From assembly GCA_025451095.1 (NCBI GenBank), contig JANWLB010000049.1:1-64000 (forward strand): a stretch of 64,000 nucleotides of DNA, read 5' to 3'. Under the pieces are notes generated by a model. The model made no database searches, was not told where the DNA came from, and saw nothing but the letters and a program-made list of their open reading frames with translations. Shown here in pieces: positions 1 to 64,000 of the stretch; position 1 is the first letter of the stretch, and each line of letters begins with the position of its first letter. This stretch comes from Alphaproteobacteria bacterium. Lineage in GTDB: Bacteria; Pseudomonadota; Alphaproteobacteria; Micavibrionales; Micavibrionaceae. Made by a program: the position numbers and the translations under genes.

Positions 1-2
1 AG

Positions 3-1307
3 GATTTTTCCGAAGATACCTACCGCGTTCTGACGGCGGTGGACAGTGCGGTGATGGTTCTGGATGCCGCCAAGGGCATTGAGCCGCAGACGCTGAAACT
101 TTTTGAAGTCTGCCGCCTGCGCGATGTGCCGATCATGACCTTCATCAATAAAATGGACCGTGACGGGCGCGAGCCGCTTGAGCTTCTGGACGAGATCGAG
201 CAGAGGCTGGCGCTCGACGTCACGCCTGCCAGCTGGCCTATCGGCATGGGGCGGGATTTCCGCGGCTGTTATGATCTGCTGAATGACAAGCTGATACTGT
301 TCGATCGCACGAAAGGCGAGGCTCTAATTGAGGGCATTGAATGCAGCGGTCTGGATGATCCCAAACTGGACACGCTTCTCAACTCCGATCAGGCAGCGAA
401 ACTGCGCGAGGACGTGGATATGGTGCGTGGCCTGTGCAAGCCGTTTGATCTCCAGTCTTACCTTGAGGGGCATTTAAGCCCGGTCTTTTTTGGCAGCGCC
501 GTGAACAATTTCGGCGTACGGGAGCTTTTGGGCGGTATCGGGCGTTATGCACCGTCGCCGCGTCCGCAAAAGGCGGCCGAACGTGAAATCAGGCCATCAG
601 AGCCGAAAGTATCGGCCTTCATTTTCAAGATACAGGCCAACATGGATCCCAAGCACCGGGATCGCATCGCTTTCGCCCGGATATGTACGGGTCCTTTCAA
701 AAAGGGCATGAAGCTCAAGCATGTACGCAGCGGCAAGATTTTGCCGATGCATAGCCCCCTGATGTTCATGGCGCAGGACCGCGAGGCGGCGGAAGAAGCC
801 TTCCCCGGCGATATTATTGGCCTGCCCAACTACGGCAACCTGCGTATCGGCGATGCGTTGACGGAAGGAGAGGATCTGCATTTTACCGGCATTCCCAGCT
901 TCGCGCCCGAACTGATGCAGCGGGCGCGGCCAGACGATCCGCTGAAAGCCAAGCATTTGAGCCGCGCGCTGGAACAGCTGGCCGAGGAAGGGGCGGCGCG
1001 GATATTTAAGCCCGCGCTTGATTCGAACTGGATTGTCGGCGTCGTCGGGGCGCTGCAGTTCGACGTTCTGGCCGATCGCATCCGCACCGAATACGACGTA
1101 CCCGTGAAGTTTGAGGAAACGGCGCTTCATACAGCGCGCTGGATCTCGGCGGTCGATCCTCTGGCCCTGAAAAAATTTATGGATTCAAACCAGAGCGCGG
1201 TGGCCAACGATCACGATGGCGACCCGGTCTTCCTTGCCCGTAACGCCTGGCATTTGCAGGACGCGCAGGATAAAAACCCGGCTATCAGCTTTCGGGCGAC
1301 GAAATAA
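3..1307 (+). CDS. prfC: Peptide chain release factor 3 (5' truncated by window edge)
   Basis: Reading frame open from the window edge; translation EDTYRVLTAVDSAVMVLDAAKGIEPQTLKLFEVCRLRDVPIMTFINKMDRD is typical of RF3 GTPase, with RF3 C-terminal domain (GALQFDVLADRIRTEYDVPVKFE). Confidence 0.96.
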   Translation, partial: DFSEDTYRVLTAVDSAVMVLDAAKGIEPQTLKLFEVCRLRDVPIMTFINKMDRDGREPLELLDEIEQRLALDVTPASWPIGMGRDFRGCYDLLNDKLILFDRTKGEALIEGIECSGLDDPKLDTLLNSDQAAKLREDVDMVRGLCKPFDLQSYLEGHLSPVFFGSAVNNFGVRELLGGIGRYAPSPRPQKAAEREIRPSEPKVSAFIFKIQANMDPKHRDRIAFARICTGPFKKGMKLKHVRSGKILPMHSPLMFMAQDREAAEEAFPGDIIGLPNYGNLRIGDALTEGEDLHFTGIPSFAPELMQRARPDDPLKAKHLSRALEQLAEEGAARIFKPALDSNWIVGVVGALQFDVLADRIRTEYDVPVKFEETALHTARWISAVDPLALKKFMDSNQSAVANDHDGDPVFLARNAWHLQDAQDKNPAISFRATK

Positions 1308-1346
1308 ATCTTGCCTGTTTTCCGGGCGCCCTTTATCTGTTTTTTT

Positions 1347-2348
1347 ATGAATAAAGACATCATGCCCCTGCCGGTTATTCCGGTGATTGAGGATTGCCGC
1401 TCGCCCGCAGAGCTATTTCTGAAAGAGCGCGCCCGTGCGAAGGGGATGATTGATGCTGCCCGCAAATCGTTCGGGGGGACGCTGCTTGAAGTGGCGGGGT
1501 ACATATCACGCTGGTGGCTGGGCCGTGCATGTCCGCCCTATCATAATGAAATCGATATGGTGGCGCAGGAAACCGGCCATCGGAGCATTTACACACTCAA
1601 CTTGAGCTATGAATGGGGATGCACCACCACGGCCACCCCGGACCCGGAAGGCAAGGGTGTGCGTTTGTTTCGCACCCTCGACTGGCCCATGAAAGATATG
1701 GGCGACCAGATTGTACTGGCCCGGCATGAGGGCGCGGCCGGGCCTTATTGGAACATGGCGTATCCCGGATTCATTGGTGTGATTCAGGGTCTGGCGACAG
1801 GTCGTTTTGCAATTGCCATCAATCAGGCACCTGTTCATGACTTCGGCGTGGGTCTCGCGGGTGGCTGGATTCTCTCACGGATCAGAATGCACAAAAGTAC
1901 GGATATGCCGGCGACGATCCTTCTGCGGAAGGTTTTTGAGGAATGCGCTGATTATAAAGCGGCCGTTAAAATGCTGACGGAAACGCCTTTGTGTGTTCCG
2001 GCGATTTTTGTTGTCACGGGAACGAAGGCGGGTGAGCAGGCCATCGTTGAGCGTGAATGCCGGCAAGCCGTTATCCATCAAAACGCTGCGGCGTTGTGTG
2101 CCGGGAATCACTGGCTGAACGATCAGTGGAAGGGGCTGGTCCGCCCCACCCAGACGCATGAGCGGGTGGCGCATATGAACCGGCATCTGCCGCACCGGCA
2201 GGGAAATTTCGACTGGGTGGAGCCGCCGGTTCTCAATGTCCGCACCCGGCTGGCCTTTGAGGCCAATGCTGCTACCGGCCGTCTGAAACTCCGGGGCTGG
2301 GAAGACTGCCGGCCGGCAACGGCGCTGTTAAGTCTCGTCTGTAAATAA
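1347..2348 (+). CDS. Ntn-hydrolase family protein, acid ceramidase / NAAA / acyl-CoA:6-APA acyltransferase-like
   Basis: YEWGCTTT nucleophile region followed by RTLDWP and the MAYPGFIGVIQGLATGRFAIAINQAP pattern typical of linear-amide C-N hydrolases. ATG at 1347 preferred over the TTG at 1311. Confidence 0.7.
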   Translation: MNKDIMPLPVIPVIEDCRSPAELFLKERARAKGMIDAARKSFGGTLLEVAGYISRWWLGRACPPYHNEIDMVAQETGHRSIYTLNLSYEWGCTTTATPDPEGKGVRLFRTLDWPMKDMGDQIVLARHEGAAGPYWNMAYPGFIGVIQGLATGRFAIAINQAPVHDFGVGLAGGWILSRIRMHKSTDMPATILLRKVFEECADYKAAVKMLTETPLCVPAIFVVTGTKAGEQAIVERECRQAVIHQNAAALCAGNHWLNDQWKGLVRPTQTHERVAHMNRHLPHRQGNFDWVEPPVLNVRTRLAFEANAATGRLKLRGWEDCRPATALLSLVCK

Positions 2349-2452
2349 GTTATCAGATATTTCAATAAGATAAGGTCTCCTGCAGCCTGAAATTTATTGA
2401 CATAATATTTAGTTTGCGCTAGGATATCCGGACATATGAAAGGCAGGCCCAC

Positions 2453-3580
2453 GTGACGGATAGGCAGACAGATACCCAGGCGCAGGATTTGGAAGAGCAG
2501 GAACTGCCGGCTGAAGACGGCGAGGGTATTGTTCAGAACCCGCTAAGCAACATGGGCAGCATGATCGGCCACTGTCTGGCGTTTCTGGATATGCCACAGA
2601 GCACTTTTGACGACATTGTTGAGAATCCCTACTCACCGCTCCAAGAATCTTTATCCGATGTCGTTCGCCGGACCAGCAGTCACAGGCCCTATTCCCGGCA
2701 AGCTGTCAGGGATAATCTTTTTGATTACATGGCGAGCTATGGTGTGGCCGCGGTCATGGAAGGCCAGCGGCTCGACAGAATGAGCGGGAAGAAAAGAGGA
2801 TTGCAGATCAAGGAAAGCCGGCCGATTGAAAGCTGGTACAAAAAGCTGGATGTAATCGCCAAACTCTGCCCGGAAATTGTGATTCCCATTCTGGACAAGC
2901 TAATAAAAAATTTAGATCCCGATACATTAGATACCGATGTGGATGACTACCATAAGGAAAGGCAGCATTTTTCCATGATTCGGTCCGAGTATGAAATGGC
3001 TGATCTTCTGGCCGTTCTTTCGAGGAGCGATAGCGGGATGGAAGAATATTGCAGGACCAGGGGCGTAACCGAAGAGGAGCTGGAGGAACGTTTTCTGGCG
3101 GAGATGAGTCGCTATGTGGCCCAGATTCAGGACAGGGTACGTGAGTCCGAATCGGATGAGGAAAGCTTTTTTTATTCGCAATGGGCAAACAGAGAAATTG
3201 GGAAGGCGCTCTCAATCAATCCCGTTCTGGCGGCTGAATCCATTCGCCGCCGGCTCAATCCCCTGTCGCCGGCCTATCCCGAATCCCGGCAGGAGATGCT
3301 TGCCGTATGCAAGCAGGCCCTTGAAACCAGCCAGATTTTACAGAGAAAGGGCTATAATTATGATGCGGCGAATCTGGCGGCGGCTCTTGCTAACACGGCA
3401 GGAACGAAGCCGGGCGATAAAAATGGCCAGATTGTCCGTGAATATTTTACAGGCCTGATGAAGCAGTGGCATTCGGTTGTGGAAGCCCAGCCTGATCAAA
3501 GGCTGCGTGAGAAGGCGGAAGCTGTTTTACATGAATTTGAAACGCGGCAGAATGTAGCCCCTTTGTGTGCGCCGCAATAA
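2453..3580 (+). CDS. Hypothetical protein, helical, 375 aa
   Basis: Long ORF with GTG start and AAAGGCAGG upstream, followed by an intrinsic terminator; no family recognised. Confidence 0.7.
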   Translation: MTDRQTDTQAQDLEEQELPAEDGEGIVQNPLSNMGSMIGHCLAFLDMPQSTFDDIVENPYSPLQESLSDVVRRTSSHRPYSRQAVRDNLFDYMASYGVAAVMEGQRLDRMSGKKRGLQIKESRPIESWYKKLDVIAKLCPEIVIPILDKLIKNLDPDTLDTDVDDYHKERQHFSMIRSEYEMADLLAVLSRSDSGMEEYCRTRGVTEEELEERFLAEMSRYVAQIQDRVRESESDEESFFYSQWANREIGKALSINPVLAAESIRRRLNPLSPAYPESRQEMLAVCKQALETSQILQRKGYNYDAANLAAALANTAGTKPGDKNGQIVREYFTGLMKQWHSVVEAQPDQRLREKAEAVLHEFETRQNVAPLCAPQ

Positions 3581-3618
3581 AACATGAGGTCCCGGCGGCA
3601 GCCTAGGATCAGGGCATT

Positions 3619-3645
3619 AAAAAAGCGGGCTATTGGCCCGCTTTT
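3619..3645 (+). terminator. Intrinsic terminator
   Basis: AAAAAAGCGGGC-TATTG-GCCCGCTTTT, 7-bp GC-rich stem flanked by A and T runs. Confidence 0.85.
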
Positions 3646-3779
3646 AACATTCTGTGCAACGCCGGAGACCGTACGGGATCCCGGACCAGAGGCCCGGAGA
3701 CCTCCTCGGGGATGCAGGCCGTCGCCAGGCGGGCCAGTTGTTCTGCGTTGCTGAGGGTGTTGAATTCGGTGGTGGGCAT
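3630..3779 (-). CDS. Small hypothetical protein, 49 aa (MPTTEFNTLSNAEQLARLATACIPEEVSGPLVRDPVRSPALHRMLKAGQ)
   Basis: ORF absent from the supplied track (shorter than its cutoff). AAAGGA Shine-Dalgarno 9 nt upstream of ATG; stop codon lies in the terminator stem. Confidence 0.5.
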   Translation of the reverse strand: MPTTEFNTLSNAEQLARLATACIPEEVSGPLVRDPVRSPALHRMLKAGQ

Positions 3780-3914
3780 CGGCGTTAGTCCTTTCAAGAA
3801 ATAAATTACATTATGTACTCTATATTCCTATGAGCCAATTGTGACGCGCCAATGGTTTAAAGAAGGTTAATGGTGGGAATCTTTGTGAAGAAAATGTGAC
3901 GCGCTGCAGCGATT

Positions 3915-6239
3915 TTATTGCTCTGCAACAGGCTTTTTGAAACGCAGCACTCCAAGAATGTTTGAAAAGTCGTCATGCCAGGGGCGCCTGATAATATCAT
4001 CTCGGGGATCATGCCAGCCCGAATCACGAAACGGCGTCAGGGCTTTTTCATCGCGGGCCAGAATGGCGAATATTGAGCCCGTATAAGATATTTTAGTGCC
4101 TTCAATCCGGCCGGGCGCCTTGCTTTTGAACAGGACTTTTATGCCGGCGTTTCGGGCAATCCCCGTAATGACGGGTTCCAGATTAAGATGGCGGTTGGAG
4201 ATATTGATAGCAATCAGTCCGTCTTTATTGAGTTTTGTCAGATATAGATCGAAGGCTTCGGCAGTCAGGATGTGAACAGGAATATTGTCTGAGCTGAACG
4301 TATCCAGGAAAATCATGTCATAGCTATCGTCCGGGGCCCCGGCGATTTTCAGACGGGCATCACCCAGTGTGATCTTGTACCGGCTGCCGCAATTCGAAAG
4401 ATAGGTAAAAAGGAGAGGATTTTCCGCGATGGCGGCGACATCGGGGTCGATTTCGTAAAAATCGAAAAATCGATCATTGCGCGCGTAACAGGCTACGCTT
4501 CCCACACCCAGTCCCAGCACGGCGATTTTTTGCGGGCCTTTCTTTTTGTTCAGGATTTCAAAAATCTCACCCGCCGGGGTTGTCTTGTAATAATAAGTGA
4601 CAGGAATCATTTTATAGGCATCATCAAGCGGCTGGGCGCCGTGCAGTGTCGTGCCGTGCATGAATAGACGTACGCCGGAATCCTCCGCATCCGCCACTTT
4701 CAGGACGCCGAAGAAGTTGCGCTCCTGAAAAATCGGCTTGTGTCTGAAATTCCAGTTATTCATGGGTGTGGTCAGCAATATAAACGCTATGACCAGAGCA
4801 AAAGCCCAGCGCCTGTGATGCAATATGATCAGGCTTACGAACAGGAACAGCAGGCAGGCGATGACAGAGAAATTGATCCCGAAATCCAGCAGCAGGCGCA
4901 TAAGGCCTTCGGGAAACGCACCCTTTATATCCGGCTTGATCCCCAGCCCGCAAAGCACAGCCGCATATAAGAAGAGTGTGATTCCGGGCAGCAGCAGTAT
5001 CTTCACGATCGAGGCCGGATTTTTCCGGGAGAGTGTATCGGCAAGGGGTTTCCACGCGGCGCGCAGGGATTGCAAGCCGTCCGTGTGATAGCGCATGAAT
5101 GCGGACAGGGCCAGAACCAGACTATATTCATAGGGCAGAACGAAAATCAGAGGCGCTACCAGCGCATTGAACATACCGCCGAGCGCGCCGCCCGCTGACA
5201 TGATCAGGTAAAAGGCGGTCAGGTATTTCGTATTGGCCGGCTTCATGGCTGACAGCTGCATATGACATATCAGGGCTGTCAGGAAAAACAGGACAAGATG
5301 CAGCGTCAGCGTGAGCAGCGGATGGAGAAGGTTGCTGAAGAGAGAAATGGCGCTGACCATGAATACGGCCTGCCAGGTCAGCAATGTGCCCATTTTCACA
5401 AGAGCCCGGCGCGCGAAGGCGATGATGAAAGTGCTGACATATAACGCCAGCGGAAGTATCCAGAGCAAGGGGGTGGATGCCAGATCGGTGGTAATGAACG
5501 TCGTGACACCGAGCATCAGGCTTGATGGTATGAAGGAGAGAAGCAGCCAGGAGGCGATTTTCGCAGCGTCCGGCCTGTCATTTTTGTCCGCCGTCTGTGT
5601 TTGTGAAGCGATGTGATCGTGAGGCGCTTTACGGTCTACAAGCAACGCGCAGATTCCGGTCAGAGCGATCAGAGCGCCATATCCCGCAGCCCAGGCTGTG
5701 CTCTGGGTATGAACGGTCAGCAGCGGTTCTATGGCCACCGGATAGAGCAGGAGCGCGGTCATTGATCCCAGATTACTGGCGGCATAAAGGAAGTAAGGGC
5801 TGCCGGAGTCGGGATGCGGCGTGCGGGAAAACCAGTGCTGCAGAAGTGGAGCGGTTCCTGCAAGCACAAAAAAAGGCCCGCCGACGGCGGCCAGCATCAC
5901 GCCCAGTTGCCACAGACTCGGGTTGGCCGTGACAGGAGGCTGAAGCCCGGGCGGCAGGCCGACAGGCAGCGAGAGCAGCGCGAAGCTTAGCAGCAGGCCG
6001 ATATGCAGGAGACTTTGCCAGCCGATTTTCAGGCGGCTTGAAATCAGGTGAGCATAACCATAGCCCGCCAGCAGCAGGATCTGGAAGAAAACCATGGCGG
6101 TATTCCAGACGGCGGGAGCGCCGCCCAGCAGGGGCAGGAGCATCTTGCCAAAAAGGGGCTGAACAGCGAACAGCAAAAACGCACTGGCCAGAAGCGTGAC
6201 GGCATAGACGGGGACGTAAAGACGCAGAGGCGATCGCAT
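3915..6239 (-). CDS. Fused multi-TM membrane protein / spermidine synthase-like protein
   Basis: N-terminal half has many hydrophobic helices; C-terminal half has the SAM-binding/aminopropyltransferase pattern KIAVLGLGVGSVACYAR...FYEIDPDVAAIAE...ITLGDARLKIAG...YDMIFLDTFSSDNIPVHILTAEAF. Confidence 0.88.
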   Translation of the reverse strand: MRSPLRLYVPVYAVTLLASAFLLFAVQPLFGKMLLPLLGGAPAVWNTAMVFFQILLLAGYGYAHLISSRLKIGWQSLLHIGLLLSFALLSLPVGLPPGLQPPVTANPSLWQLGVMLAAVGGPFFVLAGTAPLLQHWFSRTPHPDSGSPYFLYAASNLGSMTALLLYPVAIEPLLTVHTQSTAWAAGYGALIALTGICALLVDRKAPHDHIASQTQTADKNDRPDAAKIASWLLLSFIPSSLMLGVTTFITTDLASTPLLWILPLALYVSTFIIAFARRALVKMGTLLTWQAVFMVSAISLFSNLLHPLLTLTLHLVLFFLTALICHMQLSAMKPANTKYLTAFYLIMSAGGALGGMFNALVAPLIFVLPYEYSLVLALSAFMRYHTDGLQSLRAAWKPLADTLSRKNPASIVKILLLPGITLFLYAAVLCGLGIKPDIKGAFPEGLMRLLLDFGINFSVIACLLFLFVSLIILHHRRWAFALVIAFILLTTPMNNWNFRHKPIFQERNFFGVLKVADAEDSGVRLFMHGTTLHGAQPLDDAYKMIPVTYYYKTTPAGEIFEILNKKKGPQKIAVLGLGVGSVACYARNDRFFDFYEIDPDVAAIAENPLLFTYLSNCGSRYKITLGDARLKIAGAPDDSYDMIFLDTFSSDNIPVHILTAEAFDLYLTKLNKDGLIAINISNRHLNLEPVITGIARNAGIKVLFKSKAPGRIEGTKISYTGSIFAILARDEKALTPFRDSGWHDPRDDIIRRPWHDDFSNILGVLRFKKPVAEQ

Positions 6240-6298
6240 TGAAATTCCTCAATTTTCTCATGAAGTTTATACTGTGATAGCCGATATTAAAAGGGCTG

Positions 6299-6328
6299 TT
6301 GAAAAAAGGACTTATACAGTACTATATA
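6299..6328 (+). promoter_or_regulatory. Putative promoter of the suf operon (TTGAAA-18-TATATA) followed by palindrome GGTATACC (6329-6336)
   Basis: -35/-10-like hexamers about 100 nt upstream of the Rrf2 gene, with an 8-bp palindrome abutting the -10. Confidence 0.45.
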
Positions 6329-6430
6329 GGTATACCGGAAAAGCTTGAAATCGGGGAAAGGCGTAGGCATTAATACGTACCGCTTTCGTACGATTTAGCC
6401 GGTGAAAACCCGGATGGAAAGGATTTGCGG

Positions 6431-6850
6431 ATGATCCGCCTCTCGCGATTAACGGATTATGCTGTCGTGGTTCTGGCCGAAATGGCGCGCCAGAATGGCG
6501 AGTTGCTGTCCGCGTCAACCCTGTCGGCGAAGACCGGCCTGCCGGAGCCGACAGTGGCCAAGGTGCTTAAACTTCTGGCGCGGAGCAACATTATTTTGTC
6601 GGTGCGCGGCGTGGCCGGCGGATACAGGCTGGAGCGCGATGCGGCGGAACTGCCCGTCACAGAAATCATTGCCGCGATGGAGGGTCCGATCACGCTGACC
6701 GCCTGTACAGAAGGAAGTCACGATAGTTGTGCTCTGGAAGGCGTGTGTGCCCTGAACGGGCGCTGGACGCCCGTGAACCGGGTGCTGCGCAACGCATTGT
6801 CTCAGGTTTCGCTGGCCGACATGGTGCCGGAAAGACGGCAGGGGAGGTAG
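6431..6850 (+). CDS. Rrf2-family SUF-system transcriptional regulator
   Basis: [19 protein letters not shown] winged-helix start and [15 protein letters not shown] cysteine cluster typical of Rrf2/IscR-like Fe-S regulators; located directly upstream of sufB. Confidence 0.93.
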
Positions 6851-6852
6851 TC

Positions 6853-8301
6853 ATGGCGGCGACAAAGGATACCATCCGTCAGGTGCAGGAGCGCGGCAAA
6901 TACGAAGCCGGGTTCGTCACGGATATTGAGTCCGAAAAGGCGCCCAAAGGTCTGAATGAGGATATTGTACGCTATATCTCGGCTAAAAAAGGCGAGCCGG
7001 AATGGCTTCTGGAGTGGCGTCTGAAAGCCTATGCGCAATGGCTGAAAATGCCGGAGCCGCGCTGGGCCAAGGTCGTTCACCCGGATATTGATTATCAGGG
7101 GGCCTATTATTATGCCGCGCCCAAAATGGCGAAGCGTCCCAAATCACTGGACGAGGTCGACCCACGGCTGCTGGAAACCTATGAAAAGCTGGGTGTTCCG
7201 TTGCGAGAGCGCGAAATACTGGCAGGCGTGGCCGTTGATGTCGTGTTTGACAGCGTGTCTGTGGCGACGACATTCAAGGAGGAGCTGAAAAAAGCAGGTG
7301 TTATTTTTTGCTCGATCAGTGATGCCGTACGTGAACATCCCGAACTGGTTCGCAAATATATGGGTTCGGTCGTTCCCTATCACGACAACAAGCACGCCTG
7401 TCTGAACAGCGCGGTATTTACAGACGGTTCTTTCGTCTATATCCCGCCGGGCGTGCGCTGCCCTATGGAGCTTTCGACCTATTTTCGTATCAACGAGCTG
7501 AATACGGGCCAGTTTGAACGCACTTTGATCATCGCAGACAAGGGCGCCTATGTCTCCTATCTCGAGGGCTGCACGGCGCCGATGCGTGACGAGCGGCAGA
7601 TGCACGCCGCCGTTGTTGAGCTGATCGCGCATGATGATGCCGAGATCAAGTATTCAACCGTCCAGAACTGGTATCCGGGCGATGAGCAGGGCAAAGGCGG
7701 CATTTATAATTTCGTGACCAAGCGCGGGCTGTGCGAGGGGCGCAACAGCAAGATTTCATGGACCCAGGTTGAAACGGGTTCCGCGATTACATGGAAATAC
7801 CCATCCTGCATTCTGAAAGGGGACAATTCGCAGGGAGAGTTCTACTCGGTGGCGATCACAAACAATTGCCAGCAGGCCGATACCGGCACCAAGATGATCC
7901 ATATCGGCCGCAACACACGCAGCCGTATCATTTCCAAGGGCATTGCGGCGGGCCGTTCGGACAGCACATACCGCGGCCTTGTAAAAATTATGCCCAAGGC
8001 CGAAGGGGCGCGAAACTTCACCCAGTGCGACTCGCTCCTGATTGGCGATGAGTGCGGGGCGCATACGGTGCCCTATATAGAGAGTAAAAATCCGTCAGCC
8101 ATGTGCGAGCATGAAGCGACCACGAGCCGGATTTCCGATGATCAGTTATTTTATTGCCTGCAGCGCGGCCTGTCGGCGGAGGAGGCAGTGGGTCTGATCG
8201 TCAACGGATTTTGCCGCGAAGTGCTGCAGAATCTCCCCATGGAATTCGCCGTCGAGGCACAGAAACTGGTGGGGATTAGCCTGGAGGGATCTGTTGGGTA
8301 A
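6853..8301 (+). CDS. sufB: Fe-S cluster assembly protein SufB
   Basis: Characteristic SufB sequence ([24 protein letters not shown]-like, [41 protein letters not shown]). Confidence 0.98.
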
Positions 8302-8509
8302 AAAGAAAATTAAGAAAATAGTCCGAGTTGTAGTGCTGCTTGGCGCAATGTGGTTTTTATTAAATGTCGTTAACATGGCTATGATACCGGCAACAGAAAA
8401 TTGGTCTTGGGAGCAAAGGGATTTTGATATCAAAAGTGGCTCTATCATCAGCATATTTTTATTTGTTATATTTTTTGGGTTGCCATTTTTAGGAAAGAAA
8501 AATGATTAA
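8294..8509 (+). CDS. Small two-TM membrane protein, 71 aa, within suf operon
   Basis: TTG start with GGAGGG Shine-Dalgarno; overlaps the sufB stop and the sufC start; two hydrophobic helices; noticeably AT-rich. Confidence 0.65.
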
Positions 8510-9248
8510 AATTAAAAATCTTCACGTCACGATTGACGGCAAGGAAATCCTCCGCGGGCTGGATCTGACGATCGGCGCGGGCGAGGTGCATGCCATCATG
8601 GGTCCGAACGGCTCCGGCAAGTCGACGCTGTCTTATGTTCTGTCTGGCCGCGAAGGCTATGATATTACGAAGGGCGAGGTGACGCTGAACGGCAAGGATC
8701 TTCTGGCCATGGCGCCGGAAGAGCGGGCGGCCGCCGGATTATTCCTGGCGTTCCAGTACCCGGTGGAGATTCCCGGCGTGCAGATGACAACGTTCCTGAA
8801 AACGGCGCTGAACAGCGTGCGCAAGCAGCGCGGCGAGAAAGAGCTGGACGCGCTGGAAATATTGAAGCTGGTCAAAAGCAAGGCACGCGTACTGGGAATC
8901 GACGATGAAATGCTCAAACGCGCGGTGAATACCGGTTTTTCCGGCGGCGAGAAAAAACGCGCTGAAGTGCTGCAGATGGCTGTGCTCGAGCCGTATTTTG
9001 CAATCCTCGATGAAACGGACAGCGGTCTGGATATTGATGCGCTGAAGGTTGTGGCCGATGGCGTTAACAGCATGCGCGCGCCGGATCGCGCGTTTCTGGT
9101 CATCACGCATTACCAGCGCCTGCTGGATTATATCGTTCCTGACAAGGTGCACATCCTGGCGGGCGGACGGATCATCCGTTCCGGCGGGCCGGATCTGGCG
9201 CGGGAGCTGGAGGAAAAAGGTTACGGTTCGTTCGTGGAGGCGGCATAA
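8502..9248 (+). CDS. sufC: Fe-S cluster assembly ATPase SufC
   Basis: ABC ATPase: GPNGSGKST Walker A, FSGGEKKRAEVLQMAVLEP signature, LDETDSGLDIDAL. Confidence 0.98.
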   Translation: MIKIKNLHVTIDGKEILRGLDLTIGAGEVHAIMGPNGSGKSTLSYVLSGREGYDITKGEVTLNGKDLLAMAPEERAAAGLFLAFQYPVEIPGVQMTTFLKTALNSVRKQRGEKELDALEILKLVKSKARVLGIDDEMLKRAVNTGFSGGEKKRAEVLQMAVLEPYFAILDETDSGLDIDALKVVADGVNSMRAPDRAFLVITHYQRLLDYIVPDKVHILAGGRIIRSGGPDLARELEEKGYGSFVEAA

Positions 9249-9250
9249 AA

Positions 9251-10492
9251 ATGGCCGGAGCGGCAGCGCGCAACATCATGACCTTTCCCGAGAAGTCGCC
9301 CTACCGGCCGGAAACAGCGGCGGGGATCGTGGCGGCGCATGAAGAATTCGTCCGCAAAAATCCGGCGCCTGACTGGCTGATGGCTTTGCGGCAGGCGGGC
9401 CTGAAAAAGCTGGCGACGCAGGGGCTTCCCACGCCCCGGCTGGAGCGCTGGAAATACACCAATCTGATCCCGGCTCTTAAAGAGCGGGACAAGACTGTTT
9501 CCGGCCCTGTGATCATATCTAGGGATAAGTCTGTGCAATCCTTGAGGGATATCTGCGCCGCCGGAACGCCGGACTGGCTTCAGATGCTGCTTTTACTGTC
9601 CCCGCCGGAAGAAGATCGCCATGAGGATATGGCCCTGTGGAATGTCGGCAATGCCTTCCTGGCGGACGGTGTGGTTGTGGATATCCCTGCGGGCAAACAG
9701 GTTGGCAATCCTGTGGATATCACGCGAACGGGCGCGGAAGGCTCTCTGGCGGCGGATTATATGGTCATTCGTCTCGGCAAGGGTGCCGAACTGACCCTGA
9801 TCGAACGCGAGGGCGGGGCGGGATGGAGCAATGTCCTGACCCGGATCGTGCTGGGGCCGAATGCGAAACTCCGCCATTACCGGATGCAGGAGGGCGAGGC
9901 CGCCGTTCACACCGGCAACACTCATGTACAGATCGGGCGCGACGCTACCTATGAGGCTTTCACCCTGACCGCCGGCGGACAGCTGAGCCGCTGTCAGGTC
10001 TATGCCGAACTGCAGGGGATCAACGGCACTTGCCGCCTGCACGGCATCAATATGCTGCGCGGTCAGCAGCATGGCGACACCACCCTGACTGTCGCACACC
10101 GCGCGCCGTACTGTCTGTCGGATCAGATGTACCGCACGGTCCTGGATGATCAGTCGCACGGGGTGTTTCAGGGTAAAATCCATGTATTCCGCGAGGCGCA
10201 GAAAACCGACGGCTATCAGCTCTCCAATACGCTGATCCTGTCCGAAGGAGCGGAGATGGATACGAAGCCGGAGCTGGAGATTTACGCCGATGACGTGAAG
10301 TGCTCGCATGGCGCTACGACCGGCCAGCTGGATGAAGAGGTGCTGTTTTATATGCGTTCGCGCGGGATAGACAGGGAGTTGGCGCGGCAGTTGCTGATCT
10401 CTTCTTTTTTGAGCGAGGTGGTCGAGAAGATCGCTGATGAGTCCGTGAAGGCGGAAGTTTTGCAGAAGGTGCAGGCATGGCTGAGCAGCTGA
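9251..10492 (+). CDS. sufD: Fe-S cluster assembly protein SufD
   Basis: SufD-type repeats with C-terminal KCSHGATTGQLDEEVLFYMRSRGI; located between sufC and sufS. Confidence 0.96.
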   Translation: MAGAAARNIMTFPEKSPYRPETAAGIVAAHEEFVRKNPAPDWLMALRQAGLKKLATQGLPTPRLERWKYTNLIPALKERDKTVSGPVIISRDKSVQSLRDICAAGTPDWLQMLLLLSPPEEDRHEDMALWNVGNAFLADGVVVDIPAGKQVGNPVDITRTGAEGSLAADYMVIRLGKGAELTLIEREGGAGWSNVLTRIVLGPNAKLRHYRMQEGEAAVHTGNTHVQIGRDATYEAFTLTAGGQLSRCQVYAELQGINGTCRLHGINMLRGQQHGDTTLTVAHRAPYCLSDQMYRTVLDDQSHGVFQGKIHVFREAQKTDGYQLSNTLILSEGAEMDTKPELEIYADDVKCSHGATTGQLDEEVLFYMRSRGIDRELARQLLISSFLSEVVEKIADESVKAEVLQKVQAWLSS

Positions 10493-11727
10493 AAAAAAGC
10501 GCGTCGCATAACATCGCGCTGTGCCGCGACGATTTTCCTGTCTTGCGCCAGACCATGAACGGACGTCCTGTTTCCTATCTGGACACGGCGGCGAGCGCGC
10601 AGAAGCCGCACATGGTGATTGAAGCCATGAAGGCGGCGATGGAGATGCACTACGCCAACATTCACCGCGGTCTTTATGCGTTCAGCCAGGAAACGACGGT
10701 CGCGTTCGAAACGGCGCGCGGCCGGGTGGCGGCTTTCGTGAACGCCCCCTCGGAAAAGGAGATCATATTCACCCGTAACGCGACCGAGGCGGTCAATCTG
10801 GTTGCGCAAAGCTGGGGCGGATCAGTGCTGAAAACAGGGGATGAGGTCATTCTCACGGAAATGGAGCACCACGCCAATATCGTGCCGTGGCAACTGCTGC
10901 GCGAACGCCTGGGGATCGTGCTGAGGATAATCCCGGTACAGGAGGGGGGAGTTCTTGACCTCGCGGCCTATGAGAAGCTGTTATCCCCAAGGACCCGGCT
11001 GGTGGCTTGTGTGCATATCTCCAACGCCCTGGGCATTGTTAATCCTGTCAAAAAAATCAGTGCGATAGCCAAGAAATTCAACAAGGATATTGCCGTTTTG
11101 CTGGATGGATCACAGGCGGTTGTCCACAGCTCTGTCGACATCCAGGATCTGGGTTGCGACTTTTATGTCTTCACAGGGCATAAACTCTATGGCCCCACCG
11201 GCATAGGAGTGCTGTGGGGGCGCTACGATCTGCTGGCCGCCATGCCGCCCTATCAGGGCGGCGGCGACATGATCGAACGCGTGACGTTCGAGAGGACCAC
11301 TTTCAAGGAGCCGCCCGCGCGCTTTGAGGCCGGTACGCCAGCGATCATCGAGGCGATCGGGCTGGGCGCTGCCATTGATTATTTAAGTGCGGCAGGGATG
11401 GAAGATGTGGTGGCGCATGAAGCGGCGTTGCTGAAGTTTGCTATGGGGCGGCTTGAAACTGTTGACGGCCTGACTTTCCACGGTGCGGCGAAGGAGAAGG
11501 CGGGCATTATTTCCTTCACCGCCGCCTGGGGCCAGCCGGCCGATATCGGCATGATCCTGGACCAGTGCGGTGTGGCCGTGCGTGCCGGGCATCATTGCTG
11601 TCAGCCGCTGATGCAGCGTCTGGGGACAGAAGCGACGGTGAGGGCTTCCCTTGGGCTTTATTCAAACAAAGATGATATAGAGGCCCTGGTGGAAGGGCTG
11701 GGCAAGGCAAAAAGGCTGCTGTCATGA
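10477..11727 (+). CDS. sufS: Cysteine desulfurase SufS
   Basis: PLP aminotransferase: YLDTAASAQKP, NIHRGLYAFSQ, TEMEHHANIVPWQ, FTGHKLYGPTGIGVLWG, RAGHHCCQPL. Confidence 0.97.
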   Translation: MAEQLKKSASHNIALCRDDFPVLRQTMNGRPVSYLDTAASAQKPHMVIEAMKAAMEMHYANIHRGLYAFSQETTVAFETARGRVAAFVNAPSEKEIIFTRNATEAVNLVAQSWGGSVLKTGDEVILTEMEHHANIVPWQLLRERLGIVLRIIPVQEGGVLDLAAYEKLLSPRTRLVACVHISNALGIVNPVKKISAIAKKFNKDIAVLLDGSQAVVHSSVDIQDLGCDFYVFTGHKLYGPTGIGVLWGRYDLLAAMPPYQGGGDMIERVTFERTTFKEPPARFEAGTPAIIEAIGLGAAIDYLSAAGMEDVVAHEAALLKFAMGRLETVDGLTFHGAAKEKAGIISFTAAWGQPADIGMILDQCGVAVRAGHHCCQPLMQRLGTEATVRASLGLYSNKDDIEALVEGLGKAKRLLS

Positions 11728-12146
11728 GCATGAAACCAGTCGCAAATGAAGAAATGACGCGCAATGCCCTGGGCGACGCCTATGATGAACTGGCGGTTCC
11801 GCCGAACGTCGAGGCGCCGACGGATCACAAGCTCTGGCCGCTGATCGAGGCGGCATTACGTGACGTATTCGACCCGGAAATCCCGGTTAATATCTACGAG
11901 CTGGGCCTGATTTACAAAGTGCAGATAAAGGATGAGGGCGCCGACGGCAATGCCGACGTGTCCGTGACCATGAGCCTGACTTCGCCCGCCTGCCCGGTGG
12001 CGCAGGAAATGCCCGTTATGGTGCAGTCCGCGATTTTTCCGATTGAGGGCGTGGGCAATGTCGATGTCGATATTGTCTGGGATCCCACGTGGGATCCGTC
12101 CATGATGGCGGAAACCGCCACGCTGCAGCTTAATATGTTCACCTGA
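11724..12146 (+). CDS. sufT: SUF-associated MIP18/DUF59 family protein (SufT-like)
   Basis: DVFDPEIPVNIYELGLIYKV ... SLTSPACPVAQEMP, DUF59 hallmark; overlaps the sufS stop. Confidence 0.9.
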   Translation: MSMKPVANEEMTRNALGDAYDELAVPPNVEAPTDHKLWPLIEAALRDVFDPEIPVNIYELGLIYKVQIKDEGADGNADVSVTMSLTSPACPVAQEMPVMVQSAIFPIEGVGNVDVDIVWDPTWDPSMMAETATLQLNMFT

Positions 12147-12168
12147 TGTTTGCCTGAAGGAGGTTTTT

Positions 12169-12552
12169 ATGACGCTCATACCCATATCGCTGACCGCTTC
12201 CGCCCGGGCCCGTATTGCGGATCTGACCGCGCGTAAACCTGGTGCCCGCGGAATTATCCTGAGCATTGCCAAAGGCAAGGGTTGTGGCGGCAACGAATAT
12301 AAAATGGATTATATGATAGATGAAAAGCCGGGCTTTGATAAAATTGCGACGGAAGGCGCGGCGGCGCTTTATGTTCCCGTCACGGACAGCTTCATGATGT
12401 TCGGCATGACCATCGATTATACGAAGGACGAACTGGACAACGAAAAATTCGTTTTTCTGAATCCTAACGAAACGGGGCGCTGCGGTTGCGGCGCGTCGTT
12501 CAGCGTTGGCGCGCAGGTATCCTCCGCGTCAGATAAAAACGGGTGCGGATAA
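12169..12552 (+). CDS. sufA: A-type Fe-S carrier (SufA/IscA/HesB family)
   Basis: KGKGCGGNEYKMDY and C-terminal ETGRCGCGASF cysteine motifs. Confidence 0.92.
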   Translation: MTLIPISLTASARARIADLTARKPGARGIILSIAKGKGCGGNEYKMDYMIDEKPGFDKIATEGAAALYVPVTDSFMMFGMTIDYTKDELDNEKFVFLNPNETGRCGCGASFSVGAQVSSASDKNGCG

Positions 12553-12559
12553 AAAGGCT

Positions 12560-12844
12560 CTAGGAAAAAAGAACAGGCAGATAGACGCCTACAATGCCTT
12601 TGGATTTCGACGCTCTCATGCCATCCCCTGTTTTTACCTGCGCTTCGGCAACCACGGCACTGTCCCAGCGTAATGTAAGCGGGCAATCAAGCGCTCCGCA
12701 GTCATAGGTGACTTTGTCTCCGGAAATTCGAAGAGATTCAGGATTTGTGTTGCCCAGCCACATATAGGCCAGACCGTTTCTTTGGATCGTGGGATTGGAA
12801 GGCTGAGGCGCCTCACAGAAAGGATGAGCATAATAATAAGACAT
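12560..12844 (-). CDS. Hypothetical protein, 94 aa, paralog of the 12931-13227 product
   Basis: ORF with AAAAGAAGAGAAACAA upstream of ATG; shares PTIxRNxxxYxW and VGxYxP motifs with the neighbouring ORF. Confidence 0.72.
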   Translation of the reverse strand: MSYYYAHPFCEAPQPSNPTIQRNGLAYMWLGNTNPESLRISGDKVTYDCGALDCPLTLRWDSAVVAEAQVKTGDGMRASKSKGIVGVYLPVLFS

Positions 12845-12930
12845 TTGTTTCTCTTCTTTTAATTCATCTCAAATCAAGCAGTCAGCGTTGGTGGATGTGT
12901 GCGCTGTCATTCCGGTTTTCCTGCCTCAGC

Positions 12931-13227
12931 TCAGGACGGCAGATAAGTTCTCGGCACATATATACCGACAAAGTCTGCGCCGCGGCAGACGGCCGCTTTC
13001 GGCGGATTGTGCGCCGGGCCGACGATCGCATCGGAATAGATGCTCCTCAGTACCGGGCTGGCAAGGGAGGCGGTGACCGTGACGCCCGCGTCGTTGCTCT
13101 TGATGTTGCTGCTGCGTGCGTCCATGTGCCAGTCATAGATCGTGTCGTTGCGTAAAATCGTCGGTCTGTCCACTTCGCGCAGAAGTTTCAGAACCGGGCT
13201 CCAGTCTTTTTCGGCTGTGGTGGTCAT
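12931..13227 (-). CDS. Hypothetical protein, 98 aa, paralog of the 12560-12844 product
   Basis: AAGGAGA Shine-Dalgarno before ATG; RPTILRNDTIYDW...FVGIYVP aligns to NPTIQRNGLAYMW...IVGVYLP of the downstream gene. Confidence 0.75.
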   Translation of the reverse strand: MTTTAEKDWSPVLKLLREVDRPTILRNDTIYDWHMDARSSNIKSNDAGVTVTASLASPVLRSIYSDAIVGPAHNPPKAAVCRGADFVGIYVPRTYLPS

Positions 13228-13260
13228 TTCTTTCTCCTTGCTTTTGTCTAGGCGGACAGC

Positions 13261-13351
13261 GTGGGTTTCAACATGTAAATGCCCACCATTCCCTCTGCTT
13301 TTAAATATTCAGCGGTGTAGCTCTGAGAGCTATTAGGCTCCGGGCTCCTAA
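13261..13351 (-). promoter_or_regulatory. Structured 5' leader with three hairpins upstream of the paralog pair
   Basis: TTAGG/CCTAA (13333-13351), TAGCTC-TGA-GAGCTA (13318-13332) and GTGGG/CCCAC (13261-13286), lying between the putative promoter (13373-13401) and the ATG at 13227. Confidence 0.45.
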
Positions 13352-13372
13352 ATCCTGTTGTGGATGGCAGTT

Positions 13373-13401
13373 AAGCTACCACTCGTCAATTCTTATGTCA
13401 A
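13373..13401 (-). promoter_or_regulatory. Putative promoter TTGACA-17-TAGCTT
   Basis: Consensus -35, 17-nt spacer, weaker -10 on the minus strand immediately downstream of the dusA stop. Confidence 0.45.
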
Positions 13402-13408
13402 TTTAAAA

Positions 13409-14404
13409 TCAGGCGGCTTCCAGCCGGCGGCTTTCGGCGGGCAGCTGGGCGAGGGCGGTAGCAAGACAGACTTTCTCGCTCAAGGTCCGCCGCCACAGGC
13501 GGGCGCCGCGCTCGCCGTTATATAGCCCCAGCATATGCCGGATGATGGACCAGGCAGGGACGCCGTGATCGGTGTTTTGCCGGTTTATATAGGCTATCAT
13601 GGCCTCGGCGACTGTTTCCCGGGGTAAAATTGCAGGGTTTTTGAAGATTTCCCGCTCAATTTCAGCCAGAAACCACGGATTTTGATAAAATTCACGGCCA
13701 ATCATAACGCCATCAAAGCTTTCAAGATGGATTTTAATGTCTTCAACCCGGTTTATACCCCCGTTCAGGATGATTTTCAGATGAGGATAGGTTTCCCTGA
13801 TCTGGCGGGCGATGTCGTAGCGCAGAGGCGGAACTGACCTGTTCTCCTTGGGGCTCAGCCCTTTAAGAATGGCTTTCCGGGCATGTATAATAAATTTCTG
13901 ACATCCAGCTTCAGAAACTTCTTTTATAAATTTGTTTAAAAAAGGAAAATCATCGCTGTCGTCTATGCCGATGCGGCATTTGACTGTCACCGGGATTTTG
14001 ACGGCCCGGCTCATGGCCTCGACGCAGCGGGCGACAAGGCCTGGCTCGGCCATCAGGCAGGCGCCAAAGCGACCGCTTTGTACCCGGTCGGAGGGGCAGC
14101 CGCAATTCAGGTTGATTTCATCGTAGCCGTAGCTTTCCCCCCGTTCAGCACACACGGCGAGGTCGGCGGGATCTGAGCCGCCCAGCTGCAGGGCGACCGG
14201 GCTTTCGGCCGGCGAAAAGGCCAGGTGGTGGTCACGGTCGCCGTGAAGCAGGGCGCCGGTCGTCACCATTTCCGTATAGAGATGGATGTGAGGCGCGATC
14301 AGGCGATGGAAGTACCGGCAGTGGCGGTCCGTCCAGTCCATCATCGGCGCAACAGCGATGTAGGGCGCTTTTTTAACCTTATCCATCTCGGGTATTTTTC
14401 TCAT
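13409..14404 (-). CDS. dusA: tRNA-dihydrouridine synthase A
   Basis: VAPMMDWTDRHCRYFHRLI ... EINLNCGCPSDRVQSGRFGACLM ... ILNGGI ... DGVMIGREFYQNPW. Confidence 0.96.
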   Translation of the reverse strand: MRKIPEMDKVKKAPYIAVAPMMDWTDRHCRYFHRLIAPHIHLYTEMVTTGALLHGDRDHHLAFSPAESPVALQLGGSDPADLAVCAERGESYGYDEINLNCGCPSDRVQSGRFGACLMAEPGLVARCVEAMSRAVKIPVTVKCRIGIDDSDDFPFLNKFIKEVSEAGCQKFIIHARKAILKGLSPKENRSVPPLRYDIARQIRETYPHLKIILNGGINRVEDIKIHLESFDGVMIGREFYQNPWFLAEIEREIFKNPAILPRETVAEAMIAYINRQNTDHGVPAWSIIRHMLGLYNGERGARLWRRTLSEKVCLATALAQLPAESRRLEAA

Positions 14405-14455
14405 AACAAAAGTCGGTTATAATGACGTCAAAGAGTTCTTAAAGTCCAGCTTTTC

Positions 14456-14974
14456 ATGTTCATGCACCGCTCCCTCCTTGTTGCTGTCTTTTTAATTTTA
14501 TTCAGTGCGTTACAGCCTGTTCTTGCAGCAGGAGATAAGGCATCGGGCTTCCGGTCGACGGACCTGCCTTTGCCCCGCTTTGTTTCGCTTAAATCGGATC
14601 GGGTCTATGTCAGGACGGGTCCGGCCCAGCGTTACCCCATTCGCTGGGTCTATGAGCGCCAGGGACTGCCGGTGGAAATCACGCAGGAATTCGAGTCCTG
14701 GCGCAAGATCAGGGATTCCGAAGGCGAGGAAGGCTGGATTCATCAGTCTATGCTCTCAGGCGAGCGTTCGGTCCTGATTACCGGAGATGATCTGGTTACC
14801 ATGCGGGCCGAAGACAGGCCGCAGGCGCCCCTTGTTGCGCGTGTCGAACCCCGTGTTATTGCCCGGGTTGAAAAATGCACACCGGTGAATTGCCGCATCG
14901 AAGCCGGGGGCTTTCGTGGCTGGGTGCAAAGAAATTTCCTTTGGGGCATTTACGCGAACGAAGAATTCAATTAG
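14456..14974 (+). CDS. Secreted SH3 domain-containing protein
   Basis: N-terminal signal peptide, then VSLKSDRVYVRTGPAQRYPIRWVYERQGLPVEITQEFESWRKIRDSEGEEGWIHQSML bacterial SH3 motif. Confidence 0.85.
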   Translation: MFMHRSLLVAVFLILFSALQPVLAAGDKASGFRSTDLPLPRFVSLKSDRVYVRTGPAQRYPIRWVYERQGLPVEITQEFESWRKIRDSEGEEGWIHQSMLSGERSVLITGDDLVTMRAEDRPQAPLVARVEPRVIARVEKCTPVNCRIEAGGFRGWVQRNFLWGIYANEEFN

Positions 14975-15093
14975 TCTTGTAAATACGAGGGTGGTCATTC
15001 GCCCTCGTCTTGACTCTGGCCCTACCTCTGCTTCCCTTCCTCTCTCCTCATTTTATCGCACCAAATTTTGTCCCTCCTGTTGGCTTCAGGTCC

Positions 15094-16080
15094 ATGACGC
15101 TCCTGATCGATCGCGCCGGATTCGCGGCGCAAATGCACAAGATATTGATGACTCATGCCGCTCTGGGCAATGAGGAGATAGACGGTATGCGCCTGCTGCA
15201 GCTGCTGGCCGGGGTTACGGTTGAAACGCTGCTTTTGTTTGATGATCCCGATGAAGGCCTGATGGCCACGTTCCGTCATCTTGAGGAACATCTGGGCTGC
15301 GCACCCTGTCCGGGCCGTCTGGGGGCGGAGGCGCTGCCGCCCGCTTATGTCACCGACCGTGAGACGGAGCAGGGGCGTATGCTGGCCCGCAAGCTGTTCG
15401 AGGAATGGCTGGACTGCGCCTATAATTTTCAGGAGATGATCGTCTTCTTTGCGCACAACGTGATCGTGCGTCTGGAGGAGGCGGGACAGCCACGAGCCGA
15501 GACATTCAGGCTGTACATGGAATGTGCCGCGCGGTGCATGGCCTATGAGATTGCGGCGCAGGAATTATGCGACATTGTCATTGACATGAAAGTAGGCGGC
15601 GAAGGCTGGTCGCTCGGCGAAAGCGTCAGCGGCCTGTCGGCCGTGGCAGGACGCTGTCTCGCTCTCTCCAGTGAGACGCGCCTTCTTCAGGAGCGTGAAA
15701 GGGAACGACCGGGTAATCCTCACGGCCGGCTCGACCAGGTGGCTTATGTGATGACGCAGGAAGCCGTGCGTCTGGGGATTCCGGCGGGCACGGACTGGCG
15801 TTTTGGCCTGGCCGCCAACGATTGCCCGGCCAGTGCGCCTTTTGACCTTATTTTCAGCCTGTGGCCGTGCTGCCGTGAGTTTTTTGAGGTGATCAATTTG
15901 AGCGATCCCGTTGATCAGGCTGTGGCCTGCGCCAAGGCGGCGGGCCGGATGCTGGCCGTGGCCGCCGGCGGCGAAATGCCGGAACTGGAGCCCGTGATCG
16001 CCAAGCCCCTGGCCATGGCGGCCATGACAGAGACCTACCGTGTCATTTGCCGTCAGGAAGCGGCTGTTTCCCAGATTTAA
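15094..16080 (+). CDS. Hypothetical protein
   Basis: Long ORF with codon bias matching neighbours; start chosen at the internal ATG. Confidence 0.65.
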   Translation: MTLLIDRAGFAAQMHKILMTHAALGNEEIDGMRLLQLLAGVTVETLLLFDDPDEGLMATFRHLEEHLGCAPCPGRLGAEALPPAYVTDRETEQGRMLARKLFEEWLDCAYNFQEMIVFFAHNVIVRLEEAGQPRAETFRLYMECAARCMAYEIAAQELCDIVIDMKVGGEGWSLGESVSGLSAVAGRCLALSSETRLLQERERERPGNPHGRLDQVAYVMTQEAVRLGIPAGTDWRFGLAANDCPASAPFDLIFSLWPCCREFFEVINLSDPVDQAVACAKAAGRMLAVAAGGEMPELEPVIAKPLAMAAMTETYRVICRQEAAVSQI

Positions 16081-16131
16081 TTGACATAAAGAAAAAAGAA
16101 AGATACTCTCCCTCTCCGAGGAGAAGCAGCA

Positions 16132-16452
16132 ATGAAATATTATGACCTTGATGAAGAATTCAGGCTGGCGGCACAGCTTGCCGTTAACGATTCTGTGAAC
16201 GTCATTTTGGCCTACAATACCGGTACGCAGTATATTCCGGAGGGCCAGCGGGTAGGATTCAATGTTACGCCCCAGTTTCTTTCCTGTTTGGCCAGCCCTG
16301 TACAGGATGCTTTGGGGAGAAAATCTGATCAGACGGGTATAGAACTGGCATTTGATAGAAAAACGCTCCTCGCCGATCTTTGCGATATCGCTGCTGAATG
16401 TCTCCGGCGCAATGAGAAGATCAAACCCCAGTTTTTTGTCAAAGCGCCCTGA
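16132..16452 (+). CDS. Hypothetical protein, 106 aa
   Basis: ORF with GAGGAGAAG Shine-Dalgarno upstream of ATG. Confidence 0.6.
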   Translation: MKYYDLDEEFRLAAQLAVNDSVNVILAYNTGTQYIPEGQRVGFNVTPQFLSCLASPVQDALGRKSDQTGIELAFDRKTLLADLCDIAAECLRRNEKIKPQFFVKAP

Positions 16453-16532
16453 ACGGCCTGTTGGGGCCTCTGGGGGATTAAGTCCTTGCAGGTCTTGCTA
16501 ATTGCCCTTTGAAGGTCGTATAAGTGAGGGCT

Positions 16533-17084
16533 ATGAACGCCCAAGCAGCACTGAAAGAGGCTATGACCTTTACGCCCAAGTCGAGCTATTCCTACGAGGA
16601 TATTATCGCCTGTGGTCACGGACGCCTGTTCGGCCCGGGTAATGCGCGCCTGCCCCTGCCGCCGATGCTCATGTTCGACCGTATTACCGAGGTCGCAGCC
16701 GAAGGCGGGGCGCACGGGAAAGGCTTCATCAGGGCTGAGTTCGATATCAAGCCGGATCTCTGGTTTTTTGCCTGCCATTTTGAAAGCGATCCGGTGATGC
16801 CCGGATGTCTGGGGCTGGATGCGCTTTGGCAACTTCTGGGCTTTTATCTGGGCTGGACCGGTGCGCCGGGTTCAGGACGCGCGCTGGGACTGGGTGAGCT
16901 TAAGCTCACCGGCCAGGTTCTGCCGGAGACGAAGCTGGTTGAATATGTCGTGGATATAAAGCGCCTGATCAACCGCAAGCTGGTGCTGGGCATTGGCGAT
17001 GGAAAGATGTACGCCGACGGCAAGCTGATCTATGAAGCGACGGATCTGAAAGTCGGCCTGTTCGACAATCCGAGAGCTTTGTAA
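16533..17084 (+). CDS. fabA: 3-hydroxydecanoyl-ACP dehydratase/isomerase
   Basis: [43 protein letters not shown]; followed by fabB. Confidence 0.97.
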
Positions 17085-17143
17085 TAAATAGTTCATGGCT
17101 TATCTCGGTATATTAAATCTGCTCACGGAGGGTGTTTAGCGCC

Positions 17144-18388
17144 ATGAGTACAAATGCAAATCAACGTCGTGTCGTCGTGACCGGCATGGGTATCGTCTCC
17201 TGCATCGGCAATGACGTGCAGGAAGTTACCGAGTCCCTCAAGGCGGGCAAATCGGGGATCAGCTTTGCGCCCGAATATGCCGAACTGGGCTTCCGCAGCC
17301 AGGTCTACGGCAAGCCCAACATCAATCTGGAAGAGAAGATTGATCGCCGTCTCAAGCGTTTCATGGGCGATGGTGCCGCGTTCAACCATCTGGCAATGGT
17401 GCAGGCCGTTGCCGATTCCGGTCTTGAAGAAAAAGAAATCAGCCATGAACGCACGGGAATTGTCATGGGCTCTGGCGGCCCCTCGACCTTTAATCTGGTG
17501 AAGGCCGCTGATATCACCCGTAACGAGGCGCCGAAAAAAGTCGGTCCCTTCATGGTGCCGCGCTGCATGTCGTCCACCTGTTCGGCAACGATCGCCACCA
17601 ACTTCAAGATCAAGGGCGTGAATTATTCCATTTCCTCCGCCTGTTCCACGTCCGCCCATTGCATCGGCAATGCGGCGGAATTGATTCAGTGGGGCAAGCA
17701 GGACATCATGTTTGCCGGCGGTGGGGAGGAGCTGGACTGGGCTCTGTCCGTCCTGTTCGACGCCATGGGCGCGATGTCGTCCAAATATAATGACAGGCCG
17801 CAGACGGCTTCGCGCGCCTATGATGCCAACCGCGACGGGTTTGTCATTGCCGGCGGCGGCGGCGTGGTTGTACTGGAAGAACTAGAGCATGCCAAAGCCC
17901 GGGGCGCAAAAATCTATGCCGAGCTGACCGGCTACGGCGCGACGTCGGATGGCGCCGACATGGTGGCGCCCAGTGGCGAAGGTGCGGTTCGCTGCATGCG
18001 CAACGCGCTTAAGACCGTCAAATCCCCCATCACCTATATCAACAGCCACGGTACCAGCACCCCGGCCGGCGACATCACCGAGCTGGATGCGATCCGCGAA
18101 GTGTTCGATCGGGAACAGCAGGATATGCCGCATATCAGCTCCACCAAGTCGATGACCGGACATTCGCTGGGTGCGACAGGTGTTCAGGAGGCGATTTACA
18201 GCCTGCTGATGATGAAGGAACGATTCGTCTGTCCGAGCATCAATATTGAAACGCTGGATGAGGGCGCCGGCAATATGCCGATCGCGCGTCAGCTCATTGA
18301 AAACGTCAACCACCAGACCGTCTTGTCAAATTCGTTTGGCTTCGGCGGCACCAATGCCACGCTGGCATTCTCAAGATATGAAGGTTAA
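17144..18388 (+). CDS. fabB: Beta-ketoacyl-ACP synthase I
   Basis: [27 protein letters not shown] active site, [23 protein letters not shown]. Confidence 0.96.
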
Positions 18389-18393
18389 CTGAC

Positions 18394-19203
18394 ATGGATC
18401 TTATGAAGGGTAAGCGCGGCCTGATCATGGGGGTGGCGAACGATCACTCGATCGCGTGGGGCATGGCGCAGGCGCTTCACGGGCAGGGTGCTGAGCTGGC
18501 TTTCACCTATCAGGGGGATGCCTTCAAAAAGCGCGTGGAGCCTTTAGCCCAGAGCATCAACAGTGATTTTCTTTTGCCCTGCGATGTCGCGCAGGAGAGC
18601 GATCTTGACGTTGTTTTCGGCGAGCTGAAAAAAAAGTGGGGCAGGCTGGATTTTCTTGTGCATGCCATCGCCTATTCCAACAAGGAAGAGCTTAAAGGGC
18701 AGTATGTCGATACGACCCTGGCCAACTTCCTGAACACCATGCATATCTCATGTTATTCCTTTACCTCTGTCATGCGCCGTGCCGCGCCGCTGATGACCGA
18801 GGGTGGCTCAGCTGTCACCCTGACCTATTACGGGGCTGAGAAAGTCATGCCGAATTATAATGTTATGGGCGTGGCCAAGGCGGCGCTCGAAGCATCGGTG
18901 CGTTACCTGGCCGCCGACCTGGGGCCGCAGAATATCCGGGTGAACGGCATTTCGGCGGGCCCCATGCGGACCCTGGCCGGCTCGGCCATCGGCAGCGCCC
19001 GGCATACATACAAATATACGACCCTGACGGCACCATTACGGCGTCCTGTGGCGTTAGAGGAGTTGGGCGGGACGGGGTTGTACCTGTTGTCCGACCTGTC
19101 TTCGGCGGTGACCGGCGAGATTCACTATGTGGACTGTGGTTTTAACGTGGTGGGCATGCCATCGCCCGAAAGTCTGAAGGAAAGCGTTACAAACGGGGGC
19201 TAG
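18394..19203 (+). CDS. fabI: Enoyl-ACP reductase (NADH)
   Basis: GLIMGVANDHSIAWGMAQAL, LTYYGAEKVMPNYNVMGVAKAALE, RVNGISAGPMRTLAGSAI. Confidence 0.96.
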   Translation: MDLMKGKRGLIMGVANDHSIAWGMAQALHGQGAELAFTYQGDAFKKRVEPLAQSINSDFLLPCDVAQESDLDVVFGELKKKWGRLDFLVHAIAYSNKEELKGQYVDTTLANFLNTMHISCYSFTSVMRRAAPLMTEGGSAVTLTYYGAEKVMPNYNVMGVAKAALEASVRYLAADLGPQNIRVNGISAGPMRTLAGSAIGSARHTYKYTTLTAPLRRPVALEELGGTGLYLLSDLSSAVTGEIHYVDCGFNVVGMPSPESLKESVTNGG

Positions 19204-19407
19204 TGGATCGGGATATTAATTTACATAATCTAATAAAGTATCAAAACAATATGTTAAAGTCAAATGTAAAATTGCGTAAGTTTTTCTTGCCTTTAGACCT
19301 GAGAATCGAGTATCTATGTGGGGTCTAATAATTACCATAATCTTAATTATGGCTAAATAAAGACAGGACTGAAACTGAATAAGGCTGAAGATCTAAGGAG
19401 AAAAGCA

Positions 19408-19593
19408 ATGAGCGGTAACAACACACCTGATGTAAAGCATGATCTTACCCAGGCGGCTCAGTCTTCGACAAGCACAACGGGCCCGGTAAAGCTAAGAACC
19501 GCGGAAGATGAAGTCCGTTATCGTGAGCATCTGCGCATCCACCTGAACGCTGCGGGCTCGCGCCCCGGCGGTCCCGGTAACCTGATGTCGTAA
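19408..19593 (+). CDS. Small hypothetical protein, 61 aa
   Basis: TAAGGAGAAAAGCAATG with strong Shine-Dalgarno; own downstream intrinsic terminator. Confidence 0.65.
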   Translation: MSGNNTPDVKHDLTQAAQSSTSTTGPVKLRTAEDEVRYREHLRIHLNAAGSRPGGPGNLMS

Positions 19594-19616
19594 TCTTTTT
19601 TACAGAAAACCGAAGA

Positions 19617-19649
19617 AACGGGTGCCTCTCTGCACCCGTTTTGTTTTTT
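19617..19649 (+). terminator. Intrinsic terminator
   Basis: AACGGGTGC-CTCTCT-GCACCCGTT TTGTTTTTT, 9-bp stem plus U-tract. Confidence 0.92.
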
Positions 19650-19714
19650 ATGTTGTCGTAACGTAACTCCTGCTGTATGAAAACTACAAAGTTTTTCAGT
19701 TGGGGAACAGGGTT

Positions 19715-20842
19715 ATGATGCCGTTTCACGGAGTTGAGGTCGATTGCGGCATTGCCAATAAACATCTTCTGGATCGTCTGTGGACCGATCATCTTGATCG
19801 CTATGCGCCGCCGCCCAAATCCATGTTTGTTTTGCCTTTCCAGGAGAAGGATAGGTGGGTTTCCCTCGACAGCACTTATTTTGATGCGATCCGCCTGCGT
19901 TACCGGATTCTGCTGAGTCACCACGACTATGTCATCGACCGTCTGGAGGGTGACGACGTCAAGCTGGCGGAGCGCGAACTGCGCGATGCCGTTGTCGATT
20001 ATGTTCTGAAGGAATATCCGGATTACTTCAGGCGGGAAGGAAACATTGTTCACTCGGCGCTGACGGGTCTGAAAATCGATGTCAGCGAGGGCGGGGCGGA
20101 TCCGCTCGTGGCGGTTGCGCTGCTGGCCAGCGAGGATATGGTCATGATGATGCCCGCCGAAACCAACGAAAGAGGCGACGTCAATTACCGCCTCAAAAGC
20201 GGTGCGCTCCTGTTTCCAAGCGGCTGGTCTCTGCGCAGCAAGTTCAACAAGCCTGAGCCGGATAAAGCCAATACAGCGGCGTGGGCAGCGTGGGAGAAAG
20301 AACGAGAGGAGAGTCTGAGAGTTGCGCGGTTGGGAAAAACCCTGACCGAAATTCACATCCCGGCCGTGGAACATTACAAGCCCTTCGAACTGGGTTCTGA
20401 GAAACTGATGCGTACCATAGCGGCGGGGGAGTTTATGCAGCGCCGCAACTGGCTGCTCCATCTCGATGACCAATTATTTCGTCATGCTGATTGCGAGGTT
20501 CCGCCTTTGCCACCACTGACGCCGGAAAGCTGGCAGATGCTGGGTCACCTGCGCGTGGAGCAGGAAACTTTCCGCCGCCTGCCGGAATCGCAGGCCGTGG
20601 TTTTCGGCATCAAGACCTATCTCTGGCGTTTTTCCGATGTATTCAACAATGAAGCGGCTTTTCAGGCTGTGGCAACCGCGAACCATAAAATGACTATGGG
20701 CATGATTTCCTATCAGGAGAGGAAAATTCGCTCCTTCCGGGAGTATCTCGAGCTGTGCAGGAAAGCCAAAGGCATGGAGTCTGTGCCGCCGATCAATGAA
20801 CCTGCAGCATCCCCTCCAGGATTACGTCCGGGACATCCGTAA
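19715..20842 (+). CDS. DUF3445 family, heme-dependent oxidative N-demethylase alpha subunit-like
   Basis: MMPFHGVEVDCGIANK ... VFPSGWSLRSKFNKP-like ... LRVEQETFRRLPESQAVVFGIKTYLWRFSD, typical DUF3445 C-terminal block. Confidence 0.75.
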   Translation: MMPFHGVEVDCGIANKHLLDRLWTDHLDRYAPPPKSMFVLPFQEKDRWVSLDSTYFDAIRLRYRILLSHHDYVIDRLEGDDVKLAERELRDAVVDYVLKEYPDYFRREGNIVHSALTGLKIDVSEGGADPLVAVALLASEDMVMMMPAETNERGDVNYRLKSGALLFPSGWSLRSKFNKPEPDKANTAAWAAWEKEREESLRVARLGKTLTEIHIPAVEHYKPFELGSEKLMRTIAAGEFMQRRNWLLHLDDQLFRHADCEVPPLPPLTPESWQMLGHLRVEQETFRRLPESQAVVFGIKTYLWRFSDVFNNEAAFQAVATANHKMTMGMISYQERKIRSFREYLELCRKAKGMESVPPINEPAASPPGLRPGHP

Positions 20843-21539
20843 ACATTGAGGCGACCCCCCAGCTCTGCAGGATGCGGGCGCGGTGCGGATCGTTGATGGT
20901 GTAGACGAGGGCGGGTTTTTCCATTTCTGCAATCTGTCTGATAAAATCTCTGGTGGCCAGCTGATCACTGATATTGATGGTGGCTGCGTCCAGGTAATCC
21001 GCCAGCTCTACCCAGTCCGCGGGCATGTCCTCATGCCAGAGGAGGAGGCTGCGCCGCCAGTCAGGCGCAAGGTCGCGCGCGCTTTCAAGGCTGACGTGCG
21101 AAAAGCTGGAGATCAAAAGGCGGTCATGAGCATCCCAGTAACGGGAAAGCATATCGAGCGCGATTTCGGCGGTTTCGATTTCACGGCCGGCGCAGGGTTT
21201 GATTTCCAGGTTGAGCCCCATGTCCAGATCAATCAGCAGCTCTACCGTTTCTTCAAGGGAGGGGATCTTGATTCCGCTGAAGCTGTCGGCGAACCAGCTG
21301 CCGGCTTCCAGCTGCTGGATGTCTTCCCATGTGGCTTCGCGCACGGGGCCGGAGCCGTTGGTGGTGCGGTCGAGATCGTCGTCGTGGAAGATGATCGGGA
21401 TGGAATCTTTGGTCAGCTTGACGTCCAGCTCCACCCATTCCACGCCCATATCGGCGGCGGTGCGTATGGATTCAAGCGTGTTTTCCGGCGCATAGCCGCA
21501 TGCGCCCCGGTGGCCGATGATCTTGGGAAGTTTCAGCAT
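20793..21539 (-). CDS. ugpQ: Glycerophosphodiester phosphodiesterase
   Basis: IIGHRGACGYAPENTLESIRTAADMGVEWVELDVKLTKDSIPIIFHDDDLDRTTNG, GDPD catalytic motif. Confidence 0.94.
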   Translation of the reverse strand: MLKLPKIIGHRGACGYAPENTLESIRTAADMGVEWVELDVKLTKDSIPIIFHDDDLDRTTNGSGPVREATWEDIQQLEAGSWFADSFSGIKIPSLEETVELLIDLDMGLNLEIKPCAGREIETAEIALDMLSRYWDAHDRLLISSFSHVSLESARDLAPDWRRSLLLWHEDMPADWVELADYLDAATINISDQLATRDFIRQIAEMEKPALVYTINDPHRARILQSWGVASMFTDVPDVILEGMLQVH

Positions 21540-21633
21540 AACCCCTTCTTATTAATATCTTTTGTCAGAAATTGGAAAGGATTTGATGAATTTGTTTGCT
21601 CTGTTGAATTTTATTATGTATATAAATAACCCC

Positions 21634-22281
21634 ATGAAAGACGATTTTAAAAATTCGGCCCTCGGCCCTGGATCACTCCTGGTTTTCACCTCGGAAATGG
21701 ATCCCTTTTTCTGGAAGTCCGTTGTTTTGCTGCTTAAGCATGATCAGCAAGGCAGTCTTGGTGTTGTGATCAATAAGCCTGAGCTGGAAATCGACTATGA
21801 AGGATTTGCGGCAGGCAATGGTATTGATGTTCTTAAAGGACAGGTCGGTGCCCAACGTGTCTTCCTTGACGGAGGCCCGGTAGATGGGAACCGTCTGTTT
21901 TTTGTACATGAAAATTCAGATGCCGGCGCTTCCTCACCGTTTACACATTTTGATACTGCATTCCCTGACTGCAGAGAGCGGGCTGTCAAGCTGGCGGATT
22001 CAGGAGCGGGATTTATCAGGGTTGCGGTTGGTTATGCGGGCTGGAATCCCGGTCGTCTGGAATCTGAAATTCAGGGCTGTGCCTGGCGGGTTCTGCCGTT
22101 CGATGGCAATCTCGTTTTCCGCACGAATTTTGAAGATATCTTCCCGCAGGCGGGGAAGAAAGCCGGGCTGCACGAGGATCTGATCCGCTACATCATTGAT
22201 CCTTCTTCTTTGCAAAAGGAAAAGGGCGGCGTGCGTCAGGCTTTTGAATACCTGGATACAATCCGTCCCCAGCCTGCCTGA
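21634..22281 (+). CDS. YqgE/AlgH family protein (UPF0301)
   Basis: GSLLVFTSEMDPFFWKSVVLLLKHDQQGSLGVVINKP; GYAGWNPGRLESEIQ. Confidence 0.93.
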   Translation: MKDDFKNSALGPGSLLVFTSEMDPFFWKSVVLLLKHDQQGSLGVVINKPELEIDYEGFAAGNGIDVLKGQVGAQRVFLDGGPVDGNRLFFVHENSDAGASSPFTHFDTAFPDCRERAVKLADSGAGFIRVAVGYAGWNPGRLESEIQGCAWRVLPFDGNLVFRTNFEDIFPQAGKKAGLHEDLIRYIIDPSSLQKEKGGVRQAFEYLDTIRPQPA

Positions 22282-22324
22282 GGCCTGTTCAGGCGCTCCA
22301 AAATCAAAAAGCCGTTGTTAAATG

Positions 22325-22363
22325 AAAAGAGCGGATATTCGCACGAATACCCGCTCTTTTTTT
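22325..22363 (+). terminator. Intrinsic terminator
   Basis: AAAAGAGCGGATATTCGCACGAATACCCGCTCTTTTTTT. Confidence 0.88.
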
Positions 22364-22383
22364 GATGATGGGATGTTTCCCGT

Positions 22384-24621
22384 TTAGCCCGCCCGGCGGT
22401 CCCGGTCGCGTCCACGTCCGCCGCGGTCACGATCCCGTCCGCCGCGATCACGGTCACGGCCTCCGCGATCGCCCCGGTCCTCGCGCTCCTCGCGCGGCTC
22501 ACGTTCCTTGACGGCCACGGTTTCGCCGGTTTCCTGATTAACGCGCTTGAGGGACAGCTTGATCTTGCCGCGCTCATCGAAGCCGATAACCACAACCTTG
22601 ACCTTGTCGCCTTCCTTGACAACATCCGTGGTTTTTTCAACCCGGTAGTCGGCCAGTTCAGAGATGTGTACAAGGCCGTCGCGGTTCGGCATGAAATTGA
22701 CGAAAGCCCCGAAGTCGGCGGTCTTTACGACGGTGCCGTCATAGACTCTGCCCATTTCAGGCTCATCCGTGATGCCGCGGATGATGGCCACGGCCTTTTC
22801 GATCGCCGTCACGTCGGTGGCAGCGATCTTGATGGTGCCGTCGTCCTCGATGTCGATCTTGGTGCCGGTGGTTTCTACGATCTCGCGGATAACTTTGCCG
22901 CCGGTGCCGATGACTTCCCGGATTTTGTCCTTCGGAATGGTCAGCGTCACGATCTGCGGTGCGTGGCGGCTCAGCTCCTGGCGGGCTTCGGTCAGTGCCT
23001 TGGCCATTTCAGCCAGGATGTGGAGACGTCCGGCGCGGGCCTGCTCGAGAGCGATCTTCATGATCTCCTCGGTAATCGAGGTGATCTTGATGTCCATCTG
23101 GAGCGCGGTGATCCCGGCTTCTGTTCCGGCCACCTTGAAGTCCATGTCGCCCAGGTGATCTTCGTCACCCAGGATGTCCGACAGAACGGCGAAGTCGCGA
23201 TCTTCCTTGATCAGGCCCATGGCGATACCCGCCACCGGCTTGAGCAGGGGAACGCCCGCGTCCATCAGTGACAGCGATGCGCCGCACACCGTGGCCATGG
23301 AGGACGAGCCGTTGGACTCGGTGATCTCCGACACGGCACGGATGGTGTAGGGGAATTCTTCCGCTTTGGGCAAAAGAGGACGTACGGCGCGCCAGGCCAG
23401 CTTGCCGTGGCCGATTTCGCGGCGTCCGGGGGAGCTCATGCGGCCGGCTTCGTTCACCGAGTAGGGCGGGAAGTTATAGTGCAGCATGAAGCGTTCCTTG
23501 TATTCGCCATCCAGCGCATCGATGATCTGCTCATCCTGGCCGGTGCCCAGCGTGGTAACCACGAGAGCCTGCGTTTCGCCGCGGGTGAACAGGGCGGAAC
23601 CGTGGGCGCGGGACAGAACGCCGACTTCCGCGATGATGGAACGGACGGTCTTGGTGTCGCGCCCGTCGATACGGTTGCCGGTTTTCAGGATATTGCCGCG
23701 TACGATGTCGGCTTCCAGTTCCTTGAACTTGGCGGTGACGACGTTGTCGCCCAGCCCGTTTTCCTCGTCCCTGAACTTTTCAACGGCTTGTGCGCGGATC
23801 TCGGAGACGGCCGTTACGCGCGCCTGTTTTTCGATCGTGCTGTAAGCCTTGGTAAGGTCGCTGGCATAGGTCTTTTTCAGAGCCTCGGACATCTTCTTGA
23901 CCGGCTCCGGTGTTACGGGCAGATCCCAGGGTTCCCGGGCGCCCATTTCGGCCAGTTCGATCATGGCGTTGATGACCGGCTGGAAGGCGTTCCAGCCTTC
24001 CATCACGGCGCCCAGCATAACGTCTTCCGGCAGTTCATGGGCTTCGGATTCAACCATCAGAACACCTTCGTTCGTGCCCGCGACGACCAGGTCGAGCTGT
24101 GATTCTTTTAGCTCTTCCAGCGTGGGGTTTACAACGTACTGGCCGTTGATATAGCCGACGCGCGCGGCGGCGATCGGGCCCATGAAGGGAAGGCCCGATA
24201 TAGTCAACGCGGCGGAGCAGCCGATCAGGGCGACGATGTCGGGATCGTTCTCCATATCGTGCGCCAGAACGGTGGCGATTATCTGAACCTCGTTCAGGAA
24301 TTCTTTGGGGAAGAGGGGGCGGATCGGCCGGTCGATCAGGCGGCTGGTCAGCACTTCCTTCTCGCTCGGGCGGCCTTCGCGTTTGAAGAATCCGCCGGGG
24401 ATCTTGCCGGCGGCAAACGCCTTTTCCTGGTAGTGAACGGTCAGGGGAAAGAAATCCTGGCCTTCCTTGAGCTTGCGGGAGCCGACGGCCGTGCAGAGCA
24501 CGGTGGTGCCACCCATGGTCGCCACAACGGCGCCATCAGCCTGGCGGGCGATTTTGCCCGTTTCGAGAATGAGAGTTTTTCCGGCAAAGTTGATTTCTTT
24601 GCGAAAGATATTGAAAATCAT
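22384..24621 (-). CDS. pnp: Polyribonucleotide nucleotidyltransferase
   Basis: Full-length PNPase with KH ([15 protein letters not shown]) and S1 ([30 protein letters not shown]) domains; unusual RDRGG-rich C-terminal tail. Confidence 0.98.
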
Positions 24622-24656
24622 AATATTAGTCCTTTTGTTTGTTAAATGAGCTTACG

Positions 24657-24683
24657 GAGATGCCCGCCTTAACGCGGCATCTC
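24657..24683 (-). promoter_or_regulatory. pnp 5'-UTR hairpin
   Basis: GAGATGCC...GGCATCTC 8-bp stem 36 nt upstream of the pnp start codon. Confidence 0.5.
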
Positions 24684-24889
24684 TTCTCTGTCGATAAGAG
24701 GAGGAGGGGGAATGGTTTTCGGTGGACAGCAGACAGCGGCTTGAACGATTGTGTGTGGGAAGCCGCTGTCGGCAGTCAACCGTAGACCTTTTCCGGCATC
24801 TTCCCTATACTGACGCCCTTGTCATCGCATTATTTTCCGCAAAAGTCAAAGCGTTTATTGTATTATTTAAATTAAACAAGAGGGTGTCT

Positions 24890-25513
24890 ATGACCAATTA
24901 TCTAGTGCTTTTACGCCATGGCGAAAGCCGCTGGAACCTGGAAAACCGCTTTACCGGGTTCAGGGATGTGGATCTGAGCGAAAACGGCGTTAAGGAAGCC
25001 GGGGAAGCCGGGCGGCGTCTGAAGACGGCCGGGATCCGGTTCGACCGCGTTTTCACCAGCACACAGAAGCGCGCCTATACGACCGCTGAGCTGGCGCTGG
25101 GGCAGGCGGGTCAGGGCGATCTGGTCCAAACCATGATCAGGCACGACGATCTGCGGGAACGCGATTACGGCGAGCTGACCGGCCAGAACAAGGACGAGGC
25201 CCGGGCGCAGTTCGGCGAGGAGCAGGTCCAGATCTGGCGCCGGTCCTACGACGTGCCGCCGCCGGGTGGCGAATGCCTGAAGGACGTGGTGGAAAAACGC
25301 GTCCGGCCTTATTACACGCAGACTATCAAGCCGCTGGTCGAGCAGGGACAGAATATCCTGGTGGCGGCGCATGGCAATTCCTTGCGCGCTTTGCTGATCA
25401 TCCTGGGGCAGGAAACGCCGGAGAGCATCAACAAGGCTGAAATGCCGACGGGCGTGCCGCTGGTGTTCGAGTTCGAGGATGGCAAGATCGTAAAACGGTA
25501 TTTTCTTGACTGA
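24890..25513 (+). CDS. gpmA: 2,3-bisphosphoglycerate-dependent phosphoglycerate mutase
   Basis: LVLLRHGESRWNLENRFTGFRDVDLSENG, LRERDYGELTGQNKDEAR, VAAHGNSLRAL. Confidence 0.96.
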   Translation: MTNYLVLLRHGESRWNLENRFTGFRDVDLSENGVKEAGEAGRRLKTAGIRFDRVFTSTQKRAYTTAELALGQAGQGDLVQTMIRHDDLRERDYGELTGQNKDEARAQFGEEQVQIWRRSYDVPPPGGECLKDVVEKRVRPYYTQTIKPLVEQGQNILVAAHGNSLRALLIILGQETPESINKAEMPTGVPLVFEFEDGKIVKRYFLD

Positions 25514-25566
25514 TTTTGTATTGGTCTTTTACAAGTAGTTCGTGTTTGAAATATATGGGGGAAACG

Positions 25567-25782
25567 ATGAGCAATCTTGAGCACAAAGGCGTCCAGTTTG
25601 AGATCGGCGCCGATAACCGTACGACAGGGCGCCTTTTGGCAGACGGTGTTTCCGTGGCTTTCGGCGGCCGGGGTCTCGCCCGGGAAGAGCTGGTTTCGCG
25701 CCTCGGCGATGAGGACCGGGGATGGGTTTTGCGCGGGGTTTACGACTTCGCAGAGCGTCTGCGTGAAAGGCCTCAGCCCTGA
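25567..25782 (+). CDS. Hypothetical protein, 71 aa
   Basis: ORF following gpmA, MSNLEHKGVQFEIGADNRTTGRLLADG; followed by an intrinsic terminator. Confidence 0.6.
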   Translation: MSNLEHKGVQFEIGADNRTTGRLLADGVSVAFGGRGLAREELVSRLGDEDRGWVLRGVYDFAERLRERPQP

Positions 25783-25798
25783 TATTTAAAGAAGGACA

Positions 25799-25830
25799 GA
25801 AAAAAGCGGTCTTAGGGCCGCTTTTTTATT
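25799..25830. terminator. Bidirectional intrinsic terminator
   Basis: AAAAAGCGGTC-TTAG-GGCCGCTTTTTT between convergent ORFs. Confidence 0.9.
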
Positions 25831-26895
25831 TTATCCGCCTGGCAGGAGAAGCGGAACCGGCAGCCGTTCGTGCGCGGAATCCTTGTCGGGGCGCAGGGCG
25901 TCTACGCGGGCTTTGAAATTCCGGTTATCCTCTCTTGTTTTGCGTGATTCAGTGAAGGGCGAAGTCAGCGCCCTGAAAAAGCGGGTGCGCAGGGGTTCTG
26001 TCGGCTCCGGCCACTGGATCAGGCCGGCCTTGATCAGGTCGGATACGGTGCCGATGCAGACGGCATTCTCAATGGCCCATTCCCGGTATATTTCCGTGGC
26101 TTGCCACGTCGTTTCCGTTTTGCCCGCCAGATTGGTCGTGCGGTGCGTGTGGTGCAGGCCTTCATACCTGTCCGCGAACAAGGGCCAGTGCCCTTTGATC
26201 AGCATGCCGGTGTATCCCTGTGCATCGGTGTCCAGCGTGTCAATGATGGCGGATATGTCGCGTTCGGTCAGGAGGCGGGTGAAAGATTGTCTGACTTCCC
26301 GTTCCGACAACCGGGGGATATTGATATCGCGGACTTCGGCGGGATTGAAACCTTCACCGAATTGCTGCTGGCAGAAGCGGGGAAAGTTTTTGGCCATGTC
26401 TTCAAGCGAGATCTTTTCGCCGACGCCCTTCATTGTGCTCCAGTCTAAAGAATAGCTGTTGCCCAGAAACTGGATGATGACGTTCCTGCCAAACCACGCG
26501 AGCGCCTGCGGGTAGGTTGTACAGGCCTGCGTCGCGGCCTCGAGGCTTTGTGCGGGCAGGGTCATGATGCGCGGCGGAACGCGCAACTTATAGACTTTAT
26601 GAGTGAGGAATTTCTCGACGTCTTCCGGTGTTGTAAAAAGATTCTCGCGGCATACATATTTCCGCAGCTCTTTTTCTATGGTGGCTTTGATATCGGAACC
26701 GCTCTGAGCTTCTGTGAATATCTGTTGCTGCGCGTAATAGCGGTTATCCCATTTTTCTCCGACGCGCTTGTCGTAGTCGGTACTGTCGGACGTCAGGCCC
26801 TGCGGCCAGGTCAGTATATAAAGCGGCAGTGTGCTGGTATCGAGGCTTTCGCCGGTTTGCACGCTGTGCCTGTGCGCGGTCGTCAGCTGAAACAT
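25831..26895 (-). CDS. Hypothetical protein, about 354 aa
   Basis: Long ORF (MFQLTTAHRHSVQTG...); no family recognised. Confidence 0.65.
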   Translation of the reverse strand: MFQLTTAHRHSVQTGESLDTSTLPLYILTWPQGLTSDSTDYDKRVGEKWDNRYYAQQQIFTEAQSGSDIKATIEKELRKYVCRENLFTTPEDVEKFLTHKVYKLRVPPRIMTLPAQSLEAATQACTTYPQALAWFGRNVIIQFLGNSYSLDWSTMKGVGEKISLEDMAKNFPRFCQQQFGEGFNPAEVRDINIPRLSEREVRQSFTRLLTERDISAIIDTLDTDAQGYTGMLIKGHWPLFADRYEGLHHTHRTTNLAGKTETTWQATEIYREWAIENAVCIGTVSDLIKAGLIQWPEPTEPLRTRFFRALTSPFTESRKTREDNRNFKARVDALRPDKDSAHERLPVPLLLPGG

Positions 26896-26968
26896 GGGGC
26901 GTTCCTTTGTATAAGGGCGATTTATAATATGAAAATACATAAAATGTCAAAAATCAAAGCAAAATAAT

Positions 26969-26997
26969 AAAAAGGCGGCCACTGGCCGCCTTTTGAA
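26969..26997 (-). terminator. Intrinsic terminator downstream of rpsO
   Basis: AAAAGGCGGCC-AGT-GGCCGCCTTTTTATT on the minus strand. Confidence 0.9.
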
Positions 26998-27016
26998 TTC
27001 TGGTGTGTGAAAAAAT

Positions 27017-27286
27017 CTAGCGCCGGATATTCAGGCGCTCGATCAGTTCCTGATAGCGCTTTTCGTCCTTGCGCTTGAGGTAATCGAGCAGGCTGCGGCG
27101 CTTGGCCACCATGACGAGCAGGCCGCGGCGGCTGTGAACGTCTTTCAGGTGTTGCTGCATGTGACCCGAGAGGCTGTTGATCCGCTCGGTCAGAAGCGCG
27201 ACCTGGACTTCGGGTGAGCCGGTGTCGCCTTTGGCAGTCTGGTATTCACCGATCAGTTCTTGTTTACGTTCTGCAGTTATCGACAT
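27017..27286 (-). CDS. rpsO: 30S ribosomal protein S15
   Basis: [74 protein letters not shown]. Confidence 0.99.
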
Positions 27287-27303
27287 CGGGTTCTCCTTCC
27301 ATG

Positions 27304-28224
27304 TTAGAGGTTCAAAACACGAACCGGCAGAATGTCCGTTCCTTCGACGCCGACAAGAGCAATTGGTTTGCCATTGCAGACGGCGAGGGCGGTTGTCCTG
27401 TGCTCCTGATCCAGTCCTGCCCGGTGCAGACGTTCTACGTCCGGACGGGCAATGAAGTGAAGCACCTGACCCTGTTTCAGCCGGGCCGCTTCCCGTTCGT
27501 TTAAGGCCAGAGCCGGGATGTCGTCCAGCACGGTCTCAACGGGAAGGAGGGCACTATGGCTAATTTCTTCCAGTTTTTCAAGGGAAATAGCGTTTTCCAG
27601 CCTAAATGGGCCTACGGCCTCCCGCCGCAGGTCGGCAATATGCCCGGCCGTGCCCAGGGCGCGGGCCATGTCGCGGGCCAGGGAGCGCATATAGGTGCCT
27701 TTGCCGCACAGGCAGCGGAACCGGGCGCGGTCCGGCCCGGTCTCCAGCAGTTCCAGTTCCTCGATATAGACGAGGCGGGATTCAAGCTCGACTTCCTCGC
27801 CGCCGCGGGCCAGGTCATAGGCGCGTTCGCCTCCGACCTTGATGGCGGAAAAGCGGGGCGGAACCTGCTCGATCTCGCCGGTAAAGCGGGGCAGGACAGC
27901 GCGGATCGCGGCTTCGTCCGGACGGATATCGGAGCGGGCGCAGACTTCGCCTTCGGCGTCGTCGGTGGTGCGTTCCTCGCCCCAGAGAATGGTAAAGCTG
28001 TAGGTTTTTAGGTGATCCTGACAGAAGCCGATTGTTTTGGTGGCCTCGCCCAGCGCGATCGGCAGAATGCCGGTGGCCAGCGGGTCGAGCGTGCCGCCGT
28101 GTCCTGCCTTCTGCGCTTTCAAAAGCCAGCGCACCTTGCCCAGGGCCTGCGTCGATGTTATTCCGGCGGGCTTGTCCAGGTTGATCCAGCCGTCGATCTT
28201 GTCGCCTTTTTTTCTGCGGCTCAT
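27304..28224 (-). CDS. truB: tRNA pseudouridine(55) synthase
   Basis: [52 protein letters not shown]. Confidence 0.97.
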
Positions 28225-28622
28225 TCCTGATCCGGTTCAGTCTGCTCGGATTTCGGAATCGTTTTGAGGAGTCTTTCGATTTTTTCCGCTTCGTCGAAAC
28301 TGCTGTCCGTGACGAACCGGAGGCGCGGCGTGAAGCGCAGCTCCAGCTGTTTTCCCAGTTCACGCTGGAAATAGGGAGCGGCCTCATTCAGGGCGGGCAG
28401 GACTTCATCCATATTTTGGCCGCCAAGAATAATGACATAGGCGGTCGCGTTCTTCAGGTCGGGGCTGACCCTGACCTCGGAAACGGTGATATCCGGCGCC
28501 ATTTCAAACAAAATCTCGTCGTGAAAATGCCCGCGCTGTAATGTTTCGGCCACGGCATGGCGAATTTGTTCGCCTACGCGCAACTGTCTTTGGGAAGGAC
28601 CTTGTTCATGTCCGTGTTTCAT
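28221..28622 (-). CDS. rbfA: Ribosome-binding factor A
   Basis: RQLRVGEQIRHAVAETLQRG...TVSEVRVSPDLKNATAYVIILG; between infB and truB. Confidence 0.95.
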   Translation of the reverse strand: MKHGHEQGPSQRQLRVGEQIRHAVAETLQRGHFHDEILFEMAPDITVSEVRVSPDLKNATAYVIILGGQNMDEVLPALNEAAPYFQRELGKQLELRFTPRLRFVTDSSFDEAEKIERLLKTIPKSEQTEPDQE

Positions 28623-28640
28623 GGCGGTGGATGCGCCCTC

Positions 28641-31145
28641 TTACTCGAGAGTCCGTGCTTCTTCGACGATTTCATAGCACTCGATGACGTCCCGCTCTTT
28701 GATATCGTCATATTTTTCAAAGGCCATGCCGCATTCCATGCCTTCCTTGACCTCTTTGGCTTCGTCCTTGAAACGCTTGAGGGTTTTAAGCGTGCCTTCG
28801 TGAATGACGACATCGTCGCGCAACAGGCGTACTTTGGCGCCGCGCCTGACCACGCCCGCCGTCACCATACAGCCGGCGACCTTGCCAACCTTGCTGACGC
28901 TGAAGACCTGCCGTATCTCGGCCTGGCCGAGATAGACTTCGCGTATCGTGGGCGACAGCAGGCCGCTGAGAAGCGCTTTGGCATCATCGATGACGTTGTA
29001 AATGATATTATAATAGCGGATGTCGATGCCTTCCTTCTCGGCCAGTGCGCGGGCCTGCAGGTTGGCGCGGACATTGAAGCCGACAATCAGGGCGCGAGAG
29101 GCCCTGGCCAGTGTAACGTCCGATTCCGTGATCCCGCCGACGCCGGCATGAAGGATGCGGACGAAGATCTCGTCGTTTTCCTGCTCGATCTTTTTGAGGG
29201 AACCGATAATGGCCTCGACCGAGCCATGGACATCGCCCTTGATCAGGACAGCCAGCTCTTTTTTCTTGCCGGCCTGGGCCTGCGCCATAAGATCCTCGAA
29301 GCTGGTGCTGGCGGCCTTGAGGGAGATGGCTTCGCGCTTCTTGCGCTGGCGGTAGCTGCTGACCTGGCGGGCGCGGCTTTCGTCTTCAACGACCGTGAGA
29401 CGGTCGCCGGCTTCCGGAGCGCCATTAAGACCAAGGACTTCAACCGGCTGTCCGGGAATCGCGGCCTCGATATTTTTTCCATGATCATCGATCAGGGCAC
29501 GAACGCGGCCCCATTCGGCGCCGATGACAAAGATATCGCCAATGTGCAGCGTGCCGCTCTGAATCAGGACGGTGGCGACGTGGCCGCGGCCCTGCTCGAG
29601 CTTGGCTTCGACGACCGTGCCGGCGGCGGCGCGGTTCGGATTGGTCTTGAGTTCCAGAATTTCGGCCTGCAGAAGAATGGCTTCCTCAAGTCTGTCGAGG
29701 TTCTTCTTTTGCTTGGCGGATACTTCAATGCATAGCGTGTCGCCGCCCATGTCCTCGACGACGATCTCGTGCTGCAAAAGGTCGGTTTTGACCTTCTGGA
29801 CGTTCGCGTCGGGCAGATCGACCTTGTTAACGGCGACTATGATCGGCACTTTGGCAGCTTTGGCGTGGTTAATGGCCTCGACCGTCTGCGGCATGATGCT
29901 GTCGTTGGCGGCTACGACCAGAACAACAATGTCCGTGACGTTGGCGCCGCGAGCGCGCATTTCCGTGAAGGCTGCGTGACCCGGCGTATCCAGGAAGGTG
30001 ATCTTGGCACCGCTTTTCATTGTTACCTGGTAGGCGCCAATATGTTGCGTGATGCCGCCCGCCTCGCCGGAGACGACATCGGTCTGGCGCAAGGCATCAA
30101 GAAGCGAGGTCTTGCCGTGGTCAACGTGACCCATGATTGTAACGACCGGCGGCCGGGGCGTAAGGTTTTCGGCAATATCCTGGACGCCTTCGATGCCTTC
30201 CTCAATATCGGCTTCGGTGACGCGCTTGACTTTGTGGCCGAATTCCGTGGCGATCAATTCCGCCGTATCGGCGTCGATCACCTGGTTGATCGTGGCCATG
30301 ACACCCATTTTCATCAGAGATTTAATGACGTCGCCAGAGCGTTCGGCCATGCGGTTGGCAAGCTCCTGCACCGTTATCGCTTCAGGGACAATAACGTCGC
30401 GGGTGATTTTTTGCGGCTCAGACGAAAGGGCCATCGCGGCGAGACGGGCTTTTTCCCGGGCGCGGCGCTGGGCGGCCAGCGAGGGGCCGCGGTCGCGTTC
30501 ATAATCTTCGTTCAGAGCCTGTGTGACTGTGATTTTTCCGGCATTGCGGCGTTTCTCACTGTCGTCGCGGCGTTGCGGGCGCTGCTGGGTGCGTTTCATC
30601 CTGCTGCGGTAGCTTTCTTCCTCTTCCTCGTCCTCGGTCAGGAAGTTGCGGCGATCCTTGCCCGGGTGCGCGGCAGCTTGTGCGGGATCGTGGGGCAGGG
30701 CACCGCCGCGCTTGCGGCGTTCTTCCTCCTCAATCTTCTGCAGCTCCAGGATTTCCTTTTCGCGGCGGCTGGAAGCGCGATCGTCCGCGTGCCTTGTCGC
30801 CGCATCGGGCAGATCCTTGTTTTTTTGCTGCTCTTCTTTTTTGCGGCGGGCGTATTCATCTGCCTCTTTCAAGGCGCGCAGGCGGGCATCGCGCTCTTCT
30901 TCGGTCAGCTGGTGCAGGTCGGTTATCTCATCGCTTCCCTGCGCGGATTCGCCCCCGGTCTTGTCGCCGGCTGGTCCTGTGGCGGAACGCTTGCGAAGAA
31001 CCTCGACAGCGACAACCTTGCCGCGGCCCTGGGCGATATTTTGCCGCACGGGACCGGACGGACCCGCCGGCGCCTTGATACTCAATGTCCCTTTGCCGCC
31101 CAGAGTCAGCGTCTTCTTGGTGTCTTTGTCTTTCGTTTCGCTCAT
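28641..31145 (-). CDS. infB: Translation initiation factor IF-2
   Basis: [46 protein letters not shown]-2 domains throughout. Confidence 0.98.
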
Positions 31146-31178
31146 CCGCACACTAACTTAACGTTGAGTGGTTACCGG

Positions 31179-32711
31179 TCAACCGTTGCTGGCCGCTTTG
31201 GGTTCTTCGCTTTCGGCTGACGCAGGCGTCTCCGCCTCAAACCAGTGCGCGCGGGCGCGCATGATCAGGGTTTCGGCGGTAGCCGGGGTCATTTCATCGG
31301 CCCCAACGATTTCGATCAATTCATCGGTGGCCAGGTCGGCCAGGTCGTCGCGGGTTTTGATATTCGCTTCTCCCAGCTTGACGGCCACGGCAGGCTTCAG
31401 ACCTTCCAGAGCGAAGAGGTCATCCTGGATTCCCAGCTCTTTTCTCCTTTCATCCAGCTTGCGGGCCTGCTCTTCAAGCCATAGTTTGGCACGGTTCTGA
31501 AGCTCGGCGGAGACTTCTTCCTCAAAACCCTCGATCTTGTTCAGCTCGGAGAGGGACGTTTCGGCAATCTCCTCAATGTTCGAAAATCCTTCGGCCACGA
31601 GCAGATGGGCAAGAACTTCGTCAACGTCCAGGGCTTCGATGAAGAGTGTGGAGCGTTTCTTGAATTCCTCGGCGCGGCGGGCGGCTTCTTCGGCCTCCGT
31701 CATGATGTCGATGTCCCAGCCGGTCAGGATAGAAGCCAGGCGGACGTTCTGGCCGCGGCGGCCGATGGCCAGGCTCAGCTGTTCCTCGGGCACGACAACG
31801 TCCATGCGGTTCTTGTCTTCATCAAGAACGACCTTGGAGACCTCGGCGGGCGACAGGGCGTTGACGGTAAAGCTGGCGATGTCCTCGGACCAGGGAATGA
31901 TGTCGATCTTTTCGCCCTGCAGCTCGTTGACGACGGCCTGGACACGACTGCCGCGCATGCCGACGCAGGCACCGACAGGGTCGATTGAGTTGTCGCGTGA
32001 GCGAACGGCGATCTTGGCGCGGCTTCCCGGGTCGCGGGCAACAGCTTTGATCTCTATGATCCCGTCATAGATTTCCGGCACTTCCTGCGTGAACAGGAGC
32101 TTCATGAAATCAGGGCGCGTGCGGGACAGAAAAATCTGCGGTCCGCGCACTTCCTTGCGCACGTCGTAGATATAGGCGCGGACGCGGTCGCCGTTTTTCA
32201 GGTGTTCGCGCGGCAGGGTTTCGTCCCGGCGCAGCATGGCTTCGGCACGGCCGCCGATGTCGATGGTAGCGTTGCCGTATTCAACTCGTTTGATCACGCC
32301 GTTGATAATCTCGCCTACGCGGCTTTTGAATTCCTCGTGCTGGCGCTCGCGCTCGGCTTCGCGCACTTTTTGCACGATCACCTGCTTGGCGGTCTGAGCG
32401 GCGATGCGGCCGAAATCCAGCGGCGGCAGATCGTCGATCAGGAATTCGCCGAGCTCGGCGTCTTTCTTGAGGCGGCGGGCTTCGGCCAGGGTCAGTTGCT
32501 TGGCTTCGTCTTCCAGGAGCTCGACAACATGGCGGTAACGTTTGAGCTCGATCGCGCCGTTCTTACGGTCGATATGGGCGCGGATATCGTGGTCGTGACC
32601 GTATTTGGAGCGGCCCGCCTTCTGAATGGCTTCTTCCATCGCGCCGATGACGATCTCGCGGTCGATGTTCTTTTCCCGGGCCACGGCGTCAGCAACTTGC
32701 AGCATTTCCAT
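31179..32711 (-). CDS. nusA: Transcription termination/antitermination protein NusA
   Basis: S1/KH domains: [69 protein letters not shown]. Confidence 0.98.
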
Positions 32712-32738
32712 TGTCGTTTCCTCTTGTCTCTTCCGTCT

Positions 32739-33242
32739 TTAGTTCGTTTGTTTACCAGTATTTTTAATTAATTCTTCCGTCATAACCAGCTTGGCCTTGC
32801 AGACCGAAGCGAAGGGCAGGGCGACGGGGCCCTGGTCCGTTTCCACCGTGATCAGGCCGTCGCCGGCGCCTTTGATCCGTCCGCGGAAGCGTTTCTGGCC
32901 GTTCTGCGGGGGGTTGATCTCGATCTTGGCTTCGAATCCGCTGAAATCGGCAAAATCCTGCATATTCACCAGAGGCCTGTCAATGCCGGGGGAACTGATT
33001 TCCAGCCTGTAGGCACTCTTGATCGGATCCTCAACCTCAAGCAGGGTGGACAGCTCACGGCTGATGACCGCGCATTCATCGACGCCCAGCTTACGGGTCT
33101 GCGGATTTTCCGCCATGATCTGCAGTGTCGGGCCCTGTCCCTCGTTGACCATACGTACGCAGACAAGACGGTATCCCCGGCCGCGTATGGCGGGTTCGAA
33201 AAGGGCGGTCAGTTTCGCCTCCATCGGCGTCTGCTGAATCAT
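32739..33242 (-). CDS. rimP: Ribosome maturation factor RimP
   Basis: GYRLVCVRMVNEGQGPTLQIMAE...YRLEISSPGIDRPL; upstream of nusA. Confidence 0.95.
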   Translation of the reverse strand: MIQQTPMEAKLTALFEPAIRGRGYRLVCVRMVNEGQGPTLQIMAENPQTRKLGVDECAVISRELSTLLEVEDPIKSAYRLEISSPGIDRPLVNMQDFADFSGFEAKIEINPPQNGQKRFRGRIKGAGDGLITVETDQGPVALPFASVCKAKLVMTEELIKNTGKQTN

Positions 33243-33262
33243 GCCTAAGTCCTGAAAAAGCC

Positions 33263-33292
33263 AACAAAAAAGGCGGGCCAAAGAGCCCACCC
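33263..33292 (-). terminator. Intrinsic terminator within the rimP-nusA-infB leader (possible attenuator)
   Basis: Minus strand GGTGGGC-TCTTTG-GCCCGCC-TTTTTT lies between the putative promoter (33323-33352) and rimP ATG. Confidence 0.7.
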
Positions 33293-33322
33293 GATCACAT
33301 TAACCATCGAGTATTTGCAGGG

Positions 33323-33352
33323 ACTATATGGTGAAAGCCTTCGTAAAAGCAA
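33323..33352 (-). promoter_or_regulatory. Putative rimP operon promoter TTGCTT-18-TATAGT
   Basis: Hexamers read on the minus strand upstream of the leader terminator. Confidence 0.4.
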
Positions 33353-33430
33353 GTGTTTTATCGGGTTTTTCCCGATTTTTATTGACATATTAAATGTCGG
33401 CATGGGAGGGTTGGAAAACAGGAGTGAAAA

Positions 33431-34168
33431 ATGGCCGGTTATATCTCAGATCTATGGAATAGCAAGTTGTCTATACGGAACGCCGTAATGGATGTTCAGG
33501 CGCGGCTTCTGGAAGCGATTAGGGGAAAAAATCCGCAAAAAATGCGTGAGGCGCTGGATTCTATTTACGGCAAATGGAGATGTTCGCGCACGCAGGCAGA
33601 AGAAGTAATCGACCGGCTGCGCCAGAGCGATCCGGATCTCATTTTGGCTGCAGCCCAAACCAAAGATGTTGAAGTTTTTAAGGCTGTCGCGGATGGTCTG
33701 GCGTTTGATCTCAACAGACACTATGTCTGGAGAAGCAGCGATCCAAACAGGCCGTCGGAAACGGTTGCAACCTATTTGCTGTATAAAGCGATCGAGGCCG
33801 ATGCTTCTGATATAGCCCTCTATATGGCAGAACAACCAAATACGGATATTGATAAAGGGGTGATCAGGACAAGATCCGGTGAGACCACAACGTGCAGCCC
33901 TCTCGAGCTGGCCCGCGAAAAAGGCATGATTAAGCTCGTTATCTTTCTGGCTGAACGCTCGGCGGCTTTGCGCCGCCAAGAAGGCGTGGATTATAAAGCC
34001 AGGAAAGATGCGGCTGCCGATAGACTGGAATATGAAGCTACGCAGCTCCGCCAGCTCAATCTTCCCGATGGATCTATCCGCCTGCCGGATACCTATGCCC
34101 GGCCTGAAACGCCTGCGCCGCCGCAGGAAAAACTGGTTATCATGCCGGCGACATCTGGCCCCACCTGA
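33431..34168 (+). CDS. Hypothetical protein, possibly ankyrin-like helical repeats
   Basis: 245-aa ORF, CSPLELAREKGMIKLVIFLAE resembles a degenerate ankyrin repeat; opposite strand to the flanking conserved genes. Confidence 0.65.
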   Translation: MAGYISDLWNSKLSIRNAVMDVQARLLEAIRGKNPQKMREALDSIYGKWRCSRTQAEEVIDRLRQSDPDLILAAAQTKDVEVFKAVADGLAFDLNRHYVWRSSDPNRPSETVATYLLYKAIEADASDIALYMAEQPNTDIDKGVIRTRSGETTTCSPLELAREKGMIKLVIFLAERSAALRRQEGVDYKARKDAAADRLEYEATQLRQLNLPDGSIRLPDTYARPETPAPPQEKLVIMPATSGPT

Positions 34169-34178
34169 GCCCGCGGAA

Positions 34179-34955
34179 TCAGTCTGCTCTTTTCCTGAAG
34201 ATCAGGTAGGTCTGGACGCGGCCTTTGGCCCGTCCTTTTTCCTCGTAACGCGTGGCGATCCAGTCCGGCGGTGCATGGCGCCAGTCTTCCGCCTTTTCCG
34301 CCGCCCATTCAAAATTACGGCAGTTCATCGCCTGTGTGACCATCCATGCGGCCAGGTTGTCGACATCCGTACTCATGATCAGATGCCCGCCGGGCTTCAG
34401 GATACGGGCAAAAATCTCCAGGTTTTCAGGGCGGATGATGCGGCGCTTGCTGTGGCGTTTCTTTGGCCAGGGATCGGGATTGAGAATGTATATCCCGTCA
34501 AGGCAGGCGGGTACGAGACGCCCTGCCAGCACAAGCGCGTCCTCCGGCCAGACCCGGATGCGGTTGTGTGGGTCATTGCGTATATCTTTCAGAAACGACG
34601 CCATGCCGTTGATGAAGGGCTCGGCGCCGATGAAGAAGTGATCGGTATGGCGGCGCATAAGGGCGGCCAGATGTTCGCCGCCGCCGAAGCCAATCTCAAG
34701 CCATACGGGCTGTTCGCCCACCGATGATGAAAAGATCGCGTCGGGCGTCAGAAGCGCGGGCGGATCGGGCAGGGCGATGGTCAGAAGCGGCAGAAGTTCG
34801 TCCGATGCCGACTGCCGCTCGCGGCCCAGGGCGCGTGTCCGCTTTCGTCCGTACAGACGCGAAAGAGGCGCGGCGTCGCCGGTTGACGGTTTTTCAGCCG
34901 ATTTCCTTGTGAAGGGCGGCGACAAGGTCGGTTTTCTCCCATGAAAAGCCGCCAT
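34179..34955 (-). CDS. trmB: tRNA (guanine-N7-)-methyltransferase
   Basis: [54 protein letters not shown]. Confidence 0.95.
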
Positions 34956-36120
34956 CGGGCTCCGGCTCACGCCCAAAGTGGCCGTAGGCTGCGGTGCGCG
35001 CATAAATTGGACGGCTCAGCTTCAGGTGCGTGCGGATTCCGCGTGGGCTGAGGTCGAAGACCTTGTCCAGCGCCTTGACCAGAACACTCTCCGGGACGGA
35101 GCCTGTGCCGTGCGTGTTGATATAGACCGACAGCGGCTTGCTGACGCCAATGGCATAGGAAACCTGCACCGTGCATTTGTCCGCGTAACTGGCGGCAACG
35201 ATATTTTTTGCCACATAGCGCGCGGCATAGGCAGCGGAACGGTCGACCTTGGTGGGGTCCTTGCCCGAGAAGGCGCCGCCGCCATGAGGGCAGGAGCCGC
35301 CATAGGTATCAACAATGATCTTGCGGCCTGTCAGACCTGTGTCACTAACCGGACCGCCAATAACGAAGCGTCCCGTGGGGTTGACGTAGAATTCTTCTTC
35401 CGGGCACATCCAGCCTTCGGGCAGGACGTCGAGAACGTGCGGCCGCACCATCTCGCGGACATCCTGCTGGCTGACACTTTCATCGTGCTGGGTCGAGACG
35501 ACGATAGAGGTGGCGCGGACAGGCCGGCCGTCGCGGTATTCGAGCGAGACCTGGGACTTGGCGTCCGGCTCCAGCTTGGGCAGGGCGCCGGAATGGCGTG
35601 CCTCGGAGAGGGAGCGCAGGATGTTGTGCGAAAAATAAATGGCCGCGGGCATGAGAACATTGGTTTCGCGGCAGGCAAAGCCGAACATAATGCCCTGGTC
35701 GCCGGCGCCTTCATCCTTGTTGTCGGCGGAATCGACGCCCATGGCGATATCGGCGGACTGGGCATGGACCTGAACGTCCACTTTGATCTTGTTCCAGTGA
35801 TAGCCTTCCTGCTCGTAGCCGATTTCCTTGATCTTTTTGCGGGCGATCTCCTCAAGAACATCTCTGGTGATGCTGGCGGGCCCGCGGGCTTCGCCGAAGA
35901 TGCCAAGATAATTCTTGGTCGTGACGCACTCAATCGCGGCACGGCATTGCGGGTCCATGGTCATGTAATGATCCAGAACGGCATCCGACACCTGATCGCT
36001 AATCTTGTCGGGGTGCCCTTCGGACACGGACTCGCTCGTAAAAAGAAAGTTTTTAAGGCTTTCTTCCGGGCGTGGCGACTGGCCCGCCGACGGCATGGGT
36101 GCTGTTCCTCTGGCTTTCAT
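34894..36120 (-). CDS. metK: S-adenosylmethionine synthetase
   Basis: [73 protein letters not shown]. Confidence 0.98.
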
Positions 36121-36226
36121 TTTTACTGTCCCCGTAGGCTGAAAATTCACTGAATGCGTTAAATCTAGCCGTAAAAATGGGGCCATTCAACAGAATTTGC
36201 GGAGAATTTTAAGGCAGCAACGAGAT

Positions 36227-36670
36227 CTAGCTTCCCGAATCCATGCTGTCGATAACGGATCGGATGATTTTCAGGAGCTCCCGGCGCTTTTTCTCGTCGG
36301 TGAGGGAATAATACATCTTCAGGAGTTCAAAGGTTTCCTTGGCGTAGAGCGTGTCGTCCGAGATGAAGGATTCCTGGTCGTTGTCGGCAACAGCGAATTG
36401 CGGGCGCCGGGTCTTGCCTTCGTTGTAATCCTGATAGAAATAGGCGACAGGAACGTCAAGAGCTCTACTGAACTGGTACAGGCGGCTGGCGCTGACGCGA
36501 TTGGTGCCGCGCTCGTATTTCTGGATCTGCTGGAAAGTGAGGTTAACGGCATCGGCCAGCTTTTCCTGGCTGATCCCGAGCAGGGAGCGGCGCATCCGAA
36601 GGCGCTTTCCAACATGCAGATCAATGGGATGTGGCTTGCGCTCACTGGCCCTGGTTAAAGATTTAGGCAA
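36227..36670 (-). CDS. XRE-family helix-turn-helix transcriptional regulator
   Basis: IDLHVGKRLRMRRSLLGISQEKLADAVNLTFQQIQKYERGTNRVSASRLYQFSRAL, typical alphaproteobacterial HTH gene preceding metK. Confidence 0.93.
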   Translation of the reverse strand: MPKSLTRASERKPHPIDLHVGKRLRMRRSLLGISQEKLADAVNLTFQQIQKYERGTNRVSASRLYQFSRALDVPVAYFYQDYNEGKTRRPQFAVADNDQESFISDDTLYAKETFELLKMYYSLTDEKKRRELLKIIRSVIDSMDSGS

Positions 36671-36892
36671 TAGTTTTATCCTTTTATCTTAGGTGGTTTG
36701 TCGCCATTCAAAAATTTTCAGTCTGCCTGCCCGGGCTTCCTGCTGCCGTTGCTGTAAGCGGCCCCACCTGCAGAAAAGAGAATCCCCAAGGCTGATTACA
36801 TATGCACGAAAGCTCTCACTTTATCAACTAACCATAGGTATATTAGAAAACAAGAGGGGAGTATATTTTAGGGATGGACCTTCAGAGCTTTT

Positions 36893-38455
36893 CTAGCGAC
36901 CATTTTTTTGTAACGAGCGCGTAACTACCAATAGAGCGGCCAGGGCCATGAAAAAGAAGGCGTCTCCCCAGCGCGCATAGGGCGGGCGGGTGGCCAGAGG
37001 TCGGGGCAGGCTGCCCCCGGGCGCGGCACGTTCGTTTATGCCGGAATCGGCCAGAACACGCCCAAGAGGGTCAATAATGCCGGAAATGCCGGTATTTGCG
37101 GCTCTGACAACCGGCAGGCCTTCCTCGATGGCCCGGAAACGGGCCTGGGAGAAATGCTGGCGCGGGCCGGGGCTGTCGCCGTACCAGGCGTCGTTGGTGA
37201 TGTTGACGATCCAGGCAGGCCCTGCGCCGGTGCCGGAGCCGGGTGGGGTGGTTACGGCATGGGGGAAGATAATTTCATAGCAGATCAGCGGGCTGAAAGA
37301 AGGATAGTTCCCGGCTTTTTTGGTTTGCGGTCCGGGACCGATGGAAAAACCTTCCAGCATACGGACGAAAGGTTTCATCGGCAGCAGGTTCTGAAGCGGG
37401 ATATATTCGCCGAAGGGCACCAGGTGATATTTATCGTAGGTGGAAATCACGTTCAGATCGCGGTCCAGCGTCACCATGCTGTTATAGTACCGGTCGTGGC
37501 TATCCGCGCCGGGCTCGCGCCGCAGCAAGCCTGTTAAAAGATAGACATCGCGGCCATAGGCGGCCAGCGTACTTTTGAGAGCGCCGCGAACATAGTTATT
37601 TGCCAACACGTCCCAGGACAGTGCGGTTTCAGGCCAGACGAGGAATGTGACCTTGCGCTCGCGCTCCTGAGGGTCGGGCAGGGACAGGGAGAGCATGGAA
37701 TCCACATTTACAAAAACCTTTTCGGGATCCCATTTGTCGGCCTGAGAGATATTAGCCTGGACCGGCACGACACGGACATCCTGATCCAGTGCCGTCGGCG
37801 TTTGCGCCAGGCGCATCTGGCCGTAAAAGACGCAGCTGCCGAATGAAGCCAGCGCCGTTGCGATGAGGACGATTTGTGCGCGGCGGGAGAGCGTTGCAAT
37901 CCGCAAAAATCCAGGCAGTGCGGCCCAGAAGATGGTCAGGAGGGTCAGGCCATAGGCGCCCGCGATAGCGGCCGTCTGCGCCAGTGCAAGCCAGTTCCCC
38001 CAGGCATAGCCGTACATGTTCCAGGGAAAGCCGGTGAAGATATGACCGCGCAGCCATTCAAAGCCACTGAAAGCAGCAATGAAAAATAAAAAGCCGCTCA
38101 TACGGTTGAGTGAGGCAAGGCGGATAGTGAGGGCGCTGGCGCCCGCCGTAAAAAAAGCCAGCAGGGCGGGAAGCCCTGCGATAGCCAGCGGCCAGACCCA
38201 GAGAAAAGGATTGCCGGGCACGAGCAGGGCGTTGGCAATCCACCAAAGTCCCGCGCAAAAATAACCAAATCCGAACAGCCATCCCATCAGGGCGGCGCGC
38301 AGCCATCTTTTTTCCGACGAAAGCAGGATGAAAAAAAAGCTTAAACCTGCGAAAAGAAACGGCCACAGATGCCAGGGCGCCTGAGCCGGCACCATCAGTG
38401 CACCGCAGATGAGATATAAGACGGCCCTTAAAAACGGGGATGCAGGCAGCTTCAT
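36893..38455 (-). CDS. lnt: Apolipoprotein N-acyltransferase
   Basis: Multi-TM N-terminus and nitrilase domain: FLVWPETALSW, YDKYHLVPFGEYIPL, LICYEIIFP, WIVNITNDAWYGDSPGPRQHF. Confidence 0.96.
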   Translation of the reverse strand: MKLPASPFLRAVLYLICGALMVPAQAPWHLWPFLFAGLSFFFILLSSEKRWLRAALMGWLFGFGYFCAGLWWIANALLVPGNPFLWVWPLAIAGLPALLAFFTAGASALTIRLASLNRMSGFLFFIAAFSGFEWLRGHIFTGFPWNMYGYAWGNWLALAQTAAIAGAYGLTLLTIFWAALPGFLRIATLSRRAQIVLIATALASFGSCVFYGQMRLAQTPTALDQDVRVVPVQANISQADKWDPEKVFVNVDSMLSLSLPDPQERERKVTFLVWPETALSWDVLANNYVRGALKSTLAAYGRDVYLLTGLLRREPGADSHDRYYNSMVTLDRDLNVISTYDKYHLVPFGEYIPLQNLLPMKPFVRMLEGFSIGPGPQTKKAGNYPSFSPLICYEIIFPHAVTTPPGSGTGAGPAWIVNITNDAWYGDSPGPRQHFSQARFRAIEEGLPVVRAANTGISGIIDPLGRVLADSGINERAAPGGSLPRPLATRPPYARWGDAFFFMALAALLVVTRSLQKNGR

Positions 38456-38475
38456 ATAACTGTTAGAGATCAGTT

Positions 38476-39453
38476 CTATACGGCTGGCAAGGGTATATTT
38501 TTTATAAGAACCCGGTTGACGCGACGCGGATCGGCATCGAGAATCTCAAACACAAGACCAGAGCGGTGACTCAGGATTTCGCCGCGCGCGGGGATGCGTC
38601 CTGACATGGAGAAAATCAGGCCGCCAATCGTGTCAATATCCTCGCGCTCGTCGTCGTTCAGAAACACGCCGTATTTTTTTTCAAAGGTATCGATGTCGAT
38701 GCGGCCATCCGCAACCACTCCGTGCTGCGATTCAAACAAATGCAGTTCTTCGTCGCTGTTATATTCGTCGTCGACCTCGCCGATAATGGCTTCTATAACG
38801 TCGCCAATCGTGACAAGGCCGTCAATGCCGCCATATTCATCAACCACCAGCGCCATGTGCTTGCGCTGCTGCTTCATCATCAGAATCAGATCGAGCACGG
38901 GCATGGAGGGCGAAACGATGGGCGCGTCGCGCACCAGTTCTTTGATATCAATCTGCTTGCCGCGCGCAAGCGTGGCCAGAATGTCTTTGATGTGGATTGT
39001 GCCGATGACATCGTCGAGCGTTTCCCGGTATATGGGCAGGCGGCTGAATTGCTTTTCCGACAAAAGGGACAGGAGTTCTTTTTGTGAGGTGCCGATGTCG
39101 AGAGCGATAATATCTGCGCGCGGAATCATAACATCCAGCACGGTCATGTCGCGCAGCTTGGCGACGTTGTATATGAGCGCGCGTTCATGACCGGCATCTG
39201 TTGTGGGCGCGCCGTTTTCTTCGGCGTTGCCGATGAATTCGTCCAGTGCTTCGCGCAAGGTTGTTTCCGACTTGCCGCGATTGATCATGTTTCGCACCCA
39301 GGTCAGGACGCGCTGATCGCGGGCCTTTCCCGGCGCGGGGGGCTCGGCGGGCGCTTCGGTGGCGGCCGTGGCCGGAGCGGTTTTGTTTTCCTTGTCCGGG
39401 GTTTTTACCGTCCCTGAAGACGGGCGCGGCGGGGAGTCTTGCATTCTCAACAT
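38476..39453 (-). CDS. CorC/TlyC-type CBS-domain protein
   Basis: MTVLDVMIPRADIIALD CBS pair, VVDEYGGIDGLVTIGDVIEAIIGEVDDE, CorC_HlyC C-terminal domain. Confidence 0.92.
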   Translation of the reverse strand: MLRMQDSPPRPSSGTVKTPDKENKTAPATAATEAPAEPPAPGKARDQRVLTWVRNMINRGKSETTLREALDEFIGNAEENGAPTTDAGHERALIYNVAKLRDMTVLDVMIPRADIIALDIGTSQKELLSLLSEKQFSRLPIYRETLDDVIGTIHIKDILATLARGKQIDIKELVRDAPIVSPSMPVLDLILMMKQQRKHMALVVDEYGGIDGLVTIGDVIEAIIGEVDDEYNSDEELHLFESQHGVVADGRIDIDTFEKKYGVFLNDDEREDIDTIGGLIFSMSGRIPARGEILSHRSGLVFEILDADPRRVNRVLIKNIPLPAV

Positions 39454-39460
39454 TGGGTCA

Positions 39461-40018
39461 TTATGCCATAAATTTTGGTCGCGAATAGGGGTTTTCTATG
39501 CCCATTTGCTTTAAAATGCTTATTTCAAGCGCTTCCATCACCTCTGCCTCGTCCTTTTCCTCGTGGTCGTAGCCGCACAGATGCAACAGCCCGTGTACCA
39601 GAAGATGGCTGAGATGGTCCTGGAAAGACGTATCCATGGCTTCGGCTTCGCGGCGAATGGTTTCAAATGCCAGGATGATGTCGCCCAGCGGCTGAAGTTC
39701 TTCGGGCGGCAGAGGCGCCGGATCGGGATCATCGAGGGCGGCGAAGGATAGCACATTCGTGGGCTTGTTGATCCCCCGGAAATCGCGGTTGAGATTCTGC
39801 ACCAGCTCATCGTTGGCCAGAGATATGCTGACCTCATAGTTGTTTGTTTCGGCCGGCAGAGTTTTGATTTGTCCAAAAGCGTGATGTATAACCCGGCCTG
39901 TCAGCGCGTCGGAATCGAAATCAAGCTCGTCCCACAAGGGGCTGGCCGTGCTGATATCGATAACAATGCGCCGGGAAGCGCCGGTTGTTGCCGGGACCTT
40001 ACTTTCTTTTTTTATCAT
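39461..40018 (-). CDS. ybeY: Endoribonuclease YbeY
   Basis: LNRDFRGINKPTNVLSF, LGDIILAFETI, HLLVHGLLHLCGYDHE zinc motif. Confidence 0.96.
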   Translation of the reverse strand: MIKKESKVPATTGASRRIVIDISTASPLWDELDFDSDALTGRVIHHAFGQIKTLPAETNNYEVSISLANDELVQNLNRDFRGINKPTNVLSFAALDDPDPAPLPPEELQPLGDIILAFETIRREAEAMDTSFQDHLSHLLVHGLLHLCGYDHEEKDEAEVMEALEISILKQMGIENPYSRPKFMA

Positions 40019-40997
40019 AGGCCTCGATAATGCGGCTGACGAGCGGATGACGGACTACGTCCTGGCTTGAGAATTTGACGAACTCAATTCCCTCGACGCC
40101 GCCCAGGATATCCATGGCCTCAAGAAGGCCGGATTTTTGGTGGCCGGGCAGGTCGGTCTGGCTGGGATCGCCGGTGATAACCATGCGCGAGCCTTCGCCC
40201 AGGCGCGTCAGAAACATGAGCATCTGCATGGTTGTGGTGTTTTGGGCTTCGTCCAGAATAATAAAGGCATTGTTCAGCGTACGGCCGCGCATGAAGGCAA
40301 GCGGGGCTATCTCGATTTCTTCGCTGGCGACTTTCTTCTGCACTTTTTCAGCAGCCATGGTGTCGTGCAGCGCGTCATAAAGCGGGCGCAGATAAGGATC
40401 CATTTTTTCCTTCAGTTCGCCGGGCAGGAATCCAAGCCGCTCGCCGGCTTCGACCGCGGGGCGGCTGAGAATAATTTTTTCTACTCGTCCGCTCTCAAGC
40501 ATCGCTACGCCCATGGCGACGGCCAGATATGTTTTGCCTGTGCCGGCCGGTCCTATGCCGAAGACCAGATTGTTGACATTCATGGCGTGCATATAGGTCG
40601 ATTGAAGCGGGGTGCGCGGTTGCAGCCGCTTTTTCTTGGTGACGATCAGGGTCTCGGCTTCCGCGAAGCCGGAGAGGCTGTGGGGCGCGTTGGCATGGCT
40701 GTGATGGCCGTTGCCGTTCTTTTGCTTTTTGTGTTCCTGAAGGAATCTCAGTGCTGAATCCACGGTGTGGGTGTCGATGTCCTGCCCTTGCTGCAGCTTG
40801 GACCACAATGCTTCAAGGACCTGGCGCGCCTGACCGGCGCTGCCGCCGGTTATCAGGACTTCATTGCCCCGGCTGCTGATCTCGACGTCGAGGGCGTTTT
40901 CTATGGTCTGGAGGTGACTGTTTTGCTCGCCATACAGAACGGGCACGAGGCGGTTATCCTCGAAGATGATCCGTTCCTGAGTGCTTTGTTTGGGTAT
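39999..40997 (-). CDS. PhoH-like ATPase (YbeZ/PhoL); 5' end uncertain
   Basis: VFGIGPAGTGKTYLAVAMGVAMLESGRVEKIILSRPAVEAGERLGFLPG...FIILDEAQNTTTMQMLMFLTRLG. First conventional start is GTG at 40946; coding similarity appears to continue upstream to an ATA at 40995-40997. Confidence 0.88.
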   Translation of the reverse strand: MPKQSTQERIIFEDNRLVPVLYGEQNSHLQTIENALDVEISSRGNEVLITGGSAGQARQVLEALWSKLQQGQDIDTHTVDSALRFLQEHKKQKNGNGHHSHANAPHSLSGFAEAETLIVTKKKRLQPRTPLQSTYMHAMNVNNLVFGIGPAGTGKTYLAVAMGVAMLESGRVEKIILSRPAVEAGERLGFLPGELKEKMDPYLRPLYDALHDTMAAEKVQKKVASEEIEIAPLAFMRGRTLNNAFIILDEAQNTTTMQMLMFLTRLGEGSRMVITGDPSQTDLPGHQKSGLLEAMDILGGVEGIEFVKFSSQDVVRHPLVSRIIEAYDKKRK

Positions 40998-41030
40998 GAC
41001 GAGCCTCTCTGACTGCTTTCTCTAATTATC

Positions 41031-42416
41031 TCAAATTCGGGCGCTTTTCACAACAGGGACGGTGCTAACCGGTTCACCTGTAAGGGAATTCTGGAAAGCG
41101 CGGGTGATGCTGACATCGATAATTCTTCCGTAAAGGTCAGCCGGAGCCGTAATATGCACAGCCTGATTGTAAGGGGTGCGGCCATGAAGCTGGCCTTTTT
41201 CCTCGATCACCCGGTCAAGCAGGACGGGCAGGGTCAGGCCGACTGTGCGGCTGTTGTAATCCGTCTGCTGCTGGAAGAGCAGGCTTTGCAGATGGTGCAG
41301 GCGCGCCGTCTTTTCCTTCTCGGAAATCTGTTTTTGCATGACCGCGGCAGGCGTGCCGGGCCGGGCGCTGTATTTAAAGGAATAGGCATAGGCGAAGCCG
41401 ATATCGCGTACCAGCTTTATGGTTTGCTCGAAATCATCCTCCGTCTCGCCGGGAAAGCCCGCGATGAAATCGGAAGACAGAGCAATGTCGGGCCGCGCCT
41501 TGCGTAGTTTCTCAACGATCTCATAGTAGAGTGATATCTCATGCTTCCTGTTCATGGCCTTCAGGACGTTGTCGGAGCCGCTTTGTACCGGCAGGTGCAG
41601 GAAAGGCATGAGCTTGGGCAGGGCGCCATGGGCCTCGATCAGCTCATCATCCATGTCGCGCGGATGGGAGGTTGTATAGCGCAGACGCTCGATCCCCTCC
41701 AGTTCGGTGATAGCCGCCAGCAGGCGGCCCAGGCCCCAGGTTTTTCCATCTGGTCCGCCCCCGTGATAGGCGTTGACGTTCTGGCCCAGCAGCGTGATTT
41801 CGGCTGTTCCGGCATCGCGCAGGCGCCGGGCTTCATCGAGAATGGCGGCAACCGGGCGCGAATATTCCGAGCCGCGCGTATAGGGCACGACGCAAAAAGT
41901 ACAGAATTTGTCACAGCCTTCCTGTACTGACAAAAACGCGGATGGGCCCGGGGCCGTATGCTCGTCGGGCAGGAAATCGAATTTCGATTCAGCGGGGAAG
42001 TTGGTGTTCACGACGCGCTCGCCCGTGACGCGCATGATCATCTGCGGTAGTTCATGATAGGTCTGCGGGCCGAAAACCATGTCAACATAGGGGGCGCGTT
42101 CCATGATGAATTCGCCCTCGGCCTGTGCCACGCAACCCGCGACGGCCATTAGCATCCGGCGGCCCTTTTTTTCCTGCGCCTGCTTGTGTTCGCGCAGCCT
42201 GCCCAGTTCGGAAAAGACCTTGTCGGTGGCCTTTTCCCGGATATGGCAGGTATTCAGTATGATCATGTCGGCTTCGTCGGGGGTCTCGACGGCGCTGTAG
42301 CCCAGAGGGGCGAGAACATCGGCCATCCGGCGGCTGTCATAGACATTCATCTGGCAGCCCCAGGTCTTTATATACAGTTTTTTGCCGGTTTCTTTCATAT
42401 TATCCCATACGTCCAT
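41031..42416 (-). CDS. miaB: tRNA-2-methylthio-N6-dimethylallyladenosine synthase
   Basis: YIKTWGCQMNVYDS, radical-SAM FLSVQEGCDKFCTFCVVPYTRG, TRAM domain at the C-terminus. Confidence 0.97.
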   Translation of the reverse strand: MDVWDNMKETGKKLYIKTWGCQMNVYDSRRMADVLAPLGYSAVETPDEADMIILNTCHIREKATDKVFSELGRLREHKQAQEKKGRRMLMAVAGCVAQAEGEFIMERAPYVDMVFGPQTYHELPQMIMRVTGERVVNTNFPAESKFDFLPDEHTAPGPSAFLSVQEGCDKFCTFCVVPYTRGSEYSRPVAAILDEARRLRDAGTAEITLLGQNVNAYHGGGPDGKTWGLGRLLAAITELEGIERLRYTTSHPRDMDDELIEAHGALPKLMPFLHLPVQSGSDNVLKAMNRKHEISLYYEIVEKLRKARPDIALSSDFIAGFPGETEDDFEQTIKLVRDIGFAYAYSFKYSARPGTPAAVMQKQISEKEKTARLHHLQSLLFQQQTDYNSRTVGLTLPVLLDRVIEEKGQLHGRTPYNQAVHITAPADLYGRIIDVSITRAFQNSLTGEPVSTVPVVKSARI

Positions 42417-42482
42417 TGACGCAGGGTTAAACCATAACTACCCTTTTTAGGCAAGTTTTCCAGCGATCCGGGAGCTTTCTGC

Positions 42483-43424
42483 ATGGCAAAGACAATACTT
42501 GTGCTGGGCGGCCTTCTGCCCGATGAACTGGCGCATCTTGAATCGGCTTTCAAGGTCATACGTCTGCCGCGGGAGCCGAACCCCGAAGCCGTTCTGGCCG
42601 AGCACAGGAACGACATTGTAGGGATCGTGGCCACGCCGCTCAAAAGGGTTAACAAAACCCTGATGCAGGCTTTTCCCAATCTCGAGATCATAAGCCAGTT
42701 TGGGATAGGGGTCGACAATATCGATTTCGAGGCGGCGGCCGCGCAGGGTATTGTCGTTACCAACACCCCCGGACTGGTAACAAGCGACACGGCGGATATC
42801 GCCCTGGCCCTGATGCTGGGTGTGGCGCGCCGGACAACGGAGGGCGATGCCTATATCCGCGTCGGCAAATGGTATGGCGGGCATATGGGGCTGGGCGTCA
42901 GTCTGACCGGCAAGACGGTGGGTATTCTGGGTCTGGGCCGTATCGGGCAGGCGGTCGCGTGCCGCGCGGCGGCGTTTGAGATGAAGGTGGTCTATAACGG
43001 TCGCCGGGAAAAGCCGGATCAGCCCTATCGCTATTATCCCGATCTGGAGGCGATGGCGCAGGATTCCAACTTTCTCGTCCTGTGTTGCGCGGGGGGTGAG
43101 GAGACAAGGCATCTTGTGAATGCCGCTGTTCTGAAGGCGCTGGGACCCAAAGGCTACCTGATTAATGTCGCGCGCGGCAGCGTGGTCGACGAGTCCGCCC
43201 TGCTGGTGGCGCTGCGTAACAAGGCGATTGCCGGTGCCGGGCTTGATGTGTACGAGGACGAGCCGAATGTGCCCGAGGCCCTGATGAAGATGGATAATGT
43301 CGTGCTTTTACCGCATATCGGCACGGCCACGGTTGAAACCCGCACGAAAATGGGGCAGCTTGTCGTGGAGAATCTGCTGGCGCACTTTGACGGCAAACCT
43401 TTGAAGACGCCCGTGGCCGCATAG
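42483..43424 (+). CDS. D-isomer-specific 2-hydroxyacid dehydrogenase
   Basis: GKTVGILGLGRIGQAVACRAAAF Rossmann motif, LINVARGSVVDESALLVALR, GAGLDVYEDEP, LLPHIGTAT. Confidence 0.93.
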   Translation: MAKTILVLGGLLPDELAHLESAFKVIRLPREPNPEAVLAEHRNDIVGIVATPLKRVNKTLMQAFPNLEIISQFGIGVDNIDFEAAAAQGIVVTNTPGLVTSDTADIALALMLGVARRTTEGDAYIRVGKWYGGHMGLGVSLTGKTVGILGLGRIGQAVACRAAAFEMKVVYNGRREKPDQPYRYYPDLEAMAQDSNFLVLCCAGGEETRHLVNAAVLKALGPKGYLINVARGSVVDESALLVALRNKAIAGAGLDVYEDEPNVPEALMKMDNVVLLPHIGTATVETRTKMGQLVVENLLAHFDGKPLKTPVAA

Positions 43425-43447
43425 GTATTGGGGATAGCGCGCTTATC

Positions 43448-43951
43448 ATGAGAAAATTACAGACGTTCATCGTGGCCCTGATTTGTGCTGCACTTTTTTC
43501 AGTACATCAAGCCGATGCCGCACCCGCCTGCTATACGCTGGACGAAGCGGCGGCGGAGCAGGGGTTACGCATCCACAGTGAGCTGATGGTCATCGGCCTG
43601 AATTGCCAGCATATGGCGCGGGCGGCCGGCAACAAGAACCTATATATGAGATATCGGGAGTTCACGGCCGCGCATTCCAAGATATTTGCCGGCTATGAGG
43701 AGCGTCTGATGCAATATTACCGTCGCCAGGGTGCGCGTGACCCGGAGGCGCGCCTGAACACATTGCGCACCGATCTGGCCAACAAGGTTTCAAAGGACGC
43801 GGCGCGCATGCGCCCCGACCTGTTCTGCAAGCGTTATGCGCCACGGGTGGAGAAGGCGGCGCAGATGAATGATGCGGCGATACGGCGCTGGGCGGCGACA
43901 TTCTACCCGTCGTACCCGGTCTCGCAGCCGATTTGCAAAAGCAAAAAATGA
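43448..43951 (+). CDS. Hypothetical secreted protein
   Basis: Signal peptide MRKLQTFIVALICAALFSVHQADA, three cysteines in the mature part; no family recognised. Confidence 0.7.
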   Translation: MRKLQTFIVALICAALFSVHQADAAPACYTLDEAAAEQGLRIHSELMVIGLNCQHMARAAGNKNLYMRYREFTAAHSKIFAGYEERLMQYYRRQGARDPEARLNTLRTDLANKVSKDAARMRPDLFCKRYAPRVEKAAQMNDAAIRRWAATFYPSYPVSQPICKSKK

Positions 43952-44017
43952 GGAAATACTGCCAGAGTTGGTAAAGTTGTGAATTTTTAATTTTTAAATT
44001 CAAGGGGAGATCTGAAA

Positions 44018-45418
44018 ATGAAAAACCTGTTCCGTAGAAAACTTCCGGTGCCTGATGAAGGCGGTAACAGCCTGAAAAAATGCCTGGGCGCGTTTGATCT
44101 CACGCTGCTCGGGATCGGAGCCATCATCGGCACGGGTATTTTCGTTCTGACAGGTATCGCGGCGGCGACGCAGGCGGGCCCCGCGGTCGTGCTTTCTTTC
44201 GTTATTGCGGGTACGGCTTGCGCTTTCGCTGCTTTGTCCTATGCCGAACTGGCGGCAAGCATTGGCGGCTGCGGCAGCGCGTACGGCTATTCCTACGCGG
44301 CGTTTGGCGAGCTTCTGGCCTGGATCATCGGATGGGATCTGGTGCTTGAGTATGGAGTGGCTGTGGCGGCCGTGGCCAACGGCTGGTCGGGTTATTTCAA
44401 CAACGCGCTGACAGCGATCGGGCTCGGGCTGCCGGATATGCTGATCAAGGGACCGTTCGCAGGCGGCCTTGTCAATCTTCCGGCGGTGGCGATCGTGCTT
44501 GTGCTGATGGGGATGCTGATCGTCGGTGTAAAGGAAAGCGCGCGTATCAACGCCATCATGGTCTTTGTAAAACTTCTCACCATCAGCGTGTTTATTGCCG
44601 TGGCGCTGTTCAACATCCACCCCGCCAACTGGCAGCCTTTTATGCCCTTCGGCTGGTTCGATCACACGGCCGACGGCAAGACGATCGGCGTACTGGCGGG
44701 CGCATCGCTGGTGTTCTTCGCATATGTCGGTTTCGATGCCGTGTCCACGGCGGTTGAGGAAACGCATAATCCACAAAAAGACGTGCCAACCGGCATTCTG
44801 GCATCGCTGGTGTTCTGTACGGTGATTTATATCGTCGTTTCAGGGCTGCTGACCGGCGTCGTGTCTTATACAGAGCTGAATGTTTCATCACCGGTGGCGC
44901 ATGCCCTGCATCTTCTGGGCGTTAACTGGGCTTCGGCGCTGGTTGCGACCGGTGTCATCACGGGTCTGACGACGGTTATGCTCGTTCTGTATTATGGGCT
45001 GACGCGGATCATCTTCGCAATGTCGCGGGATGGTCTTCTGCCGCCGTTCTTTGCCACGGTTAACGAAAAAACCCATACACCCGTGCGTACCACGGTCATG
45101 TGCGGGGTGATCATGGCCATCATGGCGGGGTTCATCCCGTTGGGCGCGCTGGCGGAGCTGGTGAATATCGGCACACTGGCGGCTTTCGTGCTGGTTTGCG
45201 GCGGCGTGATTGTGTTGCGGCGCCTTCATCCCGAGATGCCGCGGCCGTTCAAAATGAAAGGCGGCATTATTCTGCCCGTGCTGGGCGTGTTGTCCTGCGG
45301 GGCTCTGATCGCCTTCCTGCCCCTGGTCACGCATCTGCGTTTTCTGCTCTGGCTGGCGGTGGGAATCGTCATCTATTTTTCCTATTCCGTGCGTCACAGC
45401 AAGCTGAATGCGGCGTGA
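44018..45418 (+). CDS. APC-family amino acid permease
   Basis: FDLTLLGIGAIIGTGIFVLTGIAAATQAGPAVVLSF, many TM helices, YVGFDAVSTAVEETHNPQKDVP. Confidence 0.94.
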   Translation: MKNLFRRKLPVPDEGGNSLKKCLGAFDLTLLGIGAIIGTGIFVLTGIAAATQAGPAVVLSFVIAGTACAFAALSYAELAASIGGCGSAYGYSYAAFGELLAWIIGWDLVLEYGVAVAAVANGWSGYFNNALTAIGLGLPDMLIKGPFAGGLVNLPAVAIVLVLMGMLIVGVKESARINAIMVFVKLLTISVFIAVALFNIHPANWQPFMPFGWFDHTADGKTIGVLAGASLVFFAYVGFDAVSTAVEETHNPQKDVPTGILASLVFCTVIYIVVSGLLTGVVSYTELNVSSPVAHALHLLGVNWASALVATGVITGLTTVMLVLYYGLTRIIFAMSRDGLLPPFFATVNEKTHTPVRTTVMCGVIMAIMAGFIPLGALAELVNIGTLAAFVLVCGGVIVLRRLHPEMPRPFKMKGGIILPVLGVLSCGALIAFLPLVTHLRFLLWLAVGIVIYFSYSVRHSKLNAA

Positions 45419-45595
45419 AACAATCCACAGGAAATTTACTGGCGCAGAAGCCTTAAAAAACAATATTTGACAGGCTCTTGCGCCGGTTTCTTGTGCGCTT
45501 TTCTGAGGTGGTGCCCTTGTGCGTGTTCAGGCTTCATGCCTATATACGCTTGAATTTTCATTATTTTTAATTTTGCAGCGCAGGAGTAGGCCGCG

Positions 45596-48500
45596 ATGAA
45601 GAATCCGTCCACCATCAGGCAGGGAAAGCACGTCTCTGAAAAGAAAAGCAGCGTGGACGATACCCCGCCCGCCGGTGAGGAAGAGGCAGCGTCTGTATCC
45701 GAGGTGTCGGCCAAAAAGGTTGAGGAGCTGCGCGAAAAAGTATCGAGCCTCAAGAGCTTGCGGATTACTTCTGTGAAAGAAGATCAGGCCACCTTACGTG
45801 ACGGCGGCAGTGCCAGTTTCCAGATCCGTGCCTCGCGCCGTGATCCCGAAGGGCTGATGTCTTCGGTGGCCCAGCGCGATCTGCCGGAACCCGATCCCGT
45901 TCTTGTCCCTAATCCCGTGAACAACCTTCCGGTCGAGCGCCCGCTCTGGCAGCGCATGGCGAGCTATGGCGGGTTGTTCCTGACCTTGTTCTGGCTGGTA
46001 TTCTGCTTCAGCTGCATGCTGACCAGCTACGGTTTTTCCGGCCTGACCACGCTGACCCTGCCGCAGGTTGGCGCCCTGCTTGCGGGCGTTTTATCGCCTG
46101 TAGCCCTGTTCTGGATGATTTTGAGCCAGATGCAGCGCGATGCGGACATGCAGCGTTACGCCCAGGCTCTGCGCAGCGAGCTGCAGTCCATCATCTTCCC
46201 CTCGGAGGAGCGTTCCTACCGTGTCAGCAAGGACATTGAACGTCTTTGCGCACAGGCGGGGGAGCTGGCATCAGCGTCCAAGACTGTAATCGTGGCGATT
46301 AACCGCGCGCGGCAGGGTTTGCGCAACGAGATCCGCGATTTCGTCGGCGTCTCCAAGAAAACCGAGTTTCACATCGATCGCCTGGCGGAAACGCTGAGCG
46401 ACAAAGCAGGCAAGCTGCTGGCGCTGACCGACGATATTGAAGCCCGTACGGCCATCATCGGCAGCAAGGCGCAGGCCGGTGTCGATTCCTGGTCTCTGGC
46501 AACGGCTTCGGTGCTTGAGCGCGCCTCCGAAATGGAAGCCGCCATGGGCCGCGGTGCGGATAAAATCCTGAAAGCCGCGCGCGATGCGGACGACATGGCG
46601 ACAGAAGTTGATCAGCATCTCGACGCCAGTTTCGGCAAGCTGAACAAGTCGGTCGACCGCGTTGCGGAACGTCTGAAAGCGGTCAGCAGCGAGTTTGATC
46701 AGCACACCAAGGGTCTGTTCGACGCAGCCGACCAGATCTCCGGCGAGGCTTTGAGTCTCTCCGATACGATCCGCGGCCAGATTGAAGGTCTGGACGATGC
46801 GGCAGCGCGCACGATCGAAGCCATGCAGCGTTCAAGCCAGACGATCTCCGACCAGCGCACGGCGCTTGATAATGGCACAGAAAAGCTGGAAGAGCAGGCG
46901 GACCGTATCGCCGGTCTGATCGGCTCCAGCATTGGTGGCATCAACACCGCGGCCGAGGAGCTGGGCGATCAGGCTATGAAGCTCGAGAACCGCCTGAGCA
47001 CACAGGGCGACAGGTTGCGCGAAACGGCCCGCGGCCTGGTCCGGGAGGCGGAGTCTATCGAGGGCGCGGGACCGGCTGCAGCGAACAAGCTGAGCGAGGC
47101 CATGGCCATCGCGCTTTCGGGTGTCGAGACGATCAACGCCGGCGTACGCCGCGCAGTTGAGTTGCTGGAAAAAACAGCCCGCTCCTCTGAGCAGCGGGCC
47201 GAGACCCTGATCAAGACCGCTGACGAGCAGATCAGCAGACTGAACGAGAGCAACGACAATAGCGTTTCCGGTATTGCAAAAATCGTTTCAGTGCTGGATG
47301 ACAGTCGGGACCGGATCGAAACCGCTTCGCGCCTGACGCACGAGCAGGTGGAGAAAATGTCCGGATCCATGGAAACCCAGGTTGAAAAGGTCGGCGCTTC
47401 GGCGGCAGACATGATCAGCCGGCTCGAGTCCGTTCAGCTGGCGCTTGAGCGACCGCTGCGTGAAATGGGAACGGCGGTTGCCGAGGCCGATAATCGCCAC
47501 CAGCAGATTGAAGAAACGCTGCGCCGCCGCGTCTCGGACCTGAACGAGGCCAGCGACAAGGCCAAGGAAAGTGCCGAGTATGTCCGCAATATACTCAAAG
47601 GCCAGGCGCAGGATATTTCCACCATTGCTGGCCAGATTTCCGGCCATACGCGCAGCATCAGCGAACAAATGGAGCAGCAGAAGAATGCTCTGAATACTGA
47701 AATCCGCGCCTCCTTGAGCGGCATCAGCCAGGTCCGTGAAGCGCTGGAAGAACAGGCGGCGCGCCTGTCCACCCTGTCCGACGGCGCTGTTGAGGATATC
47801 GTTCGTCTGGAAGGTCAGATCGCCGGACGTTGTAAAGAAGTAGGTGCGGCTACCGGACGGGCGCTGGAAGAGCTGGTCCGCCTTGATGAATCACTCTCAG
47901 GCCGGACAATCAATCTCAAAAAAGCCAGTGCAGAAACCGTGGACGCCGTCCAGACGGTCATGGACGCGCTGGAGCGTACGGCGAGCGGGTTTGAGCCCGT
48001 GTTTGGAAATGCGATGGAGAAGGCGGAAATGGCACAGATTCGCTTCCAGCATCTTCATACGGATTTCTCCACCTCTGCGGAAAGCAATCTTGAAAAGCTG
48101 CGTCAGATTGGCGTGCTGTTCGACACGCGCCTCGACACAATGCGTGACGGCGCCGACAAGGCGGCCGGAATCCTTCAGTCTGCGAGCGATAATATGCGTT
48201 CGCGGGTCGAGGATATAGAGCGCGCGGCGCTGTCGGCCGGCGACAAGATGCGGGACATTGAAAAGGCGCTTGAGAACCAGTCCTCTGACATCCATCTTCT
48301 GACGGATCAGGCGCTGATCAAAACGGAAAACATCCAGAAGGCGATCAATGAGCAGTTCCATGAACTTTCGGAATCCGTAGGCCAGTCGCTGGCGCGGATT
48401 GCCGATGTCGGGGCGGAGCTGGGCAAGACGTCGCGGCAGATCGATGAAATTACCGAGCGTGCCGTGATGTCCTTTGACAAGGCAGGCACGATGGCGCGTG

Positions 48501-49435
48501 ATCAGGGCGAAGGCCTGAGTATCATGACCAGCAAGGCGGCTGTGGCGGCGGACGAAATGTCCCAGCGCGTGCGTCGCCAGGCGGAGCTTCTGATGGAATC
48601 GGCGAAGGAAGTTTTGACCGAGATCAAGAAGGCGGGCGACAGTTTCGGTCTGCGCGTGCGTGAAATGTCCGATCACCTGAGTGTGGCGCTCAGGACGTCT
48701 CAGTCCTATACGGAGGAGATGCGCGGCCAGGCGGATCTTGTCTCCGGCGCATCGCTGCGTTCGGCCGACCAGATCAGCAAGGCGGTTTCAAGTCTTACCG
48801 GACAGCTGGAAGGTATCAGCAGCGCGACGGGCGTTGTCGTTGCCAATATCGGACAGACCCGCAAGACGCTGGAAAGCGAATCTGATCGTCTGGTCAGTGC
48901 ATCTGAAATGGCGATTACGGCTGCGAACGAGGCATCGTCGTCTTTCAGCCGCCAGTCGACCGCCTTGTTCAAGGCAGTCGAGGATGCAACGCAAAGCATC
49001 GACAAGATCCGTCAGGAAGAAGGTCGCGCCCAGCGCGAGGCGTTTTTGTCCTCGGCCAAATTTATTGTGGAGAGCCTGCATTCCCTGTCCGTGGATCTCA
49101 CCCGTATTCTGGATGGCGAGATACCGGAGAAAGCCTGGAAGGCTTTCCAGAAGGGCGATGTCGCTGCCTTTACGCGGCGTCTGGCCCAGCTGGGCGACGA
49201 ACTGCCGGCAGAGAAAGTGCGCGACAAGTTCCTCTCGGATGGTGAATTCCGCAGCTATGTCCAGCGCTTCATCCGTCTGTTCGACGAGGTGTTCGAGCAG
49301 GCCGTGGCCAACGATCACGGCGATTTGCTGGGTGCGACCTTCCTGTCGAGCGACATAGGCCGTCTGTATCAGACGCTATGCACTGCCGCTGGCCGCGAAC
49401 CGCGCACGAAACGCGAGGAACGCCGCGCGGCATAA
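45596..49435 (+). CDS. Large membrane-anchored coiled-coil protein (apolipoprotein A1/A4/E-like), 1279 aa
   Basis: Two adjacent hydrophobic helices near residues 115-180, then about 950 residues of heptad-rich helix, then a globular C-terminal segment (GEIPEKAWKAFQKGDVAAFTRRLAQL...). Confidence 0.9.
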   Translation: MKNPSTIRQGKHVSEKKSSVDDTPPAGEEEAASVSEVSAKKVEELREKVSSLKSLRITSVKEDQATLRDGGSASFQIRASRRDPEGLMSSVAQRDLPEPDPVLVPNPVNNLPVERPLWQRMASYGGLFLTLFWLVFCFSCMLTSYGFSGLTTLTLPQVGALLAGVLSPVALFWMILSQMQRDADMQRYAQALRSELQSIIFPSEERSYRVSKDIERLCAQAGELASASKTVIVAINRARQGLRNEIRDFVGVSKKTEFHIDRLAETLSDKAGKLLALTDDIEARTAIIGSKAQAGVDSWSLATASVLERASEMEAAMGRGADKILKAARDADDMATEVDQHLDASFGKLNKSVDRVAERLKAVSSEFDQHTKGLFDAADQISGEALSLSDTIRGQIEGLDDAAARTIEAMQRSSQTISDQRTALDNGTEKLEEQADRIAGLIGSSIGGINTAAEELGDQAMKLENRLSTQGDRLRETARGLVREAESIEGAGPAAANKLSEAMAIALSGVETINAGVRRAVELLEKTARSSEQRAETLIKTADEQISRLNESNDNSVSGIAKIVSVLDDSRDRIETASRLTHEQVEKMSGSMETQVEKVGASAADMISRLESVQLALERPLREMGTAVAEADNRHQQIEETLRRRVSDLNEASDKAKESAEYVRNILKGQAQDISTIAGQISGHTRSISEQMEQQKNALNTEIRASLSGISQVREALEEQAARLSTLSDGAVEDIVRLEGQIAGRCKEVGAATGRALEELVRLDESLSGRTINLKKASAETVDAVQTVMDALERTASGFEPVFGNAMEKAEMAQIRFQHLHTDFSTSAESNLEKLRQIGVLFDTRLDTMRDGADKAAGILQSASDNMRSRVEDIERAALSAGDKMRDIEKALENQSSDIHLLTDQALIKTENIQKAINEQFHELSESVGQSLARIADVGAELGKTSRQIDEITERAVMSFDKAGTMARDQGEGLSIMTSKAAVAADEMSQRVRRQAELLMESAKEVLTEIKKAGDSFGLRVREMSDHLSVALRTSQSYTEEMRGQADLVSGASLRSADQISKAVSSLTGQLEGISSATGVVVANIGQTRKTLESESDRLVSASEMAITAANEASSSFSRQSTALFKAVEDATQSIDKIRQEEGRAQREAFLSSAKFIVESLHSLSVDLTRILDGEIPEKAWKAFQKGDVAAFTRRLAQLGDELPAEKVRDKFLSDGEFRSYVQRFIRLFDEVFEQAVANDHGDLLGATFLSSDIGRLYQTLCTAAGREPRTKREERRAA

Positions 49436-49587
49436 GGGGAATCGGGGACGCCCGCATTTATCATAATTTTCAGGCCTTCAAGGGCATCAACCTGTTGATT
49501 ATTCGTCATATTCAGGCGATAATCTTTTGTTGATACTCTTCCTCTACCCTGAAATCAGGGGCATTTAACCGCAAGGGCGCCGTGTTC

Positions 49588-50520
49588 ATGGCCAAGACCA
49601 AATTCTGTCAGGGCATATCCGACATCTCCGACAGCTATAACGCCTTTATCCTCGACCAGTGGGGTGTGCTCCATAATGGGGATGAGCCTTATGATGGCGT
49701 GCTCGACTGTCTGCGCGAGCTGAAAGAGCGTAAGAAATTCATTATTATCCTCTCGAACTCCGGCAAGCGGTCCGAGGTAAATAAGGAAAACCTCAAAAAA
49801 CTGGGAATTGGTTCCGGTCTGTATGACATGATCGTCACGTCCGGCGAAATGACATGGCAGGGCCTGAAAGACCAGAAGGAGGGTTTTTTTCAGGGCATGG
49901 GTAAAAAATGCTTCCTGCTAAGCCGTGGCGGCGACCGTTCGATTGTCGATGGGCTGGATATTGAAGTGGTGGATAAGATCGAGGATGCCACGTTCCTGAT
50001 GATCAGCGGCTCCGACGCGCCAAAACAGAATATGGTCAATTACTATGAGCCCATTCTTAAGACGGCGGTGCGCCGGCGCCTGAAGGCCATTTGCGCCAAC
50101 CCGGACGGCCGGGCGCTGCTGGGTGATAATTACGTCATGGGACCCGGCCTTATTGCGCGCCGTTATGAAGATTTCGGCGGGGTCGTTCACTATATCGGCA
50201 AGCCGCACAAGCCGATCTTTCACCATTGCATCAAGATCCTGCAGGATAAGGAAATTTATCCCGGTCAGACGGTCATGGTCGGCGACACGATGGCGCACGA
50301 CATTATCGGGGCGGCCTCCGTCAATATTGATACCTGCATGGTTAAGAACGGCATGCATATGGGCGCCTTCAAGAATTGCCATTCGCCGGCCGATGTTGAC
50401 CGTGCGCTGAATATCCTGACACTTCAGTATAACAACGTACGGCCGACTTTCCTTGTGGATCGTCTGAAATGGGGCAAGGCGCTGCCCGACCGCAAGCACA
50501 AGAAGCGCAAGCTCATCTAG
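49588..50520 (+). CDS. HAD-superfamily class IIA (NagD-like) phosphatase
   Basis: FILDQWGVLHNGDEPYDGVLDCLRELKERKKFIIILSNSGKR; MVGDTMAHDIIGA. Confidence 0.93.
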   Translation: MAKTKFCQGISDISDSYNAFILDQWGVLHNGDEPYDGVLDCLRELKERKKFIIILSNSGKRSEVNKENLKKLGIGSGLYDMIVTSGEMTWQGLKDQKEGFFQGMGKKCFLLSRGGDRSIVDGLDIEVVDKIEDATFLMISGSDAPKQNMVNYYEPILKTAVRRRLKAICANPDGRALLGDNYVMGPGLIARRYEDFGGVVHYIGKPHKPIFHHCIKILQDKEIYPGQTVMVGDTMAHDIIGAASVNIDTCMVKNGMHMGAFKNCHSPADVDRALNILTLQYNNVRPTFLVDRLKWGKALPDRKHKKRKLI

Positions 50521-50542
50521 GAATTTTCTTCTTGTTGGTGTG

Positions 50543-51565
50543 CTACCGGCTTCCCGGGTCGTCGCCCTGCTGCTGCATGGCTGGCGGCAGAAGGATTTCC
50601 ATGGCTGCCCGGATCTCGGGCATGGCGCGCTCGACGGCGGCCTCACCTTCCTCGATCATCTCTTTCGAGCGTTCAAACTCGAGCGGACCGATATGGCCGA
50701 TGCGTGGCTTGATGTGCACATCAGGCGGGTCGCCGGCCAGGCGCGAGCGGGTCAGGCGGTCCTGAATGATGTTCAGGGATGAAATCATGACACCGAACAA
50801 ACTGGGATTATCGGCTTCGCGGCGGAACATTTTTTTGGTCAGGGTGCCTGAAAAGAACGTCTTTTGGTCCTCGGGTGATACATCCTTGTCGTTGAAGACA
50901 TCGAAGCCGACGATGGTCTGATAGGTCTGGCCGGGTTTTGCCGACTTTCCTATCATATCGGCGTTCAGATCAATGGCTATCGTGACGCGCGCACCCAGCG
51001 CCTGACAGGGGGAAACAGGCACGGGATTGACCAGCGCGCCATCGACAAGGCGGCGGTTGTTGATCTCGACCGGTGGAAAAATGCCGGGCAGGGCAAAGGA
51101 AGCGCGCATGGCATCAATAAAATTTCCCTTGCGTAGCCAGACTTCATGGCCGGTGACGATATCGGCGGCGATGGCGACGAAAGGATAGGGCAGGTCTTCG
51201 ATCACCATATCGCCGAAATACTCTTTCAGGACGTCGGTCAGGCGGGCGCCGCCAATCATGCCCGCGCTGCGGACGCGGAAATCGAGATAGGAGAAAATTC
51301 GCCGCCGGTTGAGCGATTGGGCCCAGTCCTCAAATTCCTTGAACTTTCCCGCCAGGTAGCATCCGCCGACCAGTGCGCCGATAGATGTGCCGGCAATGAT
51401 GGTCGGGTGTATGTTGTGCCGCGCCAGGGCGCGCAGGGCGCCGATATGGGCAAATCCGCGCGCCATGCCGCTACCCAGCGCCAGTCCTATCTGGGGCTTG
51501 GGCTGCACCGGGCGCATCGGATCGCCGGGTTTAACGCCTTGTTTTTCTTGTGTTTCCTTGCTCAT
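50543..51565 (-). CDS. Patatin-like phospholipase, RssA family
   Basis: IGLALGSGMARGFAHIGALRAL, IIAGTSIGALVGG nucleophile elbow, LVDGALVNPVPVSPC. Confidence 0.93.
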   Translation of the reverse strand: MSKETQEKQGVKPGDPMRPVQPKPQIGLALGSGMARGFAHIGALRALARHNIHPTIIAGTSIGALVGGCYLAGKFKEFEDWAQSLNRRRIFSYLDFRVRSAGMIGGARLTDVLKEYFGDMVIEDLPYPFVAIAADIVTGHEVWLRKGNFIDAMRASFALPGIFPPVEINNRRLVDGALVNPVPVSPCQALGARVTIAIDLNADMIGKSAKPGQTYQTIVGFDVFNDKDVSPEDQKTFFSGTLTKKMFRREADNPSLFGVMISSLNIIQDRLTRSRLAGDPPDVHIKPRIGHIGPLEFERSKEMIEEGEAAVERAMPEIRAAMEILLPPAMQQQGDDPGSR

Positions 51566-51604
51566 ACTCTTACAGTAACCCTGATTGAAAGATAACATGA
51601 AACC

Positions 51605-53380
51605 ATGACTGAAAACACCCCCCAAATCCTGCGGCCCTTCGGCGCCTCCACCTGGTCAATGGTCCGGCGGCTGGTTGCTGCTTATCTGCGTCCTTATTTT
51701 AAAACCCTGGCGGGAGCGCTGTTTTTTATGTTTCTGGCCGCGGCCATGACGGCCGCGTTTGCCAAGCTGATCCAGCCGGTACTGGACGACGTTCTCGTCA
51801 GCCGTAAGGAAAACATGGTCATACCCATGGCGATTGCCGTCTTCTCCGTGTTTTTTATTAATGGCATTTCCTCCTATCTTCATACAGTCATGATGAACCG
51901 GATCGGCCAGTCGATTGTGACGGATGTCCAGCGCGACCTGTTTTCGCGCTTTATGGATTTAGACCTGAAGTTTTTTCATGAAAATCCCAGCGGCCAGCTG
52001 ATTGCCCGCATGATCAGTGACGTTCAGGTCATGCGGACGGCCGTATCTGAAAGCCTTACCGGCATTGGTGAGAGCTTTATGACCCTGATATTTCTGGCGA
52101 TTCTGATGTTTTCGCAGGATGCAAAGCTTGCTTTGATATCCTTTTGCGTTTTTCCGCCGGCGGCCGTTTTTGTCTCCCATCTCGGGCGGCGCCTGCGTAA
52201 AGTATCGAAGAGTATCCAGAAGGAAATCGGGGGCGTTTCGGATTCCCTTTCTCAGATATTTCTGGGCATGCGGCAGGTGAAGGCTTACAGCACCGAGAAT
52301 TTTGAACGAGACCGGTTCGCCCGCAAAGTGGAATCTGTCCGCAACATGTATTTCAAGAGCTATCGGATTGGAAACTTGTCCACTCCCGTTAATCAGACCC
52401 TGATTGGCATTGCCCTGACCGTTGTGATCATCTATGGCGGCCGTCAGGCGATCAAGGGCGAACTGACGGTGGGAGAGCTTATGTCGTTTATCGCGGCTTT
52501 TTCTCTTTCCTATGAGCCGCTCAAAAAGCTGGCCAAGCTCAACAACAACCTGCAGACAGGTCTGGGCGCGGCCGAGCGTGTGTTCGACATGCTGGATCGG
52601 CGCGCTTCCATCGTGAACCGGCCTGGGGCGCGGGAAGTGAAACTATCGCGGCCCGAGATCGTTTTTGATCATGTGACTTTTGCATATGGTTTTGATGAAG
52701 GCCACGCCCTCCGGGATGTATCCTTTACAGCGGCGGCTGGCAAGGTGACGGCGCTGGTCGGCCCTTCAGGCAGCGGCAAGACGACAGCCATGAATCTTGT
52801 CCCCCGCCTGTATGAGGCGACGTCGGGCCGGGTGCTGGTCGGCGGCGTCGATGTGCGCGACATAACTCTTGAATCGCTGCGCGGTCAGATAGCCCTTGTT
52901 TCCCAGGATATCACGATTTTTGACGACAGCGTCCGCGCCAATATTGCCTATGGCCGTCCGGACGCCACCGATGCCGAAGTCGAAGCCGCCGCCCGTGCCG
53001 CCGCAGCCGAGGAATTTATACGCAGTCTGCCCGAATCCTATGCCACGCGGCTGGGTGAGCAGGGCGTCAAGCTGTCCGGCGGCCAGCGCCAGCGCATCGC
53101 CATTGCCCGTGCCATTTTGCGCGATGCGCCGATCCTGCTTCTGGATGAAGCTACGTCGGCGCTTGACAATGAATCCGAGCGCGCTATCCAGGCCTCTCTG
53201 GAAAAGCTGCAAAAGGGGCGGACGACGCTTGTGATAGCTCACAGGCTTTCCACGGTTCAGAATGCCGATCACATTATCGTTCTGGAGAGGGGTCGTGTTG
53301 CGGAGATGGCCAGTCATGAGGAGCTGATGGGCAAAAGCGGAATCTATGCCCGCATGCATGCGGCAGGAATTTCGGGATAG
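51605..53380 (+). CDS. msbA: Lipid A export-type ABC transporter (MsbA-like)
   Basis: N-terminal TM domain fused to ATPase: LVGPSGSGKTTAMNLVPRLYE, VSQDITIFDDSVRANIAYG, LSGGQRQRIAIARAIL. Confidence 0.92.
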   Translation: MTENTPQILRPFGASTWSMVRRLVAAYLRPYFKTLAGALFFMFLAAAMTAAFAKLIQPVLDDVLVSRKENMVIPMAIAVFSVFFINGISSYLHTVMMNRIGQSIVTDVQRDLFSRFMDLDLKFFHENPSGQLIARMISDVQVMRTAVSESLTGIGESFMTLIFLAILMFSQDAKLALISFCVFPPAAVFVSHLGRRLRKVSKSIQKEIGGVSDSLSQIFLGMRQVKAYSTENFERDRFARKVESVRNMYFKSYRIGNLSTPVNQTLIGIALTVVIIYGGRQAIKGELTVGELMSFIAAFSLSYEPLKKLAKLNNNLQTGLGAAERVFDMLDRRASIVNRPGAREVKLSRPEIVFDHVTFAYGFDEGHALRDVSFTAAAGKVTALVGPSGSGKTTAMNLVPRLYEATSGRVLVGGVDVRDITLESLRGQIALVSQDITIFDDSVRANIAYGRPDATDAEVEAAARAAAAEEFIRSLPESYATRLGEQGVKLSGGQRQRIAIARAILRDAPILLLDEATSALDNESERAIQASLEKLQKGRTTLVIAHRLSTVQNADHIIVLERGRVAEMASHEELMGKSGIYARMHAAGISG

Positions 53381-53400
53381 CGCAAAAGGCGGGCACCTTA

Positions 53401-54216
53401 ATGATGGAAAAAAAGTCTATGATCCAGTTTGTCCTTACAATTTTTCTGATATATGGAGTTACGGCCTGCATGTTTTTATTCAACCAGCGCAATTTTATTT
53501 TTATTCCTGACCGGTCACGTCCGGATCCTGCCCATTTCGGGGCAGGCGACATGGGGGTGATCAGCGTGCGCACAGCCGATGGCCTTCCGCTGCAGGGCTG
53601 GTACAAGGCGCCGGCGGCGGGGCAGCCGGTCATCCTTATGTTTCATGGCAATGCCGGCCATATCGGTATCCGCGTCTTCAAAATCCGCCCGTTTCTTGCT
53701 GCGGGCTACGGGGTGCTTTTAGCTGAATACCGCGCCTATGGCGGTAATCCGGGCAAGCCGTCGGAGGAGGGGTTTTACGAGGACGCGCGCGGTTATCTGA
53801 GCTGGCTCGGCGCGCAGGGCGTTCCGCCTGAGAAGGTTGTTTTGTATGGCGAATCGCTGGGCACGGGCGTGTCGGTGAAAATGGCGGCGGAATTTCCGGG
53901 GATCAGGGGTCTGGTGCTGGAGGCTCCGTTTACCAGCATGACGGACGTCGTCAGAAAGCACGTGCCCTACATGCCGGTATCGCTTCTTCTGAAGGACAGG
54001 TTCGACAGCCTGTCCCGCATTGGTGACGTAAAAACGCCACTTCTTATAGTTCACGGCACGGCGGATTCAATCGTGCCCTATGCCCTGGGAAAGGCCCTGT
54101 TCGACCATGCGTCCGAGCCCAAGCAGATGGAAACTTACGCGGCGGGCGGGCATAACGATCTGTACAGGTATGGCGTTGCCACGCGTATTCTGACGTTCCT
54201 GGAAAATTTGAAATAA
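53401..54216 (+). CDS. Alpha/beta hydrolase (BEM46/ABHD13-like), N-terminal membrane anchor
   Basis: LMFHGNAGHIGIR, AEYRAYGGNPGKPSEEG, VLYGESLGTGVSVKMA, HGTADSIVPYALG. Confidence 0.92.
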   Translation: MMEKKSMIQFVLTIFLIYGVTACMFLFNQRNFIFIPDRSRPDPAHFGAGDMGVISVRTADGLPLQGWYKAPAAGQPVILMFHGNAGHIGIRVFKIRPFLAAGYGVLLAEYRAYGGNPGKPSEEGFYEDARGYLSWLGAQGVPPEKVVLYGESLGTGVSVKMAAEFPGIRGLVLEAPFTSMTDVVRKHVPYMPVSLLLKDRFDSLSRIGDVKTPLLIVHGTADSIVPYALGKALFDHASEPKQMETYAAGGHNDLYRYGVATRILTFLENLK

Positions 54217-54217
54217 T

Positions 54218-56092
54218 TCAGGCGGCGGCCGACTTTTCATCAAACAATTCGTCCAGTTTTCCGATCAGGGCCGGGGCCAGTTCCCCCGCGTCGGCGATGG
54301 TCAGGGCGCGGCGGTAATAACGCGTGACATCATGGCCGATGCCGATGGCGGTCAGCTCGACGCTTGAATGATTTTCAATCCACTGAATGACATTGCGCAG
54401 GTCCAGCTCCAAAATGTTGGAAGGATTGACTGAAAGCGTTGAATCGTCGACGGGCGCTCCATCTGATATGACCATAAGGATTTTGCGCTGTTCCGGCCGT
54501 GCGGCCAGGCGATTATAGGCCCAGGCCAATGCCTCGCCATCGATGTTTTCTTTCAGGACTCCTTCCTTGAGCATCAGGCCCAGATTTTTACGCACCCGGC
54601 GCCAGGGCGTATCGGCAGCCTTATAGATGATATGACGCAGATCATTCAGGCGGCCCGGGTGCGGCGGGCGGCTATTCTCGATCCATAAATCGCGCGCCCG
54701 GCCGCCTTTCCAGGCCCGGGTGGTAAAGCCCAGTATCTCAACCTTGACGCCGCACCGCTCCAGCGTGCGCGACAGGATATCGGTGCAGGCGGCAGCGATG
54801 GCGATAGGCCGTCCACGCATGGAACCGGAATTGTCGATCAGCAGGCAGACGACAGTGTCGCGAAACGGGGTTTCGCGCTCCTGCTTGTAGACCAGCGGGA
54901 TGGTTGGGTTGGCGACGATTCGGGCCAGACGGCCTGAATCCAGATAACCTTCATCCATGTCAAACTGCCAGCTGCGCTGCTGCCGGGCCTGTAATTTTCG
55001 CTGCAGGCGGTTGGCAAGGCGCGTGGTCAGATTGTGCAGGTGGGCCATCTGCTGGTCCAGCAGGTTGCGCAGGCGCTCCAGCTCCTCGGATTCGGCCAGT
55101 TCTTCGGCGTTTATTGTTTCATCGTACTGGGTCGTGTAGATCGTATAACGATTATCCGGCCCCGGAATGTAATGGTCGGGATGGCGCACCTTCGGCACGG
55201 CCGCTTCGTCGTCATCCATGCCGTCCTTTCTTCCTTCGTTCTGGACGTCTTCGGCCCCGGCCTGGCGGGATTCCTCTTCGGCATCCTGTTCTTCCTCGCC
55301 CTGTTCCGAGTCTTTAGATTGCGGCGCACTGTCCTTGCTCTCCTCTTTTTCGCCATCTTCCCGGCCCTTGTTGTCTTTCTTTTTTTCCTCCTCAGGGTTT
55401 TCATCCGGTGTCTCGGCATGATCGGGATTTTCGCCGATGTCCATGTCCATGCGGGCAATCATTTCCCGGGTACGGCGGGCAAAGTCCTTCTGGCTGTGGA
55501 GAGAGGGGCGTAAAGATGCCAGCCCGTCCTTGCCCAGTTTCTGCTCCAGCCAGGGTTGCCAGAGGGCTATGAGTTTTTCAGCGGCAGGCGGCGTGGATTC
55601 GCCCGTCAGAGCCAGGCGCGCCGTGACATAAAGGGCATCAGCCAGGCTGCTGTCCTCGCGCCGCTCCAGCATATGCCAGCCCATGCGGCGGCAGCGGTTC
55701 TCCAGGGCGGCATGCAGATTTTGCGCCACGCCTTTCATATGCTCCGCGCCCAGGGATTCATAGCGTGCCTGCTCCAGCGCCTCGAAAGCGGCCTGAGCGG
55801 TCAGGTCCATCGGTGCATTTTCCCGGTGCAGGCCGGGCGAATGATGTTTCAGGCGCAGCGCCCGGGCATCGGCGTGGCCGCGCACCATGGCGGTGCTTTC
55901 CTCAGTCATCTCCCGGTCGGGCAAAGGCAGCTTGACGCGGGAGGAGGCGGGGCCGGTCAGGCGCTCCTGCACCGGGGCCTCGCTGGCGGAAAAGCCGACA
56001 TCAAGATTCTTTTTGCCCGAAAGCGCGCGCAACGCCGCTGCCGTTGCGGATTTAAAGGACTCAAGGCGCGTATTGCTGTCTTTTGCTTTCAT
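54218..56092 (-). CDS. cobT: Cobaltochelatase subunit CobT
   Basis: Long acidic linker followed by a VWA domain ([49 protein letters not shown]). Confidence 0.95.
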
Positions 56093-56145
56093 CGCGTCAG
56101 GTATTCTCAGAAAAAAGGGAAGGACAGGCGGAGAGGGCGGATCGA

Positions 56146-57180
56146 TCAGTTCGCCTTCGTGCCTCTATTCCCGATATCGACTCCGAAACAGCGCTGGTAA
56201 TATTCGGCGATGGTGGGCCGTTCCGTTTCGTCGCATTTGTTGAGGAAAGACAGGGCAAAGGCCATGTCGCGGTCCTTGAATATCCGGGTGTTCTCAATCC
56301 AGCTTAAGACCGTACGGGGTGACATGACGGTCGATATATCGCCGTTCATGAAGCCTTGGCGCGTCAGATCGGCCACATGCACCATGGCGCTGAGATCCTT
56401 GCGGCCTTCTTCGGTATCCATATCGGGGTATTTGGCAAGCATGATCTGCACCTCGTCGTCATGCTCAAGGTAATTGAGCGTGACGAGGATATTCCAGCGG
56501 TCGAGCTGCGCCTGATTGAGCTGCTGCGAGCCGTGATACAGGCCGGTCATGTCACCCAGGCCGATCGTGTTGGCGGTGGCAAACAGGCGAAAGGCGGGGT
56601 GCGGCCGGATGACCATGTTCTGATCCAGCAATGTCAGGCGTCCGTCCGACTCGAGGACGCGCTGGATCACGAACATGACATCGGGGCGGCCGGCATCGTA
56701 TTCGTCGAACACAAGCGCGACCGGGTTCTGCAGCGCCCAGGGCAGAAGTCCCTGCTTGTATTCTGTGATCTGCTTGCCTTCCTTCAGGACGATCATATCC
56801 TTGCCCAGAAGATCGAGGCGGCTTACATGGCTGTCGAGGTTGATCCGCACGCAGGGCCAGTTCAGGCGAGCGGCTACCTGTTCGACATGGGTCGATTTAC
56901 CAGTGCCATGATAGCCCTGGATCATGACGCGCCGGTTATGCGCGAACCCGGCGAGAATGGCCATAGTGGTGTCGTGGTCAAACTGGTAGGTGGGATCGAC
57001 CGTCGGCACGTTCGGGTGCTCGGCGCTGAAGCCGGGGACCTGCCAGTCAACATCCAGCCCGAAAGTGCTGCGCACGTCGAACAGGGCATCGGGAATTGTG
57101 GTGTAGCGGGGATGGTTCGGCATCAGCTGTGTGATATCGAACGATGCCGCCATCGGCTCTTTGTCTTTTTTGTCGGCCAT
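56146..57180 (-). CDS. cobS: Cobaltochelatase AAA+ subunit CobS
   Basis: [43 protein letters not shown], CobS hallmark. Confidence 0.96.
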
Positions 57181-57212
57181 AGTTTTAGTCTCTCTGTTTT
57201 GTTTTCTGGTTT

Positions 57213-57833
57213 TTAGTCTTTTGCGGCAGGATCGGCGAGACGGTCATATTTCTCGAAAGCGATCTTTAATATGGTATAGGCCATGTTGATGCTTTTGAGA
57301 AGATCTTCCGATTGCGGATCGCCGGGATTGACGTCCGGGTGATGCTTTTTCGCCAGTTCGCGATAGCGGTTCTTGATCATGGGAAAATCCAGCGGGGGGC
57401 TCAGACCCATGATGATCATCGCCTGGAATTCGGGCGAGTTATGATCGATTCCCGCGCGCTGTCCCTGCTGGGTCTGGGCGCGGGGCGGCTCTTTTTCGGT
57501 GTAGTTATAGCTTTGCCAGGCTTTGCGGTAGAGAGCTTCCTCGGCCTGGGCCATGGTATCGTAGCGGCGGGTGGGGCGGTCCCACAGGGCGCTGCGCACG
57601 ATATGATCCTCGATGTCTTTTTGCGACATGCCGGAGAAATAGTCCCAGGCCTTGTTATATTCCTGCACATGCTCAAGACAGAACAGGTAATGATCGTTCA
57701 GTGCGCGGTTCTTGGGGGCCTTGTGCTGGCCGCTGGCGGCACACCCGGGCATATCACACGCGCGGGCGTGGTTTTTCTTGTCCCCTTCGTCGGCAAATTC
57801 GGCGGAATGTGGTTTTAGATGTATGCGCGGCAT
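57213..57833 (-). CDS. DnaJ-domain protein
   Basis: C-terminal [40 protein letters not shown] (HPD motif); preceded by [18 protein letters not shown]. Confidence 0.92.
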
Positions 57834-57905
57834 CTCTGATATTATGATCTTTTATGAATGGGCAAACAAGGCTTTAGTCATATTGTACCATAAGACGGGT
57901 AGTCA

Positions 57906-58193
57906 ATGAAAACGCGGGTGGAACGAATAAAAAAGGCACTGGAAGAGGGGCTGGGGCCCCGGCCTGTTGTGTGCCGGATCGATAATGTCAGCCATCGCCA
58001 CGAGGGCCATGCCGGTGACGATGGTAGTGGAGAGAGCCATTATAACCTGACGATTGTTTCTGCCTGTTTTTCAGGTCTGAGTCGTATCGAACGCCATCGT
58101 ATGATAAACAAACTACTGGCCCCGGTCTGGGCAGAAGGCCTGCATGCCTTATCTATCAAGGCGTTAGCGCCAGAAGAAGACATCAAACATTAG
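57906..58193 (+). CDS. BolA family protein
   Basis: VCRIDNVSHRHEGHAGDDGSGESHYNLTIVSACFSGLSRIERHRMINKLL. Confidence 0.94.
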   Translation: MKTRVERIKKALEEGLGPRPVVCRIDNVSHRHEGHAGDDGSGESHYNLTIVSACFSGLSRIERHRMINKLLAPVWAEGLHALSIKALAPEEDIKH

Positions 58194-58370
58194 CGGGTCC
58201 TTATATTAGAACAACTAATAGTTGTAAATTCTATCCTTTAGACTATATTTCATGGTGTCGCCTGTATGGCGGCATAGAAAAAAGAGAACCTGTCATTCGC
58301 TTCTATCGTTGGTGGAAAGAATTTAGACGGGTCAATGAAACTACAACGGTATATTTGAGGGAGTTGCGTT

Positions 58371-58781
58371 ATGACGTACGAAGATCCTAAAGACTCGGAA
58401 TCCATCGGCCGAAGTACGCTCGTCAGTCGCAATGTTACTGTACTGGGCAAAAGGACATCCGTCAGACTGGAACCTGAAATGTGGAGCGCCTTCCGGGAGA
58501 TCGCGAGGCGGGAGAAATGCCGGGTGCACGATATCTGCTCCCTGATCCAGCTGAGAAAAAACCAGAATACATCGCTTACCGCCGCCATCAGGGTTTTCCT
58601 GATGCTGTATTACCGGGCCGCGGCAACGGAAGAGGGTCACCGCAAAGTGGGCCACGGTAATTTCAGCAGTATGGTTCAGCGTGCGCGTGTTCCGCCTGAA
58701 ATGATGGCGATGCGCGGCACACGTGGGATGCCGCCGCCCGAAGCCTCTGCGGCGCTGCCGGTTTCTGCTGCAGTAGCCTAG
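58371..58781 (+). CDS. Ribbon-helix-helix domain protein
   Basis: RTSVRLEPEMWSAFREIARREKCRVHDICSLIQLRKNQNTSLTAAIRVFLMLYYRAA matches an alphaproteobacterial RHH family pattern. Confidence 0.85.
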   Translation: MTYEDPKDSESIGRSTLVSRNVTVLGKRTSVRLEPEMWSAFREIARREKCRVHDICSLIQLRKNQNTSLTAAIRVFLMLYYRAAATEEGHRKVGHGNFSSMVQRARVPPEMMAMRGTRGMPPPEASAALPVSAAVA

Positions 58782-58810
58782 ATCTTGTTTTTTGTGTGTA
58801 TGTTAAAATC

Positions 58811-58840
58811 AAGGGCCTGCGGGCCCTCTTTTTTATTTTT
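58811..58840 (+). terminator. Intrinsic terminator
   Basis: AGGGCC-TGCG-GGCCCT-CTTTTTTATTTTTT. Confidence 0.88.
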
Positions 58841-58865
58841 TGGGTTCAGAGATCCCTTGTAGGGG

Positions 58866-59813
58866 TCAGGCGGCGCGGCCCATTTCAAGGAATTTCTGGT
58901 GCCTGTTTTTAATCAGCTTGTCATCGTTCCAGGGGATGAGTTCCTTCAGGGCCTTTTCGATCCGTGCGCCCGCGCGGGACATGGTTTCTTCCTTGTTGCG
59001 GTGTGCCCCGCCCACAGGCTCCTCGATGATGCCGTCTATCAGGCGCAGCTCCAGCAGGTCCTGCGCCGTCAGTTTGAGGGCTGCGGCGGCTTCATTGGCG
59101 AAGGAGGCGCTGCGCCAGAGTATGGAAGCGCACCCCTCGGGAGAGATGACCGAATAGATGGAATGTTCCAGCATGTAAATGCGGTCGGCGGCCGCGATGG
59201 CAATGGCACCGCCGGAACCGCCTTCTCCAATAATTACCGAAACGATCGGCGTTTTAATCCGCAGGCAGGTTTCGATTGATTTGGCTATGGCTTCGGCCTG
59301 TCCGCGCTCTTCGGCCCCCACACCGGGATATGCGCCCGCCGTGTCAACGAGGGTTATGACGGGCAACCTGAACTGCTGTGCCATTTCCATCAGGCGCTGG
59401 GCCTTGCGATAGCCTTCGGGGCGCGCCATGCCGAAATTGTGGCGGATGCGGCTTTCTGTGTCGCTGCCCTTTTCATGGCCCATGACGACGCAGGACATGC
59501 CGCGGAAACGGCCGAGGCCGCCGATCAGGGCTTCATCCTCGGCGAAGCGGCGGTCGCCGGCCAGCGGCGTGAAGTCCTCAATCAGCGCGCCGATATAATC
59601 GAGAAAATGCGGGCGGTTCTGGTGTCGCGCGACCTGGACTTTCTGCTGCGCAGTCAGTTTGCTGTAGGCGTGGCGCAGCAGGCGGTCGATCTTCTCCTGC
59701 ATGCGGTTGATTTCTTCGGCGATATTGACACTGTCGCCGCTGCTGACATTGCGCAGTTCGGCTATCTTGGCTTCCAGCTCGAGGATCGGTTTTTCAAATT
59801 CGAGTTTAGTCAT
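58866..59813 (-). CDS. accA: Acetyl-CoA carboxylase carboxyltransferase subunit alpha
   Basis: LEFEKPILELEAKIAELR, NFGMARPEGYRKAQRLMEMA, PVITLVDTAGAYPGVGAEERGQAEAIA, GEGGSGGAIAIA. Confidence 0.98.
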   Translation of the reverse strand: MTKLEFEKPILELEAKIAELRNVSSGDSVNIAEEINRMQEKIDRLLRHAYSKLTAQQKVQVARHQNRPHFLDYIGALIEDFTPLAGDRRFAEDEALIGGLGRFRGMSCVVMGHEKGSDTESRIRHNFGMARPEGYRKAQRLMEMAQQFRLPVITLVDTAGAYPGVGAEERGQAEAIAKSIETCLRIKTPIVSVIIGEGGSGGAIAIAAADRIYMLEHSIYSVISPEGCASILWRSASFANEAAAALKLTAQDLLELRLIDGIIEEPVGGAHRNKEETMSRAGARIEKALKELIPWNDDKLIKNRHQKFLEMGRAA

Positions 59814-59835
59814 GATGATGGCTATCCAACTATAG

Positions 59836-59867
59836 AAAAACCCAGAGAATCAAAACTCTGGGTTTTT
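59836..59867 (-). terminator. Intrinsic terminator (near-symmetrical)
   Basis: AAAAACCCAGAG-AATCAAAA-CTCTGGGTTTTT perfect 12-bp stem. Confidence 0.88.
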
Positions 59868-59889
59868 GTTACGCCGTGGTTGGCTGCTG

Positions 59890-60075
59890 TCACGAAAGGG
59901 CAGGTTTTGGATAAGCACAAGCGGCGCTTTCTGCCTGAATATCCTCAAGCGTCGATCCGGTAAGAAGAGCTAAATCCAGATCGCTCATATCTGCGACAGA
60001 AGGAACAGCTTGTTTAGCCATTTCAACGCTTAACTCACCGCCTGCGGGTTGAGTTGGAGATGCTTCTGCAGTCAT
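59890..60075 (-). CDS. Small hypothetical protein, 61 aa
   Basis: AGAGGAGAGATAA Shine-Dalgarno before ATG; own downstream terminator. Confidence 0.6.
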   Translation of the reverse strand: MTAEASPTQPAGGELSVEMAKQAVPSVADMSDLDLALLTGSTLEDIQAESAACAYPKPALS

Positions 60076-60112
60076 TTATCTCTCCTCTTTAGTTGAGTGC
60101 CGGTTCAATAAC

Positions 60113-60152
60113 AAATCAGGCAGGTTCTACAATTGTAAACCTGCCTGATTTA
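60113..60152 (-). terminator. Stem-loop downstream of xerD, likely terminator
   Basis: AAATCAGGCAGGTT/AACCTGCCTGATTT perfect 14-bp stem with 11-nt loop; imperfect U-tract (TTTGTTATT) on the minus strand. Confidence 0.7.
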
Positions 60153-60172
60153 AATGGTTCTTATGGCTCTGA

Positions 60173-61165
60173 CTAGCGGTCCGTGCCGGTTTTGGACAGC
60201 GGGTGCTTGTCCTCGACCGTTTTCTTCGCCTTGTCGCCCACGATGTGCGTGTAGATCTGCGTGGTCGCGATGTCGGCGTGACCGAGCATCTTCTGGACCG
60301 AACGCAGGTCGGCGCCGTTGCTAAGCAGATGCGTGGCAAAGGCGTGACGCAGAATGTGCGGGCTGACGCGGCCGGCTTCGATACCGGCAGAGTCGGCCAG
60401 ATCCTTCAGGAGCTGGGCGAAGCGCTGACGGGTCAGGTGGCCGCTTTCCGACGTGCGGGACGGGAAGAGCCACTGGCTCTGCGTTCCCTTGTCATCGGAA
60501 GCGATGAACTGCTGACGGACATCAAGGTAATTCTTGACGGCCTTTTGCGCCGGCTCGGACAGGGGCACCATGCGCTCCCGGCCGCCTTTTCCGGCAACCA
60601 TCAGGAACTGCATGTCCTCGCCGATGGCGGACATGGGCAGACCAACCAGTTCAGAGACGCGCAGGCCGGTGGCGTAGAGCATCTCCAGCAGGCAGACCAG
60701 GCGGATGCTGTCGGCGCCGCCGCTCTGTGCGGCCGTTCTGATCAGGCCACTGACTTCCGATTCGCTCAAGGTCTTGGGCAGAGTGCGTGTCTGCTTGGGG
60801 CTCTCGATCGATGAGGTCGGGTCTTCGCGGCGGATGTTCTCGGAAACCAGGTAGCGGTAGAACTGGCGCATGGCCGAAAGGCGGCGGGCGACGGTCCGGG
60901 TGGCGATCTGGTTCTTGTTTTTGCCTTTTACGTGAATTTTGTTCCCGAGATCTTCAAGGTAGGTCTTGATCTCATTCGGACCCGCATCAACAATTTCCTT
61001 TTTGAATTTGTCGCGGAGATAAAGGCTGAAATCTGCTAAATCGCGCCAGTAGGCCTGACGCGTGTTCATCGCTGCACCACGCTCTGTGGTGAGCATATCT
61101 AAAAATGAATCCACCAAAGGATGAAGCTTCGGCTTCGGCATTGCTGGACGACCTGGACGTGCCAT
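60173..61165 (-). CDS. xerD: Site-specific tyrosine recombinase XerD
   Basis: Catalytic ATGLRVSELVGL, HILRHAFATHLLSNGADLRSVQKMLGHADIATTQIYTHI. Confidence 0.95.
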   Translation of the reverse strand: MARPGRPAMPKPKLHPLVDSFLDMLTTERGAAMNTRQAYWRDLADFSLYLRDKFKKEIVDAGPNEIKTYLEDLGNKIHVKGKNKNQIATRTVARRLSAMRQFYRYLVSENIRREDPTSSIESPKQTRTLPKTLSESEVSGLIRTAAQSGGADSIRLVCLLEMLYATGLRVSELVGLPMSAIGEDMQFLMVAGKGGRERMVPLSEPAQKAVKNYLDVRQQFIASDDKGTQSQWLFPSRTSESGHLTRQRFAQLLKDLADSAGIEAGRVSPHILRHAFATHLLSNGADLRSVQKMLGHADIATTQIYTHIVGDKAKKTVEDKHPLSKTGTDR

Positions 61166-61180
61166 AGTTTTTCTCCTTGT

Positions 61181-62992
61181 TTATTTACTCAAACCCATAA
61201 CTATCTCTTGTGACAGTTCACGGGCTTCTTTTGTTAACCCCACTGCTTCAAGACTACTCAACACTTCCCGGAGCAACCCCGCACTCATATTCTCCGGGGG
61301 CACTCCGCGAAGAGCGAGGGAACTTAAAAGAATGACCTCACCCAGACGCTTATCGTTTCTGGCATTCTCAAGGCTATCTATTAAGCCACTAGATGGCATT
61401 ACATAACAGCCACCTAATGTCAAGTCTATTTCTTTGTCATAAGCATTTGACCACGTATAATTATGTAATTTTCCACCTTTGTCAAGTTTTTCATACATAG
61501 CCCTTATAAGCTGTTCACGGTCTCTGCCCAGCTGGCTCATGTCAAGGGCCGCGGCGGGAGTGTATGAAGATTTATTTGTGGAAAACCCAAGACGGGCGTC
61601 ATAGGCCGCATGCCAGAGCAGGCCTTCGTTGCCTTTGAAGGACAAGTTGGCCCATTTCTGTCGCCAGCTGGCGGGCATTTCCGTGCCGGAGGCGATAAAG
61701 AGCTGGATGGCTGTTTTGGCTGATTCATCAGGAAAATCAGCAGGTTTTGTGTCCTTCAGGAAGCCCGAGAACGGAAGGAGGGCGCTTAAACCATACTCCT
61801 TGGACAGGATCAGGGCGCGGAGAATCACATCCGAAAGAACCGCTGTTTTCGACGCTTTGGCTGACTGGTAGAGCCAAGCCAGGCGCTGGCCGTCTTCAAT
61901 ATTTCTGTACTCGTTCAGGCTGTCCTTATCCGTGGCGAGAAAGGCAAAGGCCTGGTTTTTATAATAGTTAACAAGATCGCTTTCCTGCTGAATGCCCAGG
62001 CTTACGGCATGGGATATGAGCTTGAGCCGGGCATCGGCCGGCAGGTTCTTGTCGCGGGTCAGAAGGGCGGTCGTGAAGGGGTCGAGTTCCTTGATGTCCA
62101 GTTTTCTGATCTGGCTGTAATCCATCCGGCCATCGGCCATCAGGACGGCCTTTTCCAGCGGGCTCAGCTCCGCCAGGTCCTTGGCTGACTTTACCGTGTA
62201 GCGGAAGTTATCTTTCTCGAGAACCTGCTGGATGATTTTGCTCTCGGGCGGGCCGCTGGCGCCGGAAGACAGGGAGATGGTTTCGGCCGTATCCATTTTT
62301 GAAAGCAGGTGTGCGCAAATCGCGCCCATATTCTTCCAGGCGGGCAGGCCATTAAAACGGCCTTTCAGCGCATTCATTTCAAGGCAGGCCAGCGAGGGCT
62401 GCCCGTCATACATCATGGCCAGTATGCCGGCATGAACCAGGTTTTCATGATAGGGCTCGCCTGGATTTTCGGTGTACAGCTTCACGGCGCTGGTGAAGTC
62501 GCCTTGCTCCGAAAGTTTCTCGATGCGCAGCGTAAGAAGATCTTTTCCGGGCGGTATGTCGTTGCCGTTCTTGAGCATCGATGTGTCGGCCTGCGTCAGC
62601 ATGACGCGGCGGACGAGGTTCTGGATCGTGGCGTAACGGGATTCGGAAGGCAGTTCCGTCAGAAGCCACGAGATGAAGCGGCGCTCGCTGCCGTCCCACA
62701 TGTCGATCCCCAAGGTTCCTTCCTTGATGGTGCTCAGCGTGCCGATCGATTCCGTTTGCGTTGTCAGACCGGAAGAGCGGGGCGCGCGCTTTTTTTCCGG
62801 CGCATTGCCGCTGTCTTCGTCGTGCTGGGACGCGGCGGGAGTCCGGGGGGCTGGATTTTTGCTCACGGGCTGGCTGCCGGCCATGCGGTCGTCATCGGAT
62901 TCGGCGCGGACGCTGCCGCCCATAGCCAGAAGGGCGCATGCCAGCAGAAAGAAAAATGAAAATGCTCTAATGCGATTCAAAAAATTTGTCAT
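61181..62992 (-). CDS. Secreted/periplasmic hypothetical protein, about 603 aa
   Basis: Signal peptide MTNFLNRIRAFSFFFLLACALLAMGGSVRA; helical-repeat-like body. Confidence 0.8.
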   Translation of the reverse strand: MTNFLNRIRAFSFFFLLACALLAMGGSVRAESDDDRMAGSQPVSKNPAPRTPAASQHDEDSGNAPEKKRAPRSSGLTTQTESIGTLSTIKEGTLGIDMWDGSERRFISWLLTELPSESRYATIQNLVRRVMLTQADTSMLKNGNDIPPGKDLLTLRIEKLSEQGDFTSAVKLYTENPGEPYHENLVHAGILAMMYDGQPSLACLEMNALKGRFNGLPAWKNMGAICAHLLSKMDTAETISLSSGASGPPESKIIQQVLEKDNFRYTVKSAKDLAELSPLEKAVLMADGRMDYSQIRKLDIKELDPFTTALLTRDKNLPADARLKLISHAVSLGIQQESDLVNYYKNQAFAFLATDKDSLNEYRNIEDGQRLAWLYQSAKASKTAVLSDVILRALILSKEYGLSALLPFSGFLKDTKPADFPDESAKTAIQLFIASGTEMPASWRQKWANLSFKGNEGLLWHAAYDARLGFSTNKSSYTPAAALDMSQLGRDREQLIRAMYEKLDKGGKLHNYTWSNAYDKEIDLTLGGCYVMPSSGLIDSLENARNDKRLGEVILLSSLALRGVPPENMSAGLLREVLSSLEAVGLTKEARELSQEIVMGLSK

Positions 62993-63110
62993 TGGGTATA
63001 GTTTTCGTGATTTCGGATTGTTCAACCGGGACGTCGGCCAGAATCAGAAATGAGAAGACGCCCGCAATCACCAGAACCGTCACGGCAAGTGCGATATGTA
63101 TAAATTTCAT
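62967..63110 (-). CDS. Small membrane protein, 47 aa (MKFIHIALAVTVLVIAGVFSFLILADVPVEQSEITKTIPNDKFFESH)
   Basis: Absent from the ORF track because of length; AAAGGAG Shine-Dalgarno; single TM helix; 3' end overlaps the start of the downstream 603-aa CDS. Confidence 0.7.
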   Translation of the reverse strand: MKFIHIALAVTVLVIAGVFSFLILADVPVEQSEITKTIPNDKFFESH

Positions 63111-63277
63111 GGCGGAGCTCCTTTCTGGCAATTGGAAAGTGTCCTGAACCTAATAAAGAGTTCTGCGAAATACAATGGGTGAAATGTGATGTGTGGAATG
63201 AGGAAACTAAATGCCTGTTGTTTTGAAGTCCGGCGGCAGAATAGTATGCAGGCGACAAGGATTGCCGCTGATTATTG

Positions 63278-63859
63278 ATGAATATGAACAATAGCAATGA
63301 AAGCCTGGCCACGCTGATCCGCGCGCGACTGGAGCGCCCGATCTGCTTGATTGGTCTTATGGGAACAGGAAAGACACGTTTGGGCCGTCTGCTGGCTGAA
63401 GCGTTTTCGCTGCCTTTCTTTGATTCGGATGAAGAGATCGAAAAAGCGGCGGGCATGGATATATCTGAAATCTTTGAACGTTTCGGTGAATCTTATTTCC
63501 GTGATGGGGAAACCCGCGTCCTTCGGCGTTTGCTGGATGGCCCTCTGTGCGTGTTGGCGACGGGTGGCGGAGCCGTCATGACGCCGGAGACGGGTGAAGC
63601 GGTCTGGAAAAAAACAATATCGCTGTGGATAAAAGCGGATCTGCCCGTCATGCTGGAGCGCACCGGACGCACCGACCGTCGCCCGCTACTGAAAAACGGC
63701 AACCCCGAGGAGATACTGAGGACTCTGATGGAGAAGCGTTATCCTGTATATTCAAAGGCCGATATCATGATTGAAAGTCATGGCGGACCCGTGGAAGTCA
63801 TGCTGAACAAGGCGCTGCGCGGGTTACATGGCTTTTTGTATAAAGAGGCGGCGCCATGA
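63278..63859 (+). CDS. aroK: Shikimate kinase
   Basis: ICLIGLMGTGKTRLGRLLAEAFSLPFFDSDEEIEKAAGMDISEIFERFGESYFRDGE...LATGGGAV. Confidence 0.95.
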   Translation: MNMNNSNESLATLIRARLERPICLIGLMGTGKTRLGRLLAEAFSLPFFDSDEEIEKAAGMDISEIFERFGESYFRDGETRVLRRLLDGPLCVLATGGGAVMTPETGEAVWKKTISLWIKADLPVMLERTGRTDRRPLLKNGNPEEILRTLMEKRYPVYSKADIMIESHGGPVEVMLNKALRGLHGFLYKEAAP

Positions 63860-64000
63860 AAAAGGGCGGCCTGAAGCAGAAGGAGACTATGACGGTATAT
63901 CATACGGTGGATGTTGACCTGGGTGCGCGCTCCTACCCGATCCATATCGGCGAGGGGCTGATTGAGGCGCTGGGCGCTCTGATGCCGTTCGACATGGCCG
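63856..64000 (+). CDS. aroB: 3-dehydroquinate synthase (3' truncated by window edge)
   Basis: ATGA overlap with the aroK stop; TVDVDLGARSYPIHIGEGLIEALGALMPFD is the AroB N-terminus. Confidence 0.9.
   Translation, partial: MKKGGLKQKETMTVYHTVDVDLGARSYPIHIGEGLIEALGALMPFDMA

Follow-up and report, generated by a model that had tools for sequence, protein, structure and literature searches.

Within the 64,000-nucleotide window, the whole stretch of DNA analysed here, the minus strand carries two adjacent co-directional open reading frames, as the earlier note had described: P0002 (98 aa, 12931..13227), the upstream gene of the pair, and P0001 (94 aa, 12560..12844), the downstream gene, with a gap of 86 bp between them. 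Both proteins contain the motifs quoted there, which can be written as an N-terminal [RK]-[ND]-x-x-x-Y-x-W and a C-terminal [VI]-G-[IVL]-Y. A strong Shine-Dalgarno sequence, AAGGAG (13234-13239), forms the ribosome site of P0002, and a purine-rich stretch, AGAAGAG (12851-12857), precedes the ATG of P0001. A coding function for both frames is supported by their in-frame homology to domains of larger proteins.

The pair lies on an 856-bp segment (12553..13408) between two convergent genes. To the left, on the plus strand, a SufA/HesB-type protein is encoded at the end of the suf cluster (sufA, 12169..12552; identity from sequence and context), and to the right, on the minus strand, a tRNA-dihydrouridine synthase of the DusA type (dusA, 13409..14404; identity from sequence). 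The GC content of the segment is 51%, compared to 56% for the window, and that of the 181 bp upstream of P0002 (13228-13408) is 44%; a TTGACA sequence is present near the dusA end of this upstream stretch. An Rfam search of the segment returned no match, promoter and terminator scans gave scores not above those of shuffles, and repeats flanking the segment were of chance length only. The host genome is a 2.0-Mb MAG (85% complete, 6.8% contaminated) of the order Micavibrionales, some members of which are predatory, and its family-level group also contains Micavibrio sp. UBA2705 (G057).

Homology and distribution of the domain

The two proteins had been proposed to be homologous, a view to be judged by profile alignment against shuffled controls, and this proposal held. 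Their local BLOSUM62 alignment scored 55, whereas shuffled sequences averaged 24.7 (z about 6.8) and none of the 2000 shuffles reached the observed value; BLASTP, as a single comparison, gave E 4e-4. A profile-profile comparison of P0001 and the UBA2705 domain with P0002 and copy A of the G071 protein (both described below) gave P 2.6e-6. In held-out tests, a profile of the other five family members recovered P0001 at E 6.1e-9 and P0002 at E 5.5e-8, both scoring above 5000 shuffles and above decoys taken from real ORFs.

A search for further copies among 142 genomes of the order Micavibrionales found the domain in three other genomes, bringing the carriers to 4 of 142 (the window genome, G027, G057 and G071). 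With P0001 alone as the query, a match (E 3.9e-4) was found to the C-terminal 90 residues of a DUF4116 protein of 1241 aa in Micavibrio sp. UBA2705 (DELD01000025.1; L032 4341..8066). A three-row profile detected the domain twice in a row close to the C-terminus of a 1102-aa ELM1-like/DUF4116 protein of G071 (L067 12078..15386), with a whole-genome E of 0.004 and an E of 2.1e-6 when the entire ORF was scored within a smaller set. A five-row profile identified a 152-aa protein of G027 with the domain at its C-terminus (L058 1264..1722; genome-wide E 2.3e-6 before the protein joined the profile), and the six-row profile found a second, 5'-cut copy in the same genome (L158:1507-1665, minus strand; E 2.8e-8). 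This decayed partial copy shares 73% DNA identity with the gene for the 152-aa protein along an aligned stretch of 128 bp, and it overlaps the 5' part of a frame resembling a Smr-domain gene. The weakest family member is copy B of the G071 protein (held-out E 0.006), whose match to P0001 alone was not beyond chance (p 0.06-0.08). Both large carriers hold DUF4116 (PF13475) repeats (Pfam E 4.7e-30 and 2.4e-14), and since DUF4116 passes in only 14 of the 135 genomes of the order searched, a double association by chance is unlikely; the two independent matches to DUF4116 proteins thereby strengthen the case for the G071 match, whose own statistics are weaker.

Weak profile matches in G073, G013, G090, G075, G074 and others were excluded as chance after reading. 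No member outside the order was found at E<=0.02 in a class sample (385 genomes) and a phylum sample (399 genomes); these samples, about 780 genomes together, partly overlap with the order itself, and the absence is a result for the sample and no census. Searches of IMG/VR with four queries, of INPHARED phages with P0002 and of PLSDB plasmids with both proteins likewise returned no relatives. The earlier note had not recognised the family, and the libraries used here agree: no family match was obtained in Pfam (any of the six members, E<=10), NCBIfam or PDB sequences, and none of the PADLOC-DB anti-phage profiles matched the pair at E<=0.1. A PHROG match at E 0.02 was dropped, as it covers 29 residues. 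As far as sequence comparison and prediction can define it, the domain is an undescribed, all-beta unit of about 70-75 residues, seen in a few Micavibrionales only; its core corresponds to residues 22-92 of P0002 (about 12952-13164) and residues 18-90 of P0001 (about 12575-12793), both on the minus strand.

Predicted fold and putative binding role

AlphaFold2 models of moderate confidence, with mean pLDDT values of 72 and 74, support the expectation of compact, beta-rich proteins. The same order of seven strands, in register, is predicted in P0001 (residues 19-22, 25-33, 38-41, 44-48, 57-61, 64-67 and 85-90) and in P0002 (residues 23-26, 29-38, 42-45, 48-53, 60-64, 68-71 and 86-92), an agreement that is weaker than it appears, since both runs used one six-sequence alignment and are not independent. 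Residues 69-78 of P0001 form two extra short strands in the model, while the counterpart in P0002 is a short helix (77-81). Foldseek searches at E<=0.001 returned no PDB fold match to the two models, nor, for P0002, any viral match.

In the six-row alignment, G-x-Y is invariant in all six rows and Y-x-W is present in the four closer rows only. Conservation is concentrated in a basic residue plus an N/D-G/D turn that separates two strands, in aromatics, and in the closing V/I-G-I/V/L-Y strand; an invariant, catalytic-looking set of residues was not found in the six rows. This residue pattern, together with the C-terminal placement of the domain in the larger proteins and the lack of an evident signal peptide in P0001 and P0002 (by eye), suggests a non-catalytic binding module, a reading that we hold tentatively and at somewhat less than even confidence. 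At the end of the large proteins the domain would hold a partner or ligand; P0001 and P0002, as separate small cytoplasmic proteins, would do so in trans, and the two window copies may act side by side, as the G071 copies may in one chain.

Origin of the pair and alternative explanations

Each window protein outscores its match to its neighbour when compared with a domain from another genome: pairwise z was 14.5 for P0001 and the UBA2705 domain, 11.9 for P0002 and copy A of G071, and 6.8 for P0001 and P0002. Copies duplicated in place should be mutual closest relatives, and by pairwise z these are not. As each scores best against a domain from another genome, P0001 and P0002 probably diverged before the present neighbourhood formed; the six-row tree, with no starred branch and very long branches, is weakly supported. 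The two genes also differ in composition. Codon use in P0002 is native (z 6.5 compared to synonymous randomisation; GC3 73%), and that in P0001 is weaker by the same measure (z 2.8) and falls beyond the spread of 20 genes of the window, with a GC3 of 48%.

Comparison of the junction points in the same direction. In five relatives from two family-level groups (G005, G006, G010, G014 and G063), sufA and dusA are convergent and separated by 2, 2, -4, 45 and 26 bp, against 856 bp in the window, which favours the view that the window genome gained the segment. In the congener G001 (L122), a different frame of 182 aa (possibly Sel1-like) lies downstream of sufA and precedes rpsO and truB, with identities assigned by eye; the end of the suf cluster therefore appears variable in this genus. 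The data agree better with the insertion of an old pair, or with two linked insertion events, than with tandem duplication in place. The interpretation of the pair as an old tandem duplication thus stands in part: homology and a probable ancient divergence are retained, whereas duplication at this site is disfavoured by the z values, the codon use and the sufA-dusA junction.

Several other explanations were weighed. A simple tandem duplication at the site, in which one small gene arrived or arose, was duplicated in place and diverged fast, would account for two adjacent genes on the same strand with the same domain and similar length; considering that both proteins score far better against other genomes (14.5 and 11.9) than against each other (6.8), and that GC3 and codon use are very different between the copies, we regard it as unlikely. 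The pair could instead be the remnants of a large DUF4116-type protein that lost its repeat region, its C-terminal domains being left as small ORFs. Two large DUF4116 proteins do carry this domain C-terminally, as one copy or as two in a row, and the decayed fragment in G027 demonstrates that decay occurs. However, each of the two window ORFs encodes the complete domain and has a start and a ribosome site of its own, P0002 has kept native codon use, and DUF4116 is absent from the window MAG (85% complete), making this origin quite unlikely.

The co-directional arrangement, the accessory nature of the segment and the patchy distribution are also what would be seen for a two-gene cassette, either a toxin with its antidote or an effector with its partner, whose homologous small proteins bind each other. 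Such a cassette is hard to reconcile with the empty searches of PADLOC-DB, Pfam and NCBIfam, with the 86-bp gap, where tight coupling is absent, and with the fact that no second genome carries a stand-alone pair, and its probability is low. Only slightly above it we place the possibility that the family is a diverged branch of a known small beta-barrel family, such as the lysozyme inhibitors, beyond the reach of sequence tools. The small all-beta prediction is consistent with this possibility, as is the weak similarity of P0001 to chain 4mir_A found by phmmer (E 1.1), but that E value is at chance level, 4mir is not among the fold matches shown, Pfam was empty at E<=10 for six members, Foldseek found no known barrel and a signal peptide is not evident. 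A bolder proposal has a slim chance of being correct: that the domain is a new fold which giant DUF4116 solenoid proteins of Micavibrionales carry as a transferable recognition module at the C-terminus, and which also travels as a stand-alone pair, acting in trans on these large proteins as their partner, decoy or antagonist.

The explanation that we prefer, although with less than even confidence, is that P0001 and P0002 are accessory stand-alone copies of one domain, likely non-catalytic binding modules, which would have been gained as accessory genes at the sufA-dusA junction. A decayed copy such as that in G027 is as expected of a dispensable, duplicating gene.

Comparison with the DUF4116 proteins

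The family is absent from the libraries used, yet it appears ordinary in kind: small accessory domains that are restricted to one lineage and occur either free or fused are common. What is gained is a small family missing from Pfam and NCBIfam and a tie between two orphan ORFs and giant repeat proteins, with four genomes offering settings for functional tests.

Published modelling describes DUF4116 as an alpha-solenoid (PMC8078820). No DUF4116 match was obtained in the window genome (MAG 85% complete); P0001 and P0002 have no Pfam match and hence no DUF4116 repeats, and the domain is absent from the C-termini of the other DUF4116 proteins examined in the order. One of these, a 1030-aa protein (L113, G071:C6), ends in ...AVTGIYSP, which resembles the last strand of the family, and obtains no score from the profile. 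Other DUF4116 proteins (L103, L104 and L108; genus g46, family f3) have an ankyrin-repeat protein and a TilS-like gene close by in several genomes, a neighbourhood that is conserved by eye. In UBA2705, a 147-aa ORF consisting mostly of more than 10 tandem copies of the octapeptide MYTGMGGG / LYTGAGGG (L032:524-967, plus strand) precedes the DUF4116 protein by a few kb.

The nearest counterpart of P0001 is the C-terminal domain of the UBA2705 protein, its top-scoring match (z 14.5), homologous along the entire domain and itself without a matching Pfam or NCBIfam model; there, however, the domain forms the C-terminal end of a giant repeat protein, while P0001 is a separate 94-aa protein. The 152-aa protein of G027 is small like the window proteins and carries the domain at its C-terminus, but has about 80 extra N-terminal residues and is not one of a pair as in the window; its genome also carries the decayed partial copy. 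The arrangement in G071, where copy A is the top match of P0002 (z 11.9), resembles the window in having two copies in tandem; in G071 these are part of one polypeptide together with an N-terminal Mito_fiss_Elm1 region and DUF4116, whereas in the window they are two genes.
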